From a bacterium (GTDB taxonomy: Bacteria > Bacillota > Clostridia > Lachnospirales > Lachnospiraceae), in the NCBI GenBank assembly GCA_023664305.1, contig JAMPFT010000001.1:507609-571608 (forward strand): a stretch of 64,000 nt of DNA. The letters run 5' to 3'. Made by a program: the position numbers and the translations under genes. The notes beneath the pieces were generated by a model, which was not told where the DNA came from, did no database searches, and saw only the letters and a program-made list of their open reading frames with translations. Every line of letters begins with the position of its first letter. Position 1 is the stretch's first letter. This document shows, piece after piece, positions 1 through 64,000 of the stretch.

Positions 1-54
1 ACTCTTTTCTTCCACTGTCAAAATGCCCTTTCGGTATAATATCGCCTGATTTCC

Positions 55-717
55 CTAACCCAAAAAGGGATTGTACTTCTTCTCGTGCCCGACCGTCGTG
101 CTCTCCCCGTGCCCGGGATAAACCTTCGTCTCATCCGGCAGCACAAACAGCCTGTCCCGAATGGAGCGCACCAAAGTACTCATGCTGCCCGTGGGAAAAT
201 CCGTCCGCCCCACAGACTCCGCAAACAACGTATCTCCCGCAAGAAGAAACCCCGCCTCCGGGAAATAGTAACAACATCCGCCTGCGGTATGCCCCGGGGT
301 AGCGATCACGCGGCAGTCCATTCCCGCCAGCTTAAGCTCCTGCCCGTCCGTCACATATTCGTCCGCATAGGTGGTACAGGCACGTCCCGCCTGCTCCGAC
401 ACATTCTTATGAGCGTCGCGTAAAAGCTCCTTTTCCGCCTCAAGCGCATAGGCCTTCACCGGCTCCCGTCCGTCCTGCTCCGCCGCCGCGCACGCCGCGT
501 CCCGCAAGGCGTCCAGCCCCCAGATATGGTCAAAATGCCCGTGGGTCAGCAGAATGGCCGCCACCTGAAATCCGTTCTTTCGCAGCGTATTGTAGATATT
601 TGCCCCCTGATCCGCCGGGTCCGCCACAATACACTCCTTCTCCCCCTCGCGGTACAAAAAATAACAGTTGGTCTGGCACACTCCCAAAACCATACGCCCG
701 ATTTTAATCTCTCCCAT
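55..717 (-). CDS. MBL-fold hydrolase, glyoxalase II-like
   Basis: A 220-residue metallo-beta-lactamase-fold hydrolase of the glyoxalase II-like group, which typically cleaves thioesters such as S-lactoylglutathione analogues in the cytoplasm. The zinc motif THGHFDH is at residues 58-64. Further ligands are in TPGHTAGG, LAGDTLF and a C-terminal YPGHGEST, so the full set of metal-binding motifs is present. The open frame extends 43 codons upstream into a dispersed repeat. The start MGEIKIG is preferred because a GGGAAAGGGA stretch lies just upstream and family members begin there. It is downstream of relA/spoT on the same strand, separated by the repeat. The exact substrate cannot be read from sequence. 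Confidence 0.88.
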   Translation of the reverse strand: MGEIKIGRMVLGVCQTNCYFLYREGEKECIVADPADQGANIYNTLRKNGFQVAAILLTHGHFDHIWGLDALRDAACAAAEQDGREPVKAYALEAEKELLRDAHKNVSEQAGRACTTYADEYVTDGQELKLAGMDCRVIATPGHTAGGCCYYFPEAGFLLAGDTLFAESVGRTDFPTGSMSTLVRSIRDRLFVLPDETKVYPGHGESTTVGHEKKYNPFLG

Positions 718-733
718 ATCCCTTTCCCTTCCA

Positions 734-932
734 CACTTCCCGTCATGTCGGCGCAGCCGACACAAACCAATCCCACGGAACCATTCGGTTCCGGGAAGAA
801 TCGCTTCCCAAAGAGGTGGGCTGCGCCCCCTCTTGCGATTCTTCAAGTTGCTTTAGCAACTTGTGAGACTTAGAATTTCTCCGCGAAACAGCCTATGCTG
901 TGAGCGGTTAGAAATTCTTCTCACACTTAGCC
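734..932. repeat. Dispersed intergenic repeat, copy 1
   Basis: This 200-bp non-coding stretch shares several blocks in the same order and orientation with 33846-34031: a CACTTCC..GTCATG..CGGC block, ACAAAC-AA-CCCACGGAACC, GAAGAAT, and CAAAGAGGTGGGCTGCGCC followed by CCCTCTTG. Both copies end in CACACTTAGCCCG, which on the minus strand supplies the TAA stop of the upstream gene. Short internal inverted repeats are visible, for example GTCGGCGC..GCCGAC. No protein product is likely. Confidence 0.75.
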
Positions 933-3230
933 CGTCGTCCTCTCGATATCCAGCACACTGTCGATGCCCCGTATCTTGTCGATCACGCGGTTCAACTCGT
1001 CTCTGCCCTCCACCTCGAAGGTAGTCAGAAGCGTAGCCAGCCCCTGCTTGTTCATTCTGGTATTCATCGACAGAATATTAATGTTCTTTTCCGTCAACGT
1101 CTTGGAGATATCCGCCAGCAGACCGTTTCTGTTGTTGGCAAAAATCTTGATCTCCGCCACATACTTCTCGGAAACGGAATCCTCCGGTGCCTGCCACTCC
1201 GCATCGATCAGCCGCGCCCGCTCGATTTCCGGCAGATTCATCATGTTCACGCAGTCCGTCCGATGGATGGAGATACCTCTTCCCCTGGTGACAAAGCCTA
1301 CGATCTCGTCTCCGGGGACAGGGGAACAGCACTTGGAAAAGCGCACCGACAAATCCGCGATCCCCCTGACCACAATCCCGCTCTTGGCCTTTATTTTGGT
1401 CGGCTTTGCGGTGATGGCCGCGCCCTCCGCGATCCCTGCCAGCACCTCCTCGTTGGTCAGTTCCTTTTTATGCTCCCTGTCGTAGAGCTCCTGCATCCTT
1501 CCCGCGATCTGGCCCTCCTTCAGGGCCCCGTGCCCGATGGCTGCGAGAACCGAATCCCAGTCCCGGAAGCCGTACTTGCGCATGATCGCATCCATATAAT
1601 CCTGCTTCATCAGCTCGGAAAGATTCATGGATTTTGATTTACAGTAATTTGCCAGCAGTTCCTTTCCCCTGACAATATTGTCTTCCTTCAGCTCCGCCTT
1701 GAACCACTGGTTGATCTTTGTTTTTGCCTGGGTGCTCTTCACCACATTCAGCCAGTCCCGGCTGGGCCCCTTGGAGTTCTGGGAGGTGATAATCTCGATA
1801 CGGTCCCCGTTTTTCAGCTCGTAGTCGATGGTCACCAGCTTGCCGTTCACCCTGGCCCCCACCATTCTGTTTCCCACGGCGGAATGGATACAGTAGGCGA
1901 AATCGATAGGTGTGGAGCCCGCCGGCAGATTCTTTACCTCTCCCGTGGGCGTAAAGCAGTAGACATTATCCGAAAACAAATCCAGATCGTTCTTCAAAAG
2001 CTTCATAAACTCCCTGTTGTCGGACATATCCTGCTGCCACTCCAGAATCTGGCGCAGCCAGGCCAGCTTCTCCTCCTCCTGACCCTCCACCTTTTTGCCG
2101 TCGGAGGCCTCCTTGTACTTCCAGTGGGCCGCGATTCCGTACTCCGCCGCCTTATGCATCTCAAAGGTGCGGATCTGTATCTCGAAGGGCTGCCCCGTGG
2201 AACCGATCAGCGTCGTATGCAGGGACTGGTACATATTCGCCTTAGGCATGGCGATATAGTCCTTAAATCTCCCCGGGATAGGCGTGTACATCTCGTGGAT
2301 CACCCCCAGCGCCGCATAGCAGTCCCGCAGAGAATCCACGATGATCCGCACCGCAAACAGATCGTAGATCTGATCCAGGGTTTTATTCTGGTTTTTCATT
2401 TTTTTATAAATACTGAAAAAGTGCTTGACGCGGCCGTCCACCTTCGCCTTGATCCCCGCGTTGGCAATGTGCTCGCTGACCTCGTCCACGATCCCCTGGA
2501 TGTACTTTTCCCGGGCGCTCTTACGCATGGCGATCTGATCCACCAAATCGTAGTAGACCTCCGGCTCCAAATACTTTAAGGACAGGTCGTCCAGCTCGAT
2601 CTTGATCTTGCTGATACCCAGTCTCTGGGCGATGGGACAGTAAATCTCCAGCGTCTCCCTTGCAATCCTCTGCTGGCTCTCCGGCGTCTTGTATTTCAGC
2701 GTCCGCATATTGTGGAGCCGGTCCGCCAGCTTGATCATGATAACCCGAATATCCTTCGCCATGGCAAGGAACATCTTTCTTAAGTTTTCCGCCTGCATCT
2801 CCAGCTTTGCGTCCGGCTGGTCAGCCCCGGCGGAAAGAGGAATCTTTTCCAGCTTTGTCACACCGTCCACCAGAAGCGCCACGTCGTCCCCGAACTCCCG
2901 CTTTAAATCCTCCTCCGTCATCGCCGTGTCCTCCACCACATCGTGAAGCAGCCCGGCAATGATCGTCTCCTTATCCAGCTCCAGATCCGCCAGGATAATC
3001 GCCACGTTCAGGGGATGGATGATATAAGGCTCTCCGGACTTGCGGTACTGATCCCGGTGGGCCTCGGAAGCGACTCCGTAGGCCTTCTCGATCATGGAAA
3101 TATCATCGCTGGGATGATATTTCTGCACACGACTGATAAGCTCCCTGTACAGATCGTCGGGATTCTTAAATTCCTGAGATTCGCTGATCTTTCCGTCGTC
3201 AAAGACGACCTCGTTTCTTTCTTCTGACAT
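927..3230 (-). CDS. relA: Bifunctional (p)ppGpp synthetase/hydrolase RelA/SpoT
   Basis: A 767-residue long RSH enzyme that makes and degrades (p)ppGpp. In order: an HD hydrolase domain (about residues 50-200) with HPLNVA and GLLHDVVEDT, a synthetase domain (about 250-370) with RFKDYIAMPKANMYQSLH, a TGS domain beginning CFTPTGEV (about 410-475), a conserved Cys/zinc-finger region with FSKCCSPVPGD, and a C-terminal ACT domain. Both catalytic halves look intact. The open frame continues 69 codons upstream through hairpin-rich non-conserved DNA. The start MSEERNE is chosen because it matches the length of the family. It follows apt on the same strand, a pairing common in Firmicutes. The last codons and stop lie inside a dispersed repeat. 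Confidence 0.95.
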   Translation of the reverse strand: MSEERNEVVFDDGKISESQEFKNPDDLYRELISRVQKYHPSDDISMIEKAYGVASEAHRDQYRKSGEPYIIHPLNVAIILADLELDKETIIAGLLHDVVEDTAMTEEDLKREFGDDVALLVDGVTKLEKIPLSAGADQPDAKLEMQAENLRKMFLAMAKDIRVIMIKLADRLHNMRTLKYKTPESQQRIARETLEIYCPIAQRLGISKIKIELDDLSLKYLEPEVYYDLVDQIAMRKSAREKYIQGIVDEVSEHIANAGIKAKVDGRVKHFFSIYKKMKNQNKTLDQIYDLFAVRIIVDSLRDCYAALGVIHEMYTPIPGRFKDYIAMPKANMYQSLHTTLIGSTGQPFEIQIRTFEMHKAAEYGIAAHWKYKEASDGKKVEGQEEEKLAWLRQILEWQQDMSDNREFMKLLKNDLDLFSDNVYCFTPTGEVKNLPAGSTPIDFAYCIHSAVGNRMVGARVNGKLVTIDYELKNGDRIEIITSQNSKGPSRDWLNVVKSTQAKTKINQWFKAELKEDNIVRGKELLANYCKSKSMNLSELMKQDYMDAIMRKYGFRDWDSVLAAIGHGALKEGQIAGRMQELYDREHKKELTNEEVLAGIAEGAAITAKPTKIKAKSGIVVRGIADLSVRFSKCCSPVPGDEIVGFVTRGRGISIHRTDCVNMMNLPEIERARLIDAEWQAPEDSVSEKYVAEIKIFANNRNGLLADISKTLTEKNINILSMNTRMNKQGLATLLTTFEVEGRDELNRVIDKIRGIDSVLDIERTTG

Positions 3231-3449
3231 ATCTGTCCCACGCTTTCCTGTCGTATCCTGCAAGTCCGCCGCTGTCTGCAAACTTTGTTGCCATGCCATT
3301 CCTATCACAAATGACCATGAAAGACATATGGCAACAAGTTGATGCACACAAAACGCCATAGGGCGGCGTTTTGGCGCCCGCTGTCTCGGATTTTGGCAAG
3401 AGATGCCAAAATCTCTCGCGGCGCCGTCTGATATCATTTACTTTCATAC
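3231..3449. repeat. Three-hairpin intergenic element between apt and relA
   Basis: The 219-bp gap holds three inverted repeats in a row: 3281-3294 with 3328-3340 (AACTTTGTTGCCAT against a partner with one base missing), 3350-3357 with 3365-3372 (AAAACGCC/GGCGTTTT), and 3389-3398 with 3404-3413 (GATTTTGGCA/TGCCAAAATC, 5-nt loop). None has a T-run placed for termination. It may be a mobile palindromic repeat or a processing or attenuation region of the apt-relA transcript. Translation through it is open but not protein-like. Confidence 0.5.
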
Positions 3450-3974
3450 TTATTTGCCCGGATAAGTGATCGCCGCTTCCAGACGGTAATTTTGCAGCTT
3501 TTCCCTTCCCTTTAAGCCTGCCAGCTCGATCAGCACCACAATTCCCACGACCTCGCCGCCCAGGCTCTCGATCAGCCTGACCATCGCCTCGGTGGTTCCA
3601 CCTGTGGCGATCAAGTCATCCACGATCAGAACCTTCTGGCCGGGGCGGATACTGTCCTTATGCATCTCAATAGTCGCCTGCCCGTACTCCAGATCATAGG
3701 AAACGGAGACGGTCTCTCTGGGCAGCTTGCCCGCCTTGCGGATCAACACAAACGGCTTTTTGTTATTATAAGCGATGGGCGTTCCGAATATGAATCCTCT
3801 GGACTCGGGTCCCACCACCACGTCAAAATCCAGATCGTTTATCTTCTCCTGCATGGTGTCAATCGCCAGCCGAAGACCCTCGGCGTCCTGCAGCACGCTG
3901 GTCACATCCCGAAAAATAATCCCCTCTTCCGGAAAATCCGGTATACTCAATACATATTCTTCCAGTTTTTTCAT
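3450..3974 (-). CDS. apt: Adenine phosphoribosyltransferase
   Basis: A 174-residue cytoplasmic purine salvage enzyme that converts adenine and PRPP to AMP and pyrophosphate. The N-terminal IPDFPEEGIIFRDVT and GPESRGFIFG are typical, and the PRPP-binding loop VLIVDDLIATGGTTEA is complete. Length is normal for the family. It is the first gene of an apt-relA transcript, driven by a consensus promoter at 4013-4041. Linking AMP salvage with (p)ppGpp metabolism fits the other purine genes further along the window. Confidence 0.97.
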   Translation of the reverse strand: MKKLEEYVLSIPDFPEEGIIFRDVTSVLQDAEGLRLAIDTMQEKINDLDFDVVVGPESRGFIFGTPIAYNNKKPFVLIRKAGKLPRETVSVSYDLEYGQATIEMHKDSIRPGQKVLIVDDLIATGGTTEAMVRLIESLGGEVVGIVVLIELAGLKGREKLQNYRLEAAITYPGK

Positions 3975-4012
3975 CGTTATATCCCTTTCTCCTTCTATAG
4001 TAATAATATTTT

Positions 4013-4041
4013 ATTATATCCCGTTTGGCTTCGAATGTCAA
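4013..4041 (-). promoter_or_regulatory. Sigma-A promoter for apt
   Basis: On the minus strand TTGACA (4041-4036) and TATAAT (4018-4013) are separated by exactly 17 bp, a full consensus match. Transcription would start near 4006, about 30 nt ahead of the apt start codon. The promoter lies in the short gap after the CBS-domain gene, so apt need not depend on read-through. Confidence 0.85.
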
Positions 4042-4047
4042 AACTGC

Positions 4048-4461
4048 TCAGGACAGCGTCCCGGCAAAATACCGGATGATGTCGCTTCGCGTTACAATCC
4101 CGATAAAGACGCTTCTGTCATCGATCACCGGCACAAAATTCTGGCTCTTTGCCTGCTCCAGCAAAGTCTCCATCGCCGTGCCGATACACACCGGCTGCAC
4201 CTTCCCGTGCCGCAGCATATCCCGCACCTTCAGATGCTCCAGGCTTTTCAGCGTGATATCGTCCAGCCTCTGATTATGGGCCAGAATGTTCCAGAGAAAA
4301 TCCCCCTCGCTGATCACCCCGACATACCTGTCCTCCGCGTCGATCACGGGGATCGCGGTAAATCCGCTCCTGCGCAGCTTCTCAAGTCCCTGCCGCAGGG
4401 TCATATCGTCCCGCAGATACGACACATCCGCCTTTGGCAGCAAAAATGACGCTATGTTCAC
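4048..4461 (-). CDS. CBS-domain pair protein
   Basis: A 137-residue protein that is little more than two tandem CBS motifs (about residues 8-65 and 78-135), ending in FIGIVTRSDIIRYF. CBS pairs usually bind adenine nucleotides (AMP, ATP, S-adenosylmethionine and sometimes c-di-AMP) and act as regulatory modules. There is no attached enzyme, transporter or HTH domain. Its start overlaps the stop of the upstream DUF308 membrane protein by 4 bp (ATGA), so the two are translationally coupled, and it may regulate that protein. Its neighbours also include apt and relA, which fits adenylate sensing, but this is inference. Confidence 0.85.
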   Translation of the reverse strand: MNIASFLLPKADVSYLRDDMTLRQGLEKLRRSGFTAIPVIDAEDRYVGVISEGDFLWNILAHNQRLDDITLKSLEHLKVRDMLRHGKVQPVCIGTAMETLLEQAKSQNFVPVIDDRSVFIGIVTRSDIIRYFAGTLS

Positions 4462-5498
4462 TGTCCCGCTCCCCCGCTTTCCTCTGCGTTATTTTCACTT
4501 ATCCCGGCGCTTTGGGCTGCAGTGTCTTCCGCCGCAATACTTTCCGCCGCGGCGCCTTCCGGCGTCCTGTCCTCTTGCTCTTTCTCCTCCCGGGCTTTCT
4601 CCTCCCGGACTCTCTCTTCTCTTGCTCTCTCTTCTCTTGCTCTCTCCTCCCGGGCTCTCTCTTCTCTCGCTCTTTCTTCCCGGGCTTTCTCCTCTCTTGC
4701 TCTCTCCTCCCGGGCTCTTTCCTCTCTTGCCTTCTCCTCCCGGGCTTTCTCTTCTTCCGCTTTTTCCTTCTCTTCCTTCTCCCTGTTCTCTCCTGTCTTA
4801 CCTTCCTTCGTACTGCCTTCCTTTTCTCTTTCTTCCGTCACCCCGTCCTTTTTCCCGGACGTATTCCAATTCTTCTTTCCTCTGCCCTTTTTCTCCGTCA
4901 CCTCCACATAAGTGCCGTCTACCGCCCGCATCTTATCCAGATACTTTCTGATCTTTGCCGCAAAGTACAGGGTGATAACGCAGTCGCCCAGACCGCTTAA
5001 GATCAGTCCCGCTCCCAGCAGCCGGAAGAACAGCTCCGCCGCCTTAAAAGGATTGCAGACCAACAGGATCCCCAGCCCTACATTCACGACAGCCGCAACC
5101 AACATCGCGATCCAGTTGCCGTATTCCATGCGCTTCATATCGATCACATCCTGCAGCTTGCTGCAGCCGCTGACCAAGATCAGCGCCCCCAGCAGAAAAG
5201 GAATCAGGGAAATAATAAACTCCACCTTGTTCAATACGATGACGCCTGCCGCGATACCGATCAGGCCGTGCAGGAAATCATTGTGATAATAATTTTGATG
5301 CGCGTCCCGGAGCAGATAGCTGATCATGGATACCGCGCCCCCCACGATCAGGATAATACCGATCAGATACCCCATGGACTTTACCATGGTCTCCGGGATC
5401 ACCAGCGCCACAATTCCCAGCACAATATACAATAACCCCGTCATCAACGCATCCCACTTCATCTCCCGCAACAGATTCATTTCTTTTAGTTTCTTCAT
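4458..5498 (-). CDS. DUF308-type membrane protein with charged repeat tail
   Basis: A 346-residue protein with a hydrophobic N-terminal half (about residues 14-190, roughly six helices in the pattern of DUF308/HdeD-like proteins, with LYIVLGIVALVIP and LIGIILIVGG) and a very hydrophilic C-terminal half. The tail is a low-complexity run of EEKAREERARE-type units (about residues 245-315) that should form a long single alpha helix. The start MKKLKEMN is preferred because AAAGGAGG lies 10 bp upstream. It is translationally coupled to the CBS protein. Function is unknown; DUF308 proteins are linked to stress tolerance in other bacteria. Confidence 0.7.
   Translation of the reverse strand: MKKLKEMNLLREMKWDALMTGLLYIVLGIVALVIPETMVKSMGYLIGIILIVGGAVSMISYLLRDAHQNYYHNDFLHGLIGIAAGVIVLNKVEFIISLIPFLLGALILVSGCSKLQDVIDMKRMEYGNWIAMLVAAVVNVGLGILLVCNPFKAAELFFRLLGAGLILSGLGDCVITLYFAAKIRKYLDKMRAVDGTYVEVTEKKGRGKKNWNTSGKKDGVTEEREKEGSTKEGKTGENREKEEKEKAEEEKAREEKAREERAREERAREEKAREERAREERAREERAREERAREERVREEKAREEKEQEDRTPEGAAAESIAAEDTAAQSAGISENNAEESGGAGQ
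4585..4750. repeat. In-gene tandem repeat coding ERARE units
   Basis: A run of imperfect 15- to 18-bp units, on the plus strand alternations of CTCTCTTCTCTTG and CTCTCCTCCCGGG, encodes the Glu/Arg/Ala tail of the DUF308 protein. All length changes seen keep multiples of three. Such runs change copy number easily by slippage. The complementary strand also stays open (SSLALSSRALSS-like), which is a by-product of the repeat. Confidence 0.7.
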
Positions 5499-5565
5499 CC
5501 TGCGCATACCTCCTTTTCTTTTCTCCGGACGCCCGGCTCTTTTTCCGTTCCGGTAAATCTTTTTG

Positions 5566-5604
5566 TAAAATATCAAAACAGGACCCTTTTGATCAAAAGA
5601 GTCC
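5566..5604 (-). terminator. Rho-independent terminator after SEC-C gene
   Basis: The palindrome at 5581-5604 (GGACTCTTTTGATCAAAAGG read on the minus strand, closing with GTCC, one mismatched pair) is followed by TGTTTTGATATTTT. It sits 18 bp past the stop of the SEC-C protein gene. Confidence 0.65.
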
Positions 5605-5621
5605 CTGAAGATTGTTCGTGT

Positions 5622-6125
5622 TTACTTTCTGCCGCAGCACTTTTTGTACTTCTTGCCGCTTCCGCAAGGACAGGGATCATTGGGATATATCTTTGCTTCC
5701 TTTACGATCGTCGTAGAGGACTTCTGCTCTTTATACAGCGCCTTTCTGGTCTCCTCGTCAAAAATATCCTGCCACTCCTCCAGATTATACAGCCAGTCCG
5801 CCTCGGCAGCGACCATATTCTTGTAGAGCAGCGCCTTGTCGAAGCCCAAATTTACTTCCGTGTCCTCCTCCATCTCCTCGATGGGATTCTTCTCCACAAG
5901 ACTGTCGTTGATACCGTCCAGAAAGCCCACAATCGTCATCAGCGGAACATTGTACTTCTCCGCCAGCTCCTTTACCGTTCCCCGGACGGTCTCGTCCGGA
6001 TTTTTCAGCAGCTGCGCGTAGATTTCCTTCTCCGCCTGAAAATACGCCCCCCAGATTTTCTGAAGCTGGGCCTGTCCCACAGATTCGTCATACGCTATCT
6101 TTTTCCATTCGTCCAATAATGCCAT
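5622..6125 (-). CDS. SEC-C metal-binding domain protein
   Basis: A 167-residue protein ending in a SEC-C zinc motif, [16 protein letters not shown] (about residues 151-167), like the C-terminus of SecA. The upstream part is a predicted helical domain rich in acidic residues with [16 protein letters not shown]. No SecA motor is present. Stand-alone SEC-C proteins are common in Firmicutes and may deliver the zinc finger to ribosomes or SecB-like partners, but no function is established. It has its own promoter (6175-6203) and a terminator, so it appears monocistronic. Confidence 0.85.
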
Positions 6126-6174
6126 AGAAATATACCACCTCTTTATTATTCGGAATACCGATACTACGCTCTTA

Positions 6175-6203
6175 AGTATATAACAGTTCTTGGCTTATGA
6201 CAA
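6175..6203 (-). promoter_or_regulatory. Promoter for SEC-C gene
   Basis: Minus-strand TTGTCA (6203-6198) and TATACT (6180-6175) with a 17-bp spacer. An AGAGGTGG ribosome-binding site follows ahead of the start at 6125. Confidence 0.7.
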
Positions 6204-6514
6204 TAAAAATTTTTTTGGAAAAAGGGAATTTCTTTGCATAAATCACTTTTTTCGGGGCAGACTTTCTATTGTCAAGGAACCCCCTCCTTTGATCTGCGCG
6301 GGGAATCCGCCGGTATACCTGCCGGCGGTCGCCGTGCATTCGGGCCGGACGGTCCTTTTTTCGCAAAAGATAAAATAATACTTAGGTTTCCCTTTTCTCG
6401 GAAACCTTATCCTCCCCTTTTTAAAAGGTCCCGGGCTTAGCGTTTGGTGCAGGTCCGGGATTTTTATAGTGCAAACTGTATTCTTCCGTCAAAAGGAATA
6501 ATTCTTTTACAGAA
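6204..6514. other. Hairpin-rich intergenic stretch
   Basis: No convincing gene. Three inverted repeats are visible: 6307-6328 (CCGCCGG/CCGGCGG), 6384-6407 (AGGTTTCC/GGAAACCT, 8-nt loop) and 6429-6460 (TCCCGG/CCGGGA followed by TTTTTATAG on the plus strand). The last could terminate transcription on either strand and lies just past the Rpn nuclease gene. A 64-codon open frame across the region lacks a ribosome-binding site and protein-like composition. Confidence 0.5.
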
Positions 6515-7390
6515 TCACATTCCAATTCCTGTCTCCTCAATAAACTCCTCTACGCCCTCTACCCTGGACGCCGTCAGAAGCCAGCCTTTCAAGAGCTCTC
6601 TATCCTTCTGCCCGCGGATAAAATCCTCCAATTCGACTGGGACAGCACCCTTCTGCGACAGCAGCTGCCAAACTGCCTCGGCCAGCCCTTCCGCCTTTCC
6701 CGCTTCTCTGCCTTCCATCCTGACAAAATCATCTCTGGCGTTCCGATCCCTGATTTCTTTCAGATGGGCCTCATGCAGCGCCCTCAGACTCTTTCTCAGA
6801 CTCATTATCTTCATCTCCCTCATCGCCTCCGCGATCCCCGGATTCTTTGCGCTTATCATCTCCAACTCTCCCTCCGTCTTTACATTCAGCAGCCGGATCC
6901 AGTCGTCCACCGCCGTCCCTTTTAGCTGCTTCCGCAGTTCAATGACATGCATCTCAAACAGATCCGAATAATCCTGTCCTTTTTCATCCCGCATCCGATA
7001 TACCCTGTGGTACTCCGGCTTCTCATCCAGATTAAAATCCAGAAGATTGATGCAGATGCATTTTTTCAGCTTGTGATACCGTTCCCCGATCAGCAGTTCC
7101 TCCGTATACATCTTTGCCAGATAAAACAGACTTCTCCTGTCCCAGTCCGCCACCATCTTAATCTGCAGCTCGATGTCAACCGTTTTGTCATCATTGAGCT
7201 CCACCCTCACATCCAGAACGCCCTGCTTCTGCCAGAAATAACGCTTCCACAAAAAAGGGTTTACCAGCTTTACCGACCGAATTTCCTCCACGGGTATTCC
7301 CAGCACGTCACTGATAAAATACTTCCGTACCTCCTCATTCGACATCACCCGCTTAAAGCTGAAGTCGTACTTTAACGATATCAATCCCAT
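6515..7390 (-). CDS. Rpn family recombination-promoting nuclease / putative transposase
   Basis: A 291-residue protein of the PD-(D/E)XK family transposase group (Rpn/YhgA-like). The N-terminal LKYDFSFKRVMSNEE is the family signature. The nuclease core has Asp60 (GVLDVRVE) and Glu74-Leu-Gln76 (IELQIKM), so the catalytic site looks intact. Later parts are helical, with EIRDRNARDDFVRMEGREAGKAEGLAEA typical of these proteins. E. coli homologues nick DNA and promote RecA-independent recombination; many copies are also treated as mobile. No terminal inverted repeats were found around it, so it is probably not an active transposon. Its leader carries an unusual structure that may hide the ribosome-binding site (7397-7450). 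Confidence 0.85.
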   Translation of the reverse strand: MGLISLKYDFSFKRVMSNEEVRKYFISDVLGIPVEEIRSVKLVNPFLWKRYFWQKQGVLDVRVELNDDKTVDIELQIKMVADWDRRSLFYLAKMYTEELLIGERYHKLKKCICINLLDFNLDEKPEYHRVYRMRDEKGQDYSDLFEMHVIELRKQLKGTAVDDWIRLLNVKTEGELEMISAKNPGIAEAMREMKIMSLRKSLRALHEAHLKEIRDRNARDDFVRMEGREAGKAEGLAEAVWQLLSQKGAVPVELEDFIRGQKDRELLKGWLLTASRVEGVEEFIEETGIGM

Positions 7391-7396
7391 CCGTTT

Positions 7397-7450
7397 CCTC
7401 CTTTGCGCAGGAGGTCTCTTTCGTCAAACGTCTTTCCGAAAATCTCCTGC
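7397..7450 (-). promoter_or_regulatory. Alternative hairpins masking the Rpn Shine-Dalgarno
   Basis: On the minus strand CCTCCT (7414-7409) is followed by a 6-nt loop and AGGAGG (7402-7397), the Shine-Dalgarno itself, 6 nt ahead of the ATG. The overlapping CTCCTGC (7413-7407) can pair instead with an upstream GCAGGAG (7450-7444), freeing the Shine-Dalgarno. The two helices are mutually exclusive, which is the layout of a translational on/off switch. Read on the plus strand, the larger hairpin is followed by TTTTTT. Confidence 0.55.
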
Positions 7451-7600
7451 TTTTTTATTATTGTTTGGAATTTAAAAAGCATAGATTTTCCGATACTTTT
7501 GAACCTTCAGAAGAAGTAAAGAAAATAAGAAACGATTATGCTTTGAGCAAAGCATAGCACAGCTATAATAAATATGCAAGGAATATTTTTCCTTCCTTCT

Positions 7601-10600
7601 CTATCTCAATTCTCCCAAAACACACCGAACCTCCTGATAAAAGGGCGGGTAGATCTGAAGGGCCTGCTTTAACAATACTACGTTTTCACTGTTGGCTACG
7701 CCGTCAGCCAGAGCAGACGCCATGAGATAAACCGCTCTAATCTCCGGAGGCAGAGATGTATCCTCTAAATTCTCCAAAAGCTTAGGACTATAATACCGTT
7801 CTGCAAAGGCTCCTTCTGCCAGAATATAGGCTTTCAAAATCTGCATGGACGCCTCTTCTTTTTCGTCGGATTCCGCCTGCTTCCCTGCATCTGAAATCCG
7901 ATTTTTCACATACGCTTCCTTTAGTATCCGAGCGCAAAGAGCCAGCTCTGAGAGGGGCGTATCACCATCCACAAACCGACCGGCTTCCGCGGCCTCCAGA
8001 GCGTATTCGGTGAGTTTCTCCCTCACCTTGTCCCTCTTCCCAAGCTCAGATGACGCAAGCCAGCCCTGCACTGCGGCGACGCTGAGGTGAGACAGGATTT
8101 CCGGGAAACGCTGCTTTTGCTGCTGCGCTACGGCGTAACGGGTCATGCCTGCGGCGAAAGCGTCCAACACGGTTTCTGACCATTCCTCCCATTGCAGGGG
8201 AGTAAGCATTCCGCAAAGTGCCTCGAATACAGCGGAGCCGGCAGCAAACCCCTGGTCGAACACCGCTATTTTCTTATCTCCCGCCATTTCCAGAGAAAAA
8301 CCGTTCAAGAGCTCTAACGCTTTCTCCTCCTCTCCCAGCCGCAGACCGGTACAGAAACCGAGCGAAAAAATATCCGAGATATACCGGCTGCTTTCCATTG
8401 CCTGCAGACTGTAGAAGGTCATTCGCTTCGCGGGATCCGGATCCCTTCTATACTCCTCCAGCAGCCCTGCATACCGTTCAAAATAAGTCATTATTTCTCT
8501 GGCTGGTCTCTCCTTAACATAAGCCAGACTGGTCATGAAAAAGGCATTCAAACCAAGTTCCGCCGTAATCAGGGGAAAAACCGTATTCAAAGCATCCGCC
8601 CAATCAAATAGCCTCTCGTCTTCCTGCTCATACAGGCAGTTTGCTAATCCTCCGATGCTTTCTCTTCCTCTATATATTTTTTTCAATTGAATACAGAGCG
8701 ACACACACTGTACAAATAACCGTAGCGCAGTATTCGTACTTTTTATTCCTTTATACTCATTTGCCAGCTGAAACAGATAACGAACATCCTCGGGATACTC
8801 ATATACATCATAAATCAAGATGTTTGCATTGCGCTGAAATTTTGCTCGCATTTTATCCGGCCGGTCATTGACAAAGCCATAGTGATGGGCGTAAGACATA
8901 AGCTGCCTGCATTTCCCGCGGACAGAAAGCGCGTCATGGATACGGCCCTCAAAATGAAGCTCTGGCGTAATCAACGCCATACGCGGCGTATGGTGATCTC
9001 CGTATTCCTGTCCCTGCGAATCCATATAGTTTCGCTGGATATAGGTCGCGTAGTCATATTTCTTGTATTCCCCGGTTCTAAAAAAAATCAGGATATCCTC
9101 CACATCCTCAAACCACTCGTCATCGTCGATCGACAGATACCAGAGTCCTCTGGCGTGACGAATCGCCTCATTTCGCACGGCGGACATGTTGTCATGCCAT
9201 GGATGCTCATATACTCTGGCCCCATACCTCTTACAGACCTCAACAGTACCGTCCGTGCTGCCGGTATCAATGACAACCAATTCTGAATCCAATCCGTCCA
9301 GCAAGGGCTTTATATGCGACAGACAGCGTTCTATCGTGCCGATCTGGTTACTTACCGGTACGCCGACGGTTAAAAGCAAAGGACGACCGCCGTATTTTCC
9401 CCTTTGATAGACCGGATTCTTCTCATAAGCAAACTTTCCCGCTTCATCCGCAGTGCGCTCCAGTTTTTCCGGTTCCAGCTTTACCATGGGTAGATTTTCC
9501 AGTGCCGGAACCGTCACCATATTTCTCAGCGAATTTCCCTCAAAAGCGGATCCCATCTGAATCTGGTTCTGCAATAATTCAAATCGATTCTCGTAGTCCG
9601 AAAGGTAAGGCTCCAAGGTCTCCTTATCCAGATGCTCCACCACCTGAATCTTCCAGTAGTCGGAGCATACCTCCGCATCTGTGGTAAAACAGAGATAGTC
9701 CGTGTCCGGCTCCCGGTATACCGGCGGATAGGGGTAAGCATATCGGCTCTCCTCCCGCCGAAATTTCTGATAAATCACCTTACTCCCGCCCCCTACCACA
9801 GGCAGCGCCCTCTTACGCCAATAGACCTGCATGTGGTCTCCATATTCCCTCTCATTCGCAATAACGGATTCCCGCTCCAGCTTTTCCAGCTCTTTTCTCG
9901 TAAAGCGTTCCGCCGTAAAAGGCTTCTGCTCCCAATAGGGAATCCCGTGCTGATAAAAATACGAACGCACAAACTGTCCGTAATTGGAATTATATTTTCG
10001 GTCAAACACTTCCAGTCCGGCAGCCCGCGCCAGATAGTCCAGACTCTCTCTGGAATGCAGGAAAAGATGTCTCGGCGCATCCAGCTGATACCAGTGAGGC
10101 CCGTATTTCTCAAAGGCAATGTTAGGATAGGTAGGGATTGTCATATAGAGGATTCCGTCCTCCTTCAAAAGCCTCCTTGCGCTTTTCAGCGCTTCCAACG
10201 GGTCTGCCATATGCTCAAAGGAGTCGCTCATCTGGATAATGTCGAAAGTACCGTCCCCTTCCATCTCATGAATGGAACAGCTGCGGATCTGTACCCTGTC
10301 CCCATAAGTTCTGTCGTGATCCAAAAAGGGATCGCAGCCGTACAGGTTCCCCCAGCCGGAGGCCGCCTGCTGCAATAACCAGGCGCCTGCGCCGCAGCCC
10401 ACATCCAACACCTTACTCATACTGGAAACCGGTGTCTGAAAGATAATGTCCGAAACATCTTCCACCTGCATGGAATAATAGTTTTCTCCGTAATAGTCCC
10501 CCAGATTTTCCGGAACCTTGCTGATCTGCAGACACTTACATTTCTCACAGGCGAAATAGACAAACTCCTCCCTTGTCCCCTGCATCATCTCCCGAACCTG

Positions 10601-10696
10601 ATAGGTCTCAAACTCCCCCTCCGTACCGCATATTTTACAGACGTGAGATCGCCTGCCCAGCATCCGCTTTGTCTCGTCTTTTTTCCACTCCGCCAT
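7601..10696 (-). CDS. Methyltransferase-glycosyltransferase 2-helical repeat fusion, probable flagellin glycosylation
   Basis: A 1031-residue multidomain protein. It starts with a zinc-ribbon-like segment (Cys20, Cys23, Cys50, Cys53). A SAM-dependent methyltransferase follows, with motif I VLDVGCGAG (about residues 96-104) and DIIQMSDSFEHM. A GT2 family glycosyltransferase begins near residue 440 (TVGVPVSNQIGTIERCL, VVIDTGSTDGT, LSIDDDEWF as the nucleotide-sugar/metal site). The C-terminal 400 residues are helical and TPR-like. It lies directly downstream of flagellin on the same strand, an arrangement seen in Clostridia where such enzymes build and methylate the O-linked flagellin glycan. 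A palindrome (7537-7555, TATGCTTTG/CAAAGCATA) lies past its 3' end. The sugar is unknown. Confidence 0.85.
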   Translation of the reverse strand: MAEWKKDETKRMLGRRSHVCKICGTEGEFETYQVREMMQGTREEFVYFACEKCKCLQISKVPENLGDYYGENYYSMQVEDVSDIIFQTPVSSMSKVLDVGCGAGAWLLQQAASGWGNLYGCDPFLDHDRTYGDRVQIRSCSIHEMEGDGTFDIIQMSDSFEHMADPLEALKSARRLLKEDGILYMTIPTYPNIAFEKYGPHWYQLDAPRHLFLHSRESLDYLARAAGLEVFDRKYNSNYGQFVRSYFYQHGIPYWEQKPFTAERFTRKELEKLERESVIANEREYGDHMQVYWRKRALPVVGGGSKVIYQKFRREESRYAYPYPPVYREPDTDYLCFTTDAEVCSDYWKIQVVEHLDKETLEPYLSDYENRFELLQNQIQMGSAFEGNSLRNMVTVPALENLPMVKLEPEKLERTADEAGKFAYEKNPVYQRGKYGGRPLLLTVGVPVSNQIGTIERCLSHIKPLLDGLDSELVVIDTGSTDGTVEVCKRYGARVYEHPWHDNMSAVRNEAIRHARGLWYLSIDDDEWFEDVEDILIFFRTGEYKKYDYATYIQRNYMDSQGQEYGDHHTPRMALITPELHFEGRIHDALSVRGKCRQLMSYAHHYGFVNDRPDKMRAKFQRNANILIYDVYEYPEDVRYLFQLANEYKGIKSTNTALRLFVQCVSLCIQLKKIYRGRESIGGLANCLYEQEDERLFDWADALNTVFPLITAELGLNAFFMTSLAYVKERPAREIMTYFERYAGLLEEYRRDPDPAKRMTFYSLQAMESSRYISDIFSLGFCTGLRLGEEEKALELLNGFSLEMAGDKKIAVFDQGFAAGSAVFEALCGMLTPLQWEEWSETVLDAFAAGMTRYAVAQQQKQRFPEILSHLSVAAVQGWLASSELGKRDKVREKLTEYALEAAEAGRFVDGDTPLSELALCARILKEAYVKNRISDAGKQAESDEKEEASMQILKAYILAEGAFAERYYSPKLLENLEDTSLPPEIRAVYLMASALADGVANSENVVLLKQALQIYPPFYQEVRCVLGELR

Positions 10697-10761
10697 GATA
10701 TTCCCTTTCCGTAGCTCAATCGTTTTTTCTATAGCACTTCCCTTATATTCCTCGATACGGA

Positions 10762-10794
10762 ACAGTCCGCAGAGGCGAAGCCCCTGCGGACTGT
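10762..10794 (-). other. Strong hairpin between flagellin and glycosyltransferase genes
   Basis: A 15-bp stem (ACAGTCCGCAG.GGC with one mismatch) with a 3-nt loop lies 60 bp past the flagellin stop. No T-run follows on the minus strand, so it more likely sets differential stability or partial termination, keeping flagellin mRNA more abundant than the downstream enzyme. Confidence 0.55.
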
Positions 10795-10854
10795 AACACT
10801 ACTTATTCAGCTCTTCTCAGCTAACTTCAGCCGTTAAAACTACTTCCGTCCGAA

Positions 10855-12693
10855 TTAGCCCAGCAGGGACAGAACGCCCTGGTTGCTCTGGTTCGCCTGA
10901 GCCAGCATTGCCTGACCGGCCTGAGCAAGGATGTTGTTATTGGAGTACTTCACCATCTCGGAAGCCATATCCGTATCACGGATTGCTGCTTCTGCGCTGG
11001 TAGTATTCTCTACGACGTTATCCAGGTTGTTGATCGTGTGCTCCAGACGGTTCTGGATCGCGCCGAGTGCGGAACGCTGCTTGGAAACCTGTGCGATCGC
11101 GTCAGCGATAGTATTGACCGCCTCATCCGCGTTGGTGGAATCCTTACCGGTTACGCTGACCTTGTCGATGCCAAGGCTCTTTGCGCTCATGGACTGGATA
11201 TCCACAGAAATTTTGTTCTCCTCGGTGGTGTCAGCGCCTACCTGCAGGCTGAAGTTCAGGACATCCTTCGCTTTGTCAACAGAAGACTTTTCCGCAATAT
11301 TCAGAGTAATCTTAACGTCCTTATAGCCGCTGATCTTCGTGCTGTTTGCTGCGAAAGCCTCTGTCTTCAGATCGTTAAAGTCACTTGCTGCAAAAGCCCC
11401 AACATCTACTTTCTTACCGGCATCCTTGATTTCCACAGAAACCTCTTCTCCGTCTGCATCGGTCTTATTCGTATTCGCTGCGCCATAAGTTGTAAGAACC
11501 TGCTTTGCTGTAATCTGAGCGCTGACAATATAATCATCACCTACCAGCTTCTGCAGCTCCTCCAGCGTTTTAAAGCTGTTAGCATCGTTGCTCGTCTTAT
11601 TTGCGTCATAAGTATAGGTCTTGCCATTAATCGTAATGGAATTACCGTCCTTAAGGTCTCTCTGTGCATCCACAGAAGTTCCTAAAGCATCCGTTGCAAC
11701 TGTCTGACCTACCACATCCTGCGTTGCTTTGATCTCAAATGCATAGGACTCGCCTACCGCCGCGCTACGCAAACTTGACCATACATCCGCTGCATTGTTA
11801 ATCATATCCGACTTGGCAGTAACCTCTGTAAAGGAATTATACCTTGCTGCAGAATCTGTTGCGTTCACCGACGCAAACTGAATTGCCTGTACCGCATTCT
11901 TCGTATCGTCAGTCTTTCTTCCGTCTAACTTGGACTCTACGCTAAGCTTGCCGACGGTATCGCCGGAAGCCTTAAAGTAATGCTTCAGGACATCATCATT
12001 ATTGATCGCTTCCGCCAGATTCTTTGCGGTCGCCTCCGCGTCTTTACCGGTCTTAAAGACGACGTCACGACTTCTCTTATCGCCGTTTTCATCCAAATAG
12101 GTAATCGTAGCGGTATCCTCAGTTCCGGTATCCAATTTCTTATCCGTTGCCATATTCATGGTTCCGGAAAAGATGTTGCCCTTCGCCTGAACAATGGTTG
12201 CATCCGCGATCCTATCCTTTCCGTCAGTTACGCTGCCGATATGCGCGCTGTTCTCGCCCAACTTCTTGCTCTGGCCCTCGCCCTTCAACAGATAAGTCTC
12301 ATTGAACTTCGTGGTCTCGGATACACGGTCGATCTCGGTGATCAGCTGATCGATCTCATCCTGTACAGACTGGCGATCGGTCTCGGACATGGTGCCGTTT
12401 CCTGCCTTAACTGCCAGCTCGTTCATTCTCTGAAGCATGTCATGTACTTCGGTCAGAGCGCCTTCAGCGGTCTGTACAGCGGAGATACCGTCCTGTGCGT
12501 TTGCGGAAGCCTGGGTCAGACCTCTGATCTGCTTACGCATCTTCTCACTGATGGAAAGGCCTGCAGCGTCGTCAGCCGCACGGTTGATCTTGTAACCGGA
12601 AGACAGCTTCTCGGTGGACTTTGCCTGGGTCTTGGTGGTCAGTCCCAACATTCTGTTGGAGTTCATCGCTGTTAAGTTGTGTTGTACTATCAT
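10855..12693 (-). CDS. hag: Flagellin
   Basis: A 612-residue flagellar filament subunit, secreted by the flagellar type III system. The N-terminal D0/D1 region (about 1-140) is classical: MIVQHNLTAMNSNRMLG, then KLSSGYKINRAADDAAGLSI. The C-terminal D1/D0 region (about 525-612) has ALGAIQNRLEHTINNLDN and ends AMLAQANQSNQGVLSLLG. The 380-residue centre is Thr/Ser/Asp/Lys-rich, surface-exposed and variable, which offers many O-glycosylation sites. The leader carries two CsrA-type motifs (12702-12733) around an AAGGAGG ribosome-binding site. No sigma-28 promoter was found directly upstream. Transcription probably enters through csrA from the invertible segment. Confidence 0.96.
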   Translation of the reverse strand: MIVQHNLTAMNSNRMLGLTTKTQAKSTEKLSSGYKINRAADDAAGLSISEKMRKQIRGLTQASANAQDGISAVQTAEGALTEVHDMLQRMNELAVKAGNGTMSETDRQSVQDEIDQLITEIDRVSETTKFNETYLLKGEGQSKKLGENSAHIGSVTDGKDRIADATIVQAKGNIFSGTMNMATDKKLDTGTEDTATITYLDENGDKRSRDVVFKTGKDAEATAKNLAEAINNDDVLKHYFKASGDTVGKLSVESKLDGRKTDDTKNAVQAIQFASVNATDSAARYNSFTEVTAKSDMINNAADVWSSLRSAAVGESYAFEIKATQDVVGQTVATDALGTSVDAQRDLKDGNSITINGKTYTYDANKTSNDANSFKTLEELQKLVGDDYIVSAQITAKQVLTTYGAANTNKTDADGEEVSVEIKDAGKKVDVGAFAASDFNDLKTEAFAANSTKISGYKDVKITLNIAEKSSVDKAKDVLNFSLQVGADTTEENKISVDIQSMSAKSLGIDKVSVTGKDSTNADEAVNTIADAIAQVSKQRSALGAIQNRLEHTINNLDNVVENTTSAEAAIRDTDMASEMVKYSNNNILAQAGQAMLAQANQSNQGVLSLLG

Positions 12694-12701
12694 AATTTAC
12701 C

Positions 12702-12733
12702 TCCTTGGCTTTACCGGGCGCGAATCCGTTCGC
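12702..12733 (-). promoter_or_regulatory. Predicted CsrA-binding sites in flagellin leader
   Basis: On the minus strand GCGAA-CGGA-TTCGC (12733-12720) forms a 5-bp hairpin presenting A-CGGA in the loop. AAGGA (12706-12702) is part of the flagellin Shine-Dalgarno. Both fit the ANGGA core bound by CsrA dimers, and their spacing of about 20 nt resembles the two-site hag leader of Bacillus subtilis. CsrA binding would block ribosome access. The csrA-like gene lies just upstream. Confidence 0.6.
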
Positions 12734-12761
12734 ACCGGTGAATCATTGTTTAATAGTTTTT

Positions 12762-12829
12762 ATAATAAACCGGATGTGTCCGCCCACTGCCGGGCCCTTG
12801 GCTTCGATGCTTCCGCATCCGGTTATTAT
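12762..12829 (-). other. Long stem-loop between csrA and flagellin
   Basis: Arms at 12762-12776 and 12816-12829 pair over about 14 bp with one bulged base (ATAATAACCGGATG on the minus strand). The 39-nt loop contains a further GGGCCC palindrome. There is no T-run after the stem, so read-through from csrA into flagellin is plausible, perhaps with processing here. Confidence 0.5.
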
Positions 12830-12841
12830 CCTGTCTCGAAA

Positions 12842-13147
12842 TCAGTCCTCCGCCGCTTTTGCCTGAGGCGCTGTTTCCTGCTCTTTCTTTTCCGGGTTCC
12901 CAGCAATGACTACCCTCTTCTTTTTGTATTTCTCCGGTCTTTCCGGTTCCGGATAATACCTGGGGAGCTTTGCCTTGAGCTCCGGATCCGTGAACTTCTT
13001 TTCGATGACGCTGCTGCGCACCACGTTCACATCCTTTGGCGCGTCTATCATGACACGCATGTGTTTTCCGGTTCCTCCGAGGAAGATGATCCTGACGTCC
13101 TCGCCGATCATCAGGTATTCCTCCGTGCTCACTGTCAGTCTTAACAT
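12842..13147 (-). CDS. csrA: CsrA-like carbon storage/flagellin translation regulator with C-terminal extension
   Basis: A 101-residue RNA-binding regulator. Residues 1-52 match CsrA: MLRLTV, EEYLMIGEDVRI, IDAPKDVNVVR. The RNA-contacting Leu4 and Arg44 are kept, but the usual TRK at positions 5-7 is TVS, so Arg6 is lost. Residues 53-101 are a Pro/Lys/Glu-rich extension absent from the ordinary 60- to 75-residue protein. The start at 13147 has GGGAGG 4 nt upstream; the open frame continues upstream through the recombination site but without family similarity. It lies directly ahead of flagellin. In Bacillus and relatives CsrA, countered by FliW, represses flagellin translation; fliW is not in this window. 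The extension may alter binding or localisation. Confidence 0.8.
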   Translation of the reverse strand: MLRLTVSTEEYLMIGEDVRIIFLGGTGKHMRVMIDAPKDVNVVRSSVIEKKFTDPELKAKLPRYYPEPERPEKYKKKRVVIAGNPEKKEQETAPQAKAAED

Positions 13148-13192
13148 CTCAACCTCCCTGCCGTTTTCCAGCATCCATGCTATTCTGATATT

Positions 13193-13225
13193 GAATGCAA
13201 CACTTTGATACAAATTGTTGTATTC
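13193..13225. repeat. 33-bp recombination site A
   Basis: GAATGCAACA, a 13-bp spacer (CTTTGATACAAAT), then TGTTGTATTC: two 10-bp inverted arms with one mismatch around a spacer, the standard form of a tyrosine recombinase core site. The right 20 bp are identical to site B (13962-13994) read in reverse. A possible weak csrA promoter on the minus strand (TTGTAT, 17 bp, TATCAG) overlaps the spacer. Confidence 0.75.
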
Positions 13226-13251
13226 AACATTCAATTCAAGGAGGAAATCAC

Positions 13252-13836
13252 ATGGGCACAACACAACCAATCAGAAGCACGGAATTGCTGCACGAATTTA
13301 AGGAATATTACCTGTCGGAACGCCCGAACCCCAGAAACCGCGTCTTATGCATCCTGGGGCTGAACACGGCGCTGCGCATTTCGGACATTCTTCACTTAAA
13401 ATGGGATGATGTTTATGATTTTACAAAGAAAAAATACCGCTCCCATATCTCCGTCACGGAGCACAAGACCGGTAAAATAAACCGAATCGCAATCAATCGT
13501 GCGATCACAGAAGTCTTAGACGATTACCATACTTTTCTCAAAACCCCTCCCGCGGCAGGGGACTACCTGTTTCAAAGCAGGAAGGGGACAAACTGCCCTC
13601 TGGGACGCAGTCAGGCCTTCCGCATTATCAAGGAGGCCGCGCAAAATGCAGGGATGACTCAGCACGTCAGCTGCCATTCCCTGCGGAAAACCTTCGGCTA
13701 TCACGCCTGGCAGCAGGGAACGCCGCCCGCTTTGCTCATGGATATTTACAATCACTCGTCCTATCGGATCACAAAGCACTATCTGGGAATAGACCAGGAC
13801 GACAGGGACAACGTCTTTTTAAACATCTCGCTGTAG
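13252..13836 (+). CDS. Tyrosine recombinase, probable DNA invertase
   Basis: A 194-residue phage-integrase-family recombinase consisting almost only of the catalytic domain. The active-site set is complete: Arg42 (NTALRISD), Lys72 (EHKTGK), His142-x-x-Arg145 (HSLRKTFGYHAW), His168 (NHSSYRIT) and the nucleophile Tyr177 (KHYLG). It lacks the usual N-terminal core-binding domain, like other short clostridial and Bacteroides recombinases. AAGGAGG stands 7 nt ahead of the chosen ATG. It is divergent from csrA and flanked by two inverted 33-bp sites, which it most likely recombines. Small recombinases of this class act in flagellar or surface phase variation (for example RecV in Clostridioides difficile). 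Confidence 0.9.
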   Translation: MGTTQPIRSTELLHEFKEYYLSERPNPRNRVLCILGLNTALRISDILHLKWDDVYDFTKKKYRSHISVTEHKTGKINRIAINRAITEVLDDYHTFLKTPPAAGDYLFQSRKGTNCPLGRSQAFRIIKEAAQNAGMTQHVSCHSLRKTFGYHAWQQGTPPALLMDIYNHSSYRITKHYLGIDQDDRDNVFLNISL

Positions 13837-13919
13837 AAGAGAGACAGAAAAAGACAGAAAAGACAGAAGACAGAAAAGTTTTTTAAAAAAAGATTTTTTA
13901 AAAAAATTTCAAACGGGTC

Positions 13920-13947
13920 TAAAGTTTTTTCCGATTCATCCGAAATA
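13920..13947 (+). promoter_or_regulatory. Sigma-28 (SigD/FliA) promoter inside the invertible segment
   Basis: TAAAGTTT (13920-13927), with TAAA followed by 15 bp and then TCCGAAAT (13939-13946). The -35 matches the sigma-28 consensus fully, and the -10 differs from GCCGATAT only at its first base and its fifth. It reads rightwards into the site B hairpin 10 bp beyond, so it would now give only a very short RNA. No gene with motility function lies to its right. Confidence 0.7.
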
Positions 13948-13956
13948 GATAGTGTA

Positions 13957-14005
13957 AGCGGGAATACAACAATTTGTATCAGTATGTTGTATTCCCGCTT
14001 TTTTA
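13957..14005 (+). terminator. Recombination site B doubling as a terminator
   Basis: The site (13962-13994) is GAATACAACA, a 13-bp spacer, TGTTGTATTC. The outer bases extend the pairing to 15 bp, AGCGGGAATACAACA with TGTTGTATTCCCGCT, followed by TTTTTT. That is a textbook terminator for the recombinase gene and for the sigma-28 promoter. Because the extra stem bases (AGCGG) lie inside the segment and the CCGCT plus T-run lie outside, inversion would split the terminator. Confidence 0.75.
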
Positions 14006-14142
14006 TGTCTCTCATTTTAATACGCGGTCCAAAACCCGCAAGGAAATTACAATCTGATTATTCTCGTGCTTTCCAAATATAACTTTTTCATACTTAATTC
14101 ATGAATTGGAACAACAGATTAAAAAAACACACGAAAAACGCA

Positions 14143-14171
14143 TTGACAATCAACCGAAATAATTGTAGAAT
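14143..14171 (+). promoter_or_regulatory. Consensus promoter of putative sRNA
   Basis: TTGACA (14143-14148), 17-bp spacer, TAGAAT (14166-14171), just outside site B. Start expected near 14178. Confidence 0.75.
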
Positions 14172-14177
14172 TTACCT

Positions 14178-14268
14178 AACAGAAAGCGAATAAGATATTA
14201 CGTCTGAGGACATAATATAAATTGTACGCCGAAGGGCACGGACACCTATCATGGTGTCCATTTTTTGT
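14178..14268 (+). ncRNA. Putative 90-nt small RNA next to the flagellar switch
   Basis: Between the promoter and a strong terminator (GGACACC, 6-nt loop, GGTGTCC, then TTTTTT; 14240-14266) there is no open frame with a ribosome-binding site. A first hairpin at 14195-14218 pairs ATATTA..GTC with GAC..TAATAT around a UGAG loop, presenting GAGGA near the loop; a second GGA is at the base of the terminator stem. GGA-bearing hairpins are what CsrA binds, so a CsrA-titrating role is conceivable. It could also be a leader with an attenuator, although the next gene has its own promoter. No known riboswitch class was recognised. Confidence 0.55.
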
Positions 14269-14453
14269 CCTACAACATTTTTCACAAAATTCTTTTTCTG
14301 TCATTTTCATATTCGATTCTTCTTTCTGACAGATTTAATTATACTATCAACATCATCCTCGTTGCACCCAACAGACATTACCCATTTTTGCGCTTCTTTA
14401 TCGCCGGTATCTATCGACAGATGTTTTCGGATATTTTCGCGCGCCGACGTACT

Positions 14454-14482
14454 TTGACTTTTGGGCGGGATCATGATATGAT
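14454..14482 (+). promoter_or_regulatory. Promoter for small membrane protein gene
   Basis: TTGACT (14454-14459), 17-bp spacer, TATGAT (14477-14482), about 30 nt ahead of the start codon at 14519. The 185 bp between the sRNA terminator and this promoter are A/T-rich and show no other feature. Confidence 0.7.
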
Positions 14483-14518
14483 AGTGATTCAGAAATCACA
14501 GCGCAAGGGAGAAATACC

Positions 14519-14872
14519 ATGGAAAAAAAAGAAAAGAAAGATGCACGGGAGGCCGCGTCTCCTAAAAGGAAAACGACCTCCAGGCAAGTCGTCGCCATCA
14601 TCGGTATCGTCCTGCTGGTGTTGATGTATGTGGCGACCTTAATCGCCGCTTTTTTCGACACCTCCGTCTCCGGCAGGCTGTTCTGGATGTGCCTGTTCTC
14701 CACCATGGCTGTCCCGATTCTCATCTGGATCTATACCTGGATGTACGGCAAGCTGACCGGAAAGCATACCTTCGCGGATTTTGAAGCAGGGATCGCGGGA
14801 AAGGATGCCGAGGCGGATTCCGCGTCGGAGAATGCAGGGAAGAAATCCGAAGCAGATTCCTTACACCCCTAA
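14519..14872 (+). CDS. Small two-helix membrane protein
   Basis: A 117-residue protein with a basic N-terminus (residues 1-22), two transmembrane helices (about 24-46 and 52-75), and a hydrophilic acidic C-terminus. AAGGGAG precedes the ATG by 7 nt and a good promoter is present, so it is a real gene. No family recognised. Its last 12 bp overlap the 3' end of the convergent HAD gene. The orientation opposite to most neighbours may reflect independent regulation. Confidence 0.75.
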   Translation: MEKKEKKDAREAASPKRKTTSRQVVAIIGIVLLVLMYVATLIAAFFDTSVSGRLFWMCLFSTMAVPILIWIYTWMYGKLTGKHTFADFEAGIAGKDAEADSASENAGKKSEADSLHP

Positions 14873-15460
14873 ACCGCGAAGCTCTTCTTCCGCCTGTTCC
14901 CTGGATTTGAACCAGATTCCGTAAAAGCCGCATGCTTTCGCCGCTTCCACATTTTTCAGCGTATCGTCCAGGAAGACGCATTCCTGTGCCTTCAGACCGT
15001 ATCGGGAAAGCAGCAGCTCATAAATGGCCCTGTCCGGCTTGATGATCTTCTCCTGATAAGATAGGATTCCTCCGTCGGTATAGGGGATAAAGGCCAGTGC
15101 CGCCGTACATTCCCGATGGGCTTTATGGGAAAAATTGGAGAGATAATAGACCCCGTAGCCTTTCTCCTTCAGTTCCCGGATCCAGGGAATGGCGTAGCTT
15201 CTCGGCGTCACAAGCTCCGCCACATTGTCAAAGGCCCGCCGCAGCTCCTCTTCTATCTGCGGGTCTGCCTTGATAAATTCCGCCAGAATCCGCTCCTCTC
15301 CCCACACTCCTCTGTCGAGCTCGTTCCAGGCGGGATTCAGGACCGACGCCTTTGCGATCCGCTCCACCATCCTTTCGTCGAAGCCCTTGTCCCGAAAAAA
15401 ATCCCTCCAGCGAAAATCTGTCAGTACATTTCCGATGTCAAATATAATATTGCGAATCAT
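14861..15460 (-). CDS. HAD-IA family phosphatase, YihX-like
   Basis: A 199-residue haloacid-dehalogenase-superfamily hydrolase. The motif I FDIGNVL (nucleophile Asp8) has Gly in place of the second Asp, as in YihX-type sugar-phosphate phosphatases. YLSNFS is motif II, Lys138-Pro-Asp (IIKPDRAIYE) motif III, and VFLDDTLKNVEAA motif IV. A small helical cap lies at about 15-80. The substrate is probably a small phosphorylated metabolite such as glucose 1-phosphate. It overlaps the LysR gene by 4 bp (ATGA), so LysR, HAD and purA form one coupled unit. Confidence 0.85.
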   Translation of the reverse strand: MIRNIIFDIGNVLTDFRWRDFFRDKGFDERMVERIAKASVLNPAWNELDRGVWGEERILAEFIKADPQIEEELRRAFDNVAELVTPRSYAIPWIRELKEKGYGVYYLSNFSHKAHRECTAALAFIPYTDGGILSYQEKIIKPDRAIYELLLSRYGLKAQECVFLDDTLKNVEAAKACGFYGIWFKSREQAEEELRGLGV

Positions 15461-16365
15461 ACTCTCTCCTCTTCCTCATAGTCTCCCAGCATAATCTCGA
15501 ACAGTTTTCCCGCCGCTGCGGACAACGGCGCCTTTCTTCTCCTGACCACGCAAAAGGACCGTTTGGGGATCATCTTGTTAAATCTCAGTTCGAACAGCCG
15601 CCCCGACTCCAGCGCCTCCTTTGCAAAATCCCGCACCACACATCCGACGCCTAAGTTTCTTAAAGCAAACTGCACAATCATATCGCTGGTAGCCAGTTCA
15701 AATTCCGGATGCAGCACAATCCCGTTCTCCGCCAGATAGCGGTCGAGATAGCTTCTGGTGCTGGTGTTCCCTTCCAGAAAAATGATAGGGAGCTTTTCCA
15801 GCTCCTGCAGGTCCAGCATCCTGTTTTTGCAGGAGATAAAGCGGCGGCCCGCCACAAACACATCCTCGATCTCACGCACGGAAACCGCCTCCACATCCTC
15901 CGACGGTTCAAACGGCGAGCTGACCGCCCCAAAATCGATTGCCCCGCTCTCCAAAAGCTTCAGCGTCTCCGGCGTCGGTCCGTTGGATACGATGACCTTG
16001 ATCTCCGGATACCGTTCGTGAAATTTTTCCAAAAAAGGCAGCAGATAAAACTGTAGCGTCATGTCGCTGGCGCCGATATGCACTTCCCCCAGCTCCAGAT
16101 TCCGCATCTGCCTCACCTTCTCCACGCCCAGCTCGATCTGTTCATATCCCCTGGATACATAGGAATACAAAAGCTCCCCCTCGGCGGTCAGCTTCACGCC
16201 TCTTGCGGCACGTCCGAACAGGGTCACTCCCATGCTCTTTTCCAGTTGTCTGACCGCCTGGCTCACCGCCGGCTGCGAGATGGAAAGCAAAGCGGCAGCT
16301 CCCGTGACACTGCCGCATTTTGCCGTATAATAAAAAGCTTTAAAATACTCCAGACTGCTGATCAT
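15457..16365 (-). CDS. LysR family transcriptional regulator
   Basis: A 302-residue LTTR. The winged HTH (residues 1-60) has YFKAFYYTAKCGSVTGAAALLSISQPAVSQAVRQLE; the rest is a periplasmic-binding-protein-like effector domain (about 90-295) with VHIGASDMTLQFYLLPFL. It overlaps purA upstream and the HAD gene downstream by 4 bp each, so it is embedded in the purA transcript rather than divergent from a target as LTTR genes usually are. Effector and targets are unknown. Confidence 0.9.
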   Translation of the reverse strand: MISSLEYFKAFYYTAKCGSVTGAAALLSISQPAVSQAVRQLEKSMGVTLFGRAARGVKLTAEGELLYSYVSRGYEQIELGVEKVRQMRNLELGEVHIGASDMTLQFYLLPFLEKFHERYPEIKVIVSNGPTPETLKLLESGAIDFGAVSSPFEPSEDVEAVSVREIEDVFVAGRRFISCKNRMLDLQELEKLPIIFLEGNTSTRSYLDRYLAENGIVLHPEFELATSDMIVQFALRNLGVGCVVRDFAKEALESGRLFELRFNKMIPKRSFCVVRRRKAPLSAAAGKLFEIMLGDYEEEERV

Positions 16366-17660
16366 CCTTCTTTCCCCAACGCGCTCTTCCGGTAGATGAT
16401 ATCCTCCCTGCCGGGACCATTGCTGACCATGGTGATGGGATACCCGATCTGACCTTCGATAAATTCAATGTAATTTCTGCAGTTTTCGGGCAGCTCCTCA
16501 TAGGTTCTGATGCCGCGGATTTCACACTTCCAGCCGGGCAGCCTTTTCAGAACCGGCTTTGCCTTCTCAAGCTTTGCCGTCACGGGGAAGTCCGTCGTCA
16601 CCTCTCCGTTGATCTCATATCCCACGCAGACCGGAATCTCGTCAAGGTAGCCGAGAACATCCAGCACGGTGAACGCCACGTCCGTGGTTCCCTGCAGGCG
16701 GCAGCCGTATTTGGACGCCACACAGTCAAACCAGCCCACTCTTCTGGGACGCCCGGTGGTAGCGCCGTACTCACCGCCGTCTCCGCCTCTGTTGCGCAGC
16801 TCCACCGCCTCATCCCCAAAGATCTCGGACACGAAAGCGCCCGCGCCCACCGCGGAGGAATAAGCCTTACAGACTGTGACAATCTGTTTGATCTCATGAG
16901 GGGGAAGACCCGCGCCGATCGCGCCGTAGGCCGCAAGCGTCGAGGAAGAGGTCACCATGGGATAAATCCCGTGGTCGGGATCCTTTAACGTCCCCAGCTG
17001 TCCCTCCAGCAGCACAGTCTTGCCTTCCTTCAGCGCCCGGTCCAAAAACGCCGCCACATCGCAGACATAAGGGGACACCATATCCCTGTATTCATGCAGA
17101 GTGTTTAAAAGCTCCTTTGAGTCGATCAACGGTTTATGGTAAAGATGCTCCAGAAGCACATTTTTCATCTCGCAGACCCGCTCCGTCTTCTCCGCCAGCA
17201 GTTCTTCGTCAAAAAGCTCGCTGACCTGGAAGCCGATCTTTGCATATTTATCGGAATAAAACGGCGCGATGCCGGACTTTGTGGAGCCAAAGGACTTCCC
17301 GCCCAGACGCTCCTCCTCATACCGGTCAAACAGAATATGATAAGGCATCACAATCTGCGCCCGATCTGACACCAGAATCTTCGGCTCCGGAACGCCTCTT
17401 TCCACAAGCGAGCGGATCTCCTGAAACAGCAGCGGTATGTTTAGCGCTACGCCGTTTCCGATCACACTGGTGGTATGGCTGTAAAACACGCCGGACGGAA
17501 GCGTGTGAAGCGCAAACTTGCCGTAATTGTTTACGATCGTGTGTCCCGCGTTCGCACCGCCCTGAAAGCGCACAATGATGTCCGCCTCCTGTGCCATCAT
17601 ATCCGTGATTTTTCCCTTACCTTCGTCGCCCCAGTTGGCTCCTACGATTGCCTTAACCAT
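16362..17660 (-). CDS. purA: Adenylosuccinate synthase
   Basis: A 432-residue enzyme catalysing IMP + aspartate + GTP to adenylosuccinate, the first committed step to AMP. It begins MVKAIVGANWGDEGKGKITD with the GTP-binding P-loop. FQGGANAGHTIVN and the IMP-site region KSGIAPFYSDK are conserved, and the C-terminal half has TTGRPRRVGWFD. GGAGG lies 5 nt before the ATG; 33 further in-frame codons upstream show no similarity. It heads an operon with LysR and HAD genes. Together with purB and the PurF-like gene nearby it gives a purine cluster. Confidence 0.97.
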   Translation of the reverse strand: MVKAIVGANWGDEGKGKITDMMAQEADIIVRFQGGANAGHTIVNNYGKFALHTLPSGVFYSHTTSVIGNGVALNIPLLFQEIRSLVERGVPEPKILVSDRAQIVMPYHILFDRYEEERLGGKSFGSTKSGIAPFYSDKYAKIGFQVSELFDEELLAEKTERVCEMKNVLLEHLYHKPLIDSKELLNTLHEYRDMVSPYVCDVAAFLDRALKEGKTVLLEGQLGTLKDPDHGIYPMVTSSSTLAAYGAIGAGLPPHEIKQIVTVCKAYSSAVGAGAFVSEIFGDEAVELRNRGGDGGEYGATTGRPRRVGWFDCVASKYGCRLQGTTDVAFTVLDVLGYLDEIPVCVGYEINGEVTTDFPVTAKLEKAKPVLKRLPGWKCEIRGIRTYEELPENCRNYIEFIEGQIGYPITMVSNGPGREDIIYRKSALGKEG

Positions 17661-17728
17661 TCTTTCCTCCGTTCCCCGCCCTGTAGGGACGGGTCTTTTT
17701 TTCAGGCCGTTTTCTGCCCTGAATAGGG

Positions 17729-17935
17729 ACATTGTACCGTCTCCGCAGTGCATGCCCACAGTGCATGCTCGAAAAACCTGCGGTTTTCCTCGCTCGCGGG
17801 CTTCGCCCTATGCATCCGTTCGGATATGCGCCTCGGTGAGCAAGCTCCCCTCTTCGCACATCCTCCGTCTGCGCACTGCTCATTGCCATCGCGTACATTG
17901 TACCGTATTTCCGTGCGCTTTAGCGCACATGGAAT
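17729..17935. repeat. Intergenic repeat flanked by ACATTGTACC motifs
   Basis: ACATTGTACCGT occurs at 17729-17740 and 17895-17906, and ACATTGTACC again at 17966-17975. Between the first two lie a doubled AGTGCATGC and a block (17847-17890) similar to 60799-60858, sharing CGCACATCCT and TGCTCATTGCCATC. A perfect stem GTGCGCT/AGCGCAC is at 17913-17928. No gene is supported here although an 80-codon frame is open on both strands. Confidence 0.6.
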
Positions 17936-17940
17936 CAAAA

Positions 17941-17996
17941 GTTGACACAATTCCCTTCTGTGTCAACATTGTACCACATGCAGCCGCATAAGTAAA
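17941..17996 (-). promoter_or_regulatory. purA promoter with inverted-repeat operator
   Basis: Minus-strand TTTACT (17996-17991), 17-bp spacer and TACAAT (17973-17968). A perfect 9-bp inverted repeat, GTTGACACA / TGTGTCAAC with a 9-bp centre (17941-17967), begins one base after the -10 element and covers the expected start point. This is a good position for a repressor operator, or it may form the 5' hairpin of the transcript. From 17997 to 18155 nothing else is evident. Confidence 0.55.
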
Positions 17997-18155
17997 ATCA
18001 ATAAATATTATGGTTTGCATAATGCCTGCTTATTCGTTTTTCAATCCCTAAAAGATATTTCGGTTAATTTTTACCTTTTTTTCTTTTAGAAGAAAGCAAA
18101 GCAAGGGACGCGCGAAACAGACGGGTATTGAAAAGGCATCCTCTCATCCGGGATC

Positions 18156-18881
18156 TCACCCTGCGTTGAGAGAATGCCTTGTCTGAATCTCGTCTGCTAT
18201 TCTGCCCTTCACCAGCTCCGCGATCTGGGCAGTCGTCATGTCCCGGTATTCCTCAAAGCAGATCGGCGGCAGGAAATGAACCTGCGTCGTCACTTTCCGG
18301 AGAGAGTTCATGCCAAAGACCTTATAGGAGTCAATAATGGCCACGGGAACGATGGGCGCTCTGGCCTTCGTGGCACATTTGAAGGAGCCGGGCAGAAATT
18401 CCTGCAGATCGTTCCTGTTATGATCGTAACCGCCTTCGGGGAAGATGATGTAGCGTCTTCCCTTTTTTACCTCCTCGACGATCTCCAGAATCGTCTGTAC
18501 CTGCCGCTTCATATCGGTTTTATCCAGCCTCTGTCCCTTTACCAGTTCGATAAAGGCGTCCACGATAGGCAGCTGGGACCGATAGTAATCCATGACAAGG
18601 GTACAGGGCTTCGGATGAGAGATCATGATCCCCAGAGTATCGTATTTCCCCTGATGGTTGGAGTACATGACATAACCGCCCTCTTCCGGCAGATATTCCT
18701 GTCCCGTGCTCACGGTCTCGATTCTCCCGTGGCGCATGGCGATTCTGATGCACCGGCGCACCATCTTATACCGCCTCTCCTCGGAAAAATACCCCTCGTG
18801 TTTTTCGATAAAATGCGCCTTCCCGATATAATAAATGATAAACGGCAGCGACACCGCCACCACATAGCATAATCTCAGCAT
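18156..18881 (-). CDS. plsC: 1-acyl-sn-glycerol-3-phosphate acyltransferase
   Basis: A 241-residue membrane-associated acyltransferase of phospholipid synthesis, adding the second acyl chain to lysophosphatidate. One N-terminal hydrophobic helix (about 1-20). The catalytic motif I is present in the variant form NHQGKYD (His and Asp four apart), and FPEGGYDHNR is motif III; IVPVAI is motif IV. Usual length. The start at 18881 has GAGGTG 8 nt upstream. It sits between purA and the PurF-like gene without functional connection. Confidence 0.88.
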   Translation of the reverse strand: MLRLCYVVAVSLPFIIYYIGKAHFIEKHEGYFSEERRYKMVRRCIRIAMRHGRIETVSTGQEYLPEEGGYVMYSNHQGKYDTLGIMISHPKPCTLVMDYYRSQLPIVDAFIELVKGQRLDKTDMKRQVQTILEIVEEVKKGRRYIIFPEGGYDHNRNDLQEFLPGSFKCATKARAPIVPVAIIDSYKVFGMNSLRKVTTQVHFLPPICFEEYRDMTTAQIAELVKGRIADEIQTRHSLNAG

Positions 18882-18942
18882 AGACAAAACACCTCGCAAA
18901 GCATATTGATTATACTATGTTTCTTATATTTTGTCAAAATAT

Positions 18943-20349
18943 TCACTCTCTGCCGTCCCAGCAGTAGGTGCAGAGCCTGTCTCTGTCGATTCCCACCGAC
19001 TCAATCATATCGTCCAGCCTGTGGTAACGCAGCGTCGTAAAGTTGAGCTGGCGGCCGATCCGTTCCACCATCTCCGCATACTCCTCCGTGTTGGGATCCA
19101 CATAGTACTTCAGATCCATTCTGCGGCCTTCCCGCTCCATCTCCTTTAAGATCTTTCTGGCAATCAGATCCATCTCCGATGTGGATCTGGAAAAATTCAG
19201 ATATTTGCATCCGAACAAAAGGGGCGGACACGCCGGGCGGATATGTACCTCTCTCGCGCCGCTCTGGTAGAGAAACTCCGTGGTTTCCCGCAGCTGTGTG
19301 CCGCGCACAATGGAGTCGTCGATCAGAAGGAGGCTCTTATTTTCAATCAGCTCCTGCACCGGAATCAGCTTCATTCTCGCAATCAGGTTCCTCCTGGTCT
19401 GAATTGTTGGCATGAAGGATCTGGGCCAGGTCGGCGTGTATTTGATAAAGGGTCTGGAAAAGGGAATCCCGGAACGGTTTGCGTATCCTATGGCATGGGC
19501 CGTGCCGGAATCCGGCACTCCCGCCACGATATCCGGCTTCACATTGTCCCGCTCCGCCAGCTTCGCCCCGCAGTTATAGCGCATCTGCTCCACGCTGATC
19601 CCCTCATAGGAGGAGGACGGGTAGCCGTAGTAAATCCACAGGAACGTACAGATCTTCATTTCTTTTCCGGGCTGCATCAGGGTTTTAACGCCCTCCGGCG
19701 TGATCACCGCGATCTCGCCGGGCCCCAGCTCCCTGTCCGCGGTATAACCCAGATTCAGGTACGCGAAGCTCTCAAAGCAGGCGCAGTACGCCCCTTCCTT
19801 TTTCCCCAGAGAGACGGGGGTTCTGCCCATGCGGTCCCTGGCCGCATAGATACCCTTTGGCGTCAGAAGGAGGATCGTCATGGAGCCGTCGATAGCCTCC
19901 TGGGCATACCGGATCCCCTCCACCAGATTTTCCTGCTGGTTGATCAGGGCCGCCACAAGCTCCGTCGCGTTGACCTCTCCGCTGCTCATCTCCATAAACT
20001 GCGCGTGGCCTTTAAAAAGCACATCCTGCACCAGCTGATCCGCGTTGTTGATCTTTCCCACCGTGCTGATGGCGTAGGTGCCGTGATGCGAACGGACCAA
20101 CAGCGGCTGCGGCTCATAGTCCGAAATACAGCCGATTCCCATCTGCCCGTGCATATCGTTTACGTCCTTATCGAATTTCGTCCGAAAGGGGGCGTTTTCG
20201 ATATTATGGATCGCTCTCTCAAATCCGCTCCTTTTATCGTACACCGTCATGCCCGCGCGCCTGGTCCCCAGATGGGAATGGTAATCCGTTCCGAAAAACA
20301 GATCAAACGCACAGTCTTCCTTCGATGCCACTGCAAAAAAACCACCCAT
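18943..20349 (-). CDS. PurF-like amidophosphoribosyltransferase lacking the N-terminal cysteine
   Basis: A 468-residue protein with the PurF architecture: an Ntn glutamine amidotransferase domain (about 1-230; DYHSHLGTRRAGM) and a phosphoribosyltransferase domain with the PRPP loop LLLIDDSIVRGTQ (about 347-360). The reaction of true PurF is PRPP + glutamine to phosphoribosylamine. The mature enzyme starts with a catalytic Cys, but here translation begins MGGFFAV. An upstream TTG in the same frame would not provide a Cys either. The glutaminase half therefore should be inactive in the usual way. It ends 5 bp after... the purB stop precedes it closely, so both are co-transcribed. It could use ammonia, be a regulatory paralogue, or act on another amide donor. 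Confidence 0.85.
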   Translation of the reverse strand: MGGFFAVASKEDCAFDLFFGTDYHSHLGTRRAGMTVYDKRSGFERAIHNIENAPFRTKFDKDVNDMHGQMGIGCISDYEPQPLLVRSHHGTYAISTVGKINNADQLVQDVLFKGHAQFMEMSSGEVNATELVAALINQQENLVEGIRYAQEAIDGSMTILLLTPKGIYAARDRMGRTPVSLGKKEGAYCACFESFAYLNLGYTADRELGPGEIAVITPEGVKTLMQPGKEMKICTFLWIYYGYPSSSYEGISVEQMRYNCGAKLAERDNVKPDIVAGVPDSGTAHAIGYANRSGIPFSRPFIKYTPTWPRSFMPTIQTRRNLIARMKLIPVQELIENKSLLLIDDSIVRGTQLRETTEFLYQSGAREVHIRPACPPLLFGCKYLNFSRSTSEMDLIARKILKEMEREGRRMDLKYYVDPNTEEYAEMVERIGRQLNFTTLRYHRLDDMIESVGIDRDRLCTYCWDGRE

Positions 20350-20374
20350 AGCTTTCCCTGTCCTTTCCAAAAAA

Positions 20375-21826
20375 TCAGACGTTGATTTGAGCCTTCACTC
20401 CCAAAAGCGCCTTGTTCTCCTCCAGCAGCGGGCGGATCACCTTCCCCAGAAACGCGTCCACCTGCTCCACGGAACGCCCCACATACCTTGCGGGCTCCAT
20501 GGTTTTCTGCAGCTCCTCCAGGCTCATATTGAAAGCCGGATCCGCCGCGATCAGCTCCAGAAGGTTATTCTCCTTCCCCTCCGCCTTTACGTTGCGGGCC
20601 GCCTCCATGGAAAGCTCACGGATCCGCTCATGCAGCTCCTGGCGGTTTCCGCCGGCCTTTACCGCGTCCATCATGATGTTTTCCGTGGCCATAAAGGGCA
20701 GCTCGCTGCGCAGTCTCTTTTCTATCACCTTCGGGTACACCACAAGCCCGTCCACTACATTCAGACAAAGGTCCAGAATCCCGTCCACTGCGAGAAATCC
20801 CTCCGGCACGGACAGCCGCTTGTTGGCGGAGTCATCCAGCGTCCTCTCGAACCACTGGACGGCGGAGGTGATCGCCGGGTTCAGGGCGTCCACCATCACA
20901 TATCTGGCAAGAGAAGCAATCCTCTCGCTCCTCATGGGATTCCTCTTGTAAGCCATGGCTGAGGAACCGATCTGATTTTTCTCAAAGGGCTCCTCCACCT
21001 CTTTCAAGTGCTGAAGAAGCCGGATGTCATTGCTCATCTTATGGGCGGAGGCGGCGATACCCGCCAGAACGTTTAACACCCTGGTATCCACCTTGCGGGA
21101 ATAAGTCTGTCCCGACACGGGGAAGCATTCCCCAAAGCCCATCTTTTCCGCGATCATGGGATCGATCCGGTCAATTTTCTCCTGATCGCCGTCAAAAAGC
21201 TCCAGAAAAGAAGCCTGGGTGCCGGTGGTTCCCTTGGAGCCCAAAAGCTTCATGCTGCCCAGCACATAGTCCAGATCCTCCAGATCAAGGTAAAACTCCT
21301 GCATCCACAAGGTGGCGCGCTTTCCCACGGTGGTAGGCTGGGCCGGCTGAAAATGGGTAAAGGCCAGCGTGGGCTGCGCCTTGTACTTTTCCGCAAAATC
21401 CGCCAGCTCGGCGATCACGTTGATCAGCTTCTTCCGGACCAGCTTTAACGCCTCGCTCATGACGATGATATCCGTATTGTCCCCCACATAACAGGAGGTT
21501 GCTCCCAGATGAATGATACCGGCGGCTTTGGGACACTGCTGCCCGTAGGCGTAGACGTGGCTCATCACATCGTGACGCACCGCCTTTTCCCGCTCCTTTG
21601 CCACCTCATAATTGATATCTTCCGCATGAGCCTTCAGTTCCTCAATCTGCTCCTCGGTGATCACGGGCTTCCCGTCCCGGGAAAGTCCCAGCTCCTTCTC
21701 CGTCTCCGCCAAAGCGATCCAAAGCTTTCTCCAGGTGCGAAACTTCATATCCGGCGAAAAAATGTACTGCATTTCCGGACTCGCATAGCGCTCCGAAAGA
21801 GGGCTGACATATCTGTCTGTGCTCAT
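20375..21826 (-). CDS. purB: Adenylosuccinate lyase
   Basis: A 483-residue member of the fumarase/aspartase superfamily that cleaves adenylosuccinate to AMP and SAICAR to AICAR. It starts MSTDRYVSPLSERYASPEM. The active-site blocks HLGATSCYVGDN, TVGKRATLWMQE and the signature loop IGSSAMAYKRNPMRSE are conserved. The length fits the longer clostridial/animal type. It is preceded by a strong TAGGAGGAG ribosome-binding site and followed closely by the PurF-like gene. Confidence 0.96.
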   Translation of the reverse strand: MSTDRYVSPLSERYASPEMQYIFSPDMKFRTWRKLWIALAETEKELGLSRDGKPVITEEQIEELKAHAEDINYEVAKEREKAVRHDVMSHVYAYGQQCPKAAGIIHLGATSCYVGDNTDIIVMSEALKLVRKKLINVIAELADFAEKYKAQPTLAFTHFQPAQPTTVGKRATLWMQEFYLDLEDLDYVLGSMKLLGSKGTTGTQASFLELFDGDQEKIDRIDPMIAEKMGFGECFPVSGQTYSRKVDTRVLNVLAGIAASAHKMSNDIRLLQHLKEVEEPFEKNQIGSSAMAYKRNPMRSERIASLARYVMVDALNPAITSAVQWFERTLDDSANKRLSVPEGFLAVDGILDLCLNVVDGLVVYPKVIEKRLRSELPFMATENIMMDAVKAGGNRQELHERIRELSMEAARNVKAEGKENNLLELIAADPAFNMSLEELQKTMEPARYVGRSVEQVDAFLGKVIRPLLEENKALLGVKAQINV

Positions 21827-21917
21827 GTTTTTCTCCTCCTAATCTGTCCTTCCGACGGACTTAATCATAGCCCACCCCAAATAAATAGTCAATAGGCGGC
21901 CGAGATTTTTCGAAGTA

Positions 21918-22332
21918 CCTCCGCAGAGTGCCGGCTTCCGCCAGACCGGGGGCTTCCGCGGACCGTAAAGGCACGCCGGCGCTTGGCGAGGTCCTTTCGA
22001 GCTTAGCGTCCGCTGCGTGCCGACCCGAGTGCAAACGTGTCCGGATGCCTCCGCAGAGTGCCGGCTTCCGCCAGACCGGGGGCTTCCGCGGACCGTAAAG
22101 GCACGCCGGCGCTTGGCGAGGTCCTTTCGAGCTTAGCGTCCGCTGCGTGCCGACCCGAGTGCAAACGTGTCCGGATGCCTCCGCAGAGTGCCGGCTTCCG
22201 CCAGACCGGGGGCTTCCGCGGACCGTAAAGGCACGCCGGCGCTTGGCGAGGTCCTTTCGAGCTTAGCGTCCGCTGCGTGCCGACCCGAGTGCAAACGTGT
22301 CCGCGGAAGCACCCGGTCTGGCGGAAGCGTCC
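21918..22332. repeat. Three tandem 130-bp units of a structured repeat
   Basis: Units begin with CCGCAGAGTGCCGG at 21921, 22051 and 22181, exactly 130 bp apart and virtually identical. The array opens with CCGCCAGACCGGG.GCTTCC and closes (22303-22331) with its reverse complement with one mismatch, forming a 26-bp terminal stem. Each unit contains the core also found reversed at 29525-29655: GCGGAC and GTCCGC outer arms, a GGCACGC/GCGTGCC inner stem, and a CGGACGCT/AGCGCCG apical stem. Long open frames across it merely repeat. It fills the gap between purB and the four-gene operon. Confidence 0.85.
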
Positions 22333-22342
22333 CTGCTCTCTT

Positions 22343-23515
22343 CTACTCCTCCGCCCCCTCATAACTGTCTACCATAGCCAGGATCTCCGGCCCGTAGGCC
22401 GGATACCGGTTCACGATATCCATAATCTCCCTGCGGGCGGCCTCTGCCACGCCGTTGTTGTAATCCATCTGCTTGCGCAGCGCCTGCCTCTGCAGGATCA
22501 GCTCATGGCGCATCTCCACCGTCTCCCGCTTATCCAGCAGAGCCCCCGGCTGGCTGACCCACCGCTCCGGAGCCGTGATGTGATAATTGTTCATCTTCGC
22601 CGCCAGCTGCCTGCGGTAGTAATCCGTCTTCGCCTCCGCCTCTGCGTATTCCTTGCGGCTCTCCTTCTCCTGCTGGTAGTGCTGCCACTGCTTCCGCAGG
22701 CTCGCCGCGCTGTCCGTGCCGTACTTGATCCGGAGATAATCCTGCAGATTGTTGTTATTGACATACCGTATCTTCACTTTGTTCTGGAGCTGGATCAGTC
22801 TTGCCACCGCGTCCTCCACCCGGGCAAGCTCCTTCTCGCTGTCCATATAGCGGATTAAAAGCACGGTCTCCGCCACGGCTACGACGCCCACGGCCAGAAG
22901 ATATCCCAGCCGCGCGTTCATCTCAAAGGCAAACTGCAGAATCAAGAGCAGAATCAGACAGACCACAAAGGCCGTGACAATGACGACGGACATTCCCCGG
23001 AAATTATTCATCATCAGTTCCAGCTCTGTCCTGCGGTACTCATAGGCATGGCGCTCGCTGTCCAGACGCTTCAGATCCTGCTTCACCAGCTCCCCGTATT
23101 TCTCACATTCCGACAGCTTTGCAATTCCTTCCTGAATCTGATCCTCCTGCTTGTGTATCCGGTAATAATCCCCGTCGTTCATGCGGTTCTTCCTGTCCCG
23201 GTAATTCTCGCACTCCTGCTCCACGTTCATAAGCCTTCTGGCAATCTCCGCCAGCGTCCCCTTTTCCTCCCCGGGAAGCGCTTCGATCTCCTCGATATCC
23301 GTCAGATAGGAGGTCACAAGAGCATACTCTCCCGTCAGAAGATTTACCTCCCTGACGGCCTCCGCAATCTGCTCCAGACAGTTTTTGATATATCCGGTGC
23401 GCTGCTCCTCATCCTCGAAATCCACGCTGTCCCTGTCGTAGACAATGTTCTCCCAGTCTTCCTGTGTACGATTCTGTTCCTTTTTTCTGCGAAACAATCT
23501 GCTCCAAAATGCCAT
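22343..23515 (-). CDS. Coiled-coil membrane protein, fourth gene of an uncharacterised operon
   Basis: A 390-residue protein with a basic N-terminus (MAFWSRLFRRKKEQ), a long predicted coiled coil (about 40-170), two adjacent transmembrane helices (about 173-197 and 200-222), and a second coiled coil (about 225-385). No enzymatic motif. This layout suggests a membrane anchor exposing helical arms on the cytoplasmic face. It is 15 bp after the preceding gene, with CAGGAG as ribosome-binding site. No family recognised. Confidence 0.75.
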   Translation of the reverse strand: MAFWSRLFRRKKEQNRTQEDWENIVYDRDSVDFEDEEQRTGYIKNCLEQIAEAVREVNLLTGEYALVTSYLTDIEEIEALPGEEKGTLAEIARRLMNVEQECENYRDRKNRMNDGDYYRIHKQEDQIQEGIAKLSECEKYGELVKQDLKRLDSERHAYEYRRTELELMMNNFRGMSVVIVTAFVVCLILLLILQFAFEMNARLGYLLAVGVVAVAETVLLIRYMDSEKELARVEDAVARLIQLQNKVKIRYVNNNNLQDYLRIKYGTDSAASLRKQWQHYQQEKESRKEYAEAEAKTDYYRRQLAAKMNNYHITAPERWVSQPGALLDKRETVEMRHELILQRQALRKQMDYNNGVAEAARREIMDIVNRYPAYGPEILAMVDSYEGAEE

Positions 23516-23530
23516 AAATTAACTCCTGTG

Positions 23531-24385
23531 TCAGTCCGTGACGCAGCTGCGGTAATCGTCCTTCAGCCGCCGCGCCATCTCCTCGCTCTCCTCATAATAG
23601 CTCTGTCTGTTTTCTCCGTCCGAAAATTCGCGCCTGTTATACAGCCGCAGATACTCCGGCGTCTGCTCCCACTCCCGGATCAGCTGCTCCACATCCCGCT
23701 CCAGCGAAAGCGCCGCCTCATAGCTGCCGGCGTTCTGCGCCGCAAAAGACACATAATCGTTCTCCGACAGCTCCATTCTTTTCGCCGCCAGATAATCCCG
23801 GTAAAAGTCTTCCCTTCCGTCCGTTTCATATGCCTTCAAAAAGCTTTCCGCCGCCCTGCCGTAGGTCATCAGCCCGGTCAGCGCCACGCCCCTGTTATGC
23901 CAGACAGCCGCCAGACAGCTCACGGCCGGAAGGGGTTCCCCCTCCTTCGCCTGTTCTTCCCATCTCTCAATCAGATTGTCATATCCTCTGACGGCGGCCG
24001 CATACTTCCTTTTTGTCACAAGATAATCGATCTGGCTCTTTTTCTTTTCGATGCTGCTCAGCCCCGCTCCCTTTTTCAGCACCCGCTCCACCTCTGATAC
24101 GGTGTACCCGTCGTAAAAGCCCGTATAGCGGAACAGCACGGTCACAAAGGCGCTCAAGGACCCCTTTTTATGGATCAGCGGATACAGCTCCTTCGCCAGA
24201 TCGCGCAGGCCGCATTCTCTGCCGATCCAGTCCGGCAGCGCGTCCTCCATCACGGATGCATCCAGCAAAAAAGCATTTTCCTTCATACAGTAGCAAAGCT
24301 CCTCCATACAGTAGACCGGGATTTCCAGCCCCGGAATACAGTAGGGACTTCTCGCATAATTTCCCACACAGACGCTGACGCTCAT
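23531..24385 (-). CDS. Helical-repeat protein, third gene of the operon
   Basis: A 284-residue soluble protein starting MSVSVCVGNYARSPYCIPGL. The N-terminal part is Cys-rich (five Cys in the first 35 residues). Residues about 115-260 look like TPR-type helical pairs, with YDNLIERWEEQA, WHNRGVALTGLMTYGRAAESFLKAYE. Starts 9 bp after the Hsp70-like gene with GGAGG. TPR proteins often serve as partners of Hsp70-like ATPases; that role is inferred only from the neighbourhood. Confidence 0.7.
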   Translation of the reverse strand: MSVSVCVGNYARSPYCIPGLEIPVYCMEELCYCMKENAFLLDASVMEDALPDWIGRECGLRDLAKELYPLIHKKGSLSAFVTVLFRYTGFYDGYTVSEVERVLKKGAGLSSIEKKKSQIDYLVTKRKYAAAVRGYDNLIERWEEQAKEGEPLPAVSCLAAVWHNRGVALTGLMTYGRAAESFLKAYETDGREDFYRDYLAAKRMELSENDYVSFAAQNAGSYEAALSLERDVEQLIREWEQTPEYLRLYNRREFSDGENRQSYYEESEEMARRLKDDYRSCVTD

Positions 24386-24394
24386 AAACGCCTC

Positions 24395-25675
24395 CTAATA
24401 CAGTTCGATATTTTCCCTCCAGACACGGCCCGTCGCCGGCCTGATCTCCCCGAAGCCCAGGTCCTCGATTTCCACGGTCAGGATATTCTCCTTTTCCAGA
24501 TAAAACCTGGCATTTACCCTGGCGATCTCCCCCGGAAAATCCTCCAGGACGATCTGCGCCAGCTTCCCGCTCTTCCCCGTCAGAGGAGAAACCGTCAACG
24601 TGATCTCATTGCCGTCCCGCAGATAAAGCTCCGTCTCATGCTCCGCTTCATACCACCTGACGCCGGCGTCCAGCAGCGCATAATAGGTCTCCTCGCCCTG
24701 CCGGAGGACATTCATGCCGATATTTGCCTTCAGCTTATCCTCCCCCAGAAAGACGGAATCCTTTCGCGCCGGATCCGCTCTCAGTCTTTCCTGCATTCCC
24801 ATGCAGGCGCCTTTGCTGAACAGGTTGTTCCCCTGGAAAACACGGCGGTTTGCGCAGAGGAACCTGAGCGACTCTCTCATCCATTCCCGGTCAAACCCGT
24901 CGCCGATCAGGAATGCGCTCTCCACCGGATTTCCCGCACAGATCTCCTGCGCGATTTTAAGAAGCGTCCGATCCGCCGTCTCCCGCCCGGCTCCGCCCGG
25001 CTCCGCCGTCTGCAGCCGCTCCCAGTACGGAAAGGAAAAATCCCGCTCCTCGACAAACGCGGCGGCCGGCGTAGTACGGCGGTTGTACTCCATGCAATAG
25101 GTCCGAATCCTTTCTTCGGCACCGAAAAGCAGAGCCGTCCGATGTACCCAAAGCTCCCCGGGCTGGCGGACCATATAGCTGTAATAGCTCTCCCCGTAGC
25201 TCTGAAAGGCAATCCTCTCCGTCTTCAGCTGCGCCCCGGCAGCCATCCGCTCCAAAACCTCCGTCATGGGGCGGTCCAGCGTCTCGCAGGTAATCATCAG
25301 CGCCCCGATCTTATCCACGGAAGCCGCCTGAGACAAAAGCCCCAGACTTCTCTTGAAAAAGAGTGCCAGAAGCGCTGCCGGTTCAAAGCTTTCCCCCTCT
25401 ATCATCACAGGCTCGCCATCCAGCACAAGCTCCGGCAGTCTTTCTATCAGAACCCCGTTTCCCTCCGCAGCGCACCGCATCGCCTCCCTGCCGTAAAGCC
25501 ACTGGTTCGTACCGCTGCGCTTGCAGAGAACCGTGGGAATATTATACTGCTCCGCTCCCGCCACCTGAGAGAGCGTCTCCACCTCCCCCGTTTCCGAACG
25601 GCTGAAGCTGATCTGCGAGAACCTGTTCCCCAGGTCATACCCTACAACGATTCTGTCCCCGCCCAAAAAACCCAT
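24395..25675 (-). CDS. Degenerate Hsp70/actin-like protein, DUF5716-type
   Basis: A 426-residue protein. GYDLGNRFSQISF (about 12-24) resembles the phosphate-1 loop of Hsp70/actin ATPases. AFLIGDGFDREW (about 250-261), followed by NLFSKGACMGM, fits the adenosine motif and the following helix. A clear phosphate-2 motif (DLGGGT-like) is missing; HRTALLFGAEE lies where it would be expected. The C-terminal 100 residues (ETELYLRDGNEITLTVSPL) look like a beta-sandwich, in the position of an Hsp70 substrate-binding domain. I believe it belongs to the DUF5716 family of Clostridia; that assignment is from memory. Nucleotide binding is plausible, hydrolysis doubtful. Confidence 0.7.
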   Translation of the reverse strand: MGFLGGDRIVVGYDLGNRFSQISFSRSETGEVETLSQVAGAEQYNIPTVLCKRSGTNQWLYGREAMRCAAEGNGVLIERLPELVLDGEPVMIEGESFEPAALLALFFKRSLGLLSQAASVDKIGALMITCETLDRPMTEVLERMAAGAQLKTERIAFQSYGESYYSYMVRQPGELWVHRTALLFGAEERIRTYCMEYNRRTTPAAAFVEERDFSFPYWERLQTAEPGGAGRETADRTLLKIAQEICAGNPVESAFLIGDGFDREWMRESLRFLCANRRVFQGNNLFSKGACMGMQERLRADPARKDSVFLGEDKLKANIGMNVLRQGEETYYALLDAGVRWYEAEHETELYLRDGNEITLTVSPLTGKSGKLAQIVLEDFPGEIARVNARFYLEKENILTVEIEDLGFGEIRPATGRVWRENIELY

Positions 25676-25691
25676 GCCTGCCTCTTCCTCC

Positions 25692-28600
25692 TCATTTCAG
25701 TTCAAACAGCCTGCCGTTCAAAAACTCGTTTCTGTGATACTCCTCCAGAAGGTTATCCATCGTCTCATAATCCTGCAGCGACTTGCTGATTACGATATCA
25801 TTGATCAGATGATACCGGCTGTCGCTCTCGCTGTCCCGGATATCGCTCTTTTGAAGGCTGCCGCTCTCCGTCAGCTGCTCCCCGCCTTCTCCCTCCTCCG
25901 TGATGTAATACTGAAGGCTCTCGCCGAAAAACAGAATAAACTCTTTAAAGCAGACGCCGCCGTAAACCTCCCGCATGGATTCCGCACTGTACTCGCCGGC
26001 CTCTCCGTTCTCGTGAAGTATCACATAATGGATGCAGGCTCTCGCCCCCGGCGCAGCCCGGTATTCCACAATGGTCTTGTCAGCCAGCTCCTGCGCCGCT
26101 CTCCTGTTTTCCCTGTACTCTCTGAAAAGGTTCAGGCGGATTCCCTGTTTTATCAGCTTCTCCAGAAACACATCCGTGATCCGATCCGACTCCCGCGTGC
26201 GCTCGCTCCGGTTCTCCGCGTAATATTTCAGGAAAGCCAGCCCGCAGACCTTCTGCACCGGCTCCCCGTTCTGATACATTTCCTGTATCTCGTCAAAGAT
26301 TTCCCGCCCCGTGACCTTTTCCCGGACAAAGTAATCGAAGCAGCACTGGGCAAGAAACGCCTCCTTCACCTGCGGCATTGCGCCCCGGGAAACGTAATAG
26401 CGGAAAATATCCATCTTTTCTCCCACGAAAGCGCCCGAGTACAGCATCTGGATCAAAATCCTTTCCGCAAGCGCCCGACAGTCCATCCCAAAGGACATGG
26501 CCGCCTTCCAGATATCCCGCAGCCCCTTCGTCATTCCCTTATAGTGCAGGGAAAGATACCGGACGGTAGTGCTGTCATACCTGCCCCGGCCGAAGGCGTA
26601 CATCGCGGCTGCTGTCAGCACATCGTCCTGCGCCATGCCGTTTCTTTCCATAAGCGGACCGATCAGCCTCGTCAGAAGCTTCGGCTCGATAAAGTACGGG
26701 CCGAAGCTTCTCATCCACTGCTCCGCCAGCGCATCGTTTCCCCTGAGAATCATAAGTCTCAGGACGGCTCCCCGCTCCTTAGCGGAAAACATCTCAAAGG
26801 GGATGCGCAGAAGGTACGCGTCCAGAGCCTCCGGCTCCTCCGCGTCATAATAATACTGCAGAAGCTTCAGCGTCAGCCGTTTTGCGACGGCAGGTTCCGC
26901 GTAATCCGACTCGATCACCCGCCGGACGCGCGCCGCCCCCTCCGGAGAGGTTATCCCGTTCTCCCGTTCGCCGTCCGCAAAATAAAGATCCAGCTCCGGG
27001 TTGTCCGGGGCAAACGGGAGGACGTCCCGCAGAAATTTTCCGGGTATCATCAGTTTCTCAATGGTGTATTCCACATTCCGGACAAACCGGTTCTTCCACG
27101 CGTCTTCAAAGACAACCGTATAGCTGTTCCCATAAAGAGAAACCCAGGTCTTTCCGGCGTTCAACAGATATTCCGCAGGGCGGCGGTTTCCCGGCTGGTA
27201 CACATACACCTTCCGCATCCTGTCGTCCTCTGTCCGAATCATATGGGCATACAAAAGCCTGGAAAGCGGGCCGCAGTTTTTCTCCGTGATCATTCCCGGC
27301 TGAAGGAGCCTGCTGTACAGAGAGGCAAGATTCCGGTTGATATGAAGCTTTGAAATCTGATCGAGGCAGAAATGCTCCATCCGCATACGGTAGGTTTCCG
27401 CAAGATCGCCCAGCCGGTCTTCATTGCGCAGGATATAGTCGTAAAGATACGCCGTGTGCTCGTAGTCCAGATTACTCTGATAAGAGAAATAAAGCAGCGC
27501 AAGCTTCGGGATTTCCTGCTGTCTGTCCATGTTCAGGGACATCATATAATACTCGTACAGATTGGTGATGCGCAGATTTCCTTCCACCCCCAGCCTGTAC
27601 CACTCAAACCACTTTTCTCCCGTTTTGCCGCCCTTGATCAGCAGCGCGCAGATCTGCTGCAGAATCCTCGCGTCGCCTGTTTTCTGATACAGCTTTTCCA
27701 GCGTCCTGTACAGCACGCCGGAATATTCCTTTACCTTATCGCAAAGATAGAGCAGCTGCTCCACCGTCTCCTGCTTTAAAAGATCGTACCTCGCGCCGTA
27801 CCAGACGGTCTGCAGCTCAAACTCTCCCAGACGCCGCAACAGCGACGGATTGCCGTTTAACAGCACGACTCCTTCATAGTACAGCACCGGGCTGAAACAC
27901 CCCATATCAAACTGCTTTTCCAGAAAAATCCATTTCCCGGACGTCGATCTGTGATACTCCCGGGAGAGATATAACAGCAGCCATGCCACACGCCAGTTGC
28001 CGTTGTCCTTTCGGTAGATCCGCTCCACCTTCGACGCGACCTCGTCCACATACGCCTCCTCCCGGTGAATCAGACTCATGAGATAGAGGTAATAGGCAAG
28101 CAGCGTTTCGTCTCCCTCGCCCCGCTCCAAAAGCTCCGCCGCATGATCCAGAATCCACCCGGCCTCGTTAAAGCTCTCCCCCGTAATGTAAAGCTGCGCC
28201 TGAAACAGCCTTGCCGCCACATCGTTTTCGTTCAGGGCAACCTGCCTTTCCACCAGCCTGCCCGTCTCCTTCAGCCAGGTATCCGTCCCGATTTTTCTGG
28301 TGCGGAAGGCCTGGTAAAGCTCCATCATCTGCACCGTGGCGCGCTTTTTTGCCAGCATCCGGGAAACGGCCGCCCGGCGGTCCCCCACCCTCACGGTCAC
28401 CGGCACCGTCAGAGACACATAAGAATTGTACAGACAGATCCGCCCGAAATTCTTTCCCTCCCGGCAGAGACCGCCGTCCACAAAGACGGGAAGCATACAG
28501 CGGTTCCCCAGAAAATCGTCGTCCGTGAGAACCTCTTTTTCCGTAAAGAGAAAATCGCCCTCGCACTCCACCGAAAGCCGGGTGTATCCCCAGCCGTTGC

Positions 28601-29264
28601 GCACCAGGGTAAGCTCTCTCTCCGCCACAGCGTAAGCGCCGTCCGTCGCGGCGATATCCAGCACAAGCTCTTCCTCCTGGACGAGAAATTCCACACGCTG
28701 CTTTTTATTGATCTGAATGAGAAATTCTTCCATGTTCTGTTCCGAGCCCCGGTAGACCGACAAAGCGCGGTAATCGCTTTCAAACTGGGCGTCGCTGCCC
28801 GAAAAGACCCGGGGAAAATCAGGGGAATAGAACAGAGAAACCGCCTCCCGCCAGTTCTCTCTGGCAAGATTGGCAAAGTGAAACAAATTCCGGATCACGC
28901 CCACGCCGGATTCCAAAACCACATGCTCCACGGAAGCTACAAAAGGCAGATAATACTCCCCCTGATTACTGACCACGAAAAAGGAACCCTTTACCACATC
29001 CCCCTCTTCCAGATTTTCCCCGTGAAACCGAAAGAAAATCTCCTCGTCGCAGCCTGCAAACTCACCCGTCACGCATTCCATCCGCAGATCGGAGGAAAAA
29101 ACAGAACCGTCGGTGTAACGGCCCTGAGGTCCGTAAATGTGAAAAGAGCCTTCCCGCACTTCCCCGCTGTGCAGGGATATCTCGATTTTTGCGCAGGAGA
29201 AATCAAGAGAACCGTTCTCGTAATCGAAGTTTCCCTCCAGAATCTGATCAATTATCTTCTGCAT
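25692..29264 (-). CDS. Large helical scaffold protein, DUF5717-type, first gene of the operon
   Basis: A 1190-residue protein without signal peptide or membrane helix. Residues about 1-310 are beta-rich, apparently two or three beta-sandwich modules (SFHIYGPQGRYTDGS; TLVRNGWGYTRLSVE). From about 320 on it is alpha-helical in TPR/HEAT-like pairs (FEAYRTRKIGT-like helices, LARYHMIRTED), ending acidic. GAGGTGAGG precedes the ATG. It heads a four-gene operon with gaps of 9-16 bp. It appears to match the DUF5717 family, always seen, to my knowledge, near DUF5716 proteins. Role unknown; the size suggests a scaffold for the Hsp70-like partner. Confidence 0.7.
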   Translation of the reverse strand: MQKIIDQILEGNFDYENGSLDFSCAKIEISLHSGEVREGSFHIYGPQGRYTDGSVFSSDLRMECVTGEFAGCDEEIFFRFHGENLEEGDVVKGSFFVVSNQGEYYLPFVASVEHVVLESGVGVIRNLFHFANLARENWREAVSLFYSPDFPRVFSGSDAQFESDYRALSVYRGSEQNMEEFLIQINKKQRVEFLVQEEELVLDIAATDGAYAVAERELTLVRNGWGYTRLSVECEGDFLFTEKEVLTDDDFLGNRCMLPVFVDGGLCREGKNFGRICLYNSYVSLTVPVTVRVGDRRAAVSRMLAKKRATVQMMELYQAFRTRKIGTDTWLKETGRLVERQVALNENDVAARLFQAQLYITGESFNEAGWILDHAAELLERGEGDETLLAYYLYLMSLIHREEAYVDEVASKVERIYRKDNGNWRVAWLLLYLSREYHRSTSGKWIFLEKQFDMGCFSPVLYYEGVVLLNGNPSLLRRLGEFELQTVWYGARYDLLKQETVEQLLYLCDKVKEYSGVLYRTLEKLYQKTGDARILQQICALLIKGGKTGEKWFEWYRLGVEGNLRITNLYEYYMMSLNMDRQQEIPKLALLYFSYQSNLDYEHTAYLYDYILRNEDRLGDLAETYRMRMEHFCLDQISKLHINRNLASLYSRLLQPGMITEKNCGPLSRLLYAHMIRTEDDRMRKVYVYQPGNRRPAEYLLNAGKTWVSLYGNSYTVVFEDAWKNRFVRNVEYTIEKLMIPGKFLRDVLPFAPDNPELDLYFADGERENGITSPEGAARVRRVIESDYAEPAVAKRLTLKLLQYYYDAEEPEALDAYLLRIPFEMFSAKERGAVLRLMILRGNDALAEQWMRSFGPYFIEPKLLTRLIGPLMERNGMAQDDVLTAAAMYAFGRGRYDSTTVRYLSLHYKGMTKGLRDIWKAAMSFGMDCRALAERILIQMLYSGAFVGEKMDIFRYYVSRGAMPQVKEAFLAQCCFDYFVREKVTGREIFDEIQEMYQNGEPVQKVCGLAFLKYYAENRSERTRESDRITDVFLEKLIKQGIRLNLFREYRENRRAAQELADKTIVEYRAAPGARACIHYVILHENGEAGEYSAESMREVYGGVCFKEFILFFGESLQYYITEEGEGGEQLTESGSLQKSDIRDSESDSRYHLINDIVISKSLQDYETMDNLLEEYHRNEFLNGRLFELK

Positions 29265-29524
29265 CTGTCCTCACCTCATCCCTGCAGCGGTCCTGCGGGC
29301 GCGCCACCTGTCCTGTCGCCCGCCGCGCCGGACAGAGCATACAAAACGGCGCATCCCTGCAAGCAAGTATGCACCGTCTTCCCCGTCCGCGCTCATCGCT
29401 TCCCATGCTTATTATAGCAAAGAATCGGGCGCAGGGCAATTTTTATTTGTTTCTTTCTGCCTGTGTTCTTTTCGCCTGCAGTTCTCGTGCGGCGTTATAG
29501 TCCGCGGGACCGGAAAGTGACTTT
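29265..29524. other. Intergenic region upstream of the four-gene operon
   Basis: No gene. It must hold the operon promoter, but no consensus -35/-10 pair stands out. GC-rich sequence near 29280-29350 contains short palindromes such as GGCGCGCC. Confidence 0.4.
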
Positions 29525-29655
29525 CCGGCCGGGCACCGGTTCCCCTGCGGACACGTTTGCACTCGGGTCGGCACATAGCGGACGCTAAGCTCGAAAAAAC
29601 CTCGCTAAGCGCCGATGTGCCTTTACGGTCCGCAGGGAAACCGGCGCCCGGCCGG
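29525..29655. repeat. Single copy of the structured repeat, opposite orientation
   Basis: The core matches the reverse complement of the 21918-22332 units, including ACACGTTTGCACTCGGGTCG and CGGACGCTAAGCTCGAAA. The terminal arms differ in sequence yet still pair: CCGGCCGGGC.CCGGTT.CCC with its complement over 28 bp and two mismatches. The inner stem is GGCACAT/ATGTGCC here and GGCACGC/GCGTGCC in the array, two compensatory changes. Confidence 0.85.
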
Positions 29656-29742
29656 AGCTGACATCTTGTATGATGTATGCAGCAACCGCCGCAGAACATT
29701 TTCGCTTGTTCTTATTGTTGCCGTCTCCGGGCGGCCATGTCG

Positions 29743-30612
29743 TTACTCCAGATTCAGCTTTTTGGAGACCACCGCGTAGGACACCGCATACATGCCGACC
29801 GCCATCGCAAGCTGAGTCACCGAGCTGATGACAGACGTTCCGTCCATGTATCGTATCACCATCGCGTCGGTGCTGACCGTAAAGGGTATAAGCACGACCG
29901 TTTCCATGACAGACTGCAGGATTCCGCTCACAATACTCACACCGATATAGCTGACAATCGCCATCAACACCCTGTGCTTTGTAAAAAGCTGTCCCATGGA
30001 GATCGCGCCGAAAATAATGCAGAGCGAGAGAAAGGGCTCGATTAGGAACCAGATAATCCCTCCCGCCATCCTTATGCCCAGGTCAATCTCCAGCTCCTCG
30101 ACAATTGCCCTCATCAAAGTGCGGATCGCATCGAAAAACATTCTCCAGAACTCTCCCACCGTGTACTCCCCGCTTAAGGCTGTCGCAATCAGGATGCTTA
30201 CCAGCGCCACCATAGACACAATCACGGCAAGCATGACAATCAGCAGCCAGAGCCCGCCGACCAGAATCTTGGAGATCAGCAGCTTGTTCTTCGTCACGGG
30301 AAGCGTATGCGTCAGATAACCCTCGCTACCGTACATCGTCCTGTAAAAATGCAGGGCCAGAAAGATAAAAATGCCCAGAATTGCCGCCGCCAGCATGATT
30401 GCATAAAGCAGCAGGGTAAAAACGCTCAGCAAATCCAGCACTCCGCTGAAGGGGAAAGCATAGACGGCGTAATCACCGTGCGTAAGCGATCTCCACATAG
30501 GCGACTGAAAGGACAGCCAGCCCATAAAGGTAACCGCCACCAGCCCCAGCAGGATCAGGCACCCCGCCTTATAGGTATCCTTCCATTCATGTTTGATCAG
30601 TTTTCCTAACAT
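29743..30612 (-). CDS. ABC-2 type transporter permease
   Basis: A 289-residue integral membrane protein with six predicted helices and an initial cytoplasmic segment MLGKLIKHEWKDTYKAG typical of ABC-2 permeases. It overlaps the ATPase gene by 7 bp, giving a two-component efflux pump controlled by the GntR regulator upstream. In Bacillus the similar Ytr-type and BcrAB-like systems respond to cell-wall antibiotics; the substrate here is unknown. Confidence 0.85.
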   Translation of the reverse strand: MLGKLIKHEWKDTYKAGCLILLGLVAVTFMGWLSFQSPMWRSLTHGDYAVYAFPFSGVLDLLSVFTLLLYAIMLAAAILGIFIFLALHFYRTMYGSEGYLTHTLPVTKNKLLISKILVGGLWLLIVMLAVIVSMVALVSILIATALSGEYTVGEFWRMFFDAIRTLMRAIVEELEIDLGIRMAGGIIWFLIEPFLSLCIIFGAISMGQLFTKHRVLMAIVSYIGVSIVSGILQSVMETVVLIPFTVSTDAMVIRYMDGTSVISSVTQLAMAVGMYAVSYAVVSKKLNLE

Positions 30613-31307
30613 GCAAACACCTCCCTGAAATAAGCGTCCACGGACTTGCCGTGCTGTTCTCTGATATTGTCTACCGAGGTATAAAGCACCAGATGGCCGT
30701 AGCGCATAAAAATCACTTCGTCCAGCACCTGCTCAATATCGCCGATCAGATGGGTAGACAGGATAACCGTAGCCTCCGGATTATAGTTGTGAATGATGGT
30801 GCGCAGGATATAATCTCTTGCCGCCGGATCCACTCCCGCAATCGGCTCATCCAGCACATACAGATCGGCCTTGCGGCTCATCACCAGAATCAGCTGCACC
30901 TTTTCCTTATTGCCCTTGGATAAGGTCTTAAGCCTCACGGACGGATCAATATTCAGACTTTGAAGCATTTCCAGCGCCTTTTCCTTTGAAAAATCCGCGT
31001 AAAAATCACAGAAATAGTCCAGTATCTCGCTGATCCTCTGACTGCCGGAAAGGTAAGTCCGATCCGGCAGATAAGCCACTCTTTTCTTTGTCTCCACTCC
31101 CACATACTGCCCGTTGATCTTAATGCTTCCCTGATCCGGCGTCAGCAGCCCGTTCAGCATCTTGATTAACGTAGTCTTTCCGCTTCCGTTCGGCCCCAAA
31201 AGCCCCACAATCTTTCCTCTGGGCAGCGTCAGCGTGATGTTGTTCACCGCCAGATTTCTCGCGTCATAGGATTTCGTCAGTCCTACGATCTCAACCAGTT
31301 CGTTCAT
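30606..31307 (-). CDS. ABC transporter ATP-binding protein
   Basis: A 233-residue nucleotide-binding subunit. Walker A GPNGSGKTT, the Q-loop region, signature LSKGNKEKVQL (LSxGxxxKV variant usual for YtrB/BcrA-type ATPases), Walker B LYVLDEPIAGVDP and the switch His in STHLIGD are complete. It overlaps GntR by 4 bp and the permease by 7 bp, so the three are one unit. Confidence 0.92.
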   Translation of the reverse strand: MNELVEIVGLTKSYDARNLAVNNITLTLPRGKIVGLLGPNGSGKTTLIKMLNGLLTPDQGSIKINGQYVGVETKKRVAYLPDRTYLSGSQRISEILDYFCDFYADFSKEKALEMLQSLNIDPSVRLKTLSKGNKEKVQLILVMSRKADLYVLDEPIAGVDPAARDYILRTIIHNYNPEATVILSTHLIGDIEQVLDEVIFMRYGHLVLYTSVDNIREQHGKSVDAYFREVFAC

Positions 31308-31933
31308 TCCGTTCCCTCCTCATCCTGATCTTCTTTTTCCGTACCGTCAGACGGCTGTTCCACTCCGAAGAGTGTTTCCTCTGCCTCCGGCTCCGGTTCC
31401 TTTCGGTTTTCCGCTTCAGACGTCGCTTCCTCTCCGAAAAGTATTTCCTTCGCCTCCGGTTCTTTCTGATTTCCCGCTTCAGACGTCGCTTCCTCTCCGA
31501 AAAGTATTTCCTTCGCCTCCGGTTCCGTTCGGTTTTCTGCTTCAGACGCCTCGCGCATCCCGGAAAGCGTCTCTCCCGCAAGCTTCCGCCGCAGCAGCCT
31601 TTCCGCCTTCGCGCCCGTGTAGCCCAGCTCCTGCATCTTCTCCAAAAACTGCTCTACATACTCCTTCGCCAGGCTCTCCCGGATGTCCTGGATCCGCTCT
31701 TCATCCTCCGTCACACTTCTGCCGTTGGTGCGCTGCGTGATGATCAGTCCGCTTCTCTCCAATTCGGCGAACGCTTTCTGCATCGTGTTGGGATTCACCG
31801 CCGCCACCGCCGCCAGATCCCGGACGCTGGGAAGCTTGCTCCCCGGCGGATATTGACCGGATACAATCTGCATTTTGATCCGCTCCACAAGCTGCGCGTA
31901 TATCGGCCTGTCAGTATCCAATTCCCATGCCAT
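31304..31933 (-). CDS. YtrA-type GntR regulator with repetitive acidic tail
   Basis: A 209-residue regulator. The winged HTH (about 1-75) has DRPIYAQLVERIKMQIVSG, KLPSVRDLAAVAAVNPNTMQKAFAELE and LIITQRTNGRSV, typical of the short YtrA subfamily. A helical dimerisation part follows (about 80-125). The rest (about 127-209) is a low-complexity tail with three near-identical 22-residue units containing EPEAKEILFGEEATSEA, ending very acidic. Ordinary YtrA proteins stop near residue 125. It heads the ABC operon and probably represses it through the inverted repeat at 31997-32024. Confidence 0.85.
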   Translation of the reverse strand: MAWELDTDRPIYAQLVERIKMQIVSGQYPPGSKLPSVRDLAAVAAVNPNTMQKAFAELERSGLIITQRTNGRSVTEDEERIQDIRESLAKEYVEQFLEKMQELGYTGAKAERLLRRKLAGETLSGMREASEAENRTEPEAKEILFGEEATSEAGNQKEPEAKEILFGEEATSEAENRKEPEPEAEETLFGVEQPSDGTEKEDQDEEGTE

Positions 31934-31996
31934 TCTCTCTGCTCCTTTCCTCTGTTTCGGATTCCTGTCTCTTTTGCCGTTTTACATTTGTGTTGT

Positions 31997-32024
31997 TGTA
32001 TTAACCGCATAACACAATAATACA
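31997..32024 (-). promoter_or_regulatory. Probable GntR operator
   Basis: TGTATTA and TAATACA form a perfect 7-bp inverted repeat with a 14-bp spacer, 63 bp ahead of the GntR start. YtrA-type operators have two such half-sites at this spacing, so autorepression is likely. A divergent gene starts at 32112. Confidence 0.5.
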
Positions 32025-32111
32025 TCTTATGAGATCATTCGTCAACCCCTATTTTGCACAATTTTCAAAAAAAAGCATATAGATACCGTAACAAACCTTA
32101 TGAGGAATCCT

Positions 32112-33833
32112 ATGTCCGAAAATAATATCTTTCAGAATCTTACGTCTGTGACCGGATCGGCTGCAGCCCAAAATTTCCCGACAGCTGAACTGACTGCATG
32201 CCGTAATTCTTCGTTCCCGGCGGATTGGACGATGACGGATCAAACGGCAAAAGAACGGATAACGGCAAATCAGGCGGCAGCCGATCGGATCACAGTGAAT
32301 CAGACGGCGGCGAATCAGACCGCAACAGGTCAGACAAACACAGGCCAGGCAGCAGCCGACCAGACCACAACAGGTCAGATAAACACAGGCCAGGCAGCAG
32401 CCGATCGGATCACAGTGAATCAGACGCCGACAGATCAGATCACGGCGAATCAGACCGCAACAGAGCAGGCGGCAGCCGATCGGATTACAGCGAATCAGAC
32501 CGCGGCAGATCAGACCACAGCCGATCAGGCGCCGACAGAGCAGATCACGGCGAATCAGGCGGCGACAGAGCAGACGGCAGCCGATTCGGAGACAGGCGAA
32601 GACAGCTACACCGGCTCACTGAAAATCAATGTCGTCTCCTCCATCGGCATGGTTCCGGTAGAAAATGCCACAGTCACCGTTTCCTACACCGGGGATCCGG
32701 GCGCTCCGTTGGAAATACTTACCACCGACAGCTCCGGCCAGACTCCCGCCGTACAGCTGCCTGCTCCGCCCCTGGAGCTCTCCCTGGATCCCGATGCGAC
32801 ACAGCAGCCCTACGCTGAATACAATATTACCGTCACGGCGGACGGCTATGAGCCGGTGCTGATTTCAGGCTCCGAGATCTTTGCCGACGAACTGTCCCTG
32901 CAGCCCGTGCGCATGAATCCACTTGCGTCCACGGAGGAGGATGAGAAGATCGTAGTCATCCCAGCCCACACCCTGTTCGGAGATTACCCTCCGAAAATAC
33001 CGGAGGATGAAATCAAGCCCATCGCCGAGACCGGCGAAATCGTCCTGAGCCGCGTAGTCATTCCTGAGTACGTCATCGTCCACGACGGCGTGCCCGGCGA
33101 TTCCACCGCGCCAAATTATTGGGTCCGTTACAAGGATTATATCAAAAACGTGGCCTCCTGTGAAATCTATTCCACATGGCCGGAAAGCACAATTTCCGCC
33201 AACATTTTGGCGATTCAGTCCTTTACGCTGAACAGAGTCTACACAGAATGGTATCGAAACCAGGGCTATAACTTTACCATCACCTCGTCCACCGCTTATG
33301 ACCAAAAATGGATTTACGGGAGAAATATCTTCGAGAACATCGACTATCTGGTGGATACCGTTTTTGCCAACTACCTTTCCCGTCCGGGAGTACGCCAGCC
33401 GATTTTCACCTCCTACTGCGACGGCAGGCGCGTGACCTGTCAGGGCTTAAGCCAGTGGGGCTCCAAGTATCTGGGGGACGAGGGTTATTCCGCCGTGGAG
33501 ATTATCCGCTATTATTACGGGAACGATATGTATATCAACACGGCCGATATCATCTCGGGCGTTCCGTCCTCCTGGCCCGGGTATGATCTGTCTGTCGGTT
33601 CGTCCGGAGACAAGGTGCGCCAGCTACAGACGCAGCTGAACCGTATCGCGCGCAATTATCCCGCCATCCCCACCGTCACGGCGGACGGCATCTACGGCCC
33701 CGCCACCGCCGCGGCCATCCGCACCTTCCAGGGGATCTTCGGTCTGCCTCCGACCGGCGTCACGGACTATCCCACCTGGTACGAGGTCTCCGACATCTAT
33801 GTGGGAGTTTCCCGGATCTCGGAACCGGGCTGA
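32112..33833 (+). CDS. SpoIID/LytB-domain protein with peptidoglycan-binding domain
   Basis: A 573-residue protein in four parts. Residues about 35-155 are a low-complexity run of five-residue units of the TAxQ/ITANQ type. A beta-sandwich (about 165-250; SLKINVVSSIGMVPVENATVTV) resembles a carboxypeptidase-regulatory-like fold. A SpoIID-like lytic transglycosylase domain lies at about 315-485: YIKNVASCEIYSTWP with the probable catalytic Glu, then FTSYCDGRRVTCQGLSQWGSKYLG. A type-1 peptidoglycan-binding domain ends the protein (DKVRQLQTQLNRIA, ADGIYGPATAAAIRTFQ). No signal peptide is seen, unusual for a wall enzyme, so it may act in the spore or mother cell. GAGG lies 6 nt before the chosen ATG. 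Confidence 0.78.
   Translation: MSENNIFQNLTSVTGSAAAQNFPTAELTACRNSSFPADWTMTDQTAKERITANQAAADRITVNQTAANQTATGQTNTGQAAADQTTTGQINTGQAAADRITVNQTPTDQITANQTATEQAAADRITANQTAADQTTADQAPTEQITANQAATEQTAADSETGEDSYTGSLKINVVSSIGMVPVENATVTVSYTGDPGAPLEILTTDSSGQTPAVQLPAPPLELSLDPDATQQPYAEYNITVTADGYEPVLISGSEIFADELSLQPVRMNPLASTEEDEKIVVIPAHTLFGDYPPKIPEDEIKPIAETGEIVLSRVVIPEYVIVHDGVPGDSTAPNYWVRYKDYIKNVASCEIYSTWPESTISANILAIQSFTLNRVYTEWYRNQGYNFTITSSTAYDQKWIYGRNIFENIDYLVDTVFANYLSRPGVRQPIFTSYCDGRRVTCQGLSQWGSKYLGDEGYSAVEIIRYYYGNDMYINTADIISGVPSSWPGYDLSVGSSGDKVRQLQTQLNRIARNYPAIPTVTADGIYGPATAAAIRTFQGIFGLPPTGVTDYPTWYEVSDIYVGVSRISEPG
32245..32585. repeat. In-gene repeats coding the TAxQ run
   Basis: Imperfect 15-bp-based repeats such as GCAGCCGATCGGATCACAG and GAATCAGAC recur many times. 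A 70-bp stretch around 32335 is nearly duplicated around 32380. Copy-number variation without frameshift is expected. Confidence 0.65.
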
Positions 33834-33845
33834 CGCAGAGAGCGG

Positions 33846-34031
33846 CACTTCCGTCATGCCGCCTGCGGCGGCACAAACAACCCCACGGAACCGGCCGATT
33901 CCGGAAAAACAGAGGCACAGACAATTTGTGCAAGCCCGGGAAGAATGCCAAGAGGTGGGCTGCGTTCCCTCAAAGAGGTGGGCTGCGCCCCCTCTTGGCC
34001 GCTTAGAAAATCTTTGCACACTTAGCCCGGA
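33846..34031. repeat. Dispersed intergenic repeat, copy 2
   Basis: Same order of blocks as 734-932, and again ending in CACACTTAGCCCG, which supplies the TAA stop of the AraC gene. This copy has an inner duplication of CAAGAGGTGGGCTGCG at 33949-33997 and an extra 40 bp. Confidence 0.75.
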
Positions 34032-34909
34032 TAATGCTCCCGGTACTTCCCCGGGGAAATTCCGAAGGCCCGGCGGAAATTCCGCAGAAAAGCCGTGTAG
34101 TCGGAAAAGCCGGCGCTCTGCCATGCCTGGGTGACCCCCGCGCCCTGTCCCAGCGCCTCGCAGGCCTTAATGAGACGCTTGTTTACCAGAAAGGCATGCG
34201 CCGTGACTCCGGTAAGCTCCTTGAATTTCCGCAAAAAATAGTATTTGCTCATGTGTACCTGCTCCGCCAGCTCCTCCACGGTGATCTTTTCCGCCAGACG
34301 GGTATCGATATAGGCGGAAACCTGCTCCACCAGCGGATGGCTCACCAGCTCCTCCTCCGTAAAAAGATACTCGTCCCGGGCACAGAGCAGATTCAAATAG
34401 ACAAAAAACAGGGTAAGACACCCCCGGTCCAGCACACGCTTCGCGCCCTGATCCTCGGATTCCTGCATCCTTGTCATGGCAAGCTTTAACAGATATCCCT
34501 GAAGCAGCTCCTCATAATAGATGGGAAAATGACAGGCGCAGGATGTCTTCCCCCGGAAGCAGGCAGATAAGTCCATATCTCCCCCCGAGAGGCTTTCCAG
34601 CGTCTGGGCTGTAACCCAGAGAATAATCCGCCGGGAGGAATCATGTTTCTTCTCTATGTAATGATACTTATGAAGCGCATTCTGGTCAATCAGCAGAAAA
34701 TCGCCCTTTTTTACATAATAGGTCCGTCCCTCGATCAGGGAAGAATACTCTCCCTCCAGCACATAGATAATCTCGTAAAAATTGTGATAGTGTAGAGCGA
34801 CCGCTCCCATGGGCGCCCCCTGCTTGACATACACTTCATAGTCCTCGTTTATCATATACTGCCGTTCGTCTCCGGCCTCCAACGTCCGTATATTCTTTCC
34901 GGCTTCCAT
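34022..34909 (-). CDS. AraC family regulator, probable controller of uxuAB
   Basis: A 295-residue regulator with an N-terminal cupin sugar-sensing domain (about 20-130; ALHYHNFYEIIYVLEGEYSSLI, KGDFLLIDQNALHKY) and two C-terminal HTH motifs (about 190-290; VEELAEQVHMSKYYFLRKFKELTG and SAGFSDYTAFLRNFRRAFGISPGKYR). It is divergent from uxuA with direct repeats suited to AraC proteins between them, so it probably activates hexuronate catabolism. Its stop codon lies in the dispersed repeat. Confidence 0.88.
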   Translation of the reverse strand: MEAGKNIRTLEAGDERQYMINEDYEVYVKQGAPMGAVALHYHNFYEIIYVLEGEYSSLIEGRTYYVKKGDFLLIDQNALHKYHYIEKKHDSSRRIILWVTAQTLESLSGGDMDLSACFRGKTSCACHFPIYYEELLQGYLLKLAMTRMQESEDQGAKRVLDRGCLTLFFVYLNLLCARDEYLFTEEELVSHPLVEQVSAYIDTRLAEKITVEELAEQVHMSKYYFLRKFKELTGVTAHAFLVNKRLIKACEALGQGAGVTQAWQSAGFSDYTAFLRNFRRAFGISPGKYREHYPG

Positions 34910-35076
34910 CCCTTTTCTCCCGTCCGCTCACGTCTCCTCTTCTGCAGCCGCAGAACAGTTCCCTGACCCGTAGGTGCTCCCCGAGGCGTCTTCCTCGAAT
35001 TTCCTTTCTCGAAGCCGTCCTCTGACAAAATAGCTGCTTCCCGAAACGGCTGGCCGCTTCCTGCTTCACAGTATAG

Positions 35077-35140
35077 AGCAATTTTTGCACTGTTTCAAGC
35101 AATATGTGTTCTTTTCATGCATTTTAATTTCCATTATACT
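35077..35140 (+). promoter_or_regulatory. uxuA promoter with AraC-type direct repeats
   Basis: TTTTCA (35112-35117), 17 bp, TATACT (35135-35140). Just upstream AGCAATTTTTG (35077-35087) and AGCAATATGTG (35098-35108) are direct repeats 21 bp apart, the usual spacing for an AraC dimer touching the -35 element. The rest of the 34910-35249 gap shows no gene. Confidence 0.6.
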
Positions 35141-35249
35141 ACCCTTATAGAGCAAAACCGCCGCCTCGCGCGGCAAAACAGTCTGCATCCTGCGCGCCTC
35201 CCGGTGCAGACCGTTTCCACACAACGGAAGGCGCAGAAAAGAGGTAACC

Positions 35250-36323
35250 ATGCAGATGACATTGCGCTGGTACGGCAGCAAATACGATACCGTAACGCTC
35301 AGGCAGATCCGTCAGATTCCCGGCGTCACCGGCGTGATCTCCACTCTCTACGGCACAAAACCCGGCGAGGTATGGGAGACGGAGGATATTCTGGCGCTGA
35401 AAAAGGAGATTGAGGACGCAGGTTTACAGCTGGCCGGAATTGAAAGCGTCAATATTCATGACGCCATCAAGGTCGGCACCCCCGACAGGGAGCAATATAT
35501 TGAAAACTATATCACCACCCTAAAACGCCTGGGACAGGCCGATATCCACATGGTATGCTATAATTTCATGCCGGTATTCGACTGGACGAGAACAGAGCTT
35601 GCCCGCGTCCGCCCCGACGGCTCCACTGTGTTGGCCTACACTCAGGAGGCCGTGGACGCCTTAAACCCGGAGGACATGTTCGCTTCCATCAGCGGGGATT
35701 CCAACGGATCCATCCTCCCCGGCTGGGAGCCCGAGCGCATGGAACACATTAAGGAGTTGTTCGACCTGTACAGGGATGTGGACGACGAAAAGCTTTTTGC
35801 CAACCTGAAGTACTTTCTGGAGCGCATCATGCCGGTCTGCGACAAATACGATATCAACATGGCCATCCATCCCGACGATCCCGCCTGGAGTGTGTTCGGC
35901 CTGCCCCGCATCATCATCAATAAGGCCAATATCCTGCGCATGATGAAGATGGTAGATAACCCGCACAACGGCGTCACCTTCTGCTCCGGCTCCTACGGCA
36001 CCAATCTAAAAAACGATCTTCCGGATATGATTCGCTCCCTGAAAGGAAGAATCCACTTCGCCCATGTGCGCAATCTCAAATTCAATTCTCCCACTGATTT
36101 TGAGGAATCCGCACATCTTTCCAGCGACGGAACCTTCGATATGTACGAGATCATGCTGGCGCTCTATGACATCGGCTTTACGGGCCCCATCCGCCCCGAC
36201 CACGGAAGAATGATCTGGGACGAGGTTGCCATGCCGGGATACGGTCTCTACGACAGGGCCTTGGGCGCGACCTATCTCAACGGCCTCTGGGAAGCTATTG
36301 AGAAACAACACAAAAAGTCATAA
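35250..36323 (+). CDS. uxuA: Mannonate dehydratase
   Basis: A 357-residue enzyme that dehydrates D-mannonate to 2-keto-3-deoxygluconate in glucuronate breakdown. It starts MQMTLRWYGSKYDTVTLRQIRQIPGVTGVISTLY, characteristic of UxuA. Metal- and substrate-binding blocks MAIHPDDPAW, FCSGSYGT, HFAHVRN and PIRPDHGRMIW are intact. Length is normal. It is followed by the fructuronate reductase gene, which makes the mannonate. Confidence 0.95.
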   Translation: MQMTLRWYGSKYDTVTLRQIRQIPGVTGVISTLYGTKPGEVWETEDILALKKEIEDAGLQLAGIESVNIHDAIKVGTPDREQYIENYITTLKRLGQADIHMVCYNFMPVFDWTRTELARVRPDGSTVLAYTQEAVDALNPEDMFASISGDSNGSILPGWEPERMEHIKELFDLYRDVDDEKLFANLKYFLERIMPVCDKYDINMAIHPDDPAWSVFGLPRIIINKANILRMMKMVDNPHNGVTFCSGSYGTNLKNDLPDMIRSLKGRIHFAHVRNLKFNSPTDFEESAHLSSDGTFDMYEIMLALYDIGFTGPIRPDHGRMIWDEVAMPGYGLYDRALGATYLNGLWEAIEKQHKKS

Positions 36324-36469
36324 TCCGTAACGGCAGCCAATATATGCAAATTACCGTTTGGAAACCAACTCCCGCGCAGGCATCGGCACAAAGTCAGCTG
36401 TGCCGTCTTTGCCCACTGTACGCGGAAACGATTGATATGTACACTTACAGCACGCAAGGAGGTATCGCC

Positions 36470-38086
36470 ATGAAATTGACAAGAACAGGACTTGCAGCGG
36501 ACCGAGCGGCATTCGAAGCCGCCGGATACGCTCTCCCTGCCTTTGACTACGAGACAGTCAGAAAAAACACTTACGAAAATCCCGCCTGGATTCACTTTGG
36601 CGCGGGCAACATCTTCCGCGCCTTCCAGGCCAATGTAGTACAAAACCTTTTAAATCAGGGAATCCTTTCCACCGGTCTGATCGCGGCGGAGGGCTACGAC
36701 TACGAGATCATTGAGAAAAGCAGCCGTCCTCACGACAATCTGACGGTCCTCGCCACCTTAAAGGCGGATAACACCGTGGAAAAAACCGTCGTGGGTTCCG
36801 TCATGGAATCCCTCATTCTGGACAGCCGGAATAAGGCGGAGTATTCGCGCCTGAAGGAAATCTTCGCAAAACGCTCCCTGCAGATGGCAAGCTTTACCAT
36901 CACGGAAAAGGGCTATGCCGTCACCGACGCCAAAGGCAATATCCTGCCCGCCGCAGCCGCGGATTTCGAAAAAGGACCCGAGGCTCCCGACAGCTATCTG
37001 GGCAAGGTGGTTTCTCTGCTCTATCACCGCTTCCAAAACGGCAGGCTTCCCATCGCCATGGTCAGCATGGATAACTGTTCCCACAACGGCGACAAGCTTT
37101 TCGGAGCCGTCAGAGCCTTTGCCGAAGCCTGGTGTGAAAGGGGACTGGCCGAAAAAGAGTTCCTAAATTACATTCAGGACAAAACAGCTGTTTCTTTCCC
37201 CTGGACCATGATCGACAAGATTACTCCCAGACCGGACGCCAAGGTAGAAGCCATGCTGGCGGCGGACGGTATCGAGGAGCTGGAGCCGGTCATCACCTCC
37301 AAAAATACTTATATCGCCCCCTTCGTCAACGCGGAGGAGTGTGAATACCTGGTGATCGAGGACGCCTTCCCCAACGGGAAGCTTCCCCTTGAGGCGGGCG
37401 GCATTATCTATACCGACCGCGAGACCGTAGACAAGGTGGAAAAAATGAAGGTCTGCACCTGCCTGAATCCCCTTCACACCGCGCTGGCCGTCTACGGCTG
37501 CCTGTTGGGCTATACCCTGATCTTTGAGGAGATGAAAAATCCCCTGCTGCGGAGAATGGTTGAGATCATCGGCTACACGGAGGGACTTCCCGTGGTGGTT
37601 AATCCCGGCATCCTGGACCCGAAGGAATTTATCGACCAGGTGGTAAATGTCCGCATTCCAAACCCCTTTATGCCGGATGCCCCTCAGCGGATCGCCACAG
37701 ATACCTCCCAAAAGCTTGCCATCCGTTTCGGCGAGACCATCAAGGCCTATGAGAAGGATCCGTCCCTGAGGGTTGAGGATTTAAAGTTGATTCCTCTGGT
37801 ATTTGCCGGCTGGCTGCGGTATCTTATGGCTGTGGACGATAAGGGCAATGCCTTCACCCCCAGCTCGGATCCTCTGTTGGAGAGCGCGGGAGCTTATGTA
37901 AAAGATTATGAACTGTCCGATGCGCCCAAGGATTTAAGCCGTCTGGATAATCTGCTCTCCAACGAGAAAATTTTCGGAGTAGATCTGACTAAGATCGGCA
38001 TGTCCGAAAAAGTAAAGAGCTATTTTGCGGAGCTGTCCTGCGGCGTGGGAGCCGTAGAGGCAACGCTGAAAAAATATGTAAATTGA
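36470..38086 (+). CDS. uxuB: Fructuronate reductase (mannitol dehydrogenase family)
   Basis: A 538-residue NAD-dependent dehydrogenase of the long-chain mannitol dehydrogenase family. N-terminal Rossmann part with IHFGAGNIFRAFQ; the catalytic Lys motif region around TNKTALAV-type sequence reads CLNPLHTALAVYGCLLGY. With UxuA next door the substrate is most likely D-fructuronate (to D-mannonate). CAAGGAGG stands 6 nt before the chosen start; 42 codons further upstream are open but not conserved. Between uxuA and uxuB a 146-bp gap contains a GGCACA/TGTGCC hairpin. Confidence 0.9.
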   Translation: MKLTRTGLAADRAAFEAAGYALPAFDYETVRKNTYENPAWIHFGAGNIFRAFQANVVQNLLNQGILSTGLIAAEGYDYEIIEKSSRPHDNLTVLATLKADNTVEKTVVGSVMESLILDSRNKAEYSRLKEIFAKRSLQMASFTITEKGYAVTDAKGNILPAAAADFEKGPEAPDSYLGKVVSLLYHRFQNGRLPIAMVSMDNCSHNGDKLFGAVRAFAEAWCERGLAEKEFLNYIQDKTAVSFPWTMIDKITPRPDAKVEAMLAADGIEELEPVITSKNTYIAPFVNAEECEYLVIEDAFPNGKLPLEAGGIIYTDRETVDKVEKMKVCTCLNPLHTALAVYGCLLGYTLIFEEMKNPLLRRMVEIIGYTEGLPVVVNPGILDPKEFIDQVVNVRIPNPFMPDAPQRIATDTSQKLAIRFGETIKAYEKDPSLRVEDLKLIPLVFAGWLRYLMAVDDKGNAFTPSSDPLLESAGAYVKDYELSDAPKDLSRLDNLLSNEKIFGVDLTKIGMSEKVKSYFAELSCGVGAVEATLKKYVN

Positions 38087-38103
38087 CCCTTTATTGCAAA
38101 ACA

Positions 38104-38137
38104 AGGCCGCTGACATCCTGCAAAGTGTCAGCGGCCT
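38104..38137 (+). terminator. Terminator of uxuAB
   Basis: Perfect 12-bp stem AGGCCGCTGACA/TGTCAGCGGCCT with a 10-nt loop, 18 bp after the uxuB stop. The following T-rich tail (GTTAAATCCGTTTTCG) is weak. Confidence 0.7.
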
Positions 38138-38358
38138 GTTAAATCCGTTTTCGTCCTCTTTATCGTATCTCCTTAACACATATCTTCCAAACAGGCAAGA
38201 AATATTTACGATTGTCAAAAAAAACGACGATTTATCCTTTGACACAGATAAACCGATCCCTTAAACTATTAAAAAAAGCGTTCCTCGTGACGCTTTGACT
38301 GCGACAAATTTCTCCAAAACAATTTAGATGCTCGCTGCGGCGTGCGGAAGGAGTGAAT

Positions 38359-39300
38359 ATGCCAAAAAATAAATCTCACGGTCTCCGCCTGGGAGAAAAA
38401 CTGTATTCCCTGCGCATGGCAGAGAAAATGACTCAGGAACAGCTGGCGCTGGCGCTTCACATCAGTCCCGCGGCAATCTCCAAATGGGAGCGTAATCTTT
38501 CCGTTCCCGGCGTGGAAATCCTGTGGGCGCTGGCCGATTTCTTTGAGTGCAGTATCGACGAGCTTGTGGGCAGAAGCCCGCTGCAGGTGGAACAGATCGG
38601 AGACTATGACGAAAAAAGCTTCCGGATGATGGAGCTTGGAGAGGATCTGCTGAAATGCGCACAGCTCAGCAGAGATCAGGGATTGCTGGCCCTGGAGGAA
38701 GCCATCCCGCAGCTTCAGGGGAACAGCAGGTTTCTGGCCTTTTCCGTCTCCTATCTCCTCAATCTTTTCATGAGACAGCTGCAGCCGGAGCTGTGCTTTC
38801 GGCTGCTGGATAACTATGTTTTCACCCTGCCGGAAGCGGAACAGGCACAGGGGCGCATGATCGCGGAGACGCTCCGGTTGATTTTTTCCGGCGAAAACCC
38901 GGAAATAATACGGGAGACCGTCGCCTCCCATATCGGTATGGACTACCGCGAAGGAAAGGGAGTCCTCAGCGAATTTCCGGAAAGCAACAGACAGGATATC
39001 CTCAGTCGGTACGAGAAAAAGCAATTGTTCTCGGAGGATACCAATCTGCTGGAGAGCTTTGCCGATCTGGACGACTTTACCGTCCGGGCATTGCTGCGGA
39101 ATACCGACAACAGCACCCTGACGGCGGCGCTGAAAGGAGCTTCCGGCCGTGTGGCAGTGCGTTTCCTTTCCAACCTGCCGGATCGGCTGCTTTATTTCAT
39201 CAACGAGGACATAGAACGATGGCAGGGTACAAAGGAGGACATTCTTGCTGCCCAGAGGAAGCTATTTAAGACAGGCAGCTTCTGTCTTTCTTCGCATTGA
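38359..39300 (+). CDS. XRE-family HTH protein fused to a FliG C-terminal-like domain
   Basis: A 313-residue protein. Residues about 9-65 are a classic HTH_3 (LGEKLYSLRMAEKMTQEQLALALHISPAAISKWERNLSVPGVEIL). A helical linker follows. Residues about 235-310 (FADLDDFTVRALLRNTDNS, LTAALKGASGRVAVRFLSNL, DEDIERWQ-like, EDILAAQRKLF) follow the pattern of the FliG C-terminal motor domain: D-x-x-R-L-L, T-L-x-x-A-L-K-G-A, F-x-N-M/L. FliG-C normally forms the torque ring facing MotA. GAAGGAG lies 5 nt before the ATG. It may link motor status to transcription, or the domain may simply be reused for oligomerisation. Confidence 0.75.
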   Translation: MPKNKSHGLRLGEKLYSLRMAEKMTQEQLALALHISPAAISKWERNLSVPGVEILWALADFFECSIDELVGRSPLQVEQIGDYDEKSFRMMELGEDLLKCAQLSRDQGLLALEEAIPQLQGNSRFLAFSVSYLLNLFMRQLQPELCFRLLDNYVFTLPEAEQAQGRMIAETLRLIFSGENPEIIRETVASHIGMDYREGKGVLSEFPESNRQDILSRYEKKQLFSEDTNLLESFADLDDFTVRALLRNTDNSTLTAALKGASGRVAVRFLSNLPDRLLYFINEDIERWQGTKEDILAAQRKLFKTGSFCLSSH

Positions 39301-39452
39301 CCGGCTCTGATGTCCTTCCGTTATCGCCGGATTCCAGGCTTTCATCGGTTGCGGTTGGAATCATACGCTGTCCGACACGAATCAGCAGACTCGGAAAGCT
39401 TCGCTTCCCTCGTTTGCGTTGCTCGCCAGGATCTCAGCTGATTCGCGCAAAA
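39301..39452. other. Intergenic stretch with a 9-bp inverted repeat
   Basis: CGAATCAGC (about 39378) and GCTGATTCG (about 39437) pair around a 50-bp interior. No gene. Confidence 0.4.
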
Positions 39453-39500
39453 CAAACGGGCAAAAGGAATCTTCCTCCTGCCCGTTTGCTTTTCTTTTTC
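39453..39500. terminator. Bidirectional terminator between XRE/FliG-C gene and htpG
   Basis: CAAACGGGCA/TGCCCGTTTG, 10-bp stem, followed on the plus strand by CTTTTCTTTTTC and on the minus strand by TTTTGCG. It serves two convergent genes. Confidence 0.75.
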
Positions 39501-39523
39501 TCTCTTCTCCGTAAAACCCCGGC

Positions 39524-41698
39524 TTACTTCGTCAGCAGCAGCATAATCTCGTTGCTTCTCGCCACAAATTTCGCCATCGCCTCGGGGGAAAGCGGCGCGT
39601 GCTGGAGCTTCGCCAGATCGTAAAGCTGTTCGCAGATCATCTCTACGTTTTCGCCGTCCTTATGCTCGGTGACATACTGCACCAGCGGGTGATTTGCGTT
39701 GAAGATCAGAGTCTCGCCTTCTCCGCCGAAGCCACCCATATCCATCCCCGGCATGGAGTACATCTTCATCATATCCTGCATCCGCCTTGTCTCCTCGGAC
39801 AGCGTGATCACGGAAGAAATCTTCTTATTCTTCAGCTTATCGACCCTGACGGTAATCTTATCGTTCTTCAGCGCCTTCTTCATGATCTCCGCGACAGTTT
39901 TGGCCTGTTCCTCATACTCTTCCCTAACCTTTTTGGAGGTCTTTGCCTTCATGGCCTCCGTCACATCCGCATCGATTCTCTGGAAGCGGATTCCTTCGTT
40001 CTTGGATTCCAGCTGGGAGATGAAGGGCTGATCGATATTATGAGTCAGGATGACCGCATCCATCTTTGCCGCCCGGAACATGTTAATATACTGTCCCTGC
40101 TGCTGTTCGTCGGTGACATAATAGATGATCTTTTCCTTTTTCTCCTCCGCCTCATCGGCTTCCTCCTCGGAAGAAGCGTCCTCGGTCACTACCTCCGCCT
40201 CTACCCTGTTGCCGTTTTCATCCACAGCGCTGCCGCCCTGGGAGGCGTTCTCTTCCGTCCCGGGAGCCTTTCCGTCCTTCTCCTCTGTCACGGCTTCCGC
40301 GCCCTCTCCGGACTCCGACTCCTCATCCTGAGGCTTGATCTCCAGGCACTCGGGAAGTGTCAGGTACTTGCCGTCAAGATTCTTAAACAGGATATAATCG
40401 TTCATCTTCTCGCAGAACTTATCGTCCTTCAGGCAGCCGAATTTGATGAAGGGACTGATGTCGTCCCAGTATTTGTCGTATTCTTCCTTCTCGGTTTTGC
40501 ACATGCCGGAAAGCTTGTCCGCCACCTTTTTGGTGATATACTCCGATATCTTCTTCACAAATCCGTCGTTCTGCAGGGCGCTTCTGGATACGTTTAAGGG
40601 CAGATCGGGACAGTCGATCACTCCTTTCAGCAGCAACAGAAACTCCGGGATCACCTCTTTAATATTGTCGGCAATGAATACCTGATTGTTGTAGAGCTTG
40701 ATGGTTCCCTCGATGGACTCATACTCCATATTGATCTTGGGGAAATACAGGATCCCCTTCAAATTAAAGGGATAATCCATATTCAGATGGATCCAGAACA
40801 GCGGCTCCTTGTAATCCTGGAATACCTTGCGGTAAAATTCCAGATATTCCTCTCTGGTACACTCGTTGGGATGCCTGGTCCAAAGAGGCGCCGTCTCGTT
40901 CAAAAGCTCCGGGCGCTTCCTGATCTTCAGTTTCTTCGGCTCCGGCTCTTTCTCCTCAGCAGGGCTGTCTCCGCCATCCGTCTCTTTCTTCTCCGGCTCG
41001 AGCTCCTCCAGCACCACATCATCCTCTGACTTCTCGTCTTCCCTGATAATCTGGGTCTCCGAGGTATCCTCCTTGGCAAGATAAATCTCGGTAGGCATGA
41101 AGGAACAGTATTTTTTGATCACCTCTCTGGCCTTATACTCATTGCAGAACTCCAGGCAGTCTTCATTTAAGAACAGAGTGACCGTCGTACCTACTTCGGC
41201 CTTGTCGCCCTCCTCCATGGAAAATTCCGTGCCGCCGTCGCATTCCCAATGTACCGGCTTTGCATCCGTCCTGTAAGACAGTGAATCGATGTGTACCTCG
41301 TCCGCCACCATAAACGCGGAATAAAAGCCCAGACCGAAATGACCGATGATCTGATCCGCATTGCTCTTGTCTTTATACTTCTCGATAAAATCCGTAGCGC
41401 CGGAAAAAGCGATCTGATTGATATACTCCTCCACTTCCTCCGCCGTCATGCCCAGACCGTTGTCCGTGACAGACAGGGTCTTCTTCTCGGGATTCACCTT
41501 CACCGTCACTCTCGCACGGTATCCTTCGGGCAGAGTATACTCTCCCATCATGTCCAGCTTTTTCAGCTTGGTTACCGCGTCACAGCCGTTGGAGATCAGC
41601 TCCCTGTAAAAAATGTCGTGATCCGAATACAGCCACTTTTTAATGATCGGAAAAATGTTTTCGCTGTTGATTGATAAACTGCCGCTCTTCGCTGCCAT
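39524..41698 (-). CDS. htpG: HtpG, bacterial Hsp90 chaperone with acidic inserts
   Basis: A 724-residue ATP-dependent chaperone. The GHKL ATPase domain has YRELISNGCDA, TDNGLGM and GHFGLGFYSAFMV. Usual HtpG is about 620-640 residues. The excess comes from two Glu/Lys-rich inserts, at about 218-265 (KSEDDVVLEELEPEKKETDG) and about 462-535 (SESGEGAEAVTEEKDGK). The first is in the place of the charged linker of eukaryotic Hsp90. The C-terminal dimerisation domain is present. A perfect CIRCE element lies upstream, so HrcA should repress it, unlike htpG in Bacillus subtilis. Confidence 0.94.
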   Translation of the reverse strand: MAAKSGSLSINSENIFPIIKKWLYSDHDIFYRELISNGCDAVTKLKKLDMMGEYTLPEGYRARVTVKVNPEKKTLSVTDNGLGMTAEEVEEYINQIAFSGATDFIEKYKDKSNADQIIGHFGLGFYSAFMVADEVHIDSLSYRTDAKPVHWECDGGTEFSMEEGDKAEVGTTVTLFLNEDCLEFCNEYKAREVIKKYCSFMPTEIYLAKEDTSETQIIREDEKSEDDVVLEELEPEKKETDGGDSPAEEKEPEPKKLKIRKRPELLNETAPLWTRHPNECTREEYLEFYRKVFQDYKEPLFWIHLNMDYPFNLKGILYFPKINMEYESIEGTIKLYNNQVFIADNIKEVIPEFLLLLKGVIDCPDLPLNVSRSALQNDGFVKKISEYITKKVADKLSGMCKTEKEEYDKYWDDISPFIKFGCLKDDKFCEKMNDYILFKNLDGKYLTLPECLEIKPQDEESESGEGAEAVTEEKDGKAPGTEENASQGGSAVDENGNRVEAEVVTEDASSEEEADEAEEKKEKIIYYVTDEQQQGQYINMFRAAKMDAVILTHNIDQPFISQLESKNEGIRFQRIDADVTEAMKAKTSKKVREEYEEQAKTVAEIMKKALKNDKITVRVDKLKNKKISSVITLSEETRRMQDMMKMYSMPGMDMGGFGGEGETLIFNANHPLVQYVTEHKDGENVEMICEQLYDLAKLQHAPLSPEAMAKFVARSNEIMLLLTK

Positions 41699-41761
41699 TT
41701 TGCAACATCCCTTTCTCTCTGAAATCTTTTGGTGATTTCTTTTTATCACCCGCTAAAGACA

Positions 41762-41824
41762 AGTTTAAATCCGCCCCGGCAAAAAGTCAACAGCAAATTA
41801 GCACTCGTTTTAAACGAGTGCTAA
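41762..41824 (-). promoter_or_regulatory. htpG promoter and CIRCE operator
   Basis: TTAGCACTC, 9 bp, GAGTGCTAA (41798-41824) is a perfect CIRCE, the HrcA operator. On the minus strand TTGACT (41790-41785), 17 bp and TAAACT (41767-41762) follow 7 bp downstream of it. Confidence 0.92.
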
Positions 41825-41902
41825 TAATTCTTTTGGAACCCTTGATTTTACTGGATTCTCTGATTTCTAAAATTTTTCTAAAACGCTTTTCCGGCCTTTT
41901 CG

Positions 41903-42982
41903 TCAGTCCGGAAAATACTTTGTGTAGATTTCAAAAAAGTCCGCGGTATTCACATCCTCGTCATGAATCATCGAGATTTCCTCCCAGACCTTCGTATTCA
42001 GCTGGTGAACCAGCGACTCCACAAAGGCGTCATATTCCTCGCCGAACACCTCCCGCCGGCGCTCCTCCACAATCTCCAGCTTATTTAACTCCGTCTGTTC
42101 CCTGTCGAAGGTGCTGATACATTTGATAATATAATAACCGTTCTCCGTCTCGATAACGCGGCTGATCTCACCGGTTTCCAGCGAAAAAGCCGCCTCTTCC
42201 AGTTCAATCGGCAGCTCGCCCTTGCCGAAAGAGAACGTAATCTCCGTATCCTCGCTGTATCTTGAAGCCAGATCTACAAAATCTTCCCCGTCCTCCGCCG
42301 CCATCCGGCGGATCTCGCCGGCCTTTTGCCGGACGGACAGCTTCATATCCTCTCCGTAGTCCACCCTCGCGCCACTTCCGTCCGTCGTCCAGGTTCTCAG
42401 CAGAATGTGCTGTACGGTTATGGTCCGCGCCTCGTCGTCGCTGATTTCCGGATTGATATCCTGAATGATATACCGATACACCTTGTCCGCCAGCGCGTAT
42501 TCCGCGTAAAGCTTTTGCAGGGTCTCCTCCGTCACCCCCATCAGCCCGATTTCAGTATCGTTCAGCGAACCGTAATAGTCCCGCGCCGCCTGATCCGTCA
42601 GCTTTTTCTCCTCTTCCTCCAGCTCCACCGACATACTGTCCGCCATCAGACACATGGTCTTAATCTGGGCCAGGCGGGCAAGAACCGTCTCCTTGACATT
42701 GTCCTCCAGCGTCACACCGTCCCGTGCCACGTTCCAGACCTCTTCCCCGTATACGCTCTCATAGCGGTTCTGCGTGTTGGTCAGATACACCAGAAGCTCG
42801 GACCGGGTACAGCCTGTACTCCCGATCCGGAACACCTCGTCCCTGCCAAAGCCCGTGGTAAACACAACCCTTGTCCCGTCGCCGCAGGCCGAAAGGCAGA
42901 TCAGCGCCGCCAGACAGGCGGCCAAAGCAAACCGGCGTCTGTTTCTTTTTCCCTTTTTCTCCGTGCTATTTCCCTCAATCAT
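41903..42982 (-). CDS. PrsA/SurA-like peptidyl-prolyl isomerase lipoprotein
   Basis: A 359-residue exported lipoprotein. The signal peptide has basic residues, a hydrophobic core and the lipobox LSAC with Cys33. A SurA-N-like helical region is followed by a parvulin rotamase domain (about 195-310): TVQHILLRTW, DLASRYSEDTE, GKGELPIELEEAAFSLETGEIS. It would help fold proteins outside the membrane. The start MIEGNSTEKK is preferred; 30 further upstream codons overlap the ilvE end. It follows ilvE with a 68-bp gap. Confidence 0.85.
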   Translation of the reverse strand: MIEGNSTEKKGKRNRRRFALAACLAALICLSACGDGTRVVFTTGFGRDEVFRIGSTGCTRSELLVYLTNTQNRYESVYGEEVWNVARDGVTLEDNVKETVLARLAQIKTMCLMADSMSVELEEEEKKLTDQAARDYYGSLNDTEIGLMGVTEETLQKLYAEYALADKVYRYIIQDINPEISDDEARTITVQHILLRTWTTDGSGARVDYGEDMKLSVRQKAGEIRRMAAEDGEDFVDLASRYSEDTEITFSFGKGELPIELEEAAFSLETGEISRVIETENGYYIIKCISTFDREQTELNKLEIVEERRREVFGEEYDAFVESLVHQLNTKVWEEISMIHDEDVNTADFFEIYTKYFPD

Positions 42983-43050
42983 TCCATCATCCGTCAGTAT
43001 TGATCCAACCGCGCCCGGCCGTTTCGGAAGCCCTTTCCCGTACCGTTTCC

Positions 43051-44076
43051 TCACTGAATCACATGGATCCATCCTTCGGGCGCTTCAAGCCTTCCCATCT
43101 GGATGCCGGTCAGGGTGTCGTAAAGCTTTTTCGTCACAGGCCCCATCTCGCTCATACCGCTGGGCAGACAAATCTCCCTGCCGTGATCCACAATCTTTCC
43201 CACAGGGGAAATCACAGCCGCCGTGCCGCAAAGCCCGCACTCCGCAAAGTCCTTCACCTCATCCAGGAAGACCTCTCTCTCCTCCGCCTCAAGCCCCAGA
43301 TACTCCTTCGCCACATAGACCAAGGAACGGCGGGTGATGGAAGGCAGGATACTGTCGGACTTCGGCGTTACCACCTTGTTATCCTTCGTGACAAACAAAA
43401 AGTTCGCCCCGCCCGTCTCCTCTACCTTCGTCCTCGTGCCGGGATCCAGGTACATATTCTCGTCAAAGCCCTCTTCGTGGGCCGTCACGATCGCATGCAG
43501 ACTCATGGCATAGTTTAAGCCCGCCTTGATATTTCCGGTTCCGTGGGGCGCCGCTCGGTCGAAATCGCTGACACGGATGGTCAGGGGCTTTGCGCCTCCC
43601 TTAAAGTAGGGGCCAACCGGCGTACAGAAAATTCTGAACTGATATTCATCCGCAGGCTTCACGCCGATCACAGGATTTTTGCCGAACATATAGGGGCGCA
43701 CATACAGCGTCGCGCCGCTGCCGTAAGGGGGCACGAACGCGGCGTTTGCCGCAACCACCTTCGAGACCGCCTCCACAAAACGCTCCTTCGGGAACACCGG
43801 CATCTCAAGCCTTGCCGCGGAAGCCTCCATCCGCTCCCCGTTTAAGTCGGGGCGGAAGGTCACGATATGACCGTCGTCCGTAGTGTAAGCCTTCAGACCC
43901 TCAAATACGGTCTGCGCGTACTGCAGCACGCCGGCGCACTCATTCAGGACAATGTTTGCGTCCTCCGTCAGCCGTCCCCCGTCCCAGGCTCCGTTTTCAT
44001 AGTCGGACACATATCGGAAATCCGTCTGAACATATCCGAAACCAAGATTACCCCAATCGATGTTTTTCTTTTCCAT
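43051..44076 (-). CDS. ilvE: Branched-chain amino acid aminotransferase
   Basis: A 341-residue PLP enzyme interconverting Leu/Ile/Val and their 2-oxo acids. FEGLKAYTTDDG, GNIKAGLNYAMSLHA with the Schiff-base Lys, EETGGANFLFV and the C-terminal ECGLCGTAAVISPV are all conserved, which matches the longer type II form. Its promoter overlaps the end of folA. Confidence 0.95.
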   Translation of the reverse strand: MEKKNIDWGNLGFGYVQTDFRYVSDYENGAWDGGRLTEDANIVLNECAGVLQYAQTVFEGLKAYTTDDGHIVTFRPDLNGERMEASAARLEMPVFPKERFVEAVSKVVAANAAFVPPYGSGATLYVRPYMFGKNPVIGVKPADEYQFRIFCTPVGPYFKGGAKPLTIRVSDFDRAAPHGTGNIKAGLNYAMSLHAIVTAHEEGFDENMYLDPGTRTKVEETGGANFLFVTKDNKVVTPKSDSILPSITRRSLVYVAKEYLGLEAEEREVFLDEVKDFAECGLCGTAAVISPVGKIVDHGREICLPSGMSEMGPVTKKLYDTLTGIQMGRLEAPEGWIHVIQ

Positions 44077-44121
44077 GGTCTGCCTTCTTTCTCACCGTAG
44101 TTTATTTTATCGGTAACCATT

Positions 44122-44147
44122 ATTATACTTTTAACGCTAAAAGTCAA
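44122..44147 (-). promoter_or_regulatory. Possible ilvE promoter with palindromic operator
   Basis: Minus-strand TTGACT (44147-44142) and TATAAT (44127-44122) with a short 14-bp spacer. ACTTTTA and TAAAAGT (44127-44144) form a palindrome exactly between them. The short spacer suggests activation or repression by a protein bound there, or that the true -35 is elsewhere. Confidence 0.35.
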
Positions 44148-44640
44148 TACGCTTTTTCCGCTCGTATTTCAGGAAGGTATACGCGATATCAAAATACGTC
44201 TGCTCCTCGCTGTCCGCAGTGACCTCCCACTCCGGATCCGCGTCCAGGTCGGGAAAGTAGGCGTCCGCCTCATATTTGCGGTCGATCCTGGTAATGTGCG
44301 CCACATCGCAGTAGGGAAGCATCTGCCGGTAGACGCTCTCGCCGCCGATGATATAGACGTCCTCCGTGGGATACTGCTTTAACAGCTCCAACAGCTCCTC
44401 CACCGAATGCGCCGTCAGCGCGTCCTTCACCCGATAGTCTCTGTTCCCGGAAAGAATAATATTCGTCCTGTTTTTCAAAGGCAGCCCCTGGGGAAAGGTC
44501 TGCAGGGTCTTTCTCCCCAGCACAACAACCTTGCCCGTCGTTTCCTCCCGGAAATGCTTATGGTCGTTGGGGATTCTGACCAGGAGCCCCCCCTTGTTGC
44601 CGATGGCCCAATTACTGTCTACCGCAGCGATAAGATTCAT
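44137..44640 (-). CDS. folA: Dihydrofolate reductase
   Basis: A 167-residue enzyme reducing dihydrofolate with NADPH. It begins MNLIAAVDSNWAIGNKGGLLVRIPNDHKHF; the substrate-binding Asp is in the PNDHKHF block. VVLGRKTLQTFP and VYIIGGESVYRQML are the NADPH-binding motifs. It works with thyA, 2.8 kb upstream on the same strand, to regenerate tetrahydrofolate. Two dehydratase genes stand between them. Confidence 0.96.
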   Translation of the reverse strand: MNLIAAVDSNWAIGNKGGLLVRIPNDHKHFREETTGKVVVLGRKTLQTFPQGLPLKNRTNIILSGNRDYRVKDALTAHSVEELLELLKQYPTEDVYIIGGESVYRQMLPYCDVAHITRIDRKYEADAYFPDLDADPEWEVTADSEEQTYFDIAYTFLKYERKKRIDF

Positions 44641-44651
44641 ATCATGTCCTC

Positions 44652-46190
44652 CTAATATGCCATTCCGTCGTCAAAGTCCTCCAGGCTGGGATCCAGCGGT
44701 TCCTCCCGAAGCACCGTGCGCATATAGCGGTTTACCTCCGTGCGCATTTCCTTCCGGGTGGCGTCGCCGGGCTTCATCAGATTGTGATTGACCCAGATCA
44801 GGTGGATGCCCCGCCTCCTGGCCTCCTCCTCAAAGAGCCCGTGATAGCCGTTCATGGCCTTGCAGCCCATGTGCGCGTACATAATCACGATATCCGCCCG
44901 GAACATCTCGCAATAGCTCCAGAGCGCTTCCACTCCCACCTCGTAGCCGCCGTTGGAACGGTTCCGCATAATCATGTTTTCATATAAATACGCCAGATCC
45001 AGCATAGCCTGCTCTTTGTCCTCCGTATTCACCATCCGGGTGGATACCATGCTCAGCATATCCGTGATAGGAACGATTCCCCAGCAGTTCTGCAGCCAGA
45101 TGGGAAACGCCGTATAATAGGCAGCCTGCACGCCCCAGGTAATGCACCTGTGCCGGGGCCCGGCATTGGTCAGCTCTTTTCTCCGATAGCCTTTTAACGC
45201 CAGCTCCGTAATCCTTTTGTCCCGATCCAGAAACGCCTGATTCCGCCCTCCCGCCGCCTGATACACGCCGTAACGGTACAGCGCCAGGCTGACTCCGATA
45301 ACCTGAGGATAGTCTGTCCTGGAAAGCTCCAGCCATTCCAGCATTTCCTTCGTCTCGCTGTTAAAGCGCTCCATACAGCGAAAAAAGTTCTCCCAGTCAA
45401 ACTTCTCACCGGTCTGCTCTTCAATAAAAGCGATACAGTCCCGCAGCTCGTCCGCCCCGTACTCCTGCACACTCTCCTGGGTATGGCGGATGGGCACTGC
45501 CAGCTGGAAGGTGGGAATCTTAAACTTCGCAGCCTCGATGCCGTTGCCCATAAGACTGCCGTCACAGGTGGTATTACACTGCACCGCGCACTTCCCGATC
45601 AGCGGAAAATCCTCCGCCAGCGCCACCCCAAGCTCCGCCGCCGGCATGGGACACACATCCTCCGGCACGCCGTACTCCGTGGTCTTGTCGATATAGTGCG
45701 TCACACCCTCCTGATTCATCATGGAACCGGCGTACACCGCAGGCACCTCCGCAGACATCCAAATCAAGTTCGGGAAGCCTGCCATCAGCGTACTCATCAT
45801 ATTTTCGTCAAACAACACGATCTTGCTGTTGAGCTCTCTATCGTTCCCGATGCGCGGATCCGCCCGGAAGATTTTTTTCAGCATATCGCACACATCCACC
45901 ACGATCAGCTCCAGCCCCGTGTGCGCAATGCGCAGCTGGGTTCCCCGCATCCCCTCCGTATGCCGGTCAAAGAAATCCGGCACCGCCAGATAGTTTAACA
46001 TCCACCGATAACGGAAGAAGCCCTTCAGATTGTTGGGGTGAAGCATAAAAAGAATCAGCGTCTTCCATATGTAGAGCCATCTGGTGTAATCGTACCAGGT
46101 ATCCCGAAATCCCCGCCATTCCCGGCGTTTTTTTACCTTTTTCCCGTTGTAGAATTTTCCCAACGGCTCGCTTCCCATGCGCTTGCTCAT
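44652..46190 (-). CDS. 2-hydroxyacyl-CoA dehydratase family protein, longer subunit
   Basis: A 512-residue member of the HgdB/FldC/benzoyl-CoA reductase BcrB-C family, whose members carry a [4Fe-4S] cluster and work in anaerobic dehydration or reduction of acyl-CoA. Candidate ligands are Cys in QCNTTCDGSLM, CWGIVP and MYAHMGCKAMNG. The C-terminal GIHLIWVNHNLMKPGDATRKEMRTEVNRYM follows the family pattern. It overlaps the smaller subunit gene by 4 bp, and the pair would form the alpha/beta dimer. The needed ATP-dependent activator (HgdC type) is not in the window. Substrate unknown. Confidence 0.82.
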   Translation of the reverse strand: MSKRMGSEPLGKFYNGKKVKKRREWRGFRDTWYDYTRWLYIWKTLILFMLHPNNLKGFFRYRWMLNYLAVPDFFDRHTEGMRGTQLRIAHTGLELIVVDVCDMLKKIFRADPRIGNDRELNSKIVLFDENMMSTLMAGFPNLIWMSAEVPAVYAGSMMNQEGVTHYIDKTTEYGVPEDVCPMPAAELGVALAEDFPLIGKCAVQCNTTCDGSLMGNGIEAAKFKIPTFQLAVPIRHTQESVQEYGADELRDCIAFIEEQTGEKFDWENFFRCMERFNSETKEMLEWLELSRTDYPQVIGVSLALYRYGVYQAAGGRNQAFLDRDKRITELALKGYRRKELTNAGPRHRCITWGVQAAYYTAFPIWLQNCWGIVPITDMLSMVSTRMVNTEDKEQAMLDLAYLYENMIMRNRSNGGYEVGVEALWSYCEMFRADIVIMYAHMGCKAMNGYHGLFEEEARRRGIHLIWVNHNLMKPGDATRKEMRTEVNRYMRTVLREEPLDPSLEDFDDGMAY

Positions 46191-47383
46191 TTTCTCTCAC
46201 ACTCCGCCGCGATCTTCTTGATCTCCATACTCTCGACAAAAGCCTGCACCCGGGTGCGCAGCTGACCGGAATTACCCACCGTGTAGGGCCTGTCTACGGA
46301 CAGCACCGGCCAGCCGTACTCCTCCCGCATCACATGAGTCAGGTGAGCCCGCTCGTAGCCCCAGTAATCGCAGAATTTCAGCTGCTGCAAAATAATGCCG
46401 TCCGCGTGATACTCCCGCGCCAGCCCGTCCAGATACCGCTGACGCTCCAGAATCTTCTCCGTGTTCATAAAACGGGGACACTGGCCCCACTGTATGTAAG
46501 TCCTGCAGACCTGGGTCAGCGCGTCCTCCTCTTCGTTCAGCGCAATCTCTCCCCGGTTCGGAAAAGAACCCAGGCAGTACCGATCCGCCGCCACATACGC
46601 CCCCGTCTCCTCGATCAGCCGTATCAGATCGGGATCGTCTATCTCCGAGCCTGCAAGCACCACTCTGGCCCGAAAGGCCGGTCTGCCGTCGGGCTGCCGG
46701 CTCTTTAGTTCCTCCACGGTTTCCCGCAGAGCCGGGAGCAGCTTGTCCTGAGGACAGCAGTAGGTCGCCAGACAGAACACGGCAAACTCATAGCCTGTGA
46801 TCCGCGGATTCTCCTCTTTCCGGTACTCTCCCATCTCCCGGATCAGACGGCTCACCTCGTTCTGCACGGCCACCGCCTCCCGAATGGCCCCGTCTTCAAT
46901 ATCGATGCCGAAGCGCTCTCTTAAGGGCTCCAGCACATGAAGCCGCATCTGCTTTACATAATGCTTCAATGCGCTGCCCGTAGACTTCATTGGCACGTCC
47001 GCATAGGTCACAAAAAACTTCTCTCCCTCTCCCAGCTTCAGGTGTTCGATATTTTCCACGCAGCGGTTCATCTGGGCGCAGGCGTCCGGCGCGACGATAC
47101 AGTCCAGAAACCGATAGCCGCCCTCCAGTACACGCTCCAATATCGCCCTGCAGCACTCGCAGAGAATGCTTGACATATAATACGTCCCCATCTCCACGGA
47201 GCCCGTGCGGGGCGCCCTCAGACGCACCTGAAAACAGCCGGGCAGATTTAAAAGAGGCTCCGGGATCTGAGTACACACGCCCCCGATGGCAATGCGTCCC
47301 TCCTCCGCCGCTTCCCGCACCAGCTCATTATTCGCTTCCAAAAGCAGCTTCTCCAGCTCGTAAAGATGCTTTAAATCCCTCAC
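46187..47383 (-). CDS. 2-hydroxyacyl-CoA dehydratase family protein, shorter subunit
   Basis: A 398-residue partner subunit of the same superfamily, Cys-rich (CECCRAI, CIVAPDACAQMNRCVENI, QLKFCDYWGYERAHL). The last block is the typical cluster ligand near the C-terminus. It is translated first and coupled by ATGA to the larger subunit. The two proteins are distant relatives of each other, as expected for this heterodimer. Amino-acid fermentation (for example of glutamate, phenylalanine or lactate) is the usual role, but no CoA-transferase or electron-transfer gene lies nearby. Confidence 0.82.
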   Translation of the reverse strand: MRDLKHLYELEKLLLEANNELVREAAEEGRIAIGGVCTQIPEPLLNLPGCFQVRLRAPRTGSVEMGTYYMSSILCECCRAILERVLEGGYRFLDCIVAPDACAQMNRCVENIEHLKLGEGEKFFVTYADVPMKSTGSALKHYVKQMRLHVLEPLRERFGIDIEDGAIREAVAVQNEVSRLIREMGEYRKEENPRITGYEFAVFCLATYCCPQDKLLPALRETVEELKSRQPDGRPAFRARVVLAGSEIDDPDLIRLIEETGAYVAADRYCLGSFPNRGEIALNEEEDALTQVCRTYIQWGQCPRFMNTEKILERQRYLDGLAREYHADGIILQQLKFCDYWGYERAHLTHVMREEYGWPVLSVDRPYTVGNSGQLRTRVQAFVESMEIKKIAAECERK

Positions 47384-47444
47384 GGTTCCTCCACTGAAAA
47401 GATCATTTCGTTCCTGTCATTTTGTCTGCGGCGCGTCCCGTCCC

Positions 47445-48293
47445 TCAGATCGCTATGGGGATATCCCGAATCTGCTCCCCGGGCTCATACCCGTCCACAC
47501 GCACGTCGTCCCGGGTAAATTCGTAAAAATCGTGAATCTCCGGATTCAGCCAAAAGGTCGGGGCCTCCTTCGGCTCCCTTGCAATCAGCTCCCGGATAAT
47601 CGGAACATGCCGGTCGTAGATGTGGGCATCGGCGATCACATGCACCAGCTCGCCCGCCTTCATATCGCAGACCTGAGCAAACATATGAAGCAGCACCGCA
47701 TACTGCACCACATTCCAGTTGTTCGCCGCCAGCACATCCTGGGATCGCTGGTTAAGAATAGCGTTTAAGGTCAGCTTCTCCTCCCCCGGCCTCTGGGTCA
47801 CATTAAAGGTCATGCCGTAGGCGCAGGGGTACAGGTTCATCTCGTGCAGATCCTGATGCACATAAAGATTCGTCATAATCCGGCGGCTGAAGGGATTATT
47901 CTTCAAATCGTAGAGCACACGGTCCACCTGATCCATCATGCCCTCCCGGTACCGGTGCTTTACGCCCATCTGATAACCGTAGGCCTTGCCGATGGAACCG
48001 TCCTCGTCCGCCCACTCGTCCCAGATATGGCTGTGCAGATCGTGAATGTTGTTGGACTTCTTCTGCCAGATCCAGAGGATTTCATCCGTGGCCGCCTTCA
48101 GAGCCGTCCTGCGCAGGGTCAGGATGGGAAACTCCTTCGACAGGTCGTAGCGGTTCACCACGCCGAATTTCTTAACCGTGTAGGCCGGCGTCCCGTCCGG
48201 CCAGTGGGGCCGCACCTTCTCCCCCTCGGTGCTGGTGCCGTTCTCCAGAATATCCCGGCACATTTCGATAAAAACCTTATCCGCGTAACTCAT
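47445..48293 (-). CDS. thyA: Thymidylate synthase
   Basis: A 282-residue ThyA that methylates dUMP to dTMP with methylene-tetrahydrofolate. FGVVNRYDLSKEFPILTLRRTALKA and the dUMP-binding segment NQRSQDVLAANNWNVVQYAVLLHM are conserved. The usual catalytic block PCH is represented by LYPCAYGMTF: the nucleophile Cys is present but the His is Ala, as in a recognised Clostridium/Bacillus-type variant group. It lies upstream of the dehydratases and folA. Confidence 0.93.
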   Translation of the reverse strand: MSYADKVFIEMCRDILENGTSTEGEKVRPHWPDGTPAYTVKKFGVVNRYDLSKEFPILTLRRTALKAATDEILWIWQKKSNNIHDLHSHIWDEWADEDGSIGKAYGYQMGVKHRYREGMMDQVDRVLYDLKNNPFSRRIMTNLYVHQDLHEMNLYPCAYGMTFNVTQRPGEEKLTLNAILNQRSQDVLAANNWNVVQYAVLLHMFAQVCDMKAGELVHVIADAHIYDRHVPIIRELIAREPKEAPTFWLNPEIHDFYEFTRDDVRVDGYEPGEQIRDIPIAI

Positions 48294-48342
48294 ATTTATT
48301 TCCTAACTTATCCTTTCTGCGCGATACGGCGCAGCGTCAATT

Positions 48343-49941
48343 TTACTGATACTTGTCGCACAGAGAATTGATCTGATCCGCGAACCGCGCCATTTCCTTG
48401 TTCGGCATACCGTCGCTTCTCTGCACCAGCGCCAGAAGCCTCTGAGCCGCCGCCAAAAGCCGCGCAAAGACGCCGGTGGCAATCGAGGATTTCGCCTTCT
48501 TCTGAACCGGTATGGGCTCCGCCTCATACTCATATTTGCCCGTCAGCAGATTGAAGATACTGCCGCTGTAGGGAGCGCTGGTTTTCTGGCCGTACTCTGT
48601 CTTCAGGCACTCCGCAAAGGACGCACACACCTTATCCTCGCCGTGTACCACAAAGATCTTTCGGGGCTTCTCCTCAAAGCCTGCCACCCACTCCAGCAGA
48701 CCGTTCTTGTCCGCATGGCCGCTCATGCCGATCAGCTGTCTGATCTGCGCGCGGATCTGGATCGTCTCGCCGAACAGCCTTACCTCTTTCGCGCCCTCCA
48801 CAATGCTTCTGCCCAGGGTGCCCATGGCCTGATACCCCACGAACAAAACGGTACACTCCGGCCGCCAGAGATTATGCTTTAAGTGATGCCTGATACGTCC
48901 GGCCTCGCACATGCCGGATGCGGATATGATAACCTTGGGCGTATCGTTGAAGTTGATTTCCCTGGACTCGTCGCTGGTAATCGTCAGCTTCAGACCGCCG
49001 AAGGAAATCGGATTGATTCCCTCTTTGACCAGTTCCATGGCTTCCCCGTCGAAGCAGTCCCAGCGGTTTTCCTGGAAGATTCCCGTGGCCTCCACCGCCA
49101 GCGGACTGTCTACATACACCGGGAAGTCCTCATGTCCCTTCACCATGCGGCCCACCTTGATCTTGCGCAGGAAATAGAGCAAGTCCTGGGTGCGTCCTAC
49201 CGCAAAGGAAGGAATCACCACGTTTCCGCCCCGGTCGAAGGTTTCCTTTAAGATCGACGCCAGCTCCTTCACATAATCCGGTCTGTCCGTGCTGTGGAGC
49301 CTGTCGCCGTAGGTGGATTCCATCACCACATAATCCGCTTCCTTCGTCAATCCCGGTTTTCTCAAAAGCGGCTGATGCTTATTGCCCAGATCGCCGGAAA
49401 AGACTACCTTTTTCGTATTCTCTCCCTCCGTCAGCCAGACCTCTATGCTGGCGGAGCCCAACAGATGTCCCACATCGGTAAACCGAATCTTCACCTCGTC
49501 GCAGACCTGTATCTCGCTGTCATAACGGCAGGGAACAAGCTGACGGATCGTCCCTTCCGCATCCTCCATGGTATAGGCAGGCACGATCTCCTCTCCCTGG
49601 CTTCTCCTTGCCTTCCTGTTTTTCCACTCTGCCTCCATCGCCTGAATGTGAGCACAGTCACGCAGCATGATGCTGCAGAGATCCGCCGTTGCGTCCGTTG
49701 CAAAAATCTGCCCCCGGAAGCCTTTTGCATACAGCAGCGGAAGCATGCCGGAGTGATCGATGTGCGCATGAGTCAGAAACACATAATCGATCATGGACTC
49801 GCTGACCGGCAGCTCCGCGTTTTCAAACACATTGATTCCCTGTTCCATGCCGTAGTCCACGAGAACATGTTTGTCACCCACCTCAATGTAATGACAGCTT
49901 CCCGTCACTTCGTGATCCGCACCAATAAATATCAGCTTCAT
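48343..49941 (-). CDS. Beta-CASP metallo-beta-lactamase ribonuclease-like protein
   Basis: A 532-residue RNA-processing-type hydrolase. The zinc motif THAHIDHSG (about residues 57-65), VGHLLGSASIEV, FSGDLGNKH, and the beta-CASP motifs with SASGMCEAGRIRHHL and MSGHADKNGLLEW are all present, like YSH1/CPSF73-related bacterial enzymes. A basic C-terminal tail (about 465-532) carries EAEPIPVQKKAKSS. It has its own promoter (50013-50041) and AAGGAGG. RNA is the expected substrate; which RNA is unknown. Confidence 0.9.
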   Translation of the reverse strand: MKLIFIGADHEVTGSCHYIEVGDKHVLVDYGMEQGINVFENAELPVSESMIDYVFLTHAHIDHSGMLPLLYAKGFRGQIFATDATADLCSIMLRDCAHIQAMEAEWKNRKARRSQGEEIVPAYTMEDAEGTIRQLVPCRYDSEIQVCDEVKIRFTDVGHLLGSASIEVWLTEGENTKKVVFSGDLGNKHQPLLRKPGLTKEADYVVMESTYGDRLHSTDRPDYVKELASILKETFDRGGNVVIPSFAVGRTQDLLYFLRKIKVGRMVKGHEDFPVYVDSPLAVEATGIFQENRWDCFDGEAMELVKEGINPISFGGLKLTITSDESREINFNDTPKVIISASGMCEAGRIRHHLKHNLWRPECTVLFVGYQAMGTLGRSIVEGAKEVRLFGETIQIRAQIRQLIGMSGHADKNGLLEWVAGFEEKPRKIFVVHGEDKVCASFAECLKTEYGQKTSAPYSGSIFNLLTGKYEYEAEPIPVQKKAKSSIATGVFARLLAAAQRLLALVQRSDGMPNKEMARFADQINSLCDKYQ

Positions 49942-50012
49942 CCTTTTCCTCCTTATCTGTCCGCAAATTCACGCTGTTTCCCGCCTGTTGTCAGAAAACG
50001 GCCCCTATCTTT

Positions 50013-50041
50013 ATTTTATAATCATACGGACAGATGCGCAA
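50013..50041 (-). promoter_or_regulatory. Promoter for beta-CASP gene
   Basis: Minus-strand TTGCGC (50041-50036), 17 bp, TAAAAT (50018-50013). Confidence 0.6.
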
Positions 50042-50073
50042 GCGAAAACGGGATAATTTTCACAGTTTTTTTC

Positions 50074-50102
50074 TTGACATCCCAAAACAGGTATAGTAAA
50101 AT
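50074..50102 (+). promoter_or_regulatory. tRNA-Gly promoter
   Basis: TTGACA (50074-50079), 17 bp, TAAAAT (50097-50102), 30 bp ahead of the tRNA. Confidence 0.85.
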
Positions 50103-50131
50103 ATATTTTGTTCGTACCACATATATTTTTT

Positions 50132-50204
50132 GCGATAGTGGCTCAGTTGGTAGAGCGCCACCTTGCCAAGGTGGAAACCGCGGGTTCGAGTCCCGTCTAT
50201 CGCT
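50132..50204 (+). tRNA. tRNA-Gly (GCC)
   Basis: A 73-nt cloverleaf. Acceptor GCGATAG pairs with CTATCGC. The D arm reads GCTCAGTTGGTAGAGC, the anticodon arm CCACC-TTGCCAA-GGTGG has anticodon GCC at 50165-50167, and the T arm is CGGGTTCGAGTCCCG. Discriminator T; CCA is not encoded. It stands alone with its own promoter and terminator. Confidence 0.97.
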
Positions 50205-50210
50205 CTCGTC

Positions 50211-50240
50211 AAAAAATCCCCGATTTTACGGGGATTTTTT
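50211..50240 (+). terminator. Terminator of tRNA-Gly
   Basis: AAAAAATCCCCG/CGGGGATTTTTT, 12-bp stem with a 6-nt loop and built-in T-run; may also serve the convergent GH35 gene. Confidence 0.9.
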
Positions 50241-50288
50241 ATGTCTTACATTTTCTTTGCGCTTCCTGCAGCCGTTTCGCAGAAACAA

Positions 50289-52445
50289 TTACTGTCCCAG
50301 CGAGACCGCGTATTCCGGGACAAGGCTGACCTGCTGCAGCTCGCACCCCGGTTTCACCGGCAGATCGTAATAGACCTCCTGCCCGAACCGGCAGGGAATC
50401 GTATGCCTGCTGTCGTATATCCTGATTACCAGCTCCGAAGGATAATCAAAACGGCGCAGGGCAATGTTCCAGGGCCTTCCCGTGGTAAACCAGTCGTCTA
50501 TGAGCGTTCCGTCCCGATAGACTTCTGCGCGGTCCCCCAGATACTGCACCTTCAGATAAATCTGATTTACCTTCGCCTCCTGCAGGCCCTTCATGCGGAT
50601 CAGGTAAGTGCGGCGTCTGATCTGCCCGCTTTTATCCGTCTCCTCCCGGAGCATTTCAAAATCCGCCCCCAGATTTCGGACAGAGGCTTCCTCTTCTTTT
50701 GCAGGCCTGACTTCGATCTCCTCTGTTCCGCCGTCTTCCCGATACACCTTAATCTTTTGTCCGGCCCCGGTGATCAGCTTCTTTTTACCTTTATCCTCTA
50801 TGATACAGCTGTCCGCGTTCTCCGTCACATACAGTCCGTCCTCATACAGGAAGCTTCTTTCCGCCTCATCCTGCGTCAGAACCGTGACCGTTCCCTCCGG
50901 GCCGTCGGCGTTGACATAGGACTCCGCGTCGGAATAAAGAAAGACTCTCTTTCCCAGCCGGCACAGCAGGCTGGCATTTGTCTCCCGAACCGTCACCGCC
51001 CCGGTTTTCAGATCCACCGGGATGACATAGCACTGTCCCGGCGCAAGCTTGAGCCCTTCCACCGTTTTTTCCCCGCCGTCCGAAAAGCGGATCCGAACCG
51101 TCACATCATCGTGTCCCTGCATCTGCCGGTTCCGCACATGATTGTTCACGAACAGAAAGCCCGTCTTTTCTTCCGCATTCCAGCGCAGCGCCGCCCGTAT
51201 CGTTTCCGTGTCCTCCGCCGATTTCGGCAGAACCTCCGGGAGAACCGTATCCGCCCCCGCAAGCTCTTCCCCGAAGGAGGCGAGCAGCAAATGATACTTT
51301 TTCAGGACGCCGTAGCTTTCTCCAAGCTTTCCGGCTTCGTTGACGCAGGCGTCAAAATCGTAGCTTTTTCTGGGAACCGTCGTGTTTCCGCCGATGCTCT
51401 GCGCCTCGTTCAGATCGGAATACCGGCCCGCCGGATTGATGCCGCCGTGATACATATAATAGCCCACCAGCGCAGCGCCTGCTCCCAGCACGCTGACCAC
51501 ATGAGCACCGTTGTCCTGCCCGGAGGTCACGGGCCTTCTGTGCCCGGTCACCTGCAAACCGCCGCCCAGCTCCGCCGTCAGATACGGATAATCCCTCCGG
51601 ATTGTTCCCTCATCCGCCCCGGCCCTGTGGAAATCCGAGCCTGTGTTGGCGTCGTCCCGGTACGGGATAAAAAGATAATTCTCCATGGCGGGAAGTGCCT
51701 CCGTCGAGTCGTCCCACGGCGCGTCCACATAGCCGGACAGCACCTGCAGCGTCTCGTCGATGGTACAGCCCCCGCCCCATGCGGTAGCCGAATAATAGGG
51801 CGTATCCAGTCCGGCCTCCTTTGCAAGCCGATACAGCGTCTTCATGTGCCGGGCCTGTTCTTCCCTGTCTGCCGGGCCGCCGCAGTGGCCGTACTCGTTT
51901 TCCAGCTGGATACCGATCACCGGACCGCCGTCCCCGCACAGCATGCCTCTCGCCTGTTCGCCGATCTTTCGGTATAAGGTTTCCACAAGCTCCAGATATG
52001 CGGGATCGTCCGTCCGCTTCTCAAATTCTTCCGCATACTGCACATAATCCGGGAACCCGCCGTGGCGGCATTCGCCGTGAGCCCAGGGCCCGATCCGAAG
52101 CCAGACCTTCATCCCCAGCTCCCCGCACAGCTCAAGAAAACCGCGAAGGTTCCTGCAGCCCGTAAAATCCCATTCTCCCCGCCGCTCCTCGTGGTGGTTC
52201 CAGAAAACATAGGTGGCTGCGATACCGACGCCTCCCGCCCGCATTTTCAAAAGGGCTTCCCGCCATCCGGAAGGCTCCATCCTGGAAAAATGAAGCTCCC
52301 CCATCACCGGCATCACCCGTCTCCCGTTGACCAGTAAGCTTTTGGAATCGGCCTGATACAGATTGCCCGCCCTGTCCCGGCCTCCCATCTTTAACAGCTT
52401 TACCCGGCTCTTTTCCGCCGGAATATCAAAACAAATCGTCTCCAT
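50289..52445 (-). CDS. Glycoside hydrolase family 35 beta-galactosidase
   Basis: A 718-residue enzyme. The N-terminal TIM barrel (about 30-360) has GGELHFSRMEP-like entry, WNHHEERRGEWDF, GPVIGIQLENEYG with the acid/base Glu184 and YPYLTAELGGG with the nucleophile Glu292. C-terminal beta-sandwich domains follow and end SELVIRIYDSRHTIPC. No signal peptide, so it is cytoplasmic. GGGAGAG precedes the ATG, which overlaps the end of the GH3 gene by 20 bp. It should cleave terminal beta-galactosides taken up as oligosaccharides. Confidence 0.88.
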   Translation of the reverse strand: METICFDIPAEKSRVKLLKMGGRDRAGNLYQADSKSLLVNGRRVMPVMGELHFSRMEPSGWREALLKMRAGGVGIAATYVFWNHHEERRGEWDFTGCRNLRGFLELCGELGMKVWLRIGPWAHGECRHGGFPDYVQYAEEFEKRTDDPAYLELVETLYRKIGEQARGMLCGDGGPVIGIQLENEYGHCGGPADREEQARHMKTLYRLAKEAGLDTPYYSATAWGGGCTIDETLQVLSGYVDAPWDDSTEALPAMENYLFIPYRDDANTGSDFHRAGADEGTIRRDYPYLTAELGGGLQVTGHRRPVTSGQDNGAHVVSVLGAGAALVGYYMYHGGINPAGRYSDLNEAQSIGGNTTVPRKSYDFDACVNEAGKLGESYGVLKKYHLLLASFGEELAGADTVLPEVLPKSAEDTETIRAALRWNAEEKTGFLFVNNHVRNRQMQGHDDVTVRIRFSDGGEKTVEGLKLAPGQCYVIPVDLKTGAVTVRETNASLLCRLGKRVFLYSDAESYVNADGPEGTVTVLTQDEAERSFLYEDGLYVTENADSCIIEDKGKKKLITGAGQKIKVYREDGGTEEIEVRPAKEEEASVRNLGADFEMLREETDKSGQIRRRTYLIRMKGLQEAKVNQIYLKVQYLGDRAEVYRDGTLIDDWFTTGRPWNIALRRFDYPSELVIRIYDSRHTIPCRFGQEVYYDLPVKPGCELQQVSLVPEYAVSLGQ

Positions 52446-53805
52446 ATGTCTCTCCCGCGCCTTCCGTCTCCAGCCTGTCCGCATACTTAATCCTGTAAAT
52501 TCTGCGAAGGGCGTCGTCGATACGCTCCTCGGCAATTACACCGTCGTATACGGCCTGCAGCACGCCGTTGTAAGCCTCTTCAAATTTTTCCGGCATCAGA
52601 AGCATATCGCAGCCCGCCTTCAGCGCGTCGATTGCCGCCTGGTCGGATCCGTAATAATCCGCAATGGCCGCCATACTCAGGGAATCCGTGATGATGACGC
52701 CGTCGTATCCCATCTCTCCGCGCAGGATATCCGTAATCAGCTTTTTCGAAAAAACACAGGGCTCATTGTCTCCCGTGAGACCCGGCGCCGACATATTACT
52801 GATCATGATCATATCCGCTCCCGCGTCGATCACCGCCTGAAAGGCAGGAAATTCCACGCTTCTGAATTGTTCCTCCGTCCTGTCCGTGGAAGATAGGCCT
52901 TTCTCGGGATCTTCCGCAGTGCTTCCCATCCCCGGGAAGTATTTCACGCAGGCGGTTACTCCCTGACTCTGCATTCCCTCCATCATAGCCGCCGCCATGG
53001 AACCGACAAGCGTTCCGTCCGCCCCGAAGGATCTGTCTCCCAGAAAGCCGTTCTCCGCGGTGAGCACGTCCGCCACCGGCGCAAAATTCAGGTTGATGCC
53101 CAAATCCGACAAATACTCTCCGACGGTGCTTCCGGCCTGATAAGCCGCGTCCGTATCCCCCGCCTGTCCCAGCTTCCCGGCGGCGTCTGTCCCGGTTCCG
53201 ATCCCCTTTCCGGCCACGACGGCGTTCTTTCCGCCCTCTTCCCGCACGGCAAGAAAGACGGAAGGGTATTTGGAATAGGATTCCGTATTCTCCAGCATCT
53301 CCTGAAACTGCTCCCGGGACTTGATATTTTTTGCAGAATAAACGATACCGCCCACCGCGTACTTCGTCAGCGCGTCCTTCGTTCCCTCTCCGGCCTTCAC
53401 GGCTGTGGAGACGCCCGTGATTGATTCCGGCGTCACGATAAACAGACCGGCAACCTTTTCCTCCAAGGTCATGGAATCGATTACCGCATTCACAATTTCA
53501 TCCAGCCTCTGAGCCGGCGTCTGCTCCGGCTCGGGTTCCTGCGTCGGTTCCGGCTCAGACTCAGGCTCAGGCGTCGGAATCTCTTCTTCGCTCTGAAGCA
53601 TGTTTTCCAGCGCCTCCTGATTGCTCTGCTGCGTTTCTTCCTTTTCCTGGCGCAGTGCCGTCAGATATTTCGCTCCCGCCACAACCCCTGCGGCGGCTGC
53701 CGTCATAAAAAGAAGCACCCCCGCGTAGGCGATGATCTGGTTCCGGATTCTTCTTTTTCTGCGCGCGTCTCTTCTCTCCTGCTGTGTCTGCTGCATATCG
53801 CCCAT
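52426..53805 (-). CDS. Degenerate GH3 (NagZ-like) membrane-anchored protein
   Basis: A 459-residue protein. A transmembrane anchor (about 23-46) is followed by a Glu/Pro-rich spacer (PEPESEPEPTQEPEPEQTP) and a GH3 N-acetylhexosaminidase domain (about 100-450). The nucleophile Asp374 (IITDSLSM) is present. The usual KHFPGHG-x-DSH stretch, which carries the acid/base His of NagZ, reads VKYFPGMGSTAEDPEKG (287-303), and the substrate-binding DQEGG reads VREEGG. Catalysis on N-acetylglucosamine is therefore doubtful; it may bind wall fragments instead. Coupled by overlap to the GH35 gene. Confidence 0.8.
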   Translation of the reverse strand: MGDMQQTQQERRDARRKRRIRNQIIAYAGVLLFMTAAAAGVVAGAKYLTALRQEKEETQQSNQEALENMLQSEEEIPTPEPESEPEPTQEPEPEQTPAQRLDEIVNAVIDSMTLEEKVAGLFIVTPESITGVSTAVKAGEGTKDALTKYAVGGIVYSAKNIKSREQFQEMLENTESYSKYPSVFLAVREEGGKNAVVAGKGIGTGTDAAGKLGQAGDTDAAYQAGSTVGEYLSDLGINLNFAPVADVLTAENGFLGDRSFGADGTLVGSMAAAMMEGMQSQGVTACVKYFPGMGSTAEDPEKGLSSTDRTEEQFRSVEFPAFQAVIDAGADMIMISNMSAPGLTGDNEPCVFSKKLITDILRGEMGYDGVIITDSLSMAAIADYYGSDQAAIDALKAGCDMLLMPEKFEEAYNGVLQAVYDGVIAEERIDDALRRIYRIKYADRLETEGAGETYGDDLF

Positions 53806-53837
53806 TGTATTCTCCCGTTTCGCCTTCTTTCCTTCGA

Positions 53838-53921
53838 CTCAAAACAAACGCTGCCCGCTTTGGGCAAAAATATAAGGAAACGAAAATAACTCCGTTTCCT
53901 TATACTGATTTCTGTTTGTCA
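53838..53921 (-). CDS. Possible 27-residue small ORF
   Basis: MTNRNQYKETELFSF.. with GGAG 5 nt before the ATG, overlapping the terminator hairpin at 53871-53904. Weak evidence; no similarity judged. Confidence 0.2.
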
Positions 53922-54190
53922 TTTGTACTCCGGTTTCTTCACGAAGATAATCTGCCGTACCCGAAAGGCACACCACAGCTTTGAGCCTTCTTTTCTTCCG
54001 TACCCGACCGGCTTCGCGCCGCTTTTCTTCCGTACCGCTCCGTCCGCTGTTTCCCTTTTGTACTTTTGGCAGAATATCTTTCTCTTCCGTCTTTTAGCGC
54101 TGTTTTATCTTTTGTACTTTCGGCTTGCGCCTGTTCTTTTGTATTTTTATCAACCCCTGCGCCCGAAACCTGTCCTTGCGCCCGGCTGAT
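53871..54190 (-). ncRNA. Orphan transcript, about 320 nt
   Basis: A perfect-consensus promoter (54197-54225) and a strong terminator delimit this minus-strand unit. The terminator at 53871-53904 is TATAAGGAAACG/CGTTTCCTTATA, 10-nt loop, then TTTTTGCCC. Inside are repeats AAAGTACAAAAG (twice, near 54111 and 54053) each followed by AAACAGCG, and GGTACGGAAGAAAAG (twice, near 54030 and 54000). The open frame covering it has no start codon or ribosome-binding site downstream of the promoter. It may be an sRNA, or a long leader of the GH3 gene with the hairpin as attenuator. The repetitive basic frame (KSTKGKQRTERYGRK) is noted as an alternative small protein. Confidence 0.5.
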
Positions 54191-54196
54191 AGTAAC

Positions 54197-54225
54197 ATTA
54201 TATTTTCCCTTTCGACAAATGTCAA
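54197..54225 (-). promoter_or_regulatory. Consensus promoter of orphan transcript
   Basis: Minus-strand TTGACA (54225-54220), 17 bp, TATAAT (54202-54197). Confidence 0.85.
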
Positions 54226-54292
54226 CAGCAAACGGGAAATTACCGTTTTTTGGTAGCATATATTGCCGAAATAATAATTTGCCAAGCTACTT

Positions 54293-55612
54293 TTACAGCC
54301 TTGTCACCACAAAAATATCGTAAATTGCCTTGATCGCCGGTTCAAAATCCTCGTTTGCCACTCCGATGATGATATTCTGCTCGGTAGAACCCTGGTCGAT
54401 CATGCGGACATTCACATTCGCATGGGCAAGGGCGGAAAAGATTCTTCCCACGGTACCTCTGGTGGACTTCATACCGCGCCCCACCACGGCAATCAGCGCC
54501 AGATCGGACTCGATCTCGATGGAGTCAGGCTTCGCCATTCTGTGGATTCCCGCCACCACCTTCTGCTCCTTATCCATAAACTCATCCTGATGCACAAACA
54601 CCGTCATGGTATCGATGCCGGAGGGCACATGCTCAAAGGAAATCCCGTTCTCCTCAAAAGCCTGCAGCACCTTTCTGCCGAAACCGATCTCGGAGTTCAT
54701 CATATCCTTTTCGATGTTGACGGAGCAGAAGCCCTTTTTGCCCGCGATACCCGTAATGACGTATCTGGACTTCTGACAGGTGCTGCCGACAATCCAGGTG
54801 CCGTTATCCTCCGGAGAGTTCGTGTTGCGGATATTGATCGGGATGCCCTGCTGACGCACGGGAAAAATCGCGTCCTCGTGGAGCACCCCGGCTCCCATGT
54901 AGGAAAGCTCACGCAGCTCCTTGTATGTAATCGTGTCGATCCCCTCCGGATTTTCGATAATGCCGGGATCCGCCACGAGAAATCCCGATACGTCCGTCCA
55001 GTTCTCGTAGACATCCACCTTCGCCGCTTTTGCCACGATAGAGCCCGTGATATCGGAGCCGCCTCTGGAAAAGGTTTTGATATTACCGTCCGGCATGGAG
55101 CCGTAAAAACCGGGGATCACTGCGGTCTCGCATTTTGCCAGACGCTCTCCCATCACGCGGTCCGTCTTTTCCTCGTCAAGAGCGCCGTCCTCCCGGAAAA
55201 AAATGACCTCTGCGGCGTCTATGAACTCAAATTTCAGATATTCCGCCATAATGATGCCGTTTAAATATTCTCCCCTGGAAGCGGCATAGTTGCTCCCGGC
55301 CTTCGCCCGGAACTTTTCTTCGATCTCGGCAAATTCCCGATCAAGGTCCAGCTTAAGCTCCAGCCCGTCAACAATCTCCCGGTATCTTGCCCTGATCTCG
55401 TTCAATTCCCCGGTAAACTCGCTTCCGTTCTCCGCCAGCTCATAGCATGCGTAAAGCATATCCGTCACTTTGGTATCTTTTTTGCTTCGCTTTCCCGGAG
55501 CAGAAGGGACCACAAATTTCCTGGTCTTATCGCTCCTTATGATATCTCCCGCCTTTTTAAACTGCTCGGCGCTTGCCAGAGAGCTGCCGCCGAATTTAAC
55601 CACCTTGGCCAT
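54293..55612 (-). CDS. lysC: Aspartate kinase
   Basis: A 439-residue enzyme phosphorylating aspartate, first step to Lys, Thr and Met. It begins MAKVVKFGGSSLASAEQFKKAGDII; GFYGSMPDGNIKTFSRGGSDITGS is the catalytic/ATP region. Two C-terminal ACT domains (about 300-439; ITGIAGKKGFCSVNIEKDMM, LALIAVVGRGMKSTRGTVGRIF) give feedback control. GTGGAGG precedes the ATG. It is co-transcribed after hom with a 108-bp gap. Confidence 0.95.
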   Translation of the reverse strand: MAKVVKFGGSSLASAEQFKKAGDIIRSDKTRKFVVPSAPGKRSKKDTKVTDMLYACYELAENGSEFTGELNEIRARYREIVDGLELKLDLDREFAEIEEKFRAKAGSNYAASRGEYLNGIIMAEYLKFEFIDAAEVIFFREDGALDEEKTDRVMGERLAKCETAVIPGFYGSMPDGNIKTFSRGGSDITGSIVAKAAKVDVYENWTDVSGFLVADPGIIENPEGIDTITYKELRELSYMGAGVLHEDAIFPVRQQGIPINIRNTNSPEDNGTWIVGSTCQKSRYVITGIAGKKGFCSVNIEKDMMNSEIGFGRKVLQAFEENGISFEHVPSGIDTMTVFVHQDEFMDKEQKVVAGIHRMAKPDSIEIESDLALIAVVGRGMKSTRGTVGRIFSALAHANVNVRMIDQGSTEQNIIIGVANEDFEPAIKAIYDIFVVTRL

Positions 55613-55720
55613 TTTTATCCTCCACGCTTCGACTGTCTTTGCGAGCCGCCGTCGGCTCAGATTCGGACGAAAACACACCGTCCGGAAGCATTCCGTCCTT
55701 CCGCCGTCAGAGCTTTTTTG

Positions 55721-56935
55721 TCAGGCAATGCGGATCCGGTTCAGGATACCGGAGCCGACTGCCGCGCGCTTTTCGGCGAAATCCTTTTCCCGCATCACGC
55801 GGGTGATATAGCCGAAGTCCTCCGTCCTGTCCGCCGACACAAGCAGACGTCCTCCCGGGAACGCCTCCTCCACAGCCTCTCTTGCGCCTGCCGACGCCCG
55901 AATAAAAAACGCCCGGTCCGTCTCGGCGATATCCGTCAGCTCGGCTTCTTCCCTCTCCCAAATACATACGATACTGCTTCTGCCGATATGCCTCGCACAG
56001 TCGATCACATCGGACACTACCGCGCTTGCCGTGGGAAGCTTTCCCGCGCCGCGCCCGTAAAACATCACGTCTCCCAGCATATTTCCGGTCACAAACACGC
56101 CGTTGTATACGTCGTTTACCACCGCCAGAGGATGCTCCCTGGAAATCAGGGCAGGCGCGACCATAGCCGCCACTCTGCCGTCTTTGCCGACTCTGCTCTG
56201 CGCCAGCAGCTTGACCGTCATTCCCGCCTCTTTCGCAAAGGCAAAATCCGCCGCCGTAATTTTCGTGATTCCCTCCGTATAAATTTTTTCCGCATCGACG
56301 TTCCGGCCAACCATCAGGGAGGAAAGGATCGCAATCTTACGGCAGGCGTCGTACCCTTCCACATCCGCCGCCGGATCTCTCTCCGCATACCCCAGCTCCT
56401 GCGCTTTCTTTAAAGACTCCTCATACCCGGCGCCTTCCTTTTCCATCCTGGTCAGAATATAATTCGTGGTTCCGTTCAAAATAGCGGAGACAGACTCCAG
56501 CCGCTCCGCCGTCAGCGCCTTGTTGATCGGACGGATGATGGGAATCCCGCCGCCCACGCTGGCCTCAAACATATAGCTGCAGTTTTTCCTTCTGGCAATT
56601 TCCAAAAGCTCCGCGCCGTGCTTGGCCACAAGCTCTTTGTTGGAGGTGCATACGCTTTTCCCTGCCTCCAGCGCCTGCCTGGTATACTGATATGCCGCGC
56701 CCACGCCTCCCATGACCTCGCAGACGACGCCGATCTCCTCATCCTTCAGGATTACCCCGAAATCATGCACTACTCTGTCCTCATAAGGATCCCCGGGGAA
56801 ATCGCGCAGATCCAGGATATATTTTACATGCATTTCTTCACCGGCCTTGACGCTCACAGATGAATTATTATTTTCAATCACCTCGACGACGCCGCTTCCC
56901 ACAGTACCATATCCCAGAACCGCCACATTGATCAT
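55721..56935 (-). CDS. hom: Homoserine dehydrogenase
   Basis: A 404-residue NAD(P)-dependent enzyme making homoserine from aspartate semialdehyde. Rossmann motif VAVLGYGTVGSG at the N-terminus, catalytic region SVGGGIPIIRPI, LNGTTNYILTRM and ERDPAADVEGYDACRK, and a C-terminal ACT domain (about 330-404). ATG at 56935 is favoured by homology; an ATG 12 bp upstream is possible. It forms a Thr/Met-branch operon hom-lysC. Confidence 0.93.
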   Translation of the reverse strand: MINVAVLGYGTVGSGVVEVIENNNSSVSVKAGEEMHVKYILDLRDFPGDPYEDRVVHDFGVILKDEEIGVVCEVMGGVGAAYQYTRQALEAGKSVCTSNKELVAKHGAELLEIARRKNCSYMFEASVGGGIPIIRPINKALTAERLESVSAILNGTTNYILTRMEKEGAGYEESLKKAQELGYAERDPAADVEGYDACRKIAILSSLMVGRNVDAEKIYTEGITKITAADFAFAKEAGMTVKLLAQSRVGKDGRVAAMVAPALISREHPLAVVNDVYNGVFVTGNMLGDVMFYGRGAGKLPTASAVVSDVIDCARHIGRSSIVCIWEREEAELTDIAETDRAFFIRASAGAREAVEEAFPGGRLLVSADRTEDFGYITRVMREKDFAEKRAAVGSGILNRIRIA

Positions 56936-57045
56936 AAGAATAACCATGCCTTTCCGCAGCCCGCAGAGTTCCGACGTCAAAAAGCGTGTACTTTTTCTGC
57001 CGGGTAACCGCAGGCACAAATTTGTGTGTAAGAAATAGTCAAGCT

Positions 57046-57074
57046 ATCTTAGCATATCTGCATAGAAAACACAA
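57046..57074 (-). promoter_or_regulatory. hom-lysC promoter
   Basis: Minus-strand TTGTGT (57074-57069), 17 bp, TAAGAT (57051-57046), about 110 nt ahead of hom. No known riboswitch or T-box was recognised in the leader. Confidence 0.6.
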
Positions 57075-57100
57075 GTATTTTTTGTTGATTTTTTTGTAGG

Positions 57101-57134
57101 AAAAAGGAGCGGCGGCTTTTTCGCCGACGCTCCT
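57101..57134 (-). terminator. Terminator of the ABC exporter operon
   Basis: Minus-strand AGGAGCG-CGGC stem pairing with GCCG-CGCTCCT, 6-nt loop, followed by TTTTT; 14 bp past the exporter stop. Confidence 0.85.
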
Positions 57135-57147
57135 TTGGCATTGCATT

Positions 57148-58950
57148 TCAGGTATAATACTGTGCCTGGGCGTGCCACAGCTCGTAATATTTCCCGCCTC
57201 TGTCGCTCAAAAGCTCCTCGTGGGTTCCCACCTGTACGATTCTGCCCTCGTCGAACACTGCGATCCTGTCGCAGAACCTGCAGGAGGAGAGCCGGTGGCT
57301 GATATAAATTGCCGTCCTGTCGCCCACGATCCTGTCAAAACGGGAATAAATCTCCGCCTCCGCCACAGGATCCAGGGCCGCGGTCGGCTCATCCAGGATG
57401 ATAAAGGGGGCGTCACGGTACAAGGCCTTAGCCAAAGCAACCTTCTGGGCCTCGCCGCCGGACAGATTGACGCCGTCCCCGTCAAAATTCTTGTAAAGCG
57501 GCGTTTCAAGTCCTTTAGGCATCTCCCGGTATCTCTCCCCGAAGCCGGTTTCCTCTAAAAGACGCTCCGCTTTCTGCGTATCCCATTCTCTGGCGGAGGA
57601 CACGTTGTTTCCCAAAGGCAGGGCAAGCAGCTGATAGTCCTGGAAGACCACGGAAAAAAGCGCAAGATACTGGTGATAGTCGTATTTGCGGATATTGAAA
57701 TCGTTCATGAAAATTTCGCCCCGGGTGGGATCGTACAGTCTGCACAGCAGCTTGATAAAGGTCGTCTTGCCGCTGCCGTTTCTCCCCACGACGGCCAGCT
57801 TTTCCCCCACCTTCAGATCCAGACTGATATTCTTTAACGCGTCCCTGTCGCTTCCGCTGTAGCGAAAGCTTACGTCCCGGAAGGAAACGGTAAATTTTTT
57901 GTCGCTGCGCTTTTCCACGGCCAGACTGCCCTGATACAGGTCGTTTTTCAGGTCAAAGTAATTTAGATAGGTTTCCAAAAATCTCTCGTTGCCCTTCATC
58001 TCGCCGAGACACCGAAACAGACTGTTCGCATGACCTGTGATCTTTCCCAGATATCCCACATATTTAATCACGCTTCCCACCGGGAAGACGCCCAGGATGC
58101 AGTACAGGCAGATGATCAGGTAAATACACAGCTGGGAACCGCTTTCCAGAAGAAAATACGGTATCCTCAAAAGAAGATCTTTCTTTTGGGCGCGGGCGAA
58201 AACCTTCAGATGATCCCGGTTCATCTTTGCCTCGATCCGGTCGATAAGCTCCTGCTGTCTGTAAACGCGGCAGTCCATGCCGCCCACCCTGGTTCCCCTG
58301 GCAAACTGATTTTCCTTCAACATGAAAGCGCCGACCTCATCCCAGTATTTTGCAACCTCCTTCTGGCTGTAATTCTGCCACAGGATCATAAACGCCACGC
58401 AGCCCGCCAGCGCAAGGAACAGCCAGACACTCGTTCCGTTTCGCGTCGCCCGCGCCATCAGGACGATCATCTCTGCCGCCAACGCGCCGCTGAACAGAAA
58501 CTCCGCCGCGCACCGCGCCAGTTCAAGGACATTCCAATGCAGTCTTTGGGTGCCGTAGCCGTTAATCCAGCTGTTTTCCAATATCATCCGCCGCATACGC
58601 CTGATCTCGGGATCCTCCATTTTCTCATAATCGAGCGACAAGGTCTTTCTGTAAAGGGCAGCCGCCTCGTTATCCCGCAGCTTCTTCTGCGCGCTTTCCG
58701 CCGCCCTGTACAAAACTGCCCTGACCGCTTCCAGAAGCAGGTTGCCCGTCAAAGTCACCGCCACCAGCAGGACCATCTGCCGTTTCTCCCTTCCCTCGTA
58801 CAGCGCCGAAACAATCTCGGCGGACATCCAGAGGTTAAAATAGGGCAGAAAGGAATCCGCCAAAATCTGGAGGAAGCGAAGGGGAAAATACGCCGGACAG
58901 TAGGAATGATACCGCTTCATGGCCTTTCCTGTAATACTGGTTTTACGCAT
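57148..58950 (-). CDS. ABC exporter half-transporter, second subunit
   Basis: A 600-residue fusion of six transmembrane helices (about 20-310) and a nucleotide-binding domain (about 350-595). Walker A GRNGSGKTT, signature LSGGEAQK, Walker B FIILDEPTAALD, and H-loop ISHRL are complete. The start has GGAGGGAGAG upstream and overlaps the first subunit by 8 bp, which indicates a heterodimeric exporter. Drug, peptide or lipid export is typical. Confidence 0.9.
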   Translation of the reverse strand: MRKTSITGKAMKRYHSYCPAYFPLRFLQILADSFLPYFNLWMSAEIVSALYEGREKRQMVLLVAVTLTGNLLLEAVRAVLYRAAESAQKKLRDNEAAALYRKTLSLDYEKMEDPEIRRMRRMILENSWINGYGTQRLHWNVLELARCAAEFLFSGALAAEMIVLMARATRNGTSVWLFLALAGCVAFMILWQNYSQKEVAKYWDEVGAFMLKENQFARGTRVGGMDCRVYRQQELIDRIEAKMNRDHLKVFARAQKKDLLLRIPYFLLESGSQLCIYLIICLYCILGVFPVGSVIKYVGYLGKITGHANSLFRCLGEMKGNERFLETYLNYFDLKNDLYQGSLAVEKRSDKKFTVSFRDVSFRYSGSDRDALKNISLDLKVGEKLAVVGRNGSGKTTFIKLLCRLYDPTRGEIFMNDFNIRKYDYHQYLALFSVVFQDYQLLALPLGNNVSSAREWDTQKAERLLEETGFGERYREMPKGLETPLYKNFDGDGVNLSGGEAQKVALAKALYRDAPFIILDEPTAALDPVAEAEIYSRFDRIVGDRTAIYISHRLSSCRFCDRIAVFDEGRIVQVGTHEELLSDRGGKYYELWHAQAQYYT

Positions 58951-60775
58951 TGATCTCTCCCTCCTTATAGTATTTGCTCTGTACGCCGAACAGCCAGGCA
59001 TAAGCGCCGCCCTTTGCCATCAGCTCCTCATGGCTGCCGCTCTCCTTGATTTTCCCGTCCTCCAGCAGTACAATACGGTCGCAGAAGCGTGTGGAGGCAA
59101 AACGGTGGGAAATGTAGACGGAGGTTTTTCCCTCCGTAAGCTCCCTGTAATGCAGATACAGCTCGTTTTCCGCAATCGGATCCAGGGCCGCCGTGGGCTC
59201 GTCAAGCACCAGGATAGAGCCCTTTTTGTAGATCGCCCGGGCCAGCAGAAGCTTCTGGATCTCGCCGCCGGAAAGGTCTACACCGTCGTCGTAGATTCCT
59301 TTCATCAGATGGGTATCCATCCCGGCGGACAGCTCCCGGATCTTTTCGTAGATCCCCGCGGCCTTCATGGCGGCCTCCGCGTCCTCCCTTGCCGTAGGAC
59401 GGTTTAAATCGCTGCTCGCCACAAATTCAAACACTGTAAAGGCAAGCAGATGAATCTCCTGAAAGACGGCGCAGATCATGGAATAATATTCGTCGATATT
59501 GTAATCCCCGATGGGCCTGCCGTCCACCAGGATTTCTCCCTCTGTGGGCGTATACATGCCGCAGAGGAGCTTTACAAGCGTGGTCTTGCCCGCGCCGTTT
59601 ACCCCGACCAGCGCCAGCTTTTCTCCCTTTCCGACGGTGAGATTGATTCCCTTTAACGTGTCCTCCTCGGCCCCGTCATAGCGGTATCTCACGTTTCGAA
59701 ACTCGACGGTCACGGGACCCTTTGGCAGAGGAGCCCCCGCCCCGCGGTTGAAGCGGTTGGGATAATCGAAATACTCCCGATAATACGCTATTTTATCCGC
59801 CCTGCCGTTTAAGGCCGCCACATCCTTTAAAATCCCCTGCAGGAAACCGGCGATCCCGCCTACCAGGCCGAAGTAAAACACAAATTCTCCCACGGAAAGC
59901 CCGCCATTCATCAGAATCCCGATCAGCACAAGGTAAGCCGTCCCGTTCTGCAGAAGCGCCATGATTCCGGACAGAAGCGAGGCCCAAAGCCCTCTTAAGC
60001 TGCAGCGCTTCTCCCACATCAGGATATAGGCCTGATAATCCCGCATCATCCTCTCCAGCCAGTCCTCAATCCCGTACAGCCGGATATCCTTGGCTCTGGG
60101 AAAATCCAGGGACAGCTCCTGCAGATACTCCTTTTTGCGGATCTCCTTCTCCCATTTTTCTTTGTTTTTTTCGTAATAGACCGGCTGCCAGCGCGCGGTG
60201 AAATAAGAGACTCCCGCCGTCGCCGCCGTCACCGCAAATACGAGCGGATGCAATGACGCAAGAAGGGAGGCGTAGGTCAGCGCGCCGCACAAATCGATCA
60301 CCGTCCGGGAGAGATCACGGCTCATAAATTCCATGGCGCAGTCTCCCTGCGTGGAGTCCCCCTGCGCATACTGACGGACCCTCTTAAACTCCTGCTTCTC
60401 GCCGTTTTCGTAATCGGCCGTGCTGTTCTCATATTTTGCCATCTCCGTCTGATAGATTCCGGTTGGATAATATCTCGACCATTCCGATCTGCTCGCAAAA
60501 TACATCTGAAGCAGCCCTAAAAGCGCAATCCCGGAAAGGAACGCCGCCGAAAGAAGGATAAGCTCCGCAAAGGGCGTGCCCGCGGCAAGATGATCGATCA
60601 GCTCTCTTGCAAAAAAGCTCTCCGTCAGAGGAAGGGCCACCGCCGGGAAAGCCGCCGCGAACAGGACGACAACCCGCCCCTTATCCAGCTCCCACAGTCT
60701 TTTCATGGCCCACAGCAGACTCTCCGTCCTTGCGTACTTTCGCCTTTTTCGTCTCATTTTTTCCTGTCTCTCCAT
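58943..60775 (-). CDS. ABC exporter half-transporter, first subunit
   Basis: A 610-residue half-transporter. Basic N-terminus MERQEKMRRKRRKYARTE, six membrane helices (about 35-320), NBD with GVNGAGKTT, LSGGEIQK, ILVLDEPTAALD and SHRFAS. GAGAGGTG is the ribosome-binding site. It is the first gene after the two-component system, with a promoter region carrying direct repeats (60861-60926). The regulated substrate is probably a peptide or antibiotic, by analogy to other LytTR-controlled exporters. Confidence 0.9.
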   Translation of the reverse strand: MERQEKMRRKRRKYARTESLLWAMKRLWELDKGRVVVLFAAAFPAVALPLTESFFARELIDHLAAGTPFAELILLSAAFLSGIALLGLLQMYFASRSEWSRYYPTGIYQTEMAKYENSTADYENGEKQEFKRVRQYAQGDSTQGDCAMEFMSRDLSRTVIDLCGALTYASLLASLHPLVFAVTAATAGVSYFTARWQPVYYEKNKEKWEKEIRKKEYLQELSLDFPRAKDIRLYGIEDWLERMMRDYQAYILMWEKRCSLRGLWASLLSGIMALLQNGTAYLVLIGILMNGGLSVGEFVFYFGLVGGIAGFLQGILKDVAALNGRADKIAYYREYFDYPNRFNRGAGAPLPKGPVTVEFRNVRYRYDGAEEDTLKGINLTVGKGEKLALVGVNGAGKTTLVKLLCGMYTPTEGEILVDGRPIGDYNIDEYYSMICAVFQEIHLLAFTVFEFVASSDLNRPTAREDAEAAMKAAGIYEKIRELSAGMDTHLMKGIYDDGVDLSGGEIQKLLLARAIYKKGSILVLDEPTAALDPIAENELYLHYRELTEGKTSVYISHRFASTRFCDRIVLLEDGKIKESGSHEELMAKGGAYAWLFGVQSKYYKEGEINA

Positions 60776-60798
60776 GTCTGCACCTCTCTCATCATCTC

Positions 60799-60858
60799 GG
60801 CAGCGCACATCCTACGTTTACGCTCATTACGTCTTCGCAGTGCTCATTGCCATCACGG
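60799..60858. repeat. Dispersed repeat shared with the purA upstream region
   Basis: GCGCACATCCT and GCAGTGCTCATTGCCATC recur at 17847-17890. Here an additional 17 bp separates the blocks. Confidence 0.5.
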
Positions 60859-60860
60859 AC

Positions 60861-60926
60861 AGTATATCAAAAGGGCACAAAAAAAGCGCACTTCGATGTC
60901 AAACGTTGAAAATTTGATGTCAAATG
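60861..60926 (-). promoter_or_regulatory. Activator-dependent promoter of the ABC exporter
   Basis: On the minus strand a TATACT -10 (60866-60861) lacks a good -35. Upstream are two direct repeats, GATGTCAAACG (60895-60905) and GATGTCAAATG (60916-60926, plus-strand reading), 21 bp apart, i.e. on one face of the helix at about -41 to -72. This suits a tandem response-regulator dimer; the LytTR regulator is encoded next door. Confidence 0.55.
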
Positions 60927-60961
60927 CACTTTTTGATTGACATAGGGCCGGTTTCCCGCGT

Positions 60962-61606
60962 TTACTGCGGAAGCAGTATCTCCGTGGAAAAGGCTTCCTC
61001 CTCCGAGGCTCTCGTCACATAGCCGTCATGTCTTTTCACGACCTCGTCCACCCGTGGGATGCCGAATCCGTGCCCTTCTCCCTTGCCGGACCGAAAGCTC
61101 TTCTTTTTGGCGCCTCCCGCCGTATTGGTGACCGCCAGATACAGATAGTTCCCCTTCATTTCCATGTAAATCCGGATCAGCCTTCGGGACGGCTCAAGCT
61201 CCATACATGCGTCGATGGCGTTATCCAGCAGATTGCCTACGATAACGCAAAGCTCCGGGGCGGGCGTGGAAAGCGCCACCGGAATCTTCGCCTCCGCCGT
61301 GACCCTGATCTGCCTTTGCGCCGCCAGGGAAAGCTTGCTGTTGAGGATGGCGTCCACCATACGGTTCCCCGTCCTGACTGCAGTCTCCACGTTGGTCAGA
61401 TCATCGTCCAGCATATCCAGATATTCCCGGATAGCCTCCATCTGCCCGCCTGCAGCATATACCTTCATGGTCTGGATATGATGTCTGTAATCATGTCTCC
61501 AGCCCCGCATCCGGTTGTACATATTCTCAACCTCCGCGTAGTATTTCTGCATGATCTCTTCTTCAAAGGCCGCCACTCTTTTTTGGATCATTCTGTCAAA
61601 CAGCAT
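60962..61606 (-). CDS. GHKL histidine kinase without membrane sensor
   Basis: A 214-residue AgrC-type kinase reduced to dimerisation/phosphoacceptor and ATPase parts: GWRHDYRHHIQTM with the likely phosphoacceptor His38, the N box VGNLLDNAIDACM, and the G box KGEGHGFGIPRV. AgrC-like kinases normally carry five to seven membrane helices ahead of this; here only 36 residues precede His38. The start has a GGGGGG run upstream. It may sense an intracellular signal or pair with a membrane protein. It follows the response regulator by 19 bp. Confidence 0.85.
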   Translation of the reverse strand: MLFDRMIQKRVAAFEEEIMQKYYAEVENMYNRMRGWRHDYRHHIQTMKVYAAGGQMEAIREYLDMLDDDLTNVETAVRTGNRMVDAILNSKLSLAAQRQIRVTAEAKIPVALSTPAPELCVIVGNLLDNAIDACMELEPSRRLIRIYMEMKGNYLYLAVTNTAGGAKKKSFRSGKGEGHGFGIPRVDEVVKRHDGYVTRASEEEAFSTEILLPQ

Positions 61607-61625
61607 ACCCGTCCCCCCGCCAAAC

Positions 61626-62327
61626 CTACAAATACTTTATCACGGCGGCATGCAGCGTATCGTACATTCCCCTGCTGATGGGAACCAGGTCCCCGTTCAT
61701 CATGGCGGCCTCCGTGCGCGTGATCTTCCGGATGTGCTTCAAGTTCACCACATAAGAGCGATGTACCCTGAAAAAGGTATCGTCCAGCTGATTCACAAAT
61801 TTTCCCAGCGCCATCCGGGTACGGTAATTTCCCGTCTCCGTATACACCGCCGTGTAAACGTTCTGCGCCTCCGCGTACAGGATCTCCGCCAAAGGGATTT
61901 TGATCTCTCCCTCCCCGGTGGAAATCAGGACGCGGCGGCAGTTCCTCTCCAGATGACGCACCGCCTTATCCAGCACGGGAAAAAGCTTTTCCTCATCCAC
62001 CGGCTTAATCAGATAATGGAGCGCGGACACATCGAAGCCTTCCCCGAAATACTCATAATATCCCGTGATAAAGACAATCTGCACCGCACTGTTGTCCTCC
62101 CGCACCTTCTTCGCAAGGTCGGTTCCGCTGATTCCGGGCATCTCCACATCCAGCAGCAGGATGTCAAAATCCTTCTCCTCCGCATAATCGAACAAAAAAG
62201 CCTCCGCACTTGCGTATTCCCGGATCTGAGCCGGATTTCTGCTCTTTTTCATCCACTCCGAGACAATCCTTTGCAGATACTCCCTCTGAACCGGATCGTC
62301 GTCGCAGACCGCTATTTTCAGCTTCAC
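61626..62327 (-). CDS. LytTR response regulator
   Basis: A 233-residue regulator: receiver domain with Asp9-Asp10-Asp11, phosphorylation site Asp60 (LLLDVEMPG) and Lys in YLIKPVDEEKL; C-terminal LytTR DNA-binding domain (about 135-233) with YAEAQNVYTAVYT and FFRVHRSYVVNLKHI. LytTR proteins bind direct repeats, and a suitable pair precedes the ABC exporter genes downstream. Confidence 0.93.
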   Translation of the reverse strand: MKLKIAVCDDDPVQREYLQRIVSEWMKKSRNPAQIREYASAEAFLFDYAEEKDFDILLLDVEMPGISGTDLAKKVREDNSAVQIVFITGYYEYFGEGFDVSALHYLIKPVDEEKLFPVLDKAVRHLERNCRRVLISTGEGEIKIPLAEILYAEAQNVYTAVYTETGNYRTRMALGKFVNQLDDTFFRVHRSYVVNLKHIRKITRTEAAMMNGDLVPISRGMYDTLHAAVIKYL

Positions 62328-62418
62328 GAGCGTACCTCCTTTTCTCTGCGGGCGGTCTGCCGCACCACTGCAGGCATCGGCACCAGAGCCGCGCCGACGC
62401 CCGCCTTTACCGTCTCCG

Positions 62419-63657
62419 TCACTGCAGCGGATACTGCTCCGTCAACGACTGCACGATAGCCCTCGCCTGCGGGATCTGCTCCTCGCCTCCCTTGATCACA
62501 AGAGCAATCGCCTCCGCGATCCTATCCATATCCGACGTGTTCATGCCCCTGGAGGTGACTGCAGGCGTTCCAAGACGGATGCCGCTTGTCACGAAAGGCG
62601 ACTGGGGATCGTTGGGAATCGTATTCTTGTTGCAGGTGATATGGGCGGCGTCCAACAGCTTCTCCACCGCTTTCCCGGTGAGACCAAAGTCCGTCAGATC
62701 CACCAGCATCAGATGATTGTCCGTACCGCCGGACACGATTCTGATCCCCCTCTCCTGCAGCCCACGGCAGAGCGCCTGCGCATTGTCGATGATGCCCTGC
62801 TGATATGCCTTAAACCCGTCTCCCAGCGCCTCCTTGAAGCAGACTGCCTTCGCCGCGATCACATGCATCAGGGGGCCGCCCTGAATGCCGGGGAAGATCG
62901 CCTTGTTGAAATTGTATTTTTCATTCACCGCGTTGCTCGACAGGATTAGTCCGCCTCTGGGCCCGCGCAGCGTCTTATGAGTGGTGGTCGTCGTCACGTC
63001 CGCGTAGGGAATGGGACTGGGATGAAGGCCCGCCGCCACAAGCCCCGCAATGTGCGCCATATCCACCATCAGCACCGCGCCGACCTCGTCCGCTACCTCC
63101 CGGAATTTTTTGAAATCAATGGTTCTGGCGTAGGCGGAGGCTCCGGCGATAATCATCCGCGGCCTGGCCTCAAGCGCGGTCTCGCGCAGCCTGTCATAGT
63201 CGATAAAGCCCTCGTCGTTGACCCCGTAAGGGACAATGTGAAAATATTTTCCCGACATATTCACCGGACTTCCGTGCGTCAAGTGGCCGCCGTGATCCAG
63301 ATTCATCCCCATAATCGTATCCCCGGGCTTACAGACGGCAAACATCACCGCCATATTCGCCTGTGCGCCGGAATGAGGCTGTACGTTGGCATACTCGCAG
63401 CCGAACAGCTCCTTCGCCCGCTCGATGGCCAAAGTCTCCACCACATCCACACACTCGCATCCGCCGTAATACCGCTTTCCCGGATACCCTTCCGCATACT
63501 TGTTGGTCAAGGGGCTCCCCATGGCCGCCATCACAGCCCTGCTCACCCAGTTTTCCGAAGCGATCAGTTCAATATGACTGTTCTGCCTCTCCTGCTCCGC
63601 CGAGATCGCCTGCGCGATCTCGGGATCCGTTGCCCGCACATCTTCCAAAGAATACAT
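62419..63657 (-). CDS. glyA: Serine hydroxymethyltransferase
   Basis: A 412-residue PLP enzyme converting serine and tetrahydrofolate to glycine and methylene-tetrahydrofolate. [45 protein letters not shown] and the PLP Lys in [14 protein letters not shown] are conserved. It supplies the one-carbon units used by thyA and purine synthesis elsewhere in the window. Own promoter upstream. Confidence 0.97.
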
Positions 63658-63685
63658 TCCGACTCCTCCATCCGTTGTTTTTCAC

Positions 63686-63740
63686 TTTAATGCATTAAAA
63701 TGTTTGTGTTAGATTATAGCATACATTTTTCGGATTGCAA
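63686..63740 (-). promoter_or_regulatory. glyA promoter with palindrome at the start site
   Basis: Minus-strand TTGCAA (63740-63735), 16 bp, TATAAT (63718-63713). TTTAATGCATTAAA (63686-63699), a perfect 14-bp palindrome, lies just downstream of the start point and could bind a repressor. Confidence 0.6.
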
Positions 63741-63764
63741 ACCCTCATTTCTTTTACTCCGGCT

Positions 63765-64000
63765 TTACCCGTCGCCCATCCGGTATTTCCGCGGCGTCAC
63801 GCCGTATTTCTCACGAAAAATCCGGTGAAAATAGCTGATGTTTCCGTACCCTACCGCAGACGCCACGTCCATCACCGATCTGCCGGTGGTGGTCAGCAGG
63901 AAAGCCGCCTGGCTGAGTCTTTTCGTCTGCACCAGCTCCGTGTAGGTCTTTCCCGTCCGCCGCCTGATTTCCCGGGACAGCCAATACACATCGTAATGCA
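63765..64000 (-). CDS. AraC family regulator, C-terminal part (runs off the window)
   Basis: The last 78 residues of an AraC/XylS protein: second half of the first HTH (SREIRRRTGKTYTELVQTKRLSQAA) and the second HTH with VASAVGYGNISYFHRIFREKYGVTPRKYR. The frame is open to the window edge (HYDVYWLSRE), so the sensor domain lies beyond 64000. Target unknown. Confidence 0.88.
   Translation of the reverse strand, partial: HYDVYWLSREIRRRTGKTYTELVQTKRLSQAAFLLTTTGRSVMDVASAVGYGNISYFHRIFREKYGVTPRKYRMGDG

Follow-up and report, generated by a model that had tools for sequence, protein, structure and literature searches.

An inverton enclosing a tyrosine recombinase and a σ28-type promoter beside a csrA–flagellin pair of a Lachnospiraceae bacterium

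In what is likely a gut bacterium of the Lachnospiraceae, a csrA–flagellin pair is adjoined by a self-contained inverton: an 802-base segment with inverted repeats at its ends, in which a recombinase gene and a σ28-type promoter lie between two inverted sites and which has been assembled in the OFF orientation (positions 13193–13994 of the window, the whole 64,000-nucleotide stretch of DNA that was analyzed). Its anatomy is conserved among relatives, where both orientations occur. The segment is very probably a phase switch for the csrA–flagellin pair, worked by the enclosed recombinase on the sites that flank it. The locus is made up of the following features:

10855–12693, minus strand: flagellin of 612 amino acids, second gene of the switched pair (PF00669, E 6.5e-43; PF00700, E 2.2e-25)
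12842–13147, minus strand: csrA-like gene of 101 amino acids, first gene of the switched pair (ATG at 13147; PF02599, E 2.8e-16 in a longer reading)
13193–13225, plus strand: csrA-side (proximal) inverted recombination site, 33 bp
13252–13836, plus strand: tyrosine recombinase of 194 amino acids, stop codon included in the coordinates (PF00589, E 3.5e-24)
13920–13946, plus strand: σ28-type promoter, TAAA-N15-TCCGAAAT, pointing away from csrA (OFF)
13956–14004, plus strand: terminator-like hairpin, 13956–13971 pairing with 13985–14000, T tract to 14004
13962–13994, plus strand: distal inverted recombination site, 33 bp

Read as inverted copies, the two facing sites are identical at 29 of 33 positions, including all of the first 20, in agreement with the initial annotation; the pair scores 23, against a maximum of 14 in 300 first-order random sequences of the region. 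The recombinase reported between them is indeed complete: starting from the ATG at 13252, it matches PF00589 with 85.9 bits (cut-off 27.1). Both this match and the residues R, K, H-x-x-R, H, and Y, whose catalytic roles we take to be those usual for such enzymes, place it among the tyrosine recombinases; R42, K72, H142, R145, H168, and Y177 are conserved without exception across the 122 intact members of the family, 8 of 130 recombinases having been set aside as broken or short before the comparison. PF00589 is its sole match, with nothing of a serine recombinase of the Hin type, and it falls short of the NCBIfam cut-offs for the FimB/FimE DNA invertases (NF007371, 48.2 of 222 bits; NF007370, 44.5 of 221 bits) and of the curated ones for XerC, XerD, and XerA (the best, XerA, at 79.1 of 220 bits). 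The nearest solved structures are XerA-like (E about 5e-6). No promoter of its own was found for the recombinase gene; because just 26 nt (13226–13251) separate the site from the ATG, any such promoter has to share bases with the site or be located outside, and expression of the recombinase could vary with the orientation of the segment.

The segment's promoter, judged by the σ28 consensus for Lachnospiraceae flagellin promoters in PMC3720852, points away from the csrA–flagellin pair, as first described. Inversion would place it upstream of csrA, as proposed, at a spacing of 93 nt (−10 end at 13241, to the csrA ATG) instead of the suggested 85 nt or so. The claim that csrA has no σ28 promoter in front of it also holds: at the csrA-side site, none of the 76 OFF elements of the family described below, the window's included, has a σ28-like candidate toward csrA, and in a control of the promoter test 40 of 1520 random stretches passed. 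The minus strand of 12650–14300 contains no σ70-like match. The promoter pattern alone is not enriched genome-wide (49 matches vs. 43 for the reversed control). In the 76 OFF elements the −35 element is TAAA in 58 and TTAA in 18; the promoter consensus of the family is partly built in, since the promoter test fixes some of the letters. FliA, the σ28 factor, is encoded in the genome (269.3 bits, cut-off 189.6) and presumably drives the segment's promoter.

Several features surround the locus. Directly 3′ of the flagellin gene, and separated from it by a hairpin seen by eye, lies a gene for a 1031-residue methyltransferase plus family-2 glycosyltransferase (7601–10696, minus strand), which may be a flagellin-modifying enzyme. 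Beyond the distal site, 14143–14259 (plus strand) contains a σ70-like promoter, TTGACA-17-TAGAAT (11 of 12 positions), and, ∼70–90 nt further on, a hairpin with a T tract, a possible small RNA without an Rfam match; across 12600–14600 no Rfam family reached its gathering score, the five matches up to E 1 lying far under their cut-offs. The window contains one tRNA.

The locus belongs to a wide family that, together with a second architecture, an either/or form, and two further modules in the same genome, the initial annotation had missed. Fifty-five loci, mainly in Lachnospiraceae MAGs, came from a scan of named genomes; the recombinase is found in 44 of 138 genomes of the window's genus at E 1e-30 or better and, at 1e-45, in 30 of 397 genomes sampled at the family level (its own included). 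Clustering of 164 recombinase places at 99% nucleotide identity, with loci retrieved for other purposes excluded, gave 130 clusters: 95 adjoin csrA or flagellin, and 35 have neither in the stretch examined by script. The script detected an inverted site pair in 94 of the 130, and 82 of these 94 also have a promoter directed at a site. These 82 elements comprise 76 OFF, 2 ON, 2 with flagellins on both sides, and 2 with no target in view (one is at a contig end, and the other is the third copy of the window's own genome). csrA is present in every one of the 76 OFF elements and flagellin in 73, and 31 of the 76 have a member in the named collection. Of the 95 clusters with csrA or flagellin as a neighbor, 15 failed every test for sites plus promoter, and L057, at least, is a miss of the script, both sites and the promoter being visible there.

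Two architectures can be distinguished among the OFF elements. In class A (64 elements) the recombinase points away from csrA and the promoter stands behind it; in class B (12 elements) the recombinase points toward csrA and the promoter stands before it, divergently. Class B sites (of the GTAACACAA-TGTATA-TTGTGTTAC type, as in L094) presumably resemble the XerCD dif site. In the recombinase tree, the ancestor of the 11 placeable class B OFF elements has 13 tips (support 0.893), namely those 11, the genome's own third copy (L094), and L099; L203/L072 falls outside. From this placement, L099, which has the look of class A, and L203/L072, which has that of class B, are flips. At two further loci, L195 (G028) and L196 (G012), head-outward flagellins stand on both sides with a single promoter between the sites, so that either orientation would serve one flagellin; no csrA was found at these two loci.

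Some individual members of the recombinase family deserve mention in their own right. L096 (G047) has three modules within about 12 kb, all OFF, each with csrA and flagellin matches adjoining. At L054, in an Oscillospiraceae MAG, a recombinase relative lies between inverted sites (4822–4855 and 5779–5812) flanked by head-out solute-binding-protein genes (PF00496; 2677–4614, minus strand, and 5874–7916, plus strand), and inside, by eye, a TTGACA-17-TATACT promoter points to one of them; this is perhaps an either/or switch for two transporters. L217, L218, and L221 contain recombinase relatives whose neighbors are sugar-epimerase/glycosyltransferase genes or a chemotaxis receptor, so the family may also control other genes with surface or sensory functions by inversion.

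Comparison of related genomes for the flipped form, a check put forward with the initial annotation, yielded two ON/OFF species pairs, which support both the OFF assignment of the assembled orientation and a recombinase-driven promoter switch. When L072 (ON) is aligned with L076 (OFF), the segment (73%) runs opposite to the csrA–flagellin flank and to a short distal flank, the csrA-side outer arm being unchanged. Between L099 (ON) and L104 (OFF), the segment (78%) is opposite in direction to both flanks (csrA flank, 81%; distal flank, 94% over 49 nt); L099 is a decayed ON locus, since its csrA match is shortened and 6.6 kb contain no flagellin. In these relatives it is the inner part of the site that changes sides, the outer arm keeping its place next to csrA. 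Both orientations are present in the family and were not seen for the window's own copy. Single-sided elements are OFF in 76 of 78 cases and ON in 2 (binomial p 2e-20); the excess may reflect selection against ON, by the host or through cost, or else biased recombination.

The same genome encodes further relatives of the window's recombinase, two close (63 and 56% identity) and one weak. The second module, at the end of contig C20, has 32-nt sites, a second csrA adjoining, and a near-identical promoter, and it is OFF. The third module (L003/L094) has sites of different sequence, and its promoter points outward to the left, where a csrA leader lies between the element and a 100-N gap. Exactly 55 bases of this leader are identical to the last 55 of the csrA–flagellin piece L115, which likewise ends at a 100-N gap; joined through this overlap, the third module would be ON. 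The final base of the site is also the final shared base; directly after it, the ON form (C) and the predicted OFF form (T) first diverge. Such a shared contig end of fixed length is what a de Bruijn assembler puts out at a branch point, so both orientations should have been among the reads, and this suggests that the third module was sequenced in both. A search for its site with up to 3 mismatches gave 4 matches in 3 places; since all were already known, the other branch is absent as a further contig. By eye, L201 and L202 have no sign of a branch-like contig end, their contigs continuing past the site.

These observations bear on the possibility that the window's segment flipped once and is now fixed OFF in this strain, leaving its flagellin silent. 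A locked relic of this kind would fit the strong OFF excess (76 to 2), the assembly of the locus without a break, and the decay visible in some relatives (L099; 8 of 130 recombinases not intact), but the window has a complete recombinase with every catalytic residue in place, as well as intact sites, and a sister module in this genome is read as ON and has a contig edge resembling a branch point, so that we regard this explanation as improbable. The window's copy probably does flip, and by its own recombinase.

The distal site is part of a terminator-like hairpin in the OFF form, a new feature that the initial annotation had missed. Made of the distal site with its inner and outer flanks, and predicted solely for the OFF form, the hairpin (13956–14000) has 16 pairs followed by T6 (−24.4 kcal/mol, z −7.0); a simple terminator scan with a loop limit of 3–8 left it unlisted. 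Inversion would part its inner arm AAGCGGG from CCCGCTT. Among the 76 OFF elements, a T-tract (5 T in 6) is present at the outer flank of the distal site in 69 and of the csrA-side site in 8 (distal alone in 61, both sides in 8, neither in 7; Fisher p 2e-25, with the caveat that related species are not independent). By a stricter measure, 5 T in 8 directly after the stem, a T-run is found in 45 of 76 OFF forms and in 0 of 76 simulated ON forms. Three ON elements have the T-tract on the side away from the promoter's direction, and the two both-sided loci have none on either side (maximum 4 T in 6). The OFF transcript is more stable than the ON in 61 of the 74 OFF elements compared, 2 of the 76 being too short (medians −20.8 vs. 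−14.8 kcal/mol); the other 13, among them L204 (the OFF member of the pair with L072), have a simulated ON RNA that is equally or more stable.

We propose a mechanism in which recombination between the two flanking sites, carried out by the enclosed recombinase, would invert the segment and its promoter with it. In the OFF form, the promoter points away from csrA and straight into the distal site, where the terminator-like hairpin would end a short RNA. In the ON form, the inner half of the hairpin would join the csrA-side half site, where neither a pairing arm nor a T tract is present, and transcription from the promoter would continue through csrA to the flagellin gene. That the assembled orientation is instead the working one, the promoter driving a short RNA or a far-side gene and inversion being secondary, would agree with 76 of 78 elements being assembled so; yet the hairpin and its T tract directly after the promoter, the lack of any conserved far-side gene on an informal look, and the two both-sided loci with no such tract on either side render it very unlikely. 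Least credible of all is that the sites are the ends of a small mobile, recombinase-borne cassette in which promoter direction is incidental, for although a single recombinase between inverted ends resembles one and 35 of 130 clusters, some far from flagella, have no csrA or flagellin found, 76 of the 78 single-sided elements have a promoter directed away from csrA, the outer arm remains with csrA as the inner part flips, and the outer flanks of distal and csrA-side sites are consistently different.

The phase switch most likely varies which flagellins build the filament. The initial annotation had taken it for a switch of the flagellum as such, which is at odds with the main flagellar cluster, where another flagellin, with neither a recombinase nor csrA adjoining, stands behind a noninvertible σ28-type promoter ∼200 nt upstream. 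Given this fixed-promoter flagellin and at least two more modules, a flip would more probably change which flagellin is made than whether there are flagella. The genome has four CsrA genes, one within the main cluster, where its neighbors are FlgM, FlgK, FliW, FliD, and FliS, and three beside modules, two of them directly and the third, it appears, by way of the 55-base overlap. There are seven Flagellin_N matches, one of them weak and FlgL-like by position. In pairwise comparison of five flagellins, the divergent one on C10 being left out, 124–139 of 140 N-terminal and 72–86 of 86 C-terminal residues are common, and the middles are 18–34% identical in nine of ten pairs and 73% identical between the C21 flagellin and the fixed one. 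The flagellin of the second module would be the one on C14 or the one on C21.

Collectively, these data incline us, with some reserve, toward a Lachnospiraceae “flagellin wardrobe”: a set of flagellins that differ in the middle and hardly at all at the ends, each controlled by a recombinase-bearing flip cassette with a self-erasing terminator site, alongside either/or cassettes that would alternate between two flagellins. In the gut nearly all cassettes would be OFF, with one fixed flagellin shown and the rest kept back, possibly as a defense against host antibody. Flagellins of gut bacteria are antibody targets in Crohn's disease (PMC11285207). Those of the Lachnospiraceae have a prominent place among these targets. 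If many of them are switched, a genome sequence fails to tell which flagellin a cell displays; serology and TLR5 studies would need the orientation, which could be counted at once in existing metagenomic reads. Moreover, the OFF excess of 76 in 78 makes the limitation of flagellin by motile gut commensals directly measurable.

No prior report of a switch of this type was found in the full-text literature searched, which leaves out most subscription journals. For gut Clostridia, a PhaseFinder survey describes promoters that invert in the vicinity of surface genes and ties them to nearby tyrosine recombinases (PMC11892184); its Clostridia example has about 200 bp between repeats, unlike the window's segment, and “flagell” is absent from its main text. 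With its promoter between inverted sites, the window's segment has the makeup of an invertible promoter. FimB/FimE-type invertases are about 200 amino acids long, similar in size to the window's recombinase. In Escherichia coli these tyrosine recombinases invert a promoter between short inverted repeats (PMC2784873); the fim recombinases are encoded beside their segment, whereas the window's is encoded inside. The flagellar switch of Clostridioides difficile (Cdi4, RecV) likewise combines clostridial flagellar genes with a tyrosine recombinase. It controls the flgB operon at a step later than transcription initiation, and Rho terminates the OFF transcript (PMC7446863). RecV is encoded outside its segment, and inverts segments of the 154–230 bp class, unlike the window's enclosed enzyme and 802 bases. 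At C. difficile cwpV, the OFF form is proposed to build an intrinsic terminator where the repeat meets the inverted region, and the ON form to break it (PMC2784873). The window's OFF form is similarly predicted to build a terminator-like hairpin that the ON form breaks; at cwpV, however, the promoter lies outside and the terminator alone flips, whereas in the window the promoter would flip too and the recombinase lies inside.

The closest parallel in layout is the Salmonella Hin/hix system, a flagellin phase switch that works by inversion. There, too, an inverting segment with a promoter and a recombinase gene sets flagellin expression, and in the window both likewise lie inside the segment, beside a flagellin gene. 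The enclosed recombinase, first held to be the unusual point of the locus, has its precedent here, Hin being located within its own invertible segment (PMC5903667; PMC2784873). The window's enzyme differs from Hin, a serine recombinase, in being a tyrosine recombinase (PF00589), and the system as a whole differs from Hin/hix in its sites, its σ28-type promoter, its csrA partner, its terminator-like OFF site, and the presence of several modules per genome.
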